Positions 1-44,419 of a stretch of 44,419 nt of DNA are shown in pieces. This stretch comes from Thermoplasmatales archaeon (GTDB taxonomy: Archaea; Thermoplasmatota; Penumbrarchaeia; Penumbrarchaeales; Penumbrarchaeaceae). A program made the translations under genes and the position numbers. The notes beneath the pieces are model-generated. The model searched no databases. It was given only the letters and a program-made list of their open reading frames with translations, and had not been told where the DNA came from. The stretch lies in NCBI GenBank assembly GCA_030595715.1, contig JAUVCN010000010.1:1-44419 (forward strand). The letters run 5' to 3'. Within the stretch, counting starts at the first letter, position 1; the number at the start of each line of letters is the position of its first letter.

Positions 1-202
1 CATCTGAAGATAGCTTGTTCATCTCCTCCTCATCCACTTCTTTCTTTTCCTCGATCCTTCCCATCAGTTCATCCATCTGATCATCCGATAGACCGAGCCT
101 TTCTTCCAGTATCATTATCAATCCGCTCTCATCCAGGGATATGAAACCGTCCGCTACTATCTTCTTCATGAATGAATAATAGATATACTCCTTTCTATCC
201 AT
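1..202 (-). CDS. TerB-like/small acidic protein, truncated at the window edge (MDRKEYIYYSFMKKIVADGFISLDESGLIMILEERLGLSDDQMDELMGRIEEKKEVDEEE...)
   Basis: Open frame from ATG (rc of 200-202) running off the left edge; helical 'DG.IS.DE...L...LGLSDDQ' pattern. Confidence 0.5.
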   Translation of the reverse strand, partial: MDRKEYIYYSFMKKIVADGFISLDESGLIMILEERLGLSDDQMDELMGRIEEKKEVDEEEMNKLSSD

Positions 203-407
203 ATGTCACCCTCCTTTTCTATTATGATAAAATGAACGCAGAGATAAATTATTATCCCCTGGTCGATACATATGTGGAATAGATCATGGTATGTTCAAAA
301 CCCCTTGAGTCGTGGTGATAAGGGCGGTAAATGGATATATGATAGCAGTTCCATCGGATATTGGCAGATGATGAATGGAAATGGCTGATATGTGATGAGC
401 CCTATGA

Positions 408-1175
408 GTGCTGATGCCGATGTCCGTGAATGGTGATATATATCTGGAAGCTGCAGGGGCTCTTCTCCGGGATCCTCCCTTCCTTGTATTGACCGGGGCA
501 GGTATTTCGGTAGAATCCGGTCTTCCCCCCTTCCGGGGTCCGGGAGGGATCTGGACCAGGTTCGATCCTGAAGAATATGGTCATATAGACACATTCGAAA
601 GCGACCCCGAAAAAGCCTGGGTCCTTCTCTGGGAGTTGATAAGAGGATCTCTACAGTGCGATCCAAATGAGGCCCACCTGGCATTGTCAAGACTCGAGAA
701 GAATGGGATCTCCGGGCCTATTGTGACCCAGAATGTTGATGGACTCCACAGAGCTGCCGGGTCTGTAGATGTCATAGACGTCCATGGTGATGCAAGGATG
801 ATCCTCTGTCCCGGTTGCGGGAATGGGGAGAGAGTGGATCCGGATTCCATAGGTACACTGAACAATATTTGTTCCTGTGGTTCCTACAAGAGGCCCGATA
901 TTGTGTTCTTTGGTGAACAATTGCCAGAGGAGAAGATAGAACGTGTATGGGACATCGCATCAAGTGGAAAGGACCTGCTTGTTATTGGGACCTCGGGTGT
1001 GGTCATGCCTGTTGCCCGGATCCCGTTCATCGTAAAGGCTTCCGGAGGGGTCGTGGTGGAGATCGACCCATATCCTGCTGATATGGCTGGAAGTGTGACC
1101 GATATTCTCATCAAGGAAAAGGCCGTAAACGGTATGATCAGGCTCGAAAGGTCGATTATGTCCCTACGGGGCTAG
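408..1175 (+). CDS. Sir2-family NAD-dependent protein deacylase
   Basis: LTGAGISVESGLPPFRG, TQNVDGLHRAAGS, VHG, CPGCG/CSCG zinc motifs. Confidence 0.92.
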   Translation: MLMPMSVNGDIYLEAAGALLRDPPFLVLTGAGISVESGLPPFRGPGGIWTRFDPEEYGHIDTFESDPEKAWVLLWELIRGSLQCDPNEAHLALSRLEKNGISGPIVTQNVDGLHRAAGSVDVIDVHGDARMILCPGCGNGERVDPDSIGTLNNICSCGSYKRPDIVFFGEQLPEEKIERVWDIASSGKDLLVIGTSGVVMPVARIPFIVKASGGVVVEIDPYPADMAGSVTDILIKEKAVNGMIRLERSIMSLRG

Positions 1176-1245
1176 CTTTTTCCTAAAGGGTTTAAATAAT
1201 CCAAACAGATTCTTCCACCATCCAAAAGTCAAGAGTGGTCCGAAC

Positions 1246-3858
1246 ATGAGATATTTGATCCCTACCCTGTCCTTCATCCTTCTTGTGATACCTTTGTCAC
1301 TGGTTATCATCGATCCTGTCAATGGTCTGGAGGAAGGTGATCTGATCACAAGGATCGATCTCGAAGACAGCGATGGAGGAATCACCCATGGTGGTGATAT
1401 GGATCGATGGGAATGGGGTATTCCCGGTCCAGGATCCACCGAGAATCCCGGGCCCGGATCATCGGGTGAAGGTGAAAGATGTTTGGGGTCTCCTCTCAAC
1501 GGAACCTATCAAGAAGGAACCAGGTCATATCTCGATGTTCCGGAGATCGACGTGCATGATCACAGATATATCACAGTTACATATCTCATATGGTTCGACC
1601 TTTCCTTTCTGGATGATGAAAAGAACAGTACAGGTATAGGTAATACATCGGACCATTTTCTGGTACAGGTCAGGAACGATCCGGGATCCTGGACCACCGT
1701 TATGAACCACTCCGGTTCATCCGGAGGGGATTGGGTAGATCAAAGGATAGATCTTTCATCATTCAACATAGAAAAGTTGATCTTGAGATTCCTTCTCGTT
1801 GACGTTGAAGACGGTTCTGTTGATAATGGTGTCTTTATCGATGAGATCATTATCGAAGGTATATTGAGACCAGTTGTTGAGATCGAACTCTCGGAACCTC
1901 CTGAAGTTCCCAGGTTCATACCAACATGGGGAATATCCCGGATTCATTTCACTGTACTGAACGAGGGGATGATGACCCCTTCCGATTCAGAGGTATCCCT
2001 TTTGATCCTTGGACCCCCGGGATGGGGCCCATTTACTACTTCCAAGCCCATTTCCTCTGAAAGGATCTCGACCGATCACCTGGACTGGGAACCCCTGATG
2101 GAAGGCAACTATGAACTGTACTTAAACCTGACAGTGGAAGGTTCCCTTGGATCTTCATATCATTATCCGGTAACTGCCATGGACACAGTCCTGTATGATG
2201 ACATGTCGAACGGCCTCGATCACTGGAGAATAGACACAGAGGAGGGTGATTCGACCTGGTTCATCGAGGATGTAACTCCTGGACCTTCGACCACATCAGG
2301 TGAGGGTCATTTGCGGTTTGGATCGCCCGGTGGATCCGGGACATCGATCGGTTTTTCCGGAAATACCCACTCATACATCACCAGTCCGCTGATAGACCTG
2401 AGATTCATGGATAATGCCTATCTTTACATCCAGCATAGCTTTGGTTTCATCGGAGAACAGGGTAGTTGTGGTGGATCGGTCAAGGCTGTTGACCCCACCG
2501 GAAACTGGGTGACGCTTGAGTCGGACCAACCACATACCAGGATACTTAAGGAGGGGATATCCGGTCCGTTGGAGGGAGAGCACGCATTCCAGGGAGATAG
2601 GGACTGGTACCAGATAGGTTTCGATCTTGATGCGTTGATAGGCGATCATACCAGGCTAAGGTTCATTGTATCATCGGGTGAGACCGGGGAAGGAAGGGGT
2701 TGGTGGATAGATGATATCTTTGTAACAGGGGAGGGGGCGGACCCATTCGATACCGATCCTCCCGAACCTGTTCAAGGGATCAAAGTTGAGATCATCGATG
2801 AAGGTTGGGTGGAGGTGGAATGGACCCCTTCCTTTGCTCTTGATCTCGCTTATTACAATGTATATGTTGGTACCGGATCGGACGGGATCCTCAATACCGA
2901 TCTTCGGGTCCAGTTACAAGCTGAAAACGATACAGTGGTATCCTTCATGGACCTCGATCCTGAATTGTCATACTGGGTGGCAGTGACCGCAGTGGACAGA
3001 AGCGGTAATGAGGATCGTTCGGTGGATGTCATCAGGTTCACTCCATCTACAGGATCCGGGGATCAGGACCCTGTTGCCATAGCAAGGATCGTTGGAAGCA
3101 ATTATGGTGATATCGGTGATGAGTTCATATTGAACGGTTCCTCTTCTTTTGATCCTGACGGGGTTATTATCTCCTATATCTGGGACCTTCCGGATGGTTC
3201 CAGACTTGAAGGTAAGCAGGTAAGATGGAAAAGCAGCATATCCGGTGATGGCCTGGTAGTAACCTTGACCGTTCAAGATACCTCGGGGGGAATCGGGACA
3301 ACGAACGTCACTTTGAACATCAAGGATAGGGAGAATACGGATCTTCAGACCGAGGACCTGTACTCTTTCATTCTGTGCATGTCGCCGATCATCGTATCAT
3401 TGATAGTGATAGTGATACTCGTTGCATGGTTCAGACGATCAAGACAGAAGAAGATCAGAAGGCAACTCCTCAGAATGGGACTTGATGCCGACCCGTCCCA
3501 TGAGTATGTTCATGCAGAGATAATCGACACTTCCAGCAAGCAAACCAGAGGGTCGAGTGAAAAGAAGATAATGGATCTTGTACCAGTCCATACGATCCAC
3601 AGCCATAGATCCAAAAGTAAGGATAAGGAGAGACCTGTGGAGCCAAAGAAGGCTGCACCGCTAAAGAGCGTTCACAGGGAGGAAGCTGTTACCGATCGAA
3701 GTAAAGAGATACCCAGGGAGAAGGAGGTGTCCGCACTGGTCGAATGCCCTTTTTGTGGTAACTCCTTCAAGGCATCGGTCAACCGGGAGAAATTGATGTC
3801 GGGCGAACCTTTCGATATCAAATGTTCCAATTGTGGGCGATCCGGTCAGGTCGGTTGA
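1246..3858 (+). CDS. Large exported surface protein with MAM/FN3/PKD-like modules, C-terminal TM helix and cytosolic zinc ribbon
   Basis: N-terminal signal peptide; PKD-like GSSSFDPDGVIISYIWDLPDG; TM FILCMSPIIVSLIVIVILVAWF; C-terminal CPFCGNSF...CSNCGRSG. Confidence 0.75.
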   Translation: MRYLIPTLSFILLVIPLSLVIIDPVNGLEEGDLITRIDLEDSDGGITHGGDMDRWEWGIPGPGSTENPGPGSSGEGERCLGSPLNGTYQEGTRSYLDVPEIDVHDHRYITVTYLIWFDLSFLDDEKNSTGIGNTSDHFLVQVRNDPGSWTTVMNHSGSSGGDWVDQRIDLSSFNIEKLILRFLLVDVEDGSVDNGVFIDEIIIEGILRPVVEIELSEPPEVPRFIPTWGISRIHFTVLNEGMMTPSDSEVSLLILGPPGWGPFTTSKPISSERISTDHLDWEPLMEGNYELYLNLTVEGSLGSSYHYPVTAMDTVLYDDMSNGLDHWRIDTEEGDSTWFIEDVTPGPSTTSGEGHLRFGSPGGSGTSIGFSGNTHSYITSPLIDLRFMDNAYLYIQHSFGFIGEQGSCGGSVKAVDPTGNWVTLESDQPHTRILKEGISGPLEGEHAFQGDRDWYQIGFDLDALIGDHTRLRFIVSSGETGEGRGWWIDDIFVTGEGADPFDTDPPEPVQGIKVEIIDEGWVEVEWTPSFALDLAYYNVYVGTGSDGILNTDLRVQLQAENDTVVSFMDLDPELSYWVAVTAVDRSGNEDRSVDVIRFTPSTGSGDQDPVAIARIVGSNYGDIGDEFILNGSSSFDPDGVIISYIWDLPDGSRLEGKQVRWKSSISGDGLVVTLTVQDTSGGIGTTNVTLNIKDRENTDLQTEDLYSFILCMSPIIVSLIVIVILVAWFRRSRQKKIRRQLLRMGLDADPSHEYVHAEIIDTSSKQTRGSSEKKIMDLVPVHTIHSHRSKSKDKERPVEPKKAAPLKSVHREEAVTDRSKEIPREKEVSALVECPFCGNSFKASVNREKLMSGEPFDIKCSNCGRSGQVG

Positions 3859-4103
3859 ATCTTTCACTATCCGGTTGAATGCAAGATCGATGATATCATA
3901 TTGTTCTATACATGTGATAAAGATGTCAAGATCAACGCGATAGCTGATGTAAAGGATCTTTTCGGGAAAGCTGTGAGTTTTACAGTAGGTATCGAATCAA
4001 GGACAATAAAGGACAAGACATTCGGGAATAAGATCGACCGGTTTGTGAAAGAAGTAATGAATTGGAGATATTTCTACTGGTCGAATCGGTCCTTATCTGA
4101 TGT

Positions 4104-4913
4104 TCACATCAGCTCTCCTTTGATGGAAATCATCTCTTTGATCAAAGGAGTATCCTTGCCGGATAAAGTTATGGCCTCTTCGGCGATCCGGATCATTCCA
4201 CCACAGCAGGGAACCTCCATCGTGGCCACGGTGACCGATTTGATCCTATTCTGTTTGATGATCTCGGAAAGCTTCTCGATGTATGCTCCGGAATCATCCA
4301 GCTTAGGACAGCCCATAGCCACGGTCTTTCCGTGGATGAGCTGTGAGTGGAGGTTTGGATTGGCGGCCGCGACACAGTCAGCCAACAGGAGTAGATGTGA
4401 GTTGTCGAAGAAAGGGGCCTTGGGGTGGAGCAGATGGATCTGGACGGGCCACTGTCTGAGCGCGGATGGTAGATCTCCATCTCCGGATCCAACATCATGG
4501 GGGGCCTCGATTACGGTCATCTCTGTTCCAGGACATCCACACGGAGCCTCTTCATCCATATCCGGAAGGGAGATCCCTTTTTCTTCAAGGACCTCAACTG
4601 CTATGTTGAAATATCTGGTCTGAGCGTGGTCTTTCAGATGTTTCAGATGCGCTTTGATAACATTTGGGCCTGCCTTGACAATATTTTCCATGGTAACCCT
4701 TTCATCATATTCCTCGGCCTCCCTTTCGATCGTAGATATCGCACCCTGAGGGCAGGTTCCTATACATGCACCGAGTCCATCACAGAAGATATCCGAGATG
4801 AGATGGGCCTTGTCATCAATTATTTGCAAGGCTCCCTCAGGACAGTCGGGGATGCATTCTCCGCAGCCATTGCATTTTACATGATCGATATGTATGATCT
4901 GTCTAATTGCCAT
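4104..4913 (-). CDS. 4Fe-4S dicluster ferredoxin-domain protein
   Basis: CNGCGECIPDCPEGAL and ACIGTCPQGAI; later conserved Cys; start placed at MAIRQIIHIDH. Confidence 0.8.
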   Translation of the reverse strand: MAIRQIIHIDHVKCNGCGECIPDCPEGALQIIDDKAHLISDIFCDGLGACIGTCPQGAISTIEREAEEYDERVTMENIVKAGPNVIKAHLKHLKDHAQTRYFNIAVEVLEEKGISLPDMDEEAPCGCPGTEMTVIEAPHDVGSGDGDLPSALRQWPVQIHLLHPKAPFFDNSHLLLLADCVAAANPNLHSQLIHGKTVAMGCPKLDDSGAYIEKLSEIIKQNRIKSVTVATMEVPCCGGMIRIAEEAITLSGKDTPLIKEMISIKGELM

Positions 4914-5060
4914 CGGGATCACCAAGGTATCTTTTGTATACTGTGTAGATATTGGTTTTTATATTAATACTTGAGAGTTTCTGAAAGGATACCATGAGGT
5001 GATCTTTCGTTCTTTCATGGAATAGAGGGCCATATACAGTCCTAACTGGAAAGGTCTCGA

Positions 5061-5429
5061 TCACAAGGTGCAATCTTTACAATCGAGCCTCTCACAGACC
5101 TTGTTATCGACCTTCCATTTCAGGGACCACTCCTTGATATCCTGAATTACCTTGATGAATTCGAATCCCATCTGAGTAAGGGTGTAATCGGTCCTGACCG
5201 GAAAACTGGAAGTATCTATCCTCTTTGTAATGAATTGGTCCCTTTCCAATTCCTTGAGCCTGGTGGAGAGTACCTTGGGTGTGATCTCCCTGAGGCTTTT
5301 CTTGATCTCATTGTATCTCTTGGGTCCTCCGCCACCCCGATACAGTTCCAGCAGGATCACCATCGTCCACTTCTTTGCGACCATATCCACTGTTTTGTAT
5401 ACCGTGCATTGATCATCCATTGCTTCCAT
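5061..5429 (-). CDS. HxlR-family winged-helix transcriptional regulator
   Basis: CTVYKTVDMVAKKWTMVILLELYRG...RYNEIKKSLREITPKVLSTRLKELE. Confidence 0.88.
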   Translation of the reverse strand: MEAMDDQCTVYKTVDMVAKKWTMVILLELYRGGGGPKRYNEIKKSLREITPKVLSTRLKELERDQFITKRIDTSSFPVRTDYTLTQMGFEFIKVIQDIKEWSLKWKVDNKVCERLDCKDCTL

Positions 5430-5591
5430 TCAGATACTGTATACTATATATAATTAAGTATCTTTTTGGAACTTGATATTGAAAGTATAGTGTGGGGGGA
5501 CAAGAACATGTCAAGGGAACAGTTTCCTGCCAGTATTGTGAAAAGGACGTCTCTGATATTATTGGATGACAGAATAGAAAATAAAAAATTT

Positions 5592-5612
5592 GGGAGCCCA
5601 TTTCGGGCTCCC
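5592..5612 (-). terminator. Hairpin terminator downstream of rubrerythrin
   Basis: GGGAGCCC-ATTTC-GGGCTCCC, followed on the minus strand by AAATTTTTTATTTT. Confidence 0.75.
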
Positions 5613-5623
5613 GATGTTCTATA

Positions 5624-6199
5624 TCACCAATTCTCGGCTATAACCTCGAAATAGGCTTTGGGATGAGCACATGCTGGACATTTTTCAGGTGGTTCATACC
5701 CATCGTAAATATATCCACAGTTGATGCATCTCCATGTGACCTTCTCTGCCTTCTTGAACGCTGTGCCGTTATTGAGATTTTCGAGAAGTCCCAGGTATCT
5801 CTTTTCATGCTGTTTTTCCGCAACCGCAATGGATCTCATGACAGCTGCAACCTCTGGAAATCCTTCATTTTCCGCGATCTGGGCAAAATCCGGATACATG
5901 TGCACATGTTCATGGTTCTCACCGGCAGCAGATCCCTTCAGGTTCTCTGCAGTTGTTCCTATCACACCTGCCGGGAAAGCGGCTGTGATCTCGACATCGC
6001 CTCCCTCGAGGAATTTGAACAGCTGTTTCGCATGTTGACCCTCGTTGTCCGCTGTCTCCAGGAAAACATATGATATCTGGACATATCCTTCTTTCTTCGC
6101 CTGCTTCGAGAAGAATGTATAGCGGTTCCTCGCCTGAGATTCTCCCGCAAAAGCGGTGAGTATGTTCTTTTCCGTTTCCGTTCCTTTCAAACTCTTCAT
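5624..6199 (-). CDS. Rubrerythrin
   Basis: Ferritin-like ESQARNRYTFF, EKQHEKRY; C-terminal rubredoxin WRCINCGYIYDGYEPPEKCPAC. Confidence 0.95.
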   Translation of the reverse strand: MKSLKGTETEKNILTAFAGESQARNRYTFFSKQAKKEGYVQISYVFLETADNEGQHAKQLFKFLEGGDVEITAAFPAGVIGTTAENLKGSAAGENHEHVHMYPDFAQIAENEGFPEVAAVMRSIAVAEKQHEKRYLGLLENLNNGTAFKKAEKVTWRCINCGYIYDGYEPPEKCPACAHPKAYFEVIAENW

Positions 6200-6229
6200 T
6201 TTTTCACCTCGATCATCTATGAAACATTA

Positions 6230-6745
6230 TCACATGAATCTCTCGAACCTTTCCTTACCAACCTTGCATATGGGGCATTTGGCAGGAGGTTCTTCCCTTG
6301 CACAGAGGTACCCGCAGACCCTGCATCTCCAGACTGGTAATGATAGAGAGGTTGGTAGCACGGCCTCCTCACTCGCATGAAATTGTGATCTACTTTCCCT
6401 CTCCGGTCTTCTATCGGGGATGGGACGTGCCTTTTCTTTCCCTGAAACAATATCATCCGATACGTATAGAGCGCAGTAACATGCTCCGAACTCTGCAAGG
6501 TCGGGATCTCGATAATCACATGGACATATGATATCCAGGTCCTCCTCTTTGTCACCATTGGATAGGCGGCAGGGGCATGCCCAGTGACCATATCTTTTCT
6601 CGTTGTAAAGGAGGCCGAATACGAGGTCCCTGGTGAATTCCTCATCAGGGTTAAGGTGGTAACCACCTGCCTCTGTATCCTTTATCAGCTTCTGGATTGC
6701 AATATCTACCTCTTCATCAGAGACGTTGATATCCTCTTCAGGCAT
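6230..6745 (-). CDS. Ferredoxin:thioredoxin reductase catalytic-subunit domain fused to rubredoxin
   Basis: [29 protein letters not shown] plus C-terminal [22 protein letters not shown]. Confidence 0.88.
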
Positions 6746-7022
6746 TATCAAAAGCCTCCTTGATGTCATCTTCCTGGTAGCCCACGATACATTTATCGTT
6801 GTTGATGACCAGGGTGGGGAATGAGCATCTGGGGTTCCATTTCCTTATTTCCATTTCCACCTCGTCCCTGGCCTTCCTGTCCAGCTGGTCAACGAATATG
6901 TAACTGTAGTCTATCTCGAGATCAGTTAGAAGTTTCTTCGTCCGCTTGCACCAGACACAGGTACTGAGTGCAAAGAGAACAACCTTGCCCTTGTCCTTTC
7001 CTTCAACATGTTCATATTCCAT
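6738..7022 (-). CDS. Glutaredoxin-like thiol-disulfide oxidoreductase
   Basis: [27 protein letters not shown]; stop overlaps the FTR start (ATGCCTGA). Confidence 0.88.
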
Positions 7023-7026
7023 ATTA

Positions 7027-8208
7027 TCACCTTTCTCGATACCGATCTCCAAGCTCTCTTCCCATCTGCTTGACCTTTTCCAGCTCGTCCTCGTCAGGTA
7101 TATATTTGATCCTGATGAACTCAAGGGGTATTTCCCATTTCATTTCCTTCATGATCTCCTCTATCTGACCTATGGATTGGCCACCCCAGCCGTATGACCC
7201 GAAGGCCATACCGGCCCTATCCTTGGGCCATAGGCCCTTCAGATATGTTAGAAACGCGCCCATTGAGGGGAGCATATTGTTATTCAGGGTAGGAGATCCG
7301 ATAAGTATTAATTTGGTTGAAAGAACATCTGTCATTACATCGGATATGTCGGTTGATTTCAGACATCTCATGGAAACATGGAAGCCGGATTCCAGCAAAC
7401 CCTCTTTCAGTTTATGTGCCATTTTTCGGGTGGAATCCCACATGGTGTCGTAGACGATAAGCGCTTTGTTCTCGGTCTGGTGGGTTGCCCATTTCCTGTA
7501 CTTCTGAAGCAGTTTTGGAATATGGGAACGCCAGATGATCCCATGGCTCGGTCCTATCATATCAACATCCAGGGTTTCAACGACATCCAGAGCCTTCACT
7601 ACCTGAGGACCGAAGGGTAGAACGATATTTGCATAATATTTTGCAGCTTCTTCCCATATGATGTCCTGACCCACCTCATCGTCGAATCTCTCCGATGTTG
7701 CGAGATGTTGACCGAATGCATCGTTGGGGAGGAGAAGTTTATCCTCTGCAACATATGTGACCATGGAATCAGGCCAATGGACCATGGGGATGCTGACGAA
7801 GTGGAGGGTCCTCTTGCCGATATTCAGGGTATCTCCGGTCTTTACTACCTGGAGGTCCCAATCCTCTTTGTAGTGCCTCTTCAGACCTTTTTCACCATTT
7901 TCAGATGTGATTATCTTTGCATTTGTTGCGATCTTCAACAACTTTGGCAATCCACCGGTGTGGTCCATCTCGACATGATTGGAAACTATGTAATCGATCT
8001 TTGAGGGGTCAACTACCGCCTCGATCCGTGCAAGCATCTCATCGAAAAGATAATGTTTGACGGTATCCACCAGGGTGATCTTTTCGTCAATGATCAGATA
8101 AGCGTTGTATGTGGAACCTCTCTGGGTCTTGTATCCGTGAAAATCTCTCAAGTCCCAATCGATCCCTCCCACCCAGAATATTCCTGGTTTTATCTCAATT
8201 CGGTCCAT
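7027..8208 (-). CDS. Flavodiiron protein (A-type flavoprotein)
   Basis: Metallo-beta-lactamase ligands SNHVEMDHTGG, VHWPDSM, SHGIIWR; C-terminal flavodoxin domain ALIVYDTMWDST. Confidence 0.95.
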   Translation of the reverse strand: MDRIEIKPGIFWVGGIDWDLRDFHGYKTQRGSTYNAYLIIDEKITLVDTVKHYLFDEMLARIEAVVDPSKIDYIVSNHVEMDHTGGLPKLLKIATNAKIITSENGEKGLKRHYKEDWDLQVVKTGDTLNIGKRTLHFVSIPMVHWPDSMVTYVAEDKLLLPNDAFGQHLATSERFDDEVGQDIIWEEAAKYYANIVLPFGPQVVKALDVVETLDVDMIGPSHGIIWRSHIPKLLQKYRKWATHQTENKALIVYDTMWDSTRKMAHKLKEGLLESGFHVSMRCLKSTDISDVMTDVLSTKLILIGSPTLNNNMLPSMGAFLTYLKGLWPKDRAGMAFGSYGWGGQSIGQIEEIMKEMKWEIPLEFIRIKYIPDEDELEKVKQMGRELGDRYRER

Positions 8209-8209
8209 C

Positions 8210-8761
8210 TCAAACTCCTCCTTGTCGTATATTTTCAATATTATCTTCTCTTTTAATATATGTTGGCGCCGTCTCTGGAGAGAGACCTCCCTTGACCTCG
8301 TGATAATAATTGTAGGTCATCGCTTTTCCATCTTCAAGTTGGTCCATCTCCATCACTTCTCCAATGAACACGGTATGGGATCCAAGGTCCATGCTGTTTA
8401 TCACCTTTGCTTCAAGATATGCCAGTGAATGCCCTGTGATAATGGGAACTCCGAGTTTGCCATATTTGAACTCGACACCCTCGAATTTATCAATGTCCCT
8501 GCCGGTTTTAAAACCAAAGGTCCCGATAAACTTCATTGATGTTTCCTCTGATAGGATCGAGGCAGTGAAAAGCCTGCTCTCATTGATAAGATCGTGTGTT
8601 AGATTGTCCTTGTTAACAGAGATGGCTATCACCTCCGGATCTGCGGTGACCTGAAAGAGGGTGTTCACGATCTGACCGTTGTTCTTCCCTCCTGATCTGG
8701 CACACACGACATATACGCCATACGAGATCCTTTGCAACGTCTTTTTTTTCATCAGGTTCAC
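8210..8761 (-). CDS. Flavin reductase-like FMN-binding protein
   Basis: RISYGVYVVCARSGGKNNGQIVNTLFQVTADPEVIAISVNKDN. Confidence 0.88.
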   Translation of the reverse strand: MNLMKKKTLQRISYGVYVVCARSGGKNNGQIVNTLFQVTADPEVIAISVNKDNLTHDLINESRLFTASILSEETSMKFIGTFGFKTGRDIDKFEGVEFKYGKLGVPIITGHSLAYLEAKVINSMDLGSHTVFIGEVMEMDQLEDGKAMTYNYYHEVKGGLSPETAPTYIKREDNIENIRQGGV

Positions 8762-8890
8762 CGGATCTTTTTATGTTTTCTTGCCACTGGGAAAGGGAGA
8801 CCCTCCATGATATAAGGAATGGAAAAAAGGGTCACCTTGTTGGAGATGACCCGTGTCGATCCATTCCGATCCTGTTCGGTTCGATCCTTT

Positions 8891-9058
8891 CTATATCTCT
8901 TCGAACATGTCCTTGCCAACACCACAGATAGGGCAGACCCAACCATCGGGAAGATCCTCGAACGTAGTGCCAGCTGCAACATTATTGTCCATATCACCGT
9001 TCTCGGGATCATAGATATATCCACAGGCGATGCATTTCCATTTTTTTGCCATATTCAT
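8891..9058 (-). CDS. Rubredoxin (below the ORF-track size cut-off)
   Basis: Hand translation [55 protein letters not shown]. Confidence 0.95.
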
Positions 9059-9073
9059 TACCTCCAGTTATTG

Positions 9074-9583
9074 TCACTCTTTCACAGGTGGAGTGAACAC
9101 CTTCTTCGAAAATTCTTGATCGAGCATGAACAATGCGCTCGTGCCATTGCCAATGAGCTTCAATTTTCCCACAATATCGGAAGCGGTTGCTTCCTCTTCC
9201 ACTTGTTCATCGACGAACCACTGCAGCATATTGTATGAAGCATGATCCTTCTCAGTAAGTGCCAGGTCCACCAGATCATTGATGAGAGAGGTGACCTTCT
9301 GTTCGTGTTCATATGTCTTTTCGAACACATCCAGAGGAGATTCCCAGACACTTGGAGGTGCATCGATCGCCTTCAGGGTCACCTTGCCTCCTCGTTCAAT
9401 GATGTAATCGAAGAATTTCATCGCATGGAACTGCTCCTCCTTGGCCTGAACCCTCATCCAGTTGGCACAACCGGGCAAGCCGATCGTCTCGAAATATGTG
9501 GACATCGAGAGATAGAAATATCCGGAATAGAGCTCCCAATTGATCTGTTCGTTTATGGCCTTTTCAACTCTCTCATTGATCAT
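9074..9583 (-). CDS. Non-heme ferritin
   Basis: INEQINWELYSGYFYLSMS, KEEQFHAMKFFDYI, EKDHASYNMLQWFVDEQVEEE. Confidence 0.95.
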   Translation of the reverse strand: MINERVEKAINEQINWELYSGYFYLSMSTYFETIGLPGCANWMRVQAKEEQFHAMKFFDYIIERGGKVTLKAIDAPPSVWESPLDVFEKTYEHEQKVTSLINDLVDLALTEKDHASYNMLQWFVDEQVEEEATASDIVGKLKLIGNGTSALFMLDQEFSKKVFTPPVKE

Positions 9584-9593
9584 TTCAACACCT

Positions 9594-9974
9594 TCATATT
9601 GTGATCTTCCAGAGGCCGTGCAAATTACAGTAGGACCTTACCATCTTAACATCTTCCTCTATCGAGAAGAATGCCTCAGGGGCAGCTCCGGGTTTAAGAT
9701 ATTTACGCTCCACCCTTGAATCTGTCACGATCTCTATCCATTCGATATGGTGTTCCTCGGCCATGGGATGTGGTATATCGCCTACTTTGATCTTTACACC
9801 TCCATCGACCTTTTCAAGGACAGGAAGATGTTTCTCCGTTCCCTGATCATTGCCTTTTTCCTCGAGGAGGACCATAGGTTGTCCACAACATACGAGTTCA
9901 CCAGCACCGGTATGGATCACCTCGACAACATTGCCGCATAATTCACACTTGTATACTTCTTTCTGATCTGTCAT
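9594..9974 (-). CDS. Desulfoferrodoxin (superoxide reductase)
   Basis: N-terminal [40 protein letters not shown]. Confidence 0.95.
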
Positions 9975-9975
9975 T

Positions 9976-10404
9976 TCAATCCACCTTCTTTTCATTTTTA
10001 TTATTACATGATATGCATAATCCTCTGAAATATCCGAAAGCCTCGTCCACTCTGAACCCTTCGGACCTTATCTGTTCTATGATATCAAAGTTGTATCTGT
10101 CCTCCAGATCGGATATGGACCCACACTCCTTGCACATAAAATGGTGATGAGGGTCATTATTGAAATCGCACAGGATCTCGGATTTATTGATCGTGAGCAC
10201 CTGAATGACGCCATTTTCCGAAAGATCATCAATCACGTTGTAGACCGTGGTCTTGGATAGACTGGGATTTTTCATTTTCAGTTGTGTATAGATGTGGTCG
10301 ATACTTGGGTGAATGCGATTTTTGTCAAGATACCGCATGATCTCCAGTCTTTGAGGTGTGACCTTCAGACCCTTTTTTTTCAGTATCATGACATAATCTT
10401 CCAC
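9976..10404 (-). CDS. Fur/PerR-family metalloregulator
   Basis: [45 protein letters not shown]. Confidence 0.92.
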
Positions 10405-10426
10405 TTGAACACCCTCAATTTATATT

Positions 10427-10441
10427 TTGTAAATATTACAA
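10427..10441. promoter_or_regulatory. Candidate PerR operator, TTGTAA-ATA-TTACAA
   Basis: Perfect 6+3+6 inverted repeat 23 nt upstream of the perR-like start; another TTACAA half-site at 10453-10458. Confidence 0.7.
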
Positions 10442-10653
10442 GTAAGGTATCATTACAAAGAGGTATATATGTAATTCCCTTGATTTTCCGATCCACTCGG
10501 GATCCATGGTGATCAAAGAGAATATACACATCTACAATATGTTGAACAACCCAAATGTTTCAGGTCCATCCTGTCGATGTTCGATGAATGACAATTACAG
10601 GATCGATCTTCATTTATAATGACAGCATGATCGATAGTTGGGCCATGTCCTCA

Positions 10654-12042
10654 TCAGTTTGGATAATATTTTTCGATGAATTCCTCATCTATCCTTTTCA
10701 GTTCTTCCCTGGGGATCGTTGTCAGGAGCTTCCATGCCAGGGACAGCGTCTCCTCTATGGACCTATCCTCCTCACTCCCCTGGGCAATATACTCCTTTTC
10801 GAAGCGAGCGGAGAACTTGAGGAAAGACCTATCCCTGTCCGTAAGTGCTTCTTCCCCAACGACAGCGACGAGGTCTCTCAGGTTGACCCCCTCTGCATAA
10901 CACGCATAGAGCTGGTTCGAAACCTGATCATGATCGGCCCTTGTTCTTCCCTCTCCTATGCCCTGTTTCATCAATCTGGAAAGGCATGGTAGGGGATTCA
11001 CCGGTGGTCTTATTGATTTCCTGTGAAGCTCCCTTGAAAGTACGATCTGTCCCTCGGTGATATAACCGGTAAGGTCCGGAATGGGGTGTGTGATATCATC
11101 ATCCGGCATGGTGAGAATGGGTATCTGTGTGATGGAACCATGCTTTCCCTCTATTCTTCCAGCCCTCTCGTATATCTGTGAAAGGTCAGTGTACATGTAA
11201 CCGGGGTATCCTCTCCTTCCGGGGACCTCTTCCCTGGCTGCTGCTATCTCCCTGAGTGCCTCGCAGTAGTTGGTAAGATCGGTCAGAATGACAAGGATAT
11301 GCATCCCCTTCTCGAAGGCAAGGTATTCTGCGGTGGTCAATGCCATCCTGGGGATAATGATCCTTTCGATGGCTGGATCATCTGCAAGATTGAGGAAGAG
11401 GACAGCTCTTTCAAGTGCTCCCGATCGCTCGAAGGACCTCTTGAAGAAGTTAGCTTCTTCGGATGTGATGCCCATTGCGCAGAATATGACCGCGAACTCC
11501 TCCTTGCTTCCTAGGACCTTTGCCTGTCTGGCGATCTGAGCTGCCAGGTCGTTGTGCGGTAGGCCGGATGCCGAGAAGATGGGAAGTTTTTGACCCCTGA
11601 CAAGTGTGTTCATGCCATCTATCGTGGAGATCCCGGTCTGGATGAATTCCTTGGGATACTCCCTTGCGGTCGGGTTGATGGGCTCTCCGTTTATATCCCT
11701 CCTTTCCTCTGGGATTATCGCAGGTCCTTCATCGATCGGTCTGGCAGTTCCGGAAAATACCCTTCCCAGCATATCCGGTGAAACGGGGATCTTCATGGTC
11801 TCTCCTGTGAATCTTACAGAAGTGACATCGGTGTCTATTCCTTTGGTTCCTTCGAAGACCTGGATGACGGCCTTGTCCATATGTGCTTCAAGAACCTGCC
11901 CCAGCCTCATCTTTCCATCCGGGGACCTGACCTTCACGACCTCCCCGTAGGAGGCACCCTCAACACCCTCCACTACCATAAGTGGACCAGAGACCTCCGT
12001 CACAGTTGAGTATTCAATCTCTTTGGAGTCCGTTCCGGGCAT
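10654..12042 (-). CDS. atpB: A-type ATP synthase subunit B
   Basis: [60 protein letters not shown]. Confidence 0.97.
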
Positions 12043-12075
12043 GAAATTAGGGAAGCACAGGTCTGATATTAATCT

Positions 12076-13929
12076 TTAGCTTCTTCTGCGAAGCACCAAT
12101 ACCATGATAATGAGGACCACGGCAATGATCAGTATGATCGCTGCAATGATCTGTAGCTCATTGTCATCGGTATCCTCTCCTTTTTCAACTGATATCGTAA
12201 GTTCGTTATTGTCCTGGAGAATGCCGTTCATTCCGGTATACTCATCACTCGATCTGATGGAGCATTTGAGATCATGCTGTCCGGGCTCCATCTTTCCAAC
12301 CGGTAGTATGATCGTGATATTTTCACCAGGGACAATGTTTGTTTTCTGGCTGAACCTGTAGGTCCCATCCAGGTAGATGGTCACTGCCACATTCTTTGCC
12401 TCTGAGCCGTATGTTCCCACGGTGACGACTGCATTACCTTCCATTAATTCGATATCGTTCACATATATGTCGGTCAATGGCAGCTGGAGATCCACATGGG
12501 AATCCTCCATGACAATGAATGAGGTCTCCATCCGGGCATTGCCCCAGCTTGCAGACAGATCATATTCAACTGTGATGACCTCGTCAGAGGGTCCCAGGTA
12601 GCCCCAGATCAAGCCGACCTCCCCTGGACCTATTTTCGTTGTCCAGTTCAGCGACGATGATAGTTCGATGATCGAACCGTCGACCACTTCCATTCCCGGA
12701 CCGTAAGTATTTATATGTGTCCTCCCCCACATCGAGATGTTTGAAAGTGCCCCATCACCCGGAATGAACGCAACGTCGGTTCGTTCGACCCTGTCCCATG
12801 TTTCGATCTCCATGCCCCATCTGGTGAAGTTTTCGATCTGACAATCCATCTCGATAAGGGCCCATTGCCCTTCGAGCAGAAGTCCCACCTCGGTATTCCG
12901 GATGGAGGATCCTCTGATCGAGATATGATTGGATGAGATGATGCCGTTTTCCGCATCCTCTATCGTAGTGTTCTCAATAAGAAGAGCGCCTGGACCTTTT
13001 GTATCGATCCCTTTGTATAATGAAAGTATCTTTGAATCGCGGATCATGGGATCGCCGGGACAATCCGTCATTTCGATACCGCTGTAAGGACCAGTGATAT
13101 CCATGCCCACCAATTCCAGAGGGCCACATTCCATGAATCTTCCACCATATAGGGCACCGGGAAGATCGATCGTAACGGATCGGGCCGAGACACTTGCCCC
13201 ACTGGAGAATATTCCTCCCCCGTAGGTACCTTCGATGTATACATTTTCAACATCAAGTCCACCATCTTCACATGATATGGCAGCGATGGATGAGGAAAAG
13301 GAAATATTGGAAGTAAAGCTGGTCCTGATCACGGAAAGGTTACCCTCCCCTACCATCGAAGCCCCCAATCCCTCGACCACCGAATCCTCTACCAATATCG
13401 ACCCTCCCGTTGAGATGATGCCTGATATCGTTGAATTGATGATCTCCAATGAGTCGAGACCGCTTCGGATCAATCCCGATCGGGTCATTATTGAATCCAC
13501 AAATGAGAAGCTCCCATCCAGAAGATAGAGACTGAAATACTGGTTGGAATGGTCGAGCGACCCGTTGATCGTAGACCGATGGATCTCCAAGACGCCGGAA
13601 GATTCGATGTAGTATCCCACTTCCCGGAGGAATGGGGAGATCGATGAGTTCACCAGGTGGAGGGAACCGTTCTCCAAGATCTTTATCCCTTCTCCGGATA
13701 TCGTGAGATCACAATCCCTGAGCTCCAGTGTCTCGTTGATCAACAGGCTTCCATTCACCAATTTGGAACCTGTCCAGAACTGTTCGTTGTCAATTACCAC
13801 AGTATCTATTCCAACAGGTTCGATCACTTCTTCGGGTTCGCCGCAACATTGCCCCTGGACATTCATAGATGTCAAGATGATCGCAAGCGTACAGAACACC
13901 AATACTTCAGCGGCCTTCATGATGGTCAC
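12076..13929 (-). CDS. Exported right-handed beta-helix protein with C-terminal TM anchor
   Basis: Signal peptide; repeated short beta-strand/turn pattern (LEIINSTISG, ILVEDSVVEG...); C-terminal TM IIAAIILIIAVVLIIMVLVLRRRS. Confidence 0.72.
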   Translation of the reverse strand: MTIMKAAEVLVFCTLAIILTSMNVQGQCCGEPEEVIEPVGIDTVVIDNEQFWTGSKLVNGSLLINETLELRDCDLTISGEGIKILENGSLHLVNSSISPFLREVGYYIESSGVLEIHRSTINGSLDHSNQYFSLYLLDGSFSFVDSIMTRSGLIRSGLDSLEIINSTISGIISTGGSILVEDSVVEGLGASMVGEGNLSVIRTSFTSNISFSSSIAAISCEDGGLDVENVYIEGTYGGGIFSSGASVSARSVTIDLPGALYGGRFMECGPLELVGMDITGPYSGIEMTDCPGDPMIRDSKILSLYKGIDTKGPGALLIENTTIEDAENGIISSNHISIRGSSIRNTEVGLLLEGQWALIEMDCQIENFTRWGMEIETWDRVERTDVAFIPGDGALSNISMWGRTHINTYGPGMEVVDGSIIELSSSLNWTTKIGPGEVGLIWGYLGPSDEVITVEYDLSASWGNARMETSFIVMEDSHVDLQLPLTDIYVNDIELMEGNAVVTVGTYGSEAKNVAVTIYLDGTYRFSQKTNIVPGENITIILPVGKMEPGQHDLKCSIRSSDEYTGMNGILQDNNELTISVEKGEDTDDNELQIIAAIILIIAVVLIIMVLVLRRRS

Positions 13930-13935
13930 TCCATC

Positions 13936-16596
13936 TCAGAGATTGCACCAGCTGCATTTCCCGGATCCTTTGCAAACAGAACATTTCTCCTCACCCTTGC
14001 AGGTAGGACATGTGTTTCCGAATGTATTTCCGGTTCCGCTACAGGTGGAGCATTGCCCTGACCCATTGCACCACACACATTTACCTGTTCCCTTACATGA
14101 AAGACAATCGATGTCACCTGAATTCGATGTTTCTGACCTTTGCAGGTCTTCCACAGGTGTGGTTTCTTCAATATCTTCGGGTGTAATATCATCATTCAGG
14201 GTATCAAGTTCGGTCGAAGTTTCGGAAGCGCTTCCTTCCTCATTGATGTTCTTCAGCTTCAAATTGACCTTTTTCAAATAGAAACTTGATTCCTTGTTAT
14301 CCGGGTCCTCTGCCAGAACCTTCTTGAAAAGCTCCAATGACACCTGGAGATCGTTGCTGAGGTACAGCTCCTTCGCTTTCTTCTTCATCTCATTCAGGTC
14401 TGACTTTGTTGCCTTCTCTTCAGACCCCTTTGTGATCCCCTTTTCACGTAGAGAGGTCTGACGCTCATATCCTTCTATCTGGTATGGGTCGTTCATTCCC
14501 TTCGCGAACATCTCGAGTTCCTGATCGCTTTTGGTATGGGCTTCCCTGAGTAGCTTTGTTTTGAGCTTCAATAATCTCTTGACATTTTCCTTGAATGTTC
14601 CGTATTCGATCGTAAGGACCTTTGAGTCATCGATCAAGAGGTCCGAGACCCTACTTACAATGATACCTCTACTGGAGAGTTCGGTGAGCTTTCGAGATAT
14701 CTCACCCCTTCGTTTCTCCTCCTTGATAACTATTTTTTTTAAGCGGGTGAACTTCTTCAGGGTTTCCTTGAAAAGGTCCGGATCGTTCATACTGTCCATT
14801 ATTTCTTTTTCCAGATCTGGGAACCATCCTCTTTCGAAAGCCGGGAATTCATTCTTGAACGAATTGAGGGAGGCTATGGCCCTTGTGTGGTCAAGTACGA
14901 TCTTCTCAAGACCCTCGATCGAGGTTTCTTTCTGCGTCTTCTCCAGTATCGCATCTATTTTGTAACCCTGTGACCTCCATGTCTTTAGGAGGTCATTCAG
15001 CTCGATCCTCTTCTCACGAATACTGTCCCGTTCAGAAACAACCTTCTGGATCTCTCCCATCTCCTTTCGTATGGAATCGATCAGTTCCGGATTCTTGATC
15101 TTCAATGTCAATTTATGGACCAGGTCGGGAATATCTTTATGATTGACCTCTTTTAGGCGAGTCTCATATTCCATGAGTTCGGAGATCCTTTCTGTGTAAT
15201 CCTTGTAGATCTTCTCTGCTTCGACAATATCTTTTTGAAGCGCGTTTTGAAGTTTCGAGATCTTGAATCCCATCCCGCCCCATTCCTTGACGGCATTCTC
15301 GATGTTCTGGGATCTGATCTTCTGGTTGAGGATATTGTTCTTCAGTTCATTGACCTCAACCTCAGTATTGTTGATATTGGTAGGATCGAACAATTTTTCT
15401 GATATACTTGAGACATCGTCTTCGAAACCGGTGGCATCAAGTTTGAAAAGTTTCTCTTTCAGTGATTTCAATCTGGCGGTCTGTCTGATGAAGATATCAA
15501 ATTCCTCTTCCAGAAGGTTAATGTCATCATCGATTATCTGTTCCACCATGTCGATCTTGAAACCCTCTGCAGAATATTTTTCGAGACTCTTTTTGATCTC
15601 ATTTCTTCTCTTTCTCTCTCCCTCTTTCTTCGTATCTTTCATCTTTGCATTCTTGATGGACTTTTCCAGGTCAAGCATCCTTTCTACGACCTTATCGAGG
15701 AGCCAGGGATCATCTATCATTTTTTCGAGTTCCACGATCTTGTCATGGAATTGATCTATGAACGGACCTTCCTTGAAAGTGTTCAATTTTTGTTTTTCCT
15801 TGAAAAGGAAATCAATGTTCGATTCGTAGATATTTAATTGTTTGTCCAGATAATCGAGGTCATCATCATTTTCGATCATCTCTTCAATGGATGAAGTATT
15901 GAGCCCTTTTCTTCTATGCCGGCTTATACGGTTCCTAAGGGTCCTGTATCGTGTTTCAACGGATCTGATCGTTGTTATGACGGATCTCAATCTCCGGTCG
16001 ATGTCATCCAGCCGGTCCAGTCTGAAGACGGCCTTTTCAATATCGTCGATCTTCTTCAGATATTCCTTACCTACATGAGAGAAATCATCACGGGATCTGG
16101 CGATCTTGCTTCTGATCTCCTCGGCCTTTTCTATCTGTTCTCCTATGGAGATGAACCTCTTTTCTATCTGATCGAAGCTTCTGGAAAACAGGCTTTCATC
16201 TTCTTCGAAGTTGTAACCTTTTACTCTCCATCCGGAGACAATGATCTTCCATTCATCTATCTTCAGGTCCATTTCCTGGGTATTGTCCCTGATAAGGGCG
16301 AAGACCCCTTTGCCTCGGCCGCCCCTTGAACCTTTTCCATTCTTTTTCTTTTCGCTGGATTCATTGATGCCCTTGAGCTCGGTTATGCATGAGATGGCAA
16401 TCCTGAACGCTTCTTCCAATTTGCCATTTTCAAAGTTGATCTTGGCTTCTTCGATCATTCCCTTGTAAGAAGAAGTGTCAACTTCCGTTTTCTCCAGCAT
16501 TCCGATTATCATGTTACTTCTATTCAAGACCATTTCAAGCTTCTTGATCTTGGGTTCTATTTCTGTTTCGGAAATAGCCACCTGCTTTGCTCCCAC
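13936..16596 (-). CDS. Long coiled-coil repeat protein with TPR-like segment and C-terminal DnaJ-type cysteine-rich domain
   Basis: About six coiled-coil repeats; KAKELYLSNDLQVSLELFKKVLAEDPDN; CLSCKGTGKCVWCNGSGQCSTCSGTG...CPTCKGEEKCSVCKGSGKCSWC. Confidence 0.8.
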   Translation of the reverse strand: MGAKQVAISETEIEPKIKKLEMVLNRSNMIIGMLEKTEVDTSSYKGMIEEAKINFENGKLEEAFRIAISCITELKGINESSEKKKNGKGSRGGRGKGVFALIRDNTQEMDLKIDEWKIIVSGWRVKGYNFEEDESLFSRSFDQIEKRFISIGEQIEKAEEIRSKIARSRDDFSHVGKEYLKKIDDIEKAVFRLDRLDDIDRRLRSVITTIRSVETRYRTLRNRISRHRRKGLNTSSIEEMIENDDDLDYLDKQLNIYESNIDFLFKEKQKLNTFKEGPFIDQFHDKIVELEKMIDDPWLLDKVVERMLDLEKSIKNAKMKDTKKEGERKRRNEIKKSLEKYSAEGFKIDMVEQIIDDDINLLEEEFDIFIRQTARLKSLKEKLFKLDATGFEDDVSSISEKLFDPTNINNTEVEVNELKNNILNQKIRSQNIENAVKEWGGMGFKISKLQNALQKDIVEAEKIYKDYTERISELMEYETRLKEVNHKDIPDLVHKLTLKIKNPELIDSIRKEMGEIQKVVSERDSIREKRIELNDLLKTWRSQGYKIDAILEKTQKETSIEGLEKIVLDHTRAIASLNSFKNEFPAFERGWFPDLEKEIMDSMNDPDLFKETLKKFTRLKKIVIKEEKRRGEISRKLTELSSRGIIVSRVSDLLIDDSKVLTIEYGTFKENVKRLLKLKTKLLREAHTKSDQELEMFAKGMNDPYQIEGYERQTSLREKGITKGSEEKATKSDLNEMKKKAKELYLSNDLQVSLELFKKVLAEDPDNKESSFYLKKVNLKLKNINEEGSASETSTELDTLNDDITPEDIEETTPVEDLQRSETSNSGDIDCLSCKGTGKCVWCNGSGQCSTCSGTGNTFGNTCPTCKGEEKCSVCKGSGKCSWCNL

Positions 16597-16810
16597 ATGT
16601 CCCCAATCATTTTTCCCCTTTTAAAATGTTCCTCATTTATATCGATTTTTAATACGATCGGAAAATGTAGAGGTTATTATGACCAGACATTGATATTCCT
16701 ATCACCAAACCAAATGTACTTTTTCCACTCATTATTTGCCGATAATAAATGTTAAGTAATACGATGGATTAAGCCCATTTGGTTTCAAAATCCCTCCCGG
16801 TGATGAGAAA

Positions 16811-17125
16811 ATGGGCAAAGATGACCTCCACATGCTCCTCGAAGCAGAAAAGAAGGCTCAACTGAATGTCGACAGGGCCAAGGAGCTGGCCAAATTGGAG
16901 ATCAAGAGAGCAGATGAGGAAGCGAGTGACCAGCGGGAGATACTATTGATCAAGTTCAAAACTCGCAAGACATCAGGTTTGAAAGAGGTCAAGGACAAGG
17001 CTCTGATCGAAGCTGAGAAGATCCGAAACGATGGTAACATTATGGCAAAGGACCTGGGGTCCAAGGCCAGAGATCGAATTCCTGTTGCTGTCGAGAAGGT
17101 CCTCACATTGATCAAGGGTAGCTGA
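16811..17125 (+). CDS. atpH: A-type ATP synthase subunit H
   Basis: Short charged coiled coil directly upstream of subunit I. Confidence 0.78.
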   Translation: MGKDDLHMLLEAEKKAQLNVDRAKELAKLEIKRADEEASDQREILLIKFKTRKTSGLKEVKDKALIEAEKIRNDGNIMAKDLGSKARDRIPVAVEKVLTLIKGS

Positions 17126-17148
17126 ACATCTGAAAAGGCGGTATCCTA

Positions 17149-19191
17149 TTGTATCCCAAGAAGATGGAAAGGGTCGAGATATTCCTGATGAAAGGGGATC
17201 TGGACAGGGTCATTGTTGACCTGCAGGATTCAAGAACGATCCAATCCATCGAAGTTGAAGGGAACAAGGAGGGATCGGTAGATCCCAAGCTACTGGACCT
17301 TCGGGCAGATATCGAGAGGATCATTGATCTGCTTGTCCCTTTGGAAGAACCCCTGAGCGGTTTGAAAAGCATTCTAAGAGGTAAATGCCAGGTATATAGA
17401 ACGAGTAAGAATGATGACCTTTCAAAAACCCGAAATTGGATCCGTTCCACCAGAAGTAGGGTTGGCCCGCTTGAGGATGAGATCAGAAGGGTGGAAGGTG
17501 ATATCGATCATCTTTCGGAGACCATCTCCCGTCTGACACAATTATCAGGTCTTAACATTGATCTGAACACACTGTCATCCTTCCGGAGAGTGAGGATAAA
17601 GATCGGAACCACGAGAAGGTTCGACGAGCTCCAGGCAGCGGTCAAAGGGGTAGGTGGAGATATAGATGGATCATTGATCGATCGGAAAGAAGGATTACAC
17701 TCGGTTAGGATCGCTTACACTTCATCCATGGAGAAGGACCTGGGCGAAATCCTTAGAGGTCGATTGTACACGGAAATGAACATTGATGTTCCAGGGATAA
17801 GAAAATTCATATCGATGAATAATATGGATATGGATATCCTGAACCTATCCATCGGACGATTACTTCCGAAGCTAGATTCTCTGAAGGATGAACTCGATTA
17901 CATGCTTGAAGGTGTAAAAAAAGAGGGTTCTATCATGTCTTCCGAACTGCTTCCTCCGGCCAGGGCCCATCTCGAAATGGTGGAAATGAAGGTCGAGAAG
18001 GAACGCTTCAATTCATCCCTGCTCAGAACAAGGTATACAAGGAGGATAGTGGGCTGGATCGAGAAGGATCGGTTACAGGAGTTGAAGGACATCCTGACAA
18101 AAAGATGCCCTAACAGGCATCATATGGATCGCAGACCCCCCACTGAAGATGAGATCAAGGAGAATATTGTACCAACCAAGCTGAATAATGGCTGGCTTGG
18201 TACGATGTTCGAACCTCTTACAAACACATTTGCGATTCCAAAATATAACGAGATCGATCCAAGTCTTATGATCTCTGTCCCATTCATTTTCTTCTTCGGT
18301 CTGATGCTTGGAGATGCAGGGTATGGAATGATCATCATGGTCCTTTCATTCCTTCTTATATATGCTGGTAGGTCCAATAGGTCATTGAAGATGACAGGTT
18401 GGATGGGATTTTTGATGGGACTCGCCACTACCGTATCTGGCATTTGGATGGGAGCTTTCTTTGGTGATCTCATACCAAGGGTGGTCCTTGGGAATGCGGG
18501 TTCTCCGTTGTACACGTTCGAGCTGTTTGGGTATCAGATGCCATATGATACTTTGAAAGACCCCATGCTTTTATTCCAGGTCTCGCTTTATATCGGCCTG
18601 ATCCAATTGAATCTCGGGATCCTGCTCTACGGCATCGATAAGCTTGTGAAGAGGGATATATTCGGTTTCTTCAAGGGGACGGTTTCATGGTTCCTTATCC
18701 AGGTAGGCAGTGCAATATTCATAGGAGCAATGCTCATCGGATGGTGGGAGCTCGATACCCTCCTGACCGCGATCGGCGGAGGCTCTTTTATATTAGGTAC
18801 CGTCCTGCTTGTTTTCAAGTCCAAGGGTATGGTCCTTTTCGATATCGAGGGATACCTTGGTGATTGGATCTCCTATACCAGGATCCTTGCTCTGGGTCTA
18901 TCGACCTTCGGCCTGGCAATGGCATTCAATATTGTTGGCCGTATGCTCCTTGAGTCCCATTTGGCAATGATACCTGTTGCTTTCTTGTTACTTGCATTCT
19001 TACATGTGTTCAACCTGTTACTCCAGGCACTAGGAGCTGGTGTTCATTCATTGAGATTGCAGTTCGTAGAGTTCTTTGGACGGTTCTATGAAGGTGGAGG
19101 TATTCCATTCGAACCTTTTGGAATGGAAAGGGTCCATACGAAGATCGTTACAAGGAACAAGAGGACCGGAAGTGAAAATGATGTCATCTGA
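17149..19191 (+). CDS. atpI: A-type ATP synthase subunit I (TTG start at 17149 or ATG at 17164)
   Basis: FGLMLGDAGYGMIIM; DWISYTRILALGLSTFGLAMAFN with conserved TM Arg. Confidence 0.95.
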   Translation: MYPKKMERVEIFLMKGDLDRVIVDLQDSRTIQSIEVEGNKEGSVDPKLLDLRADIERIIDLLVPLEEPLSGLKSILRGKCQVYRTSKNDDLSKTRNWIRSTRSRVGPLEDEIRRVEGDIDHLSETISRLTQLSGLNIDLNTLSSFRRVRIKIGTTRRFDELQAAVKGVGGDIDGSLIDRKEGLHSVRIAYTSSMEKDLGEILRGRLYTEMNIDVPGIRKFISMNNMDMDILNLSIGRLLPKLDSLKDELDYMLEGVKKEGSIMSSELLPPARAHLEMVEMKVEKERFNSSLLRTRYTRRIVGWIEKDRLQELKDILTKRCPNRHHMDRRPPTEDEIKENIVPTKLNNGWLGTMFEPLTNTFAIPKYNEIDPSLMISVPFIFFFGLMLGDAGYGMIIMVLSFLLIYAGRSNRSLKMTGWMGFLMGLATTVSGIWMGAFFGDLIPRVVLGNAGSPLYTFELFGYQMPYDTLKDPMLLFQVSLYIGLIQLNLGILLYGIDKLVKRDIFGFFKGTVSWFLIQVGSAIFIGAMLIGWWELDTLLTAIGGGSFILGTVLLVFKSKGMVLFDIEGYLGDWISYTRILALGLSTFGLAMAFNIVGRMLLESHLAMIPVAFLLLAFLHVFNLLLQALGAGVHSLRLQFVEFFGRFYEGGGIPFEPFGMERVHTKIVTRNKRTGSENDVI

Positions 19192-19221
19192 TCATTTCAA
19201 AATAAATATTAATTATAGAAA

Positions 19222-19980
19222 ATGTCGGAGGTTGGAATGATGAAAAAATATCCAATGATCATTATTGGGGTCATCGCATTGGCCCTTGTGGCCATGACGG
19301 CCATGACCGTATTCGCCACCGGGGAAAGGATACCTATGAAGGACCTTGACTTCGATGGTATGGATGATGACTGGGAAGGTGCAAATGGTCTGAACAATCA
19401 GACATATGATGCTACCGAGGACCCGGATAAAGACGGAATGACCAATATCGAGGAATATCTTGAATTCACCGATCCGAATGATCGGGAGGATTCCAAGATT
19501 GTGAGAGATAACAGAATTCTGGTATTCATCGGTGTGGCGCTGGCCATGGGCGTGGCTGCGATCACATCTTCGATCGGAATTGGGATCGCCGGGGCGGGTG
19601 CCACAGGTGTCGCAGCAGAGAGGCCTGACAAGTTCGGTCGACTGATCGTCTATCAGGCCCTGCCAATGACGCAGGGTATCTATGGTCTTTTGATCTCGAT
19701 ACTGGTCCTGAACTTCACCGGTCTGACCGGTGGCCCGGAGTTCGAAATACTGAGACAGCCATATGTGGGTTGGGGAGCGCTTGCCATTGGCATAGTGATC
19801 GCCTTCTCAAGCGTATCGGCCATTCCCCAGGGTATGACCGCATCCGCTGCTGCGGCTGCATTCGGTAGGAACAACAAGGTATTCGGTCAGGGTGTGATAT
19901 TCGCTGTTATGTCAGAGACAATGGCAATTTTCGGTTTCCTCGTCGCAATATTCCTGCTTCTGGCTTCCGGAATGCTCTGA
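19222..19980 (+). CDS. atpK: A-type ATP synthase subunit K (4-TM proteolipid) with N-terminal signal sequence and acidic Ca-binding-like extension
   Basis: LPMTQGIYGLL, SAIPQGMTASAAAAAFG, VMSETMAIFGFL; N-terminal extension DLDFDGMDDDWEGANGLN...DPDKDGMTNIEEYLEFTDP. Confidence 0.93.
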   Translation: MSEVGMMKKYPMIIIGVIALALVAMTAMTVFATGERIPMKDLDFDGMDDDWEGANGLNNQTYDATEDPDKDGMTNIEEYLEFTDPNDREDSKIVRDNRILVFIGVALAMGVAAITSSIGIGIAGAGATGVAAERPDKFGRLIVYQALPMTQGIYGLLISILVLNFTGLTGGPEFEILRQPYVGWGALAIGIVIAFSSVSAIPQGMTASAAAAAFGRNNKVFGQGVIFAVMSETMAIFGFLVAIFLLLASGML

Positions 19981-19989
19981 GGGTCAAGG

Positions 19990-20607
19990 GTGTATCCCAT
20001 GGGACTTGAAGAGATGATAGGAAGGATCGAAAAAGAAGCCCAGAATGAGGCACGGATCATTCTGAATGAGGCAAAGAAGGAAGCCAGTTTGATACGAGAT
20101 GCTTCTGGCCTGAACACCAAAAAGGAGATATTCGATCTTCAAAAGAAGCTCGACAAGGAGATGATCACATCCCGGAATATTCTGATCTCCGATGGGAAGA
20201 GGAAAGCCAGACAGGCCCTCCTCAGCTCCAAGGAGGACCTGATCTGGGAGACACTTTCCGAGGTAAGGAAATGGTTTTCCAAAATGGATGAGAGTGAGCT
20301 CTACACATATCTGGTTCCCTTGTATGATAAAGCATCGACCATAATCGGACAAGGTATGATAGTCTATCCGGTAAGGGACCTTGACGCTATCGTGCTGAAA
20401 GGAAAACCCGGGGTCCAGATGAGCATTGAAACCTCAACGACCCTTCCTTCCTCGGTCAATAGATACAAGGGAAAGGACCTGATCGGCGGCATCATCGCTA
20501 CTACCTCCGACGGTAGCAAGGTCGTCAACATGTCCTTTCATGGACTGATAGAGAAGGAAGAAGAGAGGATAAGGGAGATAATTGCGAGAACTCTTTTCGG
20601 TGAATGA
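19990..20607 (+). CDS. atpE: A-type ATP synthase subunit E
   Basis: Position; N-terminal coiled coil; C-terminal GGIIATTSDGSKVVNMSFHGLIEKEEERIREIIARTLFGE. Confidence 0.88.
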   Translation: MYPMGLEEMIGRIEKEAQNEARIILNEAKKEASLIRDASGLNTKKEIFDLQKKLDKEMITSRNILISDGKRKARQALLSSKEDLIWETLSEVRKWFSKMDESELYTYLVPLYDKASTIIGQGMIVYPVRDLDAIVLKGKPGVQMSIETSTTLPSSVNRYKGKDLIGGIIATTSDGSKVVNMSFHGLIEKEEERIREIIARTLFGE

Positions 20608-21727
20608 GGGAGATGGTATAGTGGAGATGATCGGTATGTACACACCTGCCCTGATAACAGCGGGAGCTGTCGGCTTGACACTGGCAACCACAGCCGTGGT
20701 TTTCGGTGTTCGCAAGTTGATACGGGTAGGGCAGTATTCATATCACAACTCCAGGTTGTCGACCATTGGGAATCCATATGTAAAACGTGATGAGCTACTT
20801 CCGTTAGTTGATATGGGCTCTCCCCTTGCCCTTTCGAAAGCCATACTATCCGAACTCACTCCGGGTAATTCCATTGAAACGTTCAGGGATGTTGACAGGT
20901 CCCTGATGGCCAGCTTCCATGGATCTATGAACTCTCTCCTCGATGGGTCTCCGGATACGATCAAACCTCTGATCCGGTCATATATGTCGCATCTTGAAGG
21001 AGAGGAACTGAAAAGGTTGCTGCGTCTCCTGGGGCATCGGAAGGAACCTCTGTTTCCTGTTGGGTGGCTGACATCGGATGTTGAAAGGGCCATTCTTTCA
21101 AGTAAGGACCTTCCTTCTGTAATGGATGTCCTTGAAGGACAACCGGTCTCAAAGAGGGTCTCGGATCTGATAAAGGTCGAAGAAGGAGTGGACCTATCCA
21201 CAGTTGACCTTGCCATGGACCTCCATTCACTCGATACACTTTCTTCAATGAATGGTCTATCCATGGGGTCAAGGAAAGGTGCAAAAGCTTTCCTGGATAT
21301 TCTGAGTGATAGATACAACATCCACAACATCCTGAGATCGAAGGCCAAAGGGTCCGATCGCGATGAGGTGATAGGGTCACTGTTCACCAATGCTGGGATA
21401 ATTGGAAGGCCCCAGCTGGAACAGATGGTTGATTCATCAGGGATCCGTGAGGCCCTGTCCGTTCTGTCAGGAGGGCATCTCGATCCATTTTTCAAGGAAG
21501 CGGATATCTCGAGCTTTACAACACTTGAAACTGCCCTGGATCGGATGATCCTCGAGGGATCCATTGGTCTATCCCATTCATACTCATCCAATGTAGGACC
21601 AACGATAAGATACATGATATCCAAGGAGATGGAGCTAAGGAACCTCAGGGTCCTTTTCCAATCTGCCTTCTCGGGATGGGAACCTGAAAGGACAAAGAAG
21701 ATGTTGGTCATGGAGGGGGTGGTGTGA
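20582..21727 (+). CDS. atpC: A-type ATP synthase subunit C with N-terminal hydrophobic helix
   Basis: Position between E and F; YHNSRLSTIGNPYVKRDELLPLVD; repeated subunit C-type helical segments. Confidence 0.83.
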   Translation: MRELFSVNEGDGIVEMIGMYTPALITAGAVGLTLATTAVVFGVRKLIRVGQYSYHNSRLSTIGNPYVKRDELLPLVDMGSPLALSKAILSELTPGNSIETFRDVDRSLMASFHGSMNSLLDGSPDTIKPLIRSYMSHLEGEELKRLLRLLGHRKEPLFPVGWLTSDVERAILSSKDLPSVMDVLEGQPVSKRVSDLIKVEEGVDLSTVDLAMDLHSLDTLSSMNGLSMGSRKGAKAFLDILSDRYNIHNILRSKAKGSDRDEVIGSLFTNAGIIGRPQLEQMVDSSGIREALSVLSGGHLDPFFKEADISSFTTLETALDRMILEGSIGLSHSYSSNVGPTIRYMISKEMELRNLRVLFQSAFSGWEPERTKKMLVMEGVV

Positions 21728-22074
21728 TGATCAGGAGCATATGTGCAGCTGTCAGAGAGGAAACAGCCCTTGGTCTTTCCCTTGCAGGTATTTCCGATAT
21801 ACTGGTCCATGATCCCACCATGGATCATGGCGAGATCAGGAATTGGTTCCGTCAGAAGATCAGTGAAAAGGTAGGTCTGGTGGTCCTGTCCAAGGAATGC
21901 AGTGAGATACTTTCAAGGGAACTGTTCGATCAGAGGGTCTCTGGTGAGATGTTCCCCATAACGGTTGTCATACCTGGAGAAGAGGAAGACAAGAGGGCAT
22001 CTGACCTCATCAAAAGGGCCATTGGAATGGACCCCACCAGGAACATGGACGATCAAACAGATGCTCAGAGATAG
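21724..22074 (+). CDS. atpF: A-type ATP synthase subunit F
   Basis: Overlaps the subunit C stop; [13 protein letters not shown]...[14 protein letters not shown]...TVVIPG. Confidence 0.88.
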
Positions 22075-22094
22075 AACATGATGGAGGAAAGAAG

Positions 22095-23867
22095 ATGAAA
22101 GAAAAAGATAGTGCATCCGGTCATGGATATATAGATATGATCGCGGGACCTGTGGTGAAGGCCAAGGGTATGAGAGGTTCCAAGATGTACGACGTGGTCC
22201 TGGTTGGGACCGAGAGATTGATCGGAGAGATAATCGGTCTCGAGAACGATACAGCAACTATCCAGGTCTATGAGGAAACCGCAGGTATCGCTCCCGGTGA
22301 AGTGGTAGAGATGACAGGAGAACCTCTCTCTGTCGAGCTGGGCCCCGGTCTGATGACAATGATCTATGATGGTATCCAGCGACCTCTTGAATCCATCCAG
22401 AAGCAGACCGGCAATTTCATTGCACGGGGAGTGAACGTCAAACCTCTTGACCACGATAAGAGATGGCCTTTCCATCCTTCTGCAAAAGTCGGATCACGAC
22501 TGAAAGGTGGAGATGAGGTAGGTTGGGTACAGGAGTCATCCACTGTAAAGCATATAATCATGGTTCCTCCCAATGTTTCCGGGCCAGTTATTTACATGGC
22601 TCCGGAAGGTCATTATAATATCGATCAGATCGTTTGTAAACTCAAGGGAGAACAGGCTGAAATACCCATCAAAATGGTCCATAGATGGCCGGTCAGGACC
22701 TCAAGACCGTTCGATTTCAAGAAGGACCCATCCATTCCTTTGATAACCGGCCAGAGGATCCTTGATACTTTCTTCCCGATCGCAAAAGGTGGGACAGCTG
22801 CGATACCAGGCGGTTTTGGAACCGGCAAGACGGTCACCCAACATCAGCTTGCGAAATGGTCGGATGCGGACATTATCGTATATATCGGATGCGGTGAAAG
22901 AGGAAACGAGATGACGGAAGTACTCAGGGAATTTCCAGATCTCGAGGATCCGAGGACCGGAGAACCTTTGATGTCGAGAACGGTTCTCATAGCCAACACA
23001 TCAAATATGCCCGTTGCGGCAAGGGAAGCTTCGATATATACCGGGATAACCATTGCGGAATACTATCGTGACATGGGATTCGATGTTGCATTGATGGCAG
23101 ATTCGACCTCAAGATGGGCCGAGGCATTGAGAGAGATCTCGGGAAGGCTGGAGGAGATGCCCGGTGAAGAGGGGTATCCTGCCTATCTTTCAAGCAGGTT
23201 GGCGAACTTTTACGAAAGGGCCGGTGCTGTTAGGTGCATAGGGTCCGGATCAAAGAACGGATCCATATCAGTGATCGGTGCGGTTTCCCCTCCGGGTGGA
23301 GATTTCTCCGAACCTGTGACACAGAACACCCTCAGGATCGTTAAGGTATTCTGGGCCCTTGATTCATCACTTGCGGACAAGCGTCACTTTCCATCCATAA
23401 ACTGGCTGAAATCCTATTCGTTGTACCTTGATAAGGTCGATGATTGGTGGAAGACCTCTGTGTCGGAAAAGTGGCTGTCCCTCAGGAATGAGGCAATGAC
23501 ATTGTTACAGGAAGAGGCAGAGCTGCAGGAGATCATTCAGCTTGTCGGACCTGACGCTCTTCCACCATCGCAACAGGTGATCCTTGAGACCGCAAGGATG
23601 ATGAGGGAGGATTTTCTCCAACAGAACGCTTTCCATGACGTGGATGCCTTCTGCCCCGAGAGAAAACAGGTCAGGATGATCCAGACCATCCTTGAGTTCA
23701 ATGAACTGGCCCAAGCTTCTTTAGAACGAGGAGTTTCCCTTGATCGGATCAGATCGGCCAAATGCAGGGTATCCATCTCCAGAATGGCAAAGATGGACAA
23801 CAGCGATCATGAGAGGTTGATCGACGGCGTGGTTGCCGAGATGAGAAAAGAGATATCATCCATGTAA
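22095..23867 (+). CDS. atpA: A-type ATP synthase subunit A
   Basis: [10 protein letters not shown]-loop [63 protein letters not shown]. Confidence 0.98.
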
Positions 23868-23981
23868 CATGCCAAGGATATTTACAGAACTGATATTATC
23901 AACATCGATAATATATAGATAGATTTAACTTATGTATTTCATATCCAAAATAAGCTTGGCATTGTGAGACCGGGTGTTGAC

Positions 23982-24344
23982 ATGGCAGATATCATGATAG
24001 TTGATGACGAACCGACCATCCAACAGTTGATGGCTATTATTCTGGAGGATATGGGACATAAGGTCATTGCTCAGTCCCCGAACGGAGAGGTTGCCATGAA
24101 GACATATGATTCTCTGGACACCAAACCTGACCTGATAATAATCGATCATAGAATGCCTATCATTTCCGGAGGGGACCTTGCAAAGATGATCTTGACCAAG
24201 AACAAAGAACAGAGGATCCTCTTCCTGACTGCGGATGAATCCGTCAAGGACCGTGTCAAGGAACTAGGCATAGATAATTTCCTCGAGAAACCAGCAGATA
24301 TCGATTCGATAAAGAAAGCTGTAGATGAATCCATTGCAAACTGA
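23982..24344 (+). CDS. Single-domain CheY-like response regulator
   Basis: IMIVDDEPTIQQLM; LIIIDHRMP; LTADES; FLEKP. Confidence 0.93.
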   Translation: MADIMIVDDEPTIQQLMAIILEDMGHKVIAQSPNGEVAMKTYDSLDTKPDLIIIDHRMPIISGGDLAKMILTKNKEQRILFLTADESVKDRVKELGIDNFLEKPADIDSIKKAVDESIAN

Positions 24345-24349
24345 TCCCT

Positions 24350-24724
24350 CTACTTCCGTCTTATCTTCTGCACCTTCTTCTTCTGAGGATGCCTTTCGTA
24401 CTGGTCTTTTTCAATTGCCCTGTAAATTTCCGGCGGGTAGTTCATCACTTCGGATCTTGAAATGGCCCCCTGTTCCTTCATTGCATTCCTCAGGGCGTCC
24501 ATCAACCTTGAAAGAGCTGATTTAGGAAGTATGATCTGGCTGGTCGATACATAATAAGGTCCATTCGGACCTTCAATGATCTCATTGTAAAGGTGAAGCC
24601 TGAGGTCATCCTCGGTCCATTGTGGAATTGCCCCTATAACATAGTGGCTTTTATGATCGGGGCTCCTTACGACCTTGATCTCGTTATTTTCCTTCTTTTT
24701 CTTTGCCAATGCTATACCTCCCAT
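24350..24724 (-). CDS. Conserved-looking hypothetical protein, basic
   Basis: Single-frame ORF, overlaps the start-side neighbour's 3' end; no family recognised. Confidence 0.5.
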   Translation of the reverse strand: MGGIALAKKKKENNEIKVVRSPDHKSHYVIGAIPQWTEDDLRLHLYNEIIEGPNGPYYVSTSQIILPKSALSRLMDALRNAMKEQGAISRSEVMNYPPEIYRAIEKDQYERHPQKKKVQKIRRK

Positions 24725-25128
24725 ATTCTGAATGACCTGGGACCGATCTCCATTGGAATGAAGCTAATGACGGTAGGATAACCGATATCATGGATCCCAT
24801 CGTCCCCTTTTTGTGGTCTTCCTATCTCCAGCAGGTCCGCTGAGGACCATAGTTCAAGACCTTTCTTTGTGAGTTTATATCTGGTGTGGTCCCTTCTTCC
24901 TTCCTCCTCAAGGAACCCCTTCTCTATCAGGCCGCTCTTCTGGAGTATCTTCATATGGTAGACCAGTAGTGTCGGTTTGATAGAACATGCTTGAACGATC
25001 ATCTTGAAGCTTTCTCCCAATGGATGGATGGTTTGTAGATGATCCAATATTCTCATTCTATTTTCTTCATTTATCATACTCATAATTTCAATTATCTCTT
25101 TAATATTTCCTTCAGTCATTTCTTTCAC
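24712..25128 (-). CDS. ArsR-like winged-helix regulator
   Basis: NEENRMRILDHL...KPTLLVYHMKILQKSGLIEKGFLEEEGRRDHTRYKLTKKG. Confidence 0.75.
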   Translation of the reverse strand: MKEMTEGNIKEIIEIMSMINEENRMRILDHLQTIHPLGESFKMIVQACSIKPTLLVYHMKILQKSGLIEKGFLEEEGRRDHTRYKLTKKGLELWSSADLLEIGRPQKGDDGIHDIGYPTVISFIPMEIGPRSFRIWEV

Positions 25129-25314
25129 ATCACAGCCAGTTATTATTATTCAATGAATTTTGAATAGATTCAATATTATATGAACTTTATTATCATGTAA
25201 ATGGTAATTGTAATGAAATCTCTCAATTTTATCGGAAATATTGATATATTTAGAAGGTTTTGAACATAAATTTTAAATATCAAGCAGGCACAGTATTGTG
25301 ATTCAAGGAAAATC

Positions 25315-25335
25315 CCTTTCCCCTAGCGGGGAAGG
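25315..25335 (+). other. GC-rich 5'-UTR hairpin upstream of the surface-protein gene
   Basis: CCTTTCCCC-TAGC-GGGGAAGG with one bulge; TATA-like TTTTAAATAT at 25271-25280. Confidence 0.5.
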
Positions 25336-25381
25336 TCTGAGAGCAACAATAAACGGGAAATATAAAACAGAAGGTGTGAAG

Positions 25382-28300
25382 ATGAAAAGGTTTACGGCAA
25401 TAGGGATCACTTTGTTGATACTTCTTGGATCTTTTACAGTACTGATGAGTGTAGAAGATGATGTAGAAGCAGCTCCAACCAGGGTTGTCTGGAGATTCTT
25501 CAAAGGATGGATCGTAGGGATAAACGAGACAAATCCTGATGGGATACCGACGGTCTACGGATTGAACGTTACAGGTACCTACTTAGGGAATGGGACAACG
25601 ACATCTCCATTTTTGGCAGACATAAATAACACCAATGGGAATTATTCGGTCAGGGTGGATGCCCAGTTCCATGATACGAATTTCCCCTGGGAATTCCATC
25701 TGGATGATTGTTATGGTTGGAATGAAGCCGGGGGCGGTCTTGTAAGTGTTCCGCACCCCTCTAATTGGGACCCCTTGAATACAACGAACTATACTGCTCC
25801 AGGGATACTTTTTTACGAGAAAGGCACCTTCAGTAATATATCGATAACGATCTTGAACGCTACTCCGCAAACGCCGCTTGAGGGTGTTTCATTCAGTTTT
25901 GAGAAGCATCCTTTCCATAATACGGTCCAGACCGGAAACGTGACAGATCCGGCCGGTGAAGTGCTTTTCAACGATCTGCAGTATGGGATAGATCTGAACG
26001 ATCAGGTTAAGATCTTCATTTCCAAGGAGAACTTCACCTATGATGAAGGGTACGGTGTTGGCGTCACCCTTATTAATATAACCGAAGGAAATACAACGAC
26101 CGTCACGCTCAACATCACCGAGAACGATCTCGTCAGGAGTTCAGCTCCCGCTGTTGGGAACAATATGGATCTTCCGGTTGACAAGAACCAGGTTCCAAAC
26201 TACGTGTTCGTTCAGTTCTTCAATGATATGGACCAAACATCCGTGAATGAGGATACTCTGTATCTGAGGGAGAAGGGAGGCGATAAGGTCGACATAACCT
26301 ACAACTGGCCGACGAGCGACCTCTGCAAGATCCAGCCTTCCGAGGACCTTGATCACAATACCACATATGAGGTCATTGTTACCCCCAGGGTCGCCAATAC
26401 GACAGGTTGGGAACCTCTCTGGAGGACCTTCAATTTCGAGTTCACAACTGAACTCTCACCTGCAACACTCAGATGCCAGGTCCATATCAATGGCACAATG
26501 GACCCTGCTCCTGAAGGAACCCAGATCAGACTCAACTCGAACCTTCCCGAGACACTCGAGAATGGTTATTTCGAGTTCGATGGTGTTCTCCCAACTGTTG
26601 GCGGTCACACCATTGAGATCATCGGACCCAAAGTTGGTGATCTCGACGAATACTTGTACTATGGAAATGAAATAAGCGGAATATTGGTCGAAAGAGGTCA
26701 GATATTGGATGTTTTCGGTCTGATAGTGATCAAAAGGGAAACCAAAACGGCCATCATCGAGGTTCTGGATGAGGATGGTAACAAGCTCGAAGGGGCTAAT
26801 GTAACCCATCAGATAACAAAGGAGTCAAAGTTCACGGGAGTTGACGGAAGGGCCACATTCACAGATGTTCTTGTGGATATGAATACCGGATTCAAGGCAT
26901 CTTTCGATAATTACCTTGAGTGGCCTGTAACTGTCCCCAAGGGAAACGATGATCCGACCATCGTCAATGTGACCCTTTACGAGAAGGAGCTTCCTTTGAC
27001 GATCAAGGCAAGGAGCGATTACACGATCGATCTTGTCCCCGGGATCCATATACCGGTCGAATCAAAGATACAGATCGATTTCGAGAATGAGGATGGTTTT
27101 TCATTGGATATGGATGAAGACACGCTTACAACAGATTCCCTGAAGATCTATGACTCGAACCACGACGAGGTTCCGATCGATATATCAACACCAGGTGATC
27201 TATCAAGATGGAACGTTGAACCGAGATCTCTCCTGAAATATTCGTCCGAATACACCCTTTTCATAAGCGAACAGGTAGCCTCGACAGGTGGGGTCAATCC
27301 ACTTTGGAGGGACTTCACAATGATATTCAACACCGAGACCCTTTCTCCTTCCCTTGTTTCAGGAAGGATCACTGTCAGGGAGAAAGGTGTTGAAGGTGTC
27401 CGTGTCGAGGTCTTGCGGGATGGGGTTCCAATAGCATCTGCGGACAGTGGGTTCAATGGGAATTATTACATTACCGTTGACCACTTTGATTTCACAATGA
27501 GGAACATCTCAGTTCAAGCAGATGGGTCCGAAATGGGTCTTAAGACAGAATTGTTCGGACCTATAGAACTGAATGCGGGAGGTTCAAGGAACTTCACCGA
27601 TTTCGACCTGAGCAGATCCGAGGATTGGTTCCAGGTCCTTTACCCCGTTGATGATGAGGGAAGGATGCCTGTGGAGGGAAGTATAACCCTGAAGTTCAAG
27701 ACCGTAATCGACGATCACGATCCTGTCGAATTTGTGAAGAACTTCACCCTTACAAGCCCAAGCGTGGACCTGAACATTACCCTGACCGATGGAGGAAAGA
27801 CGGTGATAATCAATCCTGAGGTCCTCCTTGACCATGACAAGAAGTATACTTTGTCGATCTCAGATTTCCAGGACGGAGATTTTGAGAGGGAAATGGTCGA
27901 TGTGAACGGGACACCGGCACTGATAAGAGGAGAGCAGATAGAGATAACAACAGAGTTCAAACCGATCGATGTTATCCTGCAAACACCGAGCTCAGCCAAT
28001 CTGGTTTCCGTATCCGTTGACACTCCTGTCATCCTGTTCTTTACCAACTATTCGGTGGATCCTGCGAAAATAGAGGCTGCATTCGAGTTCAAGGAATCAC
28101 TATCGGGAACCCCGGTCGGAAACCTGACGTTCATATGGTCCAATAACAACAAGAATGTGGAGGTCGGGCATGACACACTCGATGGGACAACTGAATACGT
28201 CGTTTTACTTCCATCCGGGAAATATGGTGCGGGCGCATCAGTTGGGGCAATGACCTCTTCTGATTTCCTTGCTTATTTTACCACTGAGATGCGGTTAATA

Positions 28301-29035
28301 GATAACACATTCGATACAAATTGGCCAAGTCAGAGCAATGTTGGTGGAAGATTGGTCACCACCTGGGAGAATACTCTTGGGATCCAGATAAGGATCGTGA
28401 TCCTTATCGAGGAGGAGAGAGGATCGAACAATTACACAGAATATCAGGATTTCACAATGACCGCAGGTGAAACCGATAGACAGGTAACACTGAACATCGA
28501 TGAACTTCCGGTCGGTGAATACATGGCAATGGTCCGGATCTATGATCCATCCAACATGTTATTGCTCAACGAGTATTCCAGGAATATCAGAGTGGATAAG
28601 GATAGCAATCCCGGTGGAGAGGACCTTCTCTGGGTCTTCGTTATCATCGCTATCATTGTTGTTCTCGTTTCCATACTAGCAGTATATCTGATATCCCAGT
28701 CCAGGAAAAAGGACCTGGATGAGGAGCTGCATGAAGAGTTCGAATGTCCCGAGTGTCACCATCTTGTAAGCGATGATGATGCTGTCTGCGCCCATTGTGG
28801 TGCCGAGTTCGAAGACCAGGCCTACAAGTGTCCGAAATGTGGTTCCATGCTCGACCCAGAGGATGAGGAGTGTTCGGAATGCGGATACGATTTCGAGGAC
28901 CAGGAGAAGATGGAGCTCGAAGACGATGAGGATACGGATGAGGATATGGAACTCGATGAGGATACGGATGAGGACATGGACCTCGATGACGAGGAAGATG
29001 ACCTGGAAGAGGTGGAAGAAGAGGATGAGGATTAA
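25382..29035 (+). CDS. Giant exported Big_5/Ig-like surface protein with C-terminal TM, double zinc ribbon and acidic tail
   Basis: Signal peptide MKRFTAIGITLLILLGSFTVLMS; Big_5-type NNMDLPVDKNQVPNYVFVQFFNDMDQTSVNEDTLYL...FNFEFTTE; CPECHHLVSDDDAVCAHCGAEF..KCPKCGSMLDPEDEECSECG. Confidence 0.82.
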   Translation: MKRFTAIGITLLILLGSFTVLMSVEDDVEAAPTRVVWRFFKGWIVGINETNPDGIPTVYGLNVTGTYLGNGTTTSPFLADINNTNGNYSVRVDAQFHDTNFPWEFHLDDCYGWNEAGGGLVSVPHPSNWDPLNTTNYTAPGILFYEKGTFSNISITILNATPQTPLEGVSFSFEKHPFHNTVQTGNVTDPAGEVLFNDLQYGIDLNDQVKIFISKENFTYDEGYGVGVTLINITEGNTTTVTLNITENDLVRSSAPAVGNNMDLPVDKNQVPNYVFVQFFNDMDQTSVNEDTLYLREKGGDKVDITYNWPTSDLCKIQPSEDLDHNTTYEVIVTPRVANTTGWEPLWRTFNFEFTTELSPATLRCQVHINGTMDPAPEGTQIRLNSNLPETLENGYFEFDGVLPTVGGHTIEIIGPKVGDLDEYLYYGNEISGILVERGQILDVFGLIVIKRETKTAIIEVLDEDGNKLEGANVTHQITKESKFTGVDGRATFTDVLVDMNTGFKASFDNYLEWPVTVPKGNDDPTIVNVTLYEKELPLTIKARSDYTIDLVPGIHIPVESKIQIDFENEDGFSLDMDEDTLTTDSLKIYDSNHDEVPIDISTPGDLSRWNVEPRSLLKYSSEYTLFISEQVASTGGVNPLWRDFTMIFNTETLSPSLVSGRITVREKGVEGVRVEVLRDGVPIASADSGFNGNYYITVDHFDFTMRNISVQADGSEMGLKTELFGPIELNAGGSRNFTDFDLSRSEDWFQVLYPVDDEGRMPVEGSITLKFKTVIDDHDPVEFVKNFTLTSPSVDLNITLTDGGKTVIINPEVLLDHDKKYTLSISDFQDGDFEREMVDVNGTPALIRGEQIEITTEFKPIDVILQTPSSANLVSVSVDTPVILFFTNYSVDPAKIEAAFEFKESLSGTPVGNLTFIWSNNNKNVEVGHDTLDGTTEYVVLLPSGKYGAGASVGAMTSSDFLAYFTTEMRLIDNTFDTNWPSQSNVGGRLVTTWENTLGIQIRIVILIEEERGSNNYTEYQDFTMTAGETDRQVTLNIDELPVGEYMAMVRIYDPSNMLLLNEYSRNIRVDKDSNPGGEDLLWVFVIIAIIVVLVSILAVYLISQSRKKDLDEELHEEFECPECHHLVSDDDAVCAHCGAEFEDQAYKCPKCGSMLDPEDEECSECGYDFEDQEKMELEDDEDTDEDMELDEDTDEDMDLDDEEDDLEEVEEEDED

Positions 29036-29047
29036 GGTCCTCATCGA

Positions 29048-29079
29048 ACGGCCCGGGTCCTCTTATTGTCCCGGGCTGT
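29048..29079 (+). terminator. Hairpin terminator
   Basis: ACGGCCCGGG / CCCGGGCTGT 10-bp stem followed by T-rich TTCTTATTTATC. Confidence 0.75.
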
Positions 29080-29142
29080 TTCTTATTTATCACGATCACA
29101 ATATTTCATCATGCTACAAAAGGGACAAAGGAAGGTGAGAAA

Positions 29143-32100
29143 ATGAAGGATAGGTTCATATTTTCGACAATGATCATGTTAACTCTGTTGGTGTCGTTTC
29201 TGATACCTTGTATAGCATCGGCCAGAGCAACCGATGAAGATCCTGTGATCGGCGCTGCCGATGCCAACATCGCCGGGACGGTTGTAAATGGAACAGTTGG
29301 GATGGTAGTACATATATTTTCAACAATGACACCAGAATCTGGACCCCCTGTGATCCTGTACTTCAATACTACAACGGATGGTACCGGAAGCTTCAATCAA
29401 ACCGTGGATTCCAATGATACGACCATGTCACCTTATCAGATCGATGTGGATGCAACATACTACAAAGATGTGGTCGTTCGAACTCATATATTCTTTGAAA
29501 GGGCTGTATCAGGTCAGACCCAGCATGTTCCACCGGGGGGACTTGAAGCAGTGGACGCGCCAATAGGGAACCTCAGTGTCAGGATATTGAACGGGTCATC
29601 CGGTCAACCTCTCGGAGGTGTCGTTGTGACGGTCGACCATGTGGGGCCCCTTCCCGATATTCCGTTCCCCAGGGCACAACTTACACATCCAGGAGGCGAG
29701 GTGTACTACACGGATATCAGGTCCGTGGAGACGGAAATAGAAGCGGAGAAGCTTCATTTTCTGGACCTTTCCGATACCGTTGTGGAGAATTCTATCATTA
29801 TCCAGGAGGGCGGGGATACAATAGTCTATTTCAACCTCACCGAGGATCCGTGGCCCTTCACGACAACACCATCCAATGGCGCTAAGAGCGCCAACATCAC
29901 GAATGGTGTTCTGGTGGACTTCGGCCAGGAAATGGACCTTGCTTCGATAATAAAAAAAGATAATTACAGGTTCTCGGACGGTTCCGTCCCTATCGATTTC
30001 ACGATAGTGGTCCCTGATCCTTCCAATGAATATGTGAGACTGGTGCCGGACAGTTCCCTTGATTATGATTCAGGGTATGAGGTATCATTGTATGCAACCC
30101 TGAATTCATTTGGTGGTGGACTTCCCCTTTGGAGGACCATGGATATAAACTTCACGACCGAATCTCCACCAGGTATGGTGTCAGGTAGGATCGTTGATGA
30201 TGTGGCAGGGGATCCTGCTCCCGGGGTCAAGGTCAAACTGGTCGATCAGATCATTGTGACGTCACCGGATGGAAATTTCACATTTCCTCTTGTAATACCC
30301 GGTATTCACGTTCTTGATGTTCTTGACGGGTATCTATTCGATGGAACACAGGTCACAGATGTCAGTGTGGATAGAGGTGGTTCCGTCGAACTTGGTGATA
30401 TCGAGGTATCCGCCAGATCAATGGGTTCACTCAATGTCACTATCACATCACGTGGAACGCCGTTGGAGGGGGCCTGGGTGAAGATCCTTTCGTCCATACT
30501 TGCCGATGATGAGTTCAATATGACAACGGATACTGAAGGCATAGCCTCATTTGAAAGGGTTCGATCAGGAAATGTGAACCTGAGAATAGGCGCACCACAT
30601 CATGGATCCAGGATCGATGCGGTGATCGTTCCCGAGAGCGGCCTCGGTACTCTGTCTTTGGACCTTGTCGAGGATGATCTTCCTGTTGTTATTGAACTTA
30701 CCGAGGAGATATCTTCAGGTGTTGCGGATGTTGGATCGGACTTCTTGATAACCCTTCCTGAGCCTGTACTGTTCCAGAGCCTATCTGTGTCCTTGTGGAA
30801 GCTGAATGCAACTGGTGGAAGAGTGGAGGAAATAGCTCTTGCACCTCCACAAGAGGGAGTTATTGAGAATTCATATGTTGTCCGCGTACAGGGTTTGCTC
30901 CCATATGCAACCTCCTTTGAGTTCGAGATCGATTCTGACCTGGAGACCCTTGATGACGGAGAGTTCCTGCTTTGGAGGAATATGGTCCTTTTCTTCGTTA
31001 CAGTGGTTGTTCCAGATGCCCACCTGAACGGCACACTGCTTCTTGAAGGCAATCCTCTCGAAGGTGTGATCATCGAATTCGATGGGCAGATGGGTACAAC
31101 AGATGATGAAGGTGGATTCAATGTGACGATCGAACTTCTCTCCCTGTCGAAGGAGGGGAAGATCATTGTCAACCTGACCGATAGAGGATATCAGTTGTTC
31201 CTGATGGATGTAACGGTCACAGGAGGAAAAACGATCGAAGTTGGAATGATCGATCTGGTCCCTCTGGAAGATTGGTATGGGGTATCCCCTGCTGATGGGG
31301 TGGAACATGTGGATCCAGATACCGATATCACATTCTCTTTCATTGTTCCGCTCGTTGAACCGGAAGGTGGATGGAGTGATGTTTTCAAGGTCATCAGGGA
31401 AGGAACAAGCGCCCCTGTAACAGGAACTTTTATCCTGGGTGAAGGAAATCTATCTATCCTCTTCGATCCCGCAAACGGGTTGATGGAGAATAATATTTAC
31501 AATGTTGTGGTGACGGAAGAACTCCTTCAGGAGAATGGGCTTCCCTTTTTCCCGGTTAGCAATACAACGCAGTTCAAGGTCAGGCCTAAGATGATCATTA
31601 TCGAGATCATTTCCCCATTGGACCTATCGACCGACAAGCAGGACCTCGATCAAAGTATCACTCTTTCTTTTGGCCTTTCTGTCAATCGATCTCTGATCGA
31701 AGCTGCTGTTGATGTCTCACCTTTGGTCGATCCTGTAGTTTTCAACTGGATCTCTTCCAGTGATGTTGCAATATCTGCATTTTATGCGGCATCTACCTCG
31801 TATACATTGACGATCCTCCCTGGGACATATGGCTTGAGTGGTGAACCACTTGGAGTACAGTTCCAGATAGCTTTTGAAACGGATGTCACATATGGACGGA
31901 TCCATTCATTCTCTTCCGTCAACCTGATACCGGAATTGGACTCCGGATGGGAGACCGGTCAAGTGATCAGAATATCCGGGACCGTTGCCAATTCAACAGG
32001 GTATGAAGTGAAGGTCACAATTGGAACCGGTTCGGATATGATCACTGGAACGGCTTTTGTTTCCCATGATGGAACCTGGTCCATAGAGATCACACTTCCA

Positions 32101-32385
32101 GATGATGCCATGTCAGGGACCATGATCCTCTCGATCGGAGTGCCAGGTGGGCCATCAGCGTATTCAAAGGAATATGATGTCGAAGTGAAGGCTCCGGCAG
32201 AACACGGTCCTGACGATGCCAAGGATGACCTTACGATGTATTACGTCATTGGTGCGGCCATCATACTTATCATTGCAGTGATCATCGCTGGATCGTACAT
32301 GAAGGCACAGAGGAAGAAGGCCGATGAGGAAATGGACATCGAGATCACAGAAGTGGATGGAGACTGGCAAGATTCTGAGGAGTAG
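29143..32385 (+). CDS. Giant exported Big_5-type surface protein, paralogous architecture to the upstream gene, C-terminal TM
   Basis: Big_5-type module ending LPLWRTMDINFTTESPPGMVSGRIVDD; C-terminal TM MYYVIGAAIILIIAVIIAGSYM. Confidence 0.8.
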   Translation: MKDRFIFSTMIMLTLLVSFLIPCIASARATDEDPVIGAADANIAGTVVNGTVGMVVHIFSTMTPESGPPVILYFNTTTDGTGSFNQTVDSNDTTMSPYQIDVDATYYKDVVVRTHIFFERAVSGQTQHVPPGGLEAVDAPIGNLSVRILNGSSGQPLGGVVVTVDHVGPLPDIPFPRAQLTHPGGEVYYTDIRSVETEIEAEKLHFLDLSDTVVENSIIIQEGGDTIVYFNLTEDPWPFTTTPSNGAKSANITNGVLVDFGQEMDLASIIKKDNYRFSDGSVPIDFTIVVPDPSNEYVRLVPDSSLDYDSGYEVSLYATLNSFGGGLPLWRTMDINFTTESPPGMVSGRIVDDVAGDPAPGVKVKLVDQIIVTSPDGNFTFPLVIPGIHVLDVLDGYLFDGTQVTDVSVDRGGSVELGDIEVSARSMGSLNVTITSRGTPLEGAWVKILSSILADDEFNMTTDTEGIASFERVRSGNVNLRIGAPHHGSRIDAVIVPESGLGTLSLDLVEDDLPVVIELTEEISSGVADVGSDFLITLPEPVLFQSLSVSLWKLNATGGRVEEIALAPPQEGVIENSYVVRVQGLLPYATSFEFEIDSDLETLDDGEFLLWRNMVLFFVTVVVPDAHLNGTLLLEGNPLEGVIIEFDGQMGTTDDEGGFNVTIELLSLSKEGKIIVNLTDRGYQLFLMDVTVTGGKTIEVGMIDLVPLEDWYGVSPADGVEHVDPDTDITFSFIVPLVEPEGGWSDVFKVIREGTSAPVTGTFILGEGNLSILFDPANGLMENNIYNVVVTEELLQENGLPFFPVSNTTQFKVRPKMIIIEIISPLDLSTDKQDLDQSITLSFGLSVNRSLIEAAVDVSPLVDPVVFNWISSSDVAISAFYAASTSYTLTILPGTYGLSGEPLGVQFQIAFETDVTYGRIHSFSSVNLIPELDSGWETGQVIRISGTVANSTGYEVKVTIGTGSDMITGTAFVSHDGTWSIEITLPDDAMSGTMILSIGVPGGPSAYSKEYDVEVKAPAEHGPDDAKDDLTMYYVIGAAIILIIAVIIAGSYMKAQRKKADEEMDIEITEVDGDWQDSEE

Positions 32386-32492
32386 TTCGGTTCCCAAGCA
32401 GGGCCCGCCATCATCCGGTCAAAGTTTATAAGGAACGACCCGATTACCCGGTTCTATCGTGTTTCTTGTTCCTTGTTCTGTATGGTGGTCCC

Positions 32493-33116
32493 ATGAACAG
32501 CAATGATAAGAAGGTCACTTTCACCGGTATTGGTTTACTATTTATGATGCTCGGGATTGCGGTCATATTTGGCAGCAATGCCGGCGGAGATGGGGACATA
32601 CCCCCGGAAGACCCCGAGGATTTTTTCAAGGATCAGATCATGTATTCCGAGACCGTGAAACATTCGAATGAACTGAATGAAGGGGGAACCGAGTTTATCC
32701 CCATTGACACAACCGGAAAACTGATCAAGAACTTAACAGCCACGCTGACCTGGTCAGATGAGACACAGCAACCCGCCCCGAGAGCGAGAAGGCACGTCAA
32801 TCAACCTGATTCGTTCGCTCTTACCATTTTCTGGAACGATGGGAACGATTCCATATCCGGATCCGGGTCCAATCCTCAGGACGGTCAGGGTGAAATTGCA
32901 TTGCAGACGTCCATCTCAAGTGAAGACCTGAAGGCCATGTTCGACAGCGGTGATGAGGGTATGAAGAATTGGACTGCCTTGGTTGACATGACCGATGCAG
33001 GAATGTGGGTTCCGCAGACAGGGATCGGGTGGATCGGTCTTACCGATGTGGGGAATCTCTATTCCCTTGACATTGTGCTTGAATACTATGACTACAACGA
33101 GATAATGGGTGATTAG
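32493..33116 (+). CDS. Membrane-anchored exported protein of unknown function, upstream of OPT transporter
   Basis: N-terminal TM VTFTGIGLLFMMLGIAVIFGS; 11 nt from the OPT start; TATA-like TTTATAAG near 32428. Confidence 0.65.
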   Translation: MNSNDKKVTFTGIGLLFMMLGIAVIFGSNAGGDGDIPPEDPEDFFKDQIMYSETVKHSNELNEGGTEFIPIDTTGKLIKNLTATLTWSDETQQPAPRARRHVNQPDSFALTIFWNDGNDSISGSGSNPQDGQGEIALQTSISSEDLKAMFDSGDEGMKNWTALVDMTDAGMWVPQTGIGWIGLTDVGNLYSLDIVLEYYDYNEIMGD

Positions 33117-33127
33117 GGGGATTCAAG

Positions 33128-35137
33128 ATGGATGAGGAGTTTGAACCGTATATCTCGGCTGATGCGGATATTCCCGAGTTCTCGATGAAAGCGATCCTTG
33201 TGGGGATCGCGATAACGATCGTTATGGGTGCAGCCAATGCATACCTGGGTCTCTTTGTAGGAATGACAGTATCCGCAACCATACCATCGATGGTCTTTGC
33301 ACTTGCTATCTTGAGGATATTCAGGGGTAACATCCTTGAGATAAATATGGCAAAGAACATAGGTGTGGCAGGGGAGGCACTTGCTGCCGGGATCATTTTC
33401 ACATTCCCTGCTATGATCGTCATCAACGAAATGACCGGGACCGGCGGATGGGAGGATATGTTCACAGGAGAGAACCTGATGATCATGATCGCCATTGCCC
33501 TGATCGGCGGTCTCTTCGGTATCCTCTTCACAATTCCCCTGAGAAAGGTGTTCATAGATGATCTGGACCTTCCGTATCCGGAGGGTGTTGCCGCTGCAGA
33601 GGTTCTCAAAGCGATGGAAAAGGGTGGAAGAGGGATCTATTACATTGCCATTGCAGCCGGCATAGGTGGATTCATGAAATTATCTGCCGGGTCCGGATTG
33701 GGCCTGTGGCAGGAAAAGGTGGAGGGTGTATTGAACCTTGGCCGTATCCGATTCTTTGGAGGTGTCAACGTTTCCCCGGCCCTTCTTGGTGTGGGATATA
33801 TTATCGGTTTCAAGATAGCTCTCATTGTTTTCACAGGTGGGATCATTGGCTGGGTGATCGGTATACCGGCAGTAGGTTTTTTCAAGGGATGGCCAGCCGG
33901 AGACCCCATAGAAGCTGTATATACCCTATGGTTCGATGAGACCAAATGGATCGGGATAGGAGCAGTGCTCACCGGTGGGATCTATACTCTCATCAAGATG
34001 GGACCTCAATTGAAACAGTCCATCGTTCAGACCGTTGGAGGCAGAAAGGGGTCGGCCAACGAGCCGGCACCTATCAGGACAGAGAGGGATTTCCACGTAT
34101 CCATCTGGCATATGGTAATACTCTTCCTGGCGGTTTTTGGGCTTTACCTGTTCATCACAGGAGACCCCATCACATCCTTCATATTGACATTGATCATGTT
34201 CATAGCCACGTTCCTGTTCACGGCTGTTGCCGGTTATCTGGCAGGTATCGTAGGTTCATCGAACAACCCGATATCATCAGTGACGATAACAACGTTGGTT
34301 ATCACAGCACTCGTCCTTATCATATTGAATAAATTTGGAATTTCTGATCTTACTGGGCCAGAAGGAATGGGGGCCACCATCCTGGTGGCCGCTGTAGTCT
34401 GCTGTTCTGCTGCGATCGCGGGAGATTCCATGCAGGAATTGAAGACGGCGCAGATACTGGGAGCAACACCTATAAGGATCCAATGGGGACGGTTCATAGG
34501 AGTCGCGGTTGGTGCCATTGTCATTCCATTCATTGTGGGATTGCTTGCAAAAGCATATGGTATTGGATCTCCTGAACTTCCATCACCACAGGCTGTGATC
34601 ATGGGATCCACCGTATTTGCGATCTTCAACATGGATTTCAATTACCTGATGTTCGGGATCGGTGTTGTATTGGCTATTGGGCTTATCTGGAAGAAGTACC
34701 CGGTGATGGCAGTTGCCATAGGGATCTATCTCCCATTCACACTTACAACCCCGATATTCCTTGGCGGTCTTCTCGGACTGATATCCGAAAGGTGGATGTC
34801 CATCAAGACCCGGCTCTATGATTCATTCGGAAAGACGAAGGAAGAGACGAACAAGTTGGTAGCTGCGAACAAGGAAGCAACCTTCAATTCGGGACTGCTG
34901 TTCGCAGCCGGTCTCGTTGCGGGTGAGGCGGTTCTCGGTGTGATCGTTGCCCTGATAATCATAGTCGGAGGACCAGGAGCGATCGCGATATTCTCCGATC
35001 CCAGCAAGATACCCGGGGTCATTGGTCTAATATTCGTGATGTTCATCATCGTATACATGGTGATCAGGGAGCATCTGGCACAACTTTCCAGGGACCAATC
35101 TAGGACCGTCCTCCGATCGATCCTCAGAAGGAAGTGA
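33128..35137 (+). CDS. OPT-family oligopeptide/metal-chelate transporter
   Basis: Multi-TM; GAANAYLGLFVGMTVSATIPSMV; DLPYPEGVAAAEVLKA; GDSMQELKT. Confidence 0.92.
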   Translation: MDEEFEPYISADADIPEFSMKAILVGIAITIVMGAANAYLGLFVGMTVSATIPSMVFALAILRIFRGNILEINMAKNIGVAGEALAAGIIFTFPAMIVINEMTGTGGWEDMFTGENLMIMIAIALIGGLFGILFTIPLRKVFIDDLDLPYPEGVAAAEVLKAMEKGGRGIYYIAIAAGIGGFMKLSAGSGLGLWQEKVEGVLNLGRIRFFGGVNVSPALLGVGYIIGFKIALIVFTGGIIGWVIGIPAVGFFKGWPAGDPIEAVYTLWFDETKWIGIGAVLTGGIYTLIKMGPQLKQSIVQTVGGRKGSANEPAPIRTERDFHVSIWHMVILFLAVFGLYLFITGDPITSFILTLIMFIATFLFTAVAGYLAGIVGSSNNPISSVTITTLVITALVLIILNKFGISDLTGPEGMGATILVAAVVCCSAAIAGDSMQELKTAQILGATPIRIQWGRFIGVAVGAIVIPFIVGLLAKAYGIGSPELPSPQAVIMGSTVFAIFNMDFNYLMFGIGVVLAIGLIWKKYPVMAVAIGIYLPFTLTTPIFLGGLLGLISERWMSIKTRLYDSFGKTKEETNKLVAANKEATFNSGLLFAAGLVAGEAVLGVIVALIIIVGGPGAIAIFSDPSKIPGVIGLIFVMFIIVYMVIREHLAQLSRDQSRTVLRSILRRK

Positions 35138-35156
35138 CCCATCTGGAGGTGATCAC

Positions 35157-35657
35157 CTGAAAGAGAAGAAGAAGCCCTCCGATACGAAAGAGAGGCCATG
35201 GTGGGCAAGACCGGACCATGAGATGATATCCGATAGAGTGGGCCATTTCAAGAAGCTCTATAAAGATGCCAAGATCCAGGTCGACGAGGAGGACAGGGAG
35301 CAGATAATGGAGGAAGCTTCCAAGCGAGATCCCCGGATCCTGAACCTCCTCGATATGAAAGTGGTAAAGAGGGGAGGCCTTGAAAGAGAAGGGGATTTCC
35401 TCCTTGTTCCCATGTATGGTTCAGAAAAAGGCGAGAAGATCGCATCAACTATGAGATTGAAGACCCGGAGAAGGATCCGGCTGGATGCATACGGATGGTC
35501 CGTATGGGACCTGATCGATGGAAAGAGGGATGTAAGACAGATAGGGAAAGAGCTCAGGGAGGAACATGGTGAAGAGGTGGAACCTATCTATCCACGCCTT
35601 TCCAAGTTCCTGGCCTATCTGGATTCTTTGAAATTGATCAAGATAAAGAAGAAGTGA
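35157..35657 (+). CDS. PqqD-like winged-helix protein (possible CTG start at 35157; first ATG at 35223)
   Basis: LDAYGWSVWDLIDGKRDVRQIGKELREEHGEEVEPIYPRLSKFLAYLDSLKLI. Confidence 0.72.
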   Translation: MKEKKKPSDTKERPWWARPDHEMISDRVGHFKKLYKDAKIQVDEEDREQIMEEASKRDPRILNLLDMKVVKRGGLEREGDFLLVPMYGSEKGEKIASTMRLKTRRRIRLDAYGWSVWDLIDGKRDVRQIGKELREEHGEEVEPIYPRLSKFLAYLDSLKLIKIKKK

Positions 35658-35677
35658 AGGATCCTCACTTCTTCTTT
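35645..35677. terminator. Bidirectional hairpin between convergent genes
   Basis: Perfect 13-bp stem AAAGAAGAAGTGA / TCACTTCTTCTTT with 7-nt loop, spanning both stop codons. Confidence 0.6.
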
Positions 35678-38600
35678 CCCTTCTTCTTCTTTTGCTTTTT
35701 CTGTTTTGGTTCCTTCTCCTTGACGATCACTTCTTCAGGAGGGACCTCTTCTTCTGCCTGCACCTCTTCCGGAGGCATTTCTTCTTCATCCATCTCCTCC
35801 TCCATCATTTCCTCTTCGAGGTCCTCTTCAACAACAGGAACATCCTCTTCCAGATCCTCTGCCAGTTCCTCCTCCGGATATTCTTCATCCTCAAGATATT
35901 CTTCCTCATCGTAGTATTCATCATCCTCCGGATAATCGCTCATGTCATCTCCCATGAGCTCATCATCTTCCGGATAATCCTCCTCGTCATAGTATTCCTC
36001 ATCTGCAAGTGCATACACATCATCATCATCAATTTCCTCTTCCTTTCTCCTTGATGAATAGATATAGGATCCTACAATGATGATCACAACCACCAATCCG
36101 ATCAGGATGGCCCACAATACCTCATCGGAGATGCTTTTTTCATCATTACCATCATCTTTTTCCTCTGCTACCGTTGTGAAGGTCCACTGATTACTGGAGT
36201 AATCAGAAGGGAACGATGTTCCTTCGAGAGATGTAGCTCCAAATTCAACTATGACAGTGTATTCCTTAAGGGGAAGGAAGCCATCATGGGAGATCGTAAG
36301 GTTCCTTCCAAACTCATCCCATGAGTAGCTGATCCCTGCGAGAGCAGGTATCACCTTGACATGTGCCATAACAGATCCCTTGTCCATTGGCTGATTGAAA
36401 TCTATCCTGATATCGGAATCAAGGGATACCGAGGTCCCCATCGGGTAATGCCTGTCGATCATGAGCGGATCGGGTGGAGCGATGTATTCGAAATAGACAA
36501 GTTCCACCGTGAAGGTCCCATGGTCCGGATGCGCATGGTCCAGAGTGAAGAAATTGGTCGTCTGTGAAAGATATCCACTGATATCCTCCGATATGTCTCC
36601 ACCTATCCCCAACGGTGCTTCTACGTTGAACCTCCCCCTGAAAGGAAGATCCGGGATCGTGAAGGCCATCTTTCCACTTGGGTCTGTCAAACCTTCTCCG
36701 ATGGGGGTGCCCTCATCATCAACCAGTTGGACATATGCCTGATAGATAGCTCCTGTCCTTGGCCCTTCACCATACAGGACATTGACCTCTATGTTTCCAA
36801 TGGACGGAAGGAAGTAGTAGGGTAATGTCATCCGTATTGTCATATCCGTATTATCCTCGGTGAGCTGGAAATTATCTCCCAGGACCGGTATGTAACCATC
36901 GGTCTCGTTCTCCTGACCAATGTATTCAGCATGAGGAAGGACATGGAGTCGATAGATCTCGTCCAGAACGAGTCCGGTAAATGATATTTCACCATTTGCA
37001 TCAAGCTGTCCGAATGAGACAACTGTCCCATTGAAGGATATCAATGAAACCGTTCCGTTGAAGACAGGCATCCCGGCAAGTGGACCTTCACCGGAATAGT
37101 TCACTTTGACAAATACCGAGAGCTGGATCATTGCTGTGATCACTTCGAGATCGGAAGTGAACGATGAAGGATTTCCACTCGCATCGTATGCTCTCAATCT
37201 GAATTTGTAGGAGGTTCCCCAGTCCAGATCATCAACCGTATATTCTCTTGAGGATGGATCTATATCGGCGATCTTGATCATCTCGGCGGGCAAGGACCCA
37301 TTCATGAAAAGTGAGAATCCCTGCAGGTCAGATGAGCCGGAATGTTCCCATTGAAGGGTTATGCTTGTCTGCGTCACGATGCCGAAAGTGAGTTCTGTTG
37401 GGGAAGGTGGGGCCGTCAGGTCCTTCGTTTCTGTGGAAGCGATCGTAGAGGTCGAGGACTCCCATTCTCCATCCCATGCCGTGATCCTGTAGATCCTTCT
37501 TACGGATGGTCCGAGGTCCTGTGATGTCCAGGTCGCAAGAGGATGGACCACTGTTCCGATCATCGACCAGGTTGACATATCTTCCATATCAAGTTCGAAG
37601 ATCCTGTATTCTATGGTGTCATCCTCATTTGGTGTCCAGCTGAGTCGAATGTCCTCCCTCGTATCCAGGGCAGTTGCTTTCAGGCCCTTTGGGACGTTTG
37701 GAAGATCGATATCCGGCGATCTTACGGTTATAATGCCAGGAGCGGAAGCGTTGATCGGATATTCCATATCCCAGTTCTGTGGGGATGTGCCCGAGAGGTG
37801 GACCGTGATGGTGTTGTTCAAAATATACGGCATTGGCATCCCATCGAAGATCCTATGGTCAATGATCATCGGTCCGACCATTCCGTTTGGATCCGTTACT
37901 GGGTCGGGGTCCGTATCATTGAAGAATGATGTTTGATAGATGGGGTGTCCTTCCGTCAGGATCCGGATGTCAACTCCGGATAGAGGTTCATCGAACCTGT
38001 CAATTGTCTCGATCGACATGGAATTGGATACCAGAACAATCGATGATGGATCCACCAGTACCCCATTTAGCGGTGTATCGATGACATGGATAATGGATCC
38101 CGAGATGGCCTCGAGTGATTCAGATGAGATGCCCAGATCGCAGTCGACGATATCCATGATGGAACCTGAAGATCTCACAGGGATGGTTCCCACTATGTCG
38201 TTGGAGATAAAACGGACCGATGGACCGTTCTTTAGGAAACATGCGGTACCGGTGCTGGAAATGGAGGAATCCTCGATGGAGGCTGTCAATGCGGTAATTG
38301 TCAATGCGGTCGCATGTGATGCTGAATGGAATGTTGTGTTATCCACAAATAGGAGCGATGCCGCATCATCGATCATGGCAAGGTCAGAAATATCCTTGTT
38401 ACCCACAATGTTCGAGTTCTTGAAGTGATAGGTCCCCCCCATCCCGTTCAGTATCAATGATGATGATTCGATCCCGGAACTGTCAGCCCTGCATTCATTG
38501 ATCGTAAGTGACATCAGGTTTTCAACAAGAAGGGCAACGGATCTATCTCCGATCGCAAACCATCTCTCGGAGGATGTGAAGATGTCCGCACCCGTAAGAG

Positions 38601-40053
38601 TTGCTCCATTTGCATCATCGCCCGATATGGTGAACAGGTTCCCTGTAAGTGTAAGGTTGTTCCCGTTCGCAAACAGTCCGGAGGAGCCTTCTCCGGATGC
38701 AGTAATATAGTTGCTGTGGAACCTTGAATCGATCGCTCCGTCAACGAAAATTCCCTTTGCTCCTTGACCGGTGACATCAAGGACCAGATCATGGATCAGA
38801 AGGCCGGAAACGGAATTCTCCTGAGATATTCCGAAGGAATCCATCCCATCCACTCCGATGTCGGAGTTGTTCAATATCATCTCGGTCACATCGGAGATCG
38901 ATGTGAAAATCGATCCTTTTCCATCCCCCACCCATACTATTCCCGTGATCTCAATGGAATTCGAGTTCAATATCCGGTATCCGATCGAACCTTCTCCGTT
39001 TCCTGTGATATCAACGTTGTATGTCAAGAAATTGGTGCATCCATTCAACAGGACCCCCGAAGAGCCCCCATCCATTATCAGAGATGAGTTCTTGAATTCG
39101 ATGTTCATGGACATCCTGATGTTCAGAATATCGGAGTTGAATTCGGAATTCCCCGTGATGGCGTCGATCGTCATATTGGTTACCAATTCTGCGACAAGAC
39201 CGACCGATCCGTTATCTTGGGGGAAGAATCTGTTCTCAGAGATATACACTCCATCGGATGTTTCGATGTAAGCACCATATCCTTCCACCTGGAAGGTCGA
39301 ATCGATCATTGATATCTGGGATGAGTTCCCGATCAAAACACCGATGTTGGTGCCGTTTGTCGATGAAATGTGGACATCATCAAGTATCAGTCCGAATGTG
39401 GAATCCACCCATATTCCCTTTGCAGTGGAATTGAGTCCAAGATATACCTTCTCCATCCTGATGTTGATGGAGTTCTCGACAATGATCAGCTCCCCCTCAA
39501 CTCCATTGGATAGAATGAGGTCCGTCTTGATCGACGTGCAGTTGGACATGTAAAGACCGGTGGAAAGAGGGTTCGTGAATGTGATGTTCGTCATCATGGT
39601 CCCCGTATTGTTGCGGAGTTCCACCGTTGCATCACCTGCATCGATGATCACATTGGTGATGTTTTGGTTATTTCCTGTCATCCAGAGTGTTCCATTGGTG
39701 ATCGTCAGGTCACTCAGGAAGGTTCCGTTGCCGCCCAGATGGGATGGTTCGGTTCCGTTGAGGACCAAGATCGAACCTGTTGAAGAATTCCCTCTGATGA
39801 TAATACTTCCAAGGTCCGATCTGAAGGAGCCGTTGAACGTTCCTTGATCAAGAACGATGATATCTCCTGTGGTGGCATCATCCAGGGCATCCTGTATTGT
39901 TCCATAGGTGGAGTTTGGCCCCACAAACCTGAAGGCTCCCTCGGCGTATTCCGGAACTATCAGGATCATTCCGGCAAATGCCGAAAGGACCATCAAGGAC
40001 GCTAACGTCACACCAATTATGTTTCTTTCTCTGATCAAGGTCCCCATCTTCAT
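35665..40053 (-). CDS. Giant exported beta-helix + FN3 + Big_5 surface protein with C-terminal TM and long acidic/basic tail
   Basis: TYGTIQDALDDATTGDIIVLDQGTFNGSF; FN3 PPSPTELTFGIVTQTSITLQWEHS; TM ILIGLVVVIIIVGSYIY. Confidence 0.85.
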   Translation of the reverse strand: MKMGTLIRERNIIGVTLASLMVLSAFAGMILIVPEYAEGAFRFVGPNSTYGTIQDALDDATTGDIIVLDQGTFNGSFRSDLGSIIIRGNSSTGSILVLNGTEPSHLGGNGTFLSDLTITNGTLWMTGNNQNITNVIIDAGDATVELRNNTGTMMTNITFTNPLSTGLYMSNCTSIKTDLILSNGVEGELIIVENSINIRMEKVYLGLNSTAKGIWVDSTFGLILDDVHISSTNGTNIGVLIGNSSQISMIDSTFQVEGYGAYIETSDGVYISENRFFPQDNGSVGLVAELVTNMTIDAITGNSEFNSDILNIRMSMNIEFKNSSLIMDGGSSGVLLNGCTNFLTYNVDITGNGEGSIGYRILNSNSIEITGIVWVGDGKGSIFTSISDVTEMILNNSDIGVDGMDSFGISQENSVSGLLIHDLVLDVTGQGAKGIFVDGAIDSRFHSNYITASGEGSSGLFANGNNLTLTGNLFTISGDDANGATLTGADIFTSSERWFAIGDRSVALLVENLMSLTINECRADSSGIESSSLILNGMGGTYHFKNSNIVGNKDISDLAMIDDAASLLFVDNTTFHSASHATALTITALTASIEDSSISSTGTACFLKNGPSVRFISNDIVGTIPVRSSGSIMDIVDCDLGISSESLEAISGSIIHVIDTPLNGVLVDPSSIVLVSNSMSIETIDRFDEPLSGVDIRILTEGHPIYQTSFFNDTDPDPVTDPNGMVGPMIIDHRIFDGMPMPYILNNTITVHLSGTSPQNWDMEYPINASAPGIITVRSPDIDLPNVPKGLKATALDTREDIRLSWTPNEDDTIEYRIFELDMEDMSTWSMIGTVVHPLATWTSQDLGPSVRRIYRITAWDGEWESSTSTIASTETKDLTAPPSPTELTFGIVTQTSITLQWEHSGSSDLQGFSLFMNGSLPAEMIKIADIDPSSREYTVDDLDWGTSYKFRLRAYDASGNPSSFTSDLEVITAMIQLSVFVKVNYSGEGPLAGMPVFNGTVSLISFNGTVVSFGQLDANGEISFTGLVLDEIYRLHVLPHAEYIGQENETDGYIPVLGDNFQLTEDNTDMTIRMTLPYYFLPSIGNIEVNVLYGEGPRTGAIYQAYVQLVDDEGTPIGEGLTDPSGKMAFTIPDLPFRGRFNVEAPLGIGGDISEDISGYLSQTTNFFTLDHAHPDHGTFTVELVYFEYIAPPDPLMIDRHYPMGTSVSLDSDIRIDFNQPMDKGSVMAHVKVIPALAGISYSWDEFGRNLTISHDGFLPLKEYTVIVEFGATSLEGTSFPSDYSSNQWTFTTVAEEKDDGNDEKSISDEVLWAILIGLVVVIIIVGSYIYSSRRKEEEIDDDDVYALADEEYYDEEDYPEDDELMGDDMSDYPEDDEYYDEEEYLEDEEYPEEELAEDLEEDVPVVEEDLEEEMMEEEMDEEEMPPEEVQAEEEVPPEEVIVKEKEPKQKKQKKKKGKKK

Positions 40054-40159
40054 TTCCCCTGTACTAAGACAAAGATGAAAGGTATTGCTAGCTATTAAAA
40101 TCTCCTTGATGACCTATCATTTACTCTAAAGTAATATATGGTATGATATATTGAGCCTC

Positions 40160-41383
40160 ATGCACCCAGCGGGTGATATCAGGGGCTCCAAAGGAGACCA
40201 TCTGAAGGATAAGAAGATAGTCCTCTGCATAACTGGCTCTATTGCAGCGGTCGAATGTGTGAAACTTGCAAGGGAACTTTCTCGATATGGGGCAGATGTC
40301 CACGGTGTAATGACCAGTAGTGCCACGGAGATACTCGGCCCATATTCCATCGAATTCGCAACCGGTAACCCGGTGGTGACCGAATTGACCGGAATGGTGG
40401 AGCATGTGACATTCTGTGGTGATGTTCCCGGAAAGGCTGACCTTGTCCTGGTGGCACCAATAACAGCAAATACGATCGGGAAAATGGTAAGTGGGATAGA
40501 TGATACACCTGTTACAACCTATCTGACAACCGCGATCGGAACTGGAATTCCGATCATTGTGGTTCCCGCAATGCATGAAACAATGTATGCTCATCCTATG
40601 GTGATCAAGAATATTGGGATCGCCAGGGAGATGGGGATCGACTTCGTTCAACCTGTCCTTGAGGAGAACAAGGCCAAGATGGCTTCCATTCCACAGATAG
40701 TCGAACGGGTGATAAGGGATCTTTCAGATAGAAAGATGGCGGGGAAGAAGGTATTGATCATTGCCGGGTCGACCAGGGAACCCATCGATGATATGAGATT
40801 CATTTCGAACAAGGCAACAGGTCGAACGGGAATCCACCTGGCGAAGGAAGCTCTCAGAAATGGTGCAGATGTAATATTATTGGCCGGCCAGAACGTGTCC
40901 GGGATCCCCGATAATATCAATTCTGATCGTTTCACGAGCACAGATGACCTTCTCCGTCGACTCGAGCTTGTTACCAATGATCATGGTGATCTCGATCTTG
41001 CGATATTCGTGGCCGGAATATCGGATTATACGCCCGATAAAAGGTCCGGGAAGATCCCATCGGGCAAGAAGAAGATCACGATCGAGTTGACAAAGACCCC
41101 GAAGGTCATCGAACGTTTCAAGAAGCTGTTCCCGGATACATTCCTTGTCGGTTTCAAGGCCGAATCCATCTCGGACGAGGGAGAGCTCATGAAAAAGGCT
41201 TTCAACAGGATGACAGAAGTGGGGATGGACCTGATAGTTGCCAACGACCTATCAGGAGTGACCGATGAGGAGAACACCGTCCTCGTCATCACCAGATCAA
41301 AGGAAGTATTCAAAGCATCAGGGAAAAAGGATCACATCGCTCAATTTATAATTGAAAAATGTATTGAACTGAACGTAGGCTAG
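40160..41383 (+). CDS. coaBC: Bifunctional phosphopantothenoylcysteine decarboxylase/phosphopantothenate-cysteine ligase
   Basis: KKIVLCITGSIAAVECVKLARELSRYGADVHGVMTSSA; PAMHETMYAHP; STREPIDDMRFISNKATGRTG. Confidence 0.95.
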   Translation: MHPAGDIRGSKGDHLKDKKIVLCITGSIAAVECVKLARELSRYGADVHGVMTSSATEILGPYSIEFATGNPVVTELTGMVEHVTFCGDVPGKADLVLVAPITANTIGKMVSGIDDTPVTTYLTTAIGTGIPIIVVPAMHETMYAHPMVIKNIGIAREMGIDFVQPVLEENKAKMASIPQIVERVIRDLSDRKMAGKKVLIIAGSTREPIDDMRFISNKATGRTGIHLAKEALRNGADVILLAGQNVSGIPDNINSDRFTSTDDLLRRLELVTNDHGDLDLAIFVAGISDYTPDKRSGKIPSGKKKITIELTKTPKVIERFKKLFPDTFLVGFKAESISDEGELMKKAFNRMTEVGMDLIVANDLSGVTDEENTVLVITRSKEVFKASGKKDHIAQFIIEKCIELNVG

Positions 41384-41398
41384 AAGAGGTAGTTATTG

Positions 41399-42604
41399 AT
41401 GGTCCTTCGAGGGAATGGTTTCAGCCCCGGACATATAACGGGATTCTTTTCTATCCACGATGAAGGGGACAATATTCTGAAGAAAGGTTCCAGGGGTGCC
41501 GGTGTGAACCTGTCCCTCGGTGTAATGACTATGGCTGCTCTTGAACCTCCAAAAAATAAGGATTCGAAGGATCCACTTGAGCTCATCCTCGATATCAAAG
41601 GGGTGAATGAGTTCAAAGAGGATGAGAGATTGTATCAAAATGTACTTACATCCATCCTTCCCGGTAATGGGATAGGTTGGAAAGCAACGCTCCGGGTTCG
41701 TCTTCAACTTCCCGTGGGACAGGGTTTCGGAATGTCCGGTGCCGGGGCTTTCTCGGCTGCAATTGCCGCCTGGGAGGCATTTTATTCTTCGGTTCCGACC
41801 TGGGATCGAAGACTCAGGTTCAAGGCCCAGATGGAAAGATATTTCTCCATGAATACCAAGGATTTCAAGATCAAACCACTGAGACGAAGACTGCTCTCTC
41901 CGTTGGAGCTCTATATGGGTGGGGAGAAAACCAACAAAGATGCAGCCATCAAAGGATCCGGAAAGGCATCCGGAATGCTTGAAGAGGGAGGTGAGGTCAG
42001 GTCCGCTGCAAGATGGCTCGAGAAGAGCCAGGCCGAGGAAAGGACCGGTTCGATCACATATTCGGACTGTATAACAGCTGCTCATAGAGCGGATATACTT
42101 TCCAGGGGGGGACTCGGAGATGTGGTTGCCCAGGCAAGAGGGGGGATCGAGATGAGGCTTGCTCCAGGGATCCCTCCGTTCGGAGAGGTCCATACTATTC
42201 CTGTCGGCCTAGATGACACTCCATCGGTCGCTTTCATGATATTAGGGGGGAATATCGATACATCCTTATTCCTTTCATCACCTTTCAAGAGGAGAATGAT
42301 CAATGGGTCTGGTCATGAAGCATTGAAGAACCTGCTCGAGGATCCTTCGCTTGAGACCCTGATGAAGGAAAGCTACAGGTTCTCATCCACGGCAAAACTG
42401 CAGAGCCTTCCGGTAAAGGGAGCATTGATGGAAGTAAATGATTTTGCCAATGCTTCACAGATAATGCTCGGGAATTCCGTATTTACCTTTGTAGGAGGAG
42501 GTCTTGGAGCTGAACAGAGGAAGAAGGTTCTGGATACCTGGTCCAAACATGGGGAGGTCCAGGTATGTGAGATCGACCTTCTTGGAGCCAGACCCCTCAA
42601 TTGA
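41399..42604 (+). CDS. Archaeal pantoate kinase (GHMP kinase superfamily)
   Basis: SPGHITGFFSIHDEGDNILKKGSRGAGVNLSLGV; LPVGQGFGMSGAGAFSAAIA. Confidence 0.87.
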   Translation: MVLRGNGFSPGHITGFFSIHDEGDNILKKGSRGAGVNLSLGVMTMAALEPPKNKDSKDPLELILDIKGVNEFKEDERLYQNVLTSILPGNGIGWKATLRVRLQLPVGQGFGMSGAGAFSAAIAAWEAFYSSVPTWDRRLRFKAQMERYFSMNTKDFKIKPLRRRLLSPLELYMGGEKTNKDAAIKGSGKASGMLEEGGEVRSAARWLEKSQAEERTGSITYSDCITAAHRADILSRGGLGDVVAQARGGIEMRLAPGIPPFGEVHTIPVGLDDTPSVAFMILGGNIDTSLFLSSPFKRRMINGSGHEALKNLLEDPSLETLMKESYRFSSTAKLQSLPVKGALMEVNDFANASQIMLGNSVFTFVGGGLGAEQRKKVLDTWSKHGEVQVCEIDLLGARPLN

Positions 42605-42619
42605 ATTCTATGTGAGCTT

Positions 42620-42626
42620 TTTTATA
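42620..42626 (+). promoter_or_regulatory. TATA-like element (TTTTATA) ahead of the tRNA/fold-back array
   Basis: AT-rich box about 50 nt upstream of the first tRNA-5'-like repeat. Confidence 0.45.
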
Positions 42627-42664
42627 CCGGTTCAATAATCACTGGAAGTCTTCTCAAACGAATA

Positions 42665-42697
42665 CCAACCCCGTGCAGGGGTAGCTTAGCTTGGTCA
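42665..42697 (+). repeat. Direct repeat copy 1: CCAACCCCGTGCAGGGGTAGCTTAGCTTGGTCA
   Basis: Identical to copies at 42810-42842 and the tRNA-Leu 5' region at 42989-43021. Confidence 0.95.
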
Positions 42698-42784
42698 ATT
42701 CCGCAAAATCCTGATAGGATCTCGCTCAGGTTGTGAACCTTCGTTCCCAACCAAGTTCCTTTTGACCAAGTAATACCACCCCTG
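42675..42784 (+). ncRNA. Fold-back unit 1 carrying the 5' segment of tRNA-Leu
   Basis: CAGGGG/CCCCTG outer stem, CTTGGTCAA/TTGACCAAG 9-bp stem, internal hairpins ATCCT-GAT-AGGAT and AGGTT-GTG-AACCT. Confidence 0.55.
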
Positions 42785-42809
42785 TTAAGAAGTCATTCGC
42801 AAAATAATG

Positions 42810-42842
42810 CCAACCCCGTGCAGGGGTAGCTTAGCTTGGTCA
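42810..42842 (+). repeat. Direct repeat copy 2
   Basis: Same 33-nt sequence as copies 1 and 3; upstream TCATTCGCAAA also shared with copy 3. Confidence 0.95.
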
Positions 42843-42962
42843 CAGCCCTTTGCGACTTCGTCCCAAAGCGTTGGCGGAATTGGCCGGTTGAGTTACAACC
42901 GACCTAAAGCGCATAACCTTGAACAAGGTTCAAGGGCGCTTTTGACCATCTGAGGTCCCCTG
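42820..42962 (+). ncRNA. Fold-back unit 2 carrying the 5' segment of tRNA-Leu
   Basis: CAGGGG/CCCCTG, TGGTCA/TGACCA, CGGTTG-AGTTA-CAACCG, AAAGCGC/GCGCTTT, AACCTTG-AA-CAAGGTT. Confidence 0.58.
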
Positions 42963-42998
42963 TTTGGAAAATCATTCGCAAATAGATACCAACCCCGT

Positions 42999-43082
42999 GC
43001 AGGGGTAGCTTAGCTTGGTCAAAAGCGCTGGATTCAGAGTCCAGTCCTTAGTGGTTCGAGGGTTCAAATCCCTTCCCCTGCA
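42999..43082 (+). tRNA. tRNA-Leu (anticodon CAG), class II
   Basis: GCAGGGG/CCCCTGC acceptor; GCTT/AAGC D-stem; CTGGA-TTCAGAG-TCCAG anticodon arm; long variable region; GAGGG-TTCAAAT-CCCTT T-arm; no encoded CCA. Confidence 0.92.
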
Positions 43083-43085
43083 CTT

Positions 43086-43312
43086 ATCCCATTCTACTAA
43101 ATTGTTAAAAATCTAAGAATGGGATCTGCAGGATGAAGCTTGGGATTTGAACCTTGGTCTTCGAAACATCACAAGCTCACTATGTTTCGAAGTGCGAACA
43201 ATTTCCGAACGGCTATGGAGAGAGGAGATTGCTTCTGCATCTTGAATTATTGCAAATGATTCAAGACAGACAAAATCTTTGATTTTGGCGATGTCAAATC
43301 CCTTCTCCCGCA
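43086..43312 (+). ncRNA. Hairpin-rich region 3' of tRNA-Leu containing an antisense copy of the T-arm and a degenerate tRNA 3' end
   Basis: ATCCCATTCT/AGAATGGGAT; GGGATTTGAACC (rc of T-arm); CTTCGAAACAT/ATGTTTCGAAG; TCTTGAAT/ATTCAAGA; CAAAATC-TTT-GATTTTG; ends TCAAATCCCTTCTCCCGCA. Confidence 0.5.
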
Positions 43313-43370
43313 CTTCTTTCCCTTCGTCATTTATGATCAAATCGGAAAGAAGTGCTCTACGTTAAATACA

Positions 43371-43481
43371 TACGACCAAAAATGCTATTATGAAATTATT
43401 GCCGTTTTTGGTCTCAGGTATGAAGTTTGGTTTATCGTCAAATAAATGACAACTTCATACCTCCCTTCCCCTGCACCATTC
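43371..43481 (+). ncRNA. 111-nt structured repeat, copy A, ending in tRNA-Leu-like 3' end plus CCA
   Basis: GACCAAAAA/TTTTTGGTC and GGTATGAAGTT/AACTTCATACC stems; ends TCCCTTCCCCTGCACCATTC. Confidence 0.68.
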
Positions 43482-43534
43482 ACTTTTCGTCAATATCAAA
43501 TGATCGCAGTGAATGGTGCGTGACATTGATTATA

Positions 43535-43645
43535 TACGACTAAAAATGCCATTATGAAATAACTGTCGTTTTTAGTCTCAGGTATGAAGTTTGGTTTATC
43601 GTCACATGTATGACAACTTCATACCTCCCTTCCCCTGCACCATTC
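43535..43645 (+). ncRNA. 111-nt structured repeat, copy B
   Basis: 9 differences from copy A; stem GACTAAAAA/TTTTTAGTC is compensatory relative to copy A. Confidence 0.68.
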
Positions 43646-43783
43646 TTGTCCCTTATTCATTTTATATCCGGAGTAGGAGAAGGTTCATTTGAGTTGCTAT
43701 TTATCACCATACCAGCATTGCAGGAGGCCTTGGAAGAGAGTTATTGGAATGGACGTTAAAGGAAAAGAGAAAGGGTTGGAAAA

Positions 43784-44005
43784 ATGAAAATGACTGAAAG
43801 AATTAGATCGAATCTGATAATGTTGTCTTTAGTCGCAATCGTATTTATTCCGTGGTATATATTCAGTCAAAGAATCGATAACGATCTATTGTACACTATC
43901 ACGATGTTCTCAGTTGTATTCTATTCACTTTCAATTCTTGTGCTGTATAATAGAAAAGATTATCAAAAGAAGATAATAGGAAAGATTCAAAAGGTGTTCC
44001 GATAA
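43784..44005 (+). CDS. Small two-TM membrane protein
   Basis: LIMLSLVAIVFIPWYIFSQ and LLYTITMFSVVFYSLSILVLY hydrophobic segments. Confidence 0.55.
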   Translation: MKMTERIRSNLIMLSLVAIVFIPWYIFSQRIDNDLLYTITMFSVVFYSLSILVLYNRKDYQKKIIGKIQKVFR

Positions 44006-44087
44006 TGGATGAACAGGGCAAAATGGAAGAGAGATAAACAATATTATCAAGGCCATATAACATGTTCAAGGGTAGGGAGATTCAACA

Positions 44088-44345
44088 ATGAAAAAGGACG
44101 AGGAACTTGGGTACAATGTGGATCTTCATGAAGCAATCCACAAAATCGTTGAGAACCAAATAAAGGGAAATGATCCAAAGGAGGTAACAGAAACTCTGAA
44201 AAGGCTAATGGACCTAGGTTATGCGAGACATGATAGTATCCACAAAATTGGAACCGTTGTTCTCGGAGAGATCTATCAGGTGGAGAAAAGTCAGAAACCA
44301 TTTAACAGGAACCGGTTTGTTTATGAATTAAACAAACTGAAATAG
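44088..44345 (+). CDS. Small helical protein with HEAIH...RHDSIH pattern; family not confidently assigned
   Basis: RBS-like AGGGAGAT upstream; DLHEAIHKIVENQI...GYARHDSIHKIGTVVLGEI. Confidence 0.6.
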   Translation: MKKDEELGYNVDLHEAIHKIVENQIKGNDPKEVTETLKRLMDLGYARHDSIHKIGTVVLGEIYQVEKSQKPFNRNRFVYELNKLK

Positions 44346-44419
44346 GGTTCCGAAAATGGACGAAAGAGGCAAAAATGGGGAGATATGAGATGCCGAGAAT
44401 GGCGCGAAGAGGCAAATTC

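Follow-up and report, generated by a model that had tools for sequence, protein, structure and literature searches.

The window, the whole 44,419-nt stretch of DNA that was analysed, lies in the genome assembly, 3.07 Mb in 197 contigs, of an uncultured archaeon. The best matches of its V-ATPase A, at 65%, are to two MAGs of Thermoplasmata/Thermoplasmatota, which makes that phylum probable; a neighbour-protein search yielded no further match. Positions 42675–43640 of its forward strand hold an array in which an intact tRNA-Leu(CAG) gene (42999–43083; ARAGORN, and Rfam RF00005 with 58.5 bits) is preceded by two structured units and followed by three. As the sequence-only reading of this DNA had claimed, about 1 kb here is devoid of a credible ORF, none of ≥100 aa being found within about 42605–43700, and the tRNA and Rfam check it had proposed returned the tRNA as the sole known RNA of the array. 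A TATA-like candidate promoter, TTTTTTATACC, is predicted from the sequence at 42618–42628 on the same strand, upstream of the whole array.

Both upstream units open with an exact copy of nt 1–23 of the tRNA and close with an approximate reverse complement of the 5′ segment, the arrangement that the earlier reading had described. Unit A (42675–42784) runs from the nt 1–23 copy (42675–42697) through a hairpin core to an inverse 5′-segment copy (42761–42784) that is 78–81% complementary. Unit B (42820–42962) contains its nt 1–23 copy at 42820–42842, a branched structured core, and the inverse 5′ segment at 42936–42962. The remaining exact occurrence of nt 1–23, at 42999–43021, is the tRNA itself. 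A ~30-nt leader, found by repeat search at 42645–42674, 42790–42819 and 42969–42998, extends these segments to a 53-nt repeat whose copies are 83–100% identical. In the same genome, tRNA-Leu(GAG) is preceded by a unit related to A (L030), and relatives of B precede tRNA-Leu genes there and in two other genomes (L031, L035, L045).

Each of the three downstream units terminates with a tRNA 3′-end copy, also as previously read. Unit C (43084–43313) comprises a trailer hairpin, an inverse copy of the tRNA 3′ end (43127–43153), core hairpins including AAAATC-TTT-GATTTT, and a 3′-end copy (43294–43313). Units D (43310–43476; 3′-end copy 43462–43476) and E (43473–43640; 3′-end copy 43626–43640) are tandem copies, 88% identical, of what we call type D: hairpin 1, whose 12-bp stem starts with the tRNA’s GCAC, then a linker and hairpin 2, then hairpin 3 with its 12-bp stem and CGTCAA-containing 23-nt loop, and lastly the 3′-end copy. 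The proposed mirroring of the upstream layout holds for the 3′-end copies of C, D and E, but among these units a long inverse copy is confined to C; in D and E the inverse 3′-end sequence amounts to GTGC and a few flanking bases within hairpin 1. Folding energies, computed for the stretches of units A, B, C and E against dinucleotide shuffles, gave z-scores of –5.8, –5.4, –4.7 and –5.6, respectively, with 0 of 200 shuffles as good. An isolated AAAATC-TTT-GATTTT hairpin module also occurs away from any tRNA in genome G000 (contig C38, ~10896; L033 2397–2425), beside small ORFs that are RelE-like and HTH-like by eye.

The idea of a symmetric organisation around one tRNA was right about the array and too narrow in scope, as units occur at many isotypes genome-wide. 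Flanks of testable tRNAs were searched for end copies at a fixed score threshold and compared with shuffled flanks. In the window’s own genome, a downstream 3′-end copy was found at 11 of 25 tRNAs, an inverse copy at 10 of 25, and an upstream 5′ copy at 4 of 28. The corresponding counts were 12/24, 7/24 and 1/28 in a genome of the same family (G003), 12/29, 7/29 and 4/30 in one from family f10 of the same phylum (G017), 3/27, 0/27 and 2/26 in one of the same class (G010), and 0/29, 2/29 and 0/29 in a distant control genome, complete in one contig (G025). Shuffled flanks gave ~0 tRNAs with copies, at 0.001 chance matches per segment-flank search. About 40–50% of the tested tRNA genes in three genomes carry structured units partly built from their own ends; the isotypes in the window’s genome are Val, Asn, Met, Ile, Gly, Arg, Glu, Gln, Leu, Asp, Ser and Thr. 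Hairpins near tRNAs are far denser than in coding DNA and prefer loops of 3 nt and 18–25 nt. The genome-wide family of tRNA-end fold-back elements is genuine.

Contigs C46, C81, C89, C118, C125, C150 and C163 of G000 terminate ≤~300 bases from a tRNA gene. The arrays probably interrupt assembly there, as repeats would, and arrays of this kind may account for contig breaks at tRNA genes. In genome G002, ~95 nt 3′ of tRNA-Leu(UAA) and tRNA-Leu(CAG) are near-identical before the sequences diverge (L036, L045), which points to exchange between tRNA loci.

The end copies match the tRNA beside which they lie. The resident tRNA was the best or tied match for 35 of 37 significant direct 3′-end copies, and with swapped flanks the ends of other isotypes reached the same score in about 1%. 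Duplication borders are sharp, running from the T-loop (–18/–14) to the discriminator (+1) at 53 loci on the 3′ side (14–19 bp), and from nt 1 to ~nt 22 in the D-loop at 15 loci on the 5′ side (~22 bp). Over positions –12 to –1, end copies are about 96–100% identical to the tRNA while the cores diverge; the copies are therefore under selection or undergoing homogenisation. The terminal copies derive from the resident tRNA.

Shuffled and swapped flanks rule out chance palindromes. An origin as tRNA pseudogenes left by integrating phages or ICEs is ruled out as well, since the units are short and non-coding and match the isotype at many tRNAs. Integrative elements that target tRNAs through tyrosine recombinases likewise exploit tRNA ends and leave part of a tRNA behind as a copy, but the present units are 110–230 nt long and non-coding, and since related cores carry isotype-matched ends at many isotypes, a fixed attP cannot explain them. 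Annotation should therefore avoid labelling such copies as tRNA pseudogenes or ordinary att sites.

The covariance-model search that had been proposed found type D units kept and structured in relatives, downstream of tRNAs. Model R1, built from nine in-register sequences and scoring units D and E at 119 and 118 bits (43310–43640), detected type D in at least 13 of 293 phylum genomes: all 8 genomes of the family, both order-mates, two of f10 and one of f20, four families in all. The other 280 had no R1 match under strict filters. These counts are lower bounds, because the filters were strict and at most nine candidates per genome were scored. Among the matches listed, some of them overlapping, the unit lies on the tRNA strand and directly downstream in 25 of 25 loci with a recognised tRNA. 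Across 44 distinct sequences, 94.2% of cells are paired and all 34 pairs show two-sided changes (434 cells vs. 116 in shuffles), and partners slid out of register pair in <50%; this alignment was fitted to the model, and an independent MAFFT alignment of the nine gives the same picture. The motifs CGTCAA and ACGMTRAAAA of loops and linkers and the fixed 12-bp/23-nt geometry are conserved over four families. The sequence-only reading had named the lack of any conserved unit in relatives as the outcome that would count against it; because units are conserved and structured there, that is not what was seen.

In a tree of type D cores, genome labels change 18 times vs. 29.7 in shuffles (0 of 200 as low), although many forks are weak. 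Units group by genome over isotypes: those at Leu, Ala and Asp tRNAs of the window’s genome fall together, as do those at Leu and Gly of G002. The cores would therefore have spread among unrelated tRNA genes, with their ends following the host tRNA; alternatively, gene conversion between arrays could likewise yield clustering by genome.

Type D arrays were also seen with no tRNA nearby. One in G000 (contig C155; L289 10165–10508) has ends of the tRNA-Glu(CTC) type and adjoins an IS1595-family transposase, and another lies in G017 (contig C18; L282 8421–8571).

One pair of genomes in a single genus offers a filled and an empty site: the 5′ side of tRNA-Leu(CAG) is empty in G003 and holds unit B in G007. 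In the latter, unit B sits between the tRNA and a shared promoter, TTATAAATAG, which is the ortholog of the window’s promoter candidate. From this position unit B should therefore be part of the transcript, and the units, lying inside the tRNA transcription unit, are probably co-transcribed with the tRNA.

If the pairing were selected as RNA, G.U should be accepted more readily than A.C. The acceptor stems of tRNAs in these genomes had 18 G.T vs. 0 A.C mismatches. By comparison, 218 large-loop hairpins had 13 G.T vs. 12 A.C, and the type D alignment 28 vs. 24. As G.U shows no excess over A.C in these two sets, the pairing looks DNA-level or arm-copied rather than selected as RNA alone; on these small mismatch counts, and with small-loop hairpins at 10 vs. 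4, it is probably kept or made at the DNA level, or by one arm templating the other.

We propose, with a probability of about 0.5, that the array consists of stacked repeat elements, short and non-coding, which insert at tRNA gene ends and leave the tRNA intact. Copies of the tRNA 3′ end (T-loop to discriminator) bound each downstream unit on both sides, and copies of nt 1 to ~22 do so for each upstream unit; related cores occur at unrelated isotypes, and an orthologous empty site exists. Of the origins that the sequence-only reading had offered, remnants of tRNA-targeting mobile elements are best supported, by the target-matched end copies, the clustering of cores by genome and the filled and empty sites, and the elements are probably mobile. 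A structured core with conserved hairpin loops would be placed into a tRNA end and duplicate that end, often leaving an inverse copy too, and arrays would grow through further insertions and tandem duplication. Hairpin arms may be held matched at the DNA level by hairpin or cruciform recognition or by templated correction, and RNase P and tRNase Z may excise co-transcribed units at the tRNA-end copies, as has been reported for E. coli rtT RNA. Against insertion of such elements stand the conservation of hairpin 1 and 3 geometry and loops over four families, which also fits a functional RNA, the near-identity of end copies to the tRNA beside diverging cores, and the alternative of gene conversion between arrays. 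Among 13 type D carriers, a search for candidate mobilisers found Cas1 in 2, a Y1 transposase (PF01797) in 1 and a reverse transcriptase (PF00078) in 2, a presence pattern that misfits the carriers, led us to reject all three and likewise counts against the proposal. A viral source was likewise rejected, the type D linker motif having no exact match in IMG/VR.

The units may instead be functional small RNAs made with tRNA processing signals, RNase P cutting the nt-1 copies and tRNase Z the 3′-end copies, to release RNAs of ~110–230 nt that act in trans (in stress or tRNA quality control) or compete with tRNA ends. This is possible, though we hold it to be somewhat unlikely. The type D covariation fits such RNAs well, as do the placement of units on the tRNA strand and of unit B behind the promoter, and RtT RNAs are described as freed from tRNA transcripts in tRNA processing (PMC4986893). 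Processed non-coding RNAs, which the sequence-only reading had also suggested, would be in keeping with duplicated segments that start and stop at mature tRNA ends and with the location of the units within the tRNA transcription unit. The lack of a G.U excess in stems speaks against them, and so does the patchy presence of units at orthologous tRNAs, with type D confined so far to the carriers counted above.

More speculatively, and we think improbably, the units could be mobile elements of a new class, which would acquire their termini by copying the tRNA on which they land, possibly via tRNA transcripts or fragments, and reside in pre-tRNA transcripts at both gene ends, with rtT as a bacterial relative in kind. 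The tRNA-fragment route is suggested because the duplicated ends (nt 1 to D-loop; T-loop to discriminator) are shaped like tRNA 5′ and 3′ fragments.

It is decidedly doubtful that the units are quasi-palindromes formed by template switching, with neither element nor function. On that view, stalling of replication forks at tRNA genes would let nascent strands turn back on themselves and copy the ends of the tRNA, and recombination would then maintain the likeness of arms and of copies. Near-perfectly matched arms with symmetric mismatches, inverse copies of the resident tRNA and the tandem copies D and E would all follow from such events. However, a single core type is found at many isotypes, and the conserved loops and linkers and fixed geometry over four families need a shared ancestral core; pure template-switch debris, an origin raised earlier, fails to explain these or the relatives in four families.

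Least probable, and very unlikely in our view, is that Cas1 or a Y1 transposase moves the units as non-autonomous miniature elements of a casposon-like or IS200/REP-like kind: family 2 casposases target tRNA genes, and the A. boonei enzyme requires TCAAATC, T-loop-like as here, and makes a 14-bp duplication beside tRNA-Pro (PMC6614799), close to our 14–19 bp, but Cas1 occurs in 2 and Y1_Tnp in 1 of 13 carriers, 5′ duplications are ~22 bp, and no terminal inverted repeats were seen beyond target-derived ones. Serial insertion at a fixed end, duplications of 14–19 bp and tRNA 3′ ends as targets do recall casposons and CRISPR arrays, in which Cas1 integrates by the leader and the repeat is duplicated; the 14–15-bp casposon duplication is similar in size to ours at the 3′ end (–14/–18 to +1) but not at the 5′ end. 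Unlike in those systems, Cas1 is absent from most carriers, the inserts are related structured cores rather than spacers, and no casposon genes were seen here. REP/BIME palindromes (RAYT) share the short palindromic intergenic format and variable stems, but the present units differ by their 18–25-nt loops and tRNA-end copies, and by the absence of a Y1 transposase from most carriers.

The earlier statement that no named family has this layout holds, apparently, for the upstream mirror; the downstream half has a named relative with the same order of parts, E. coli rtT (RtT, rttR; RF00391). In the tyrT/tyrV operon of K-12, tRNA 3′-end copies lie at +159, +337 and +515 downstream of tyrV, in tandem ~178-nt units that each close with an exact 19-nt copy. 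An inverse copy, GGGGAAGGAT, precedes the core; it was read by eye and was not flagged by the thresholded inverse-copy search. Both systems share the order END – linker – inverse END – core – END, and the downstream units here are likewise tandem and end in a tRNA 3′-end copy; the inverse copy before the core is present in unit C and at many other tRNAs, and absent from type D. RF00391 had no match in the window, with a tool that scores E. coli rtT at 134–138 bits. The K-12 stretch represents one locus and one tRNA with no 5′ mirror units seen, whereas the archaeal units occur genome-wide at many isotypes and on both sides. In Actinobacillus, RtT RNAs are also reported as annotated close to tRNA genes for Asn and Lys (PMC4986893). 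Our literature search found no published description of these tRNA-end units; neither their mirrored upstream form nor their target-matched spread through whole genomes seems to have been described.

The units look like a spreading repeat family, related in layout to rtT, that uses tRNA genes as safe, transcribed homes. The E. coli curiosity would then become one case of a wider phenomenon, and whether such repeats are selfish pre-tRNA passengers or RNAs made by tRNA enzymes becomes testable with many natural replicates. Among E. coli genomes, the number of places with an rtT core ranges from 1 to 10, with a median of 3; 18 places are on plasmids, and 718 of 5426 genomes have no match.

Integron attC cassettes resemble the units in having hairpin-forming sites with variable stems; they differ in that nearly all units here are non-coding and the conserved ends are tRNA ends. 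An array in G028 (contig C31; L265 2547–5671), on a part of the contig without a tRNA, does resemble gene-bearing cassettes. Genes for an OmdA/YdeI-like protein (3498–4055) and a zinc dehydrogenase (4490–5446) alternate there with type D pieces and with Leu-type 3′-end copies, which lie at 3346, 4192 and 4356; a NACHT-FGE protein and a GATase are encoded upstream. Elsewhere in the window, and in keeping with an archaeal source, positions 364–416 encode the C/D box sRNA sR41 (RF01126, 61 bits).
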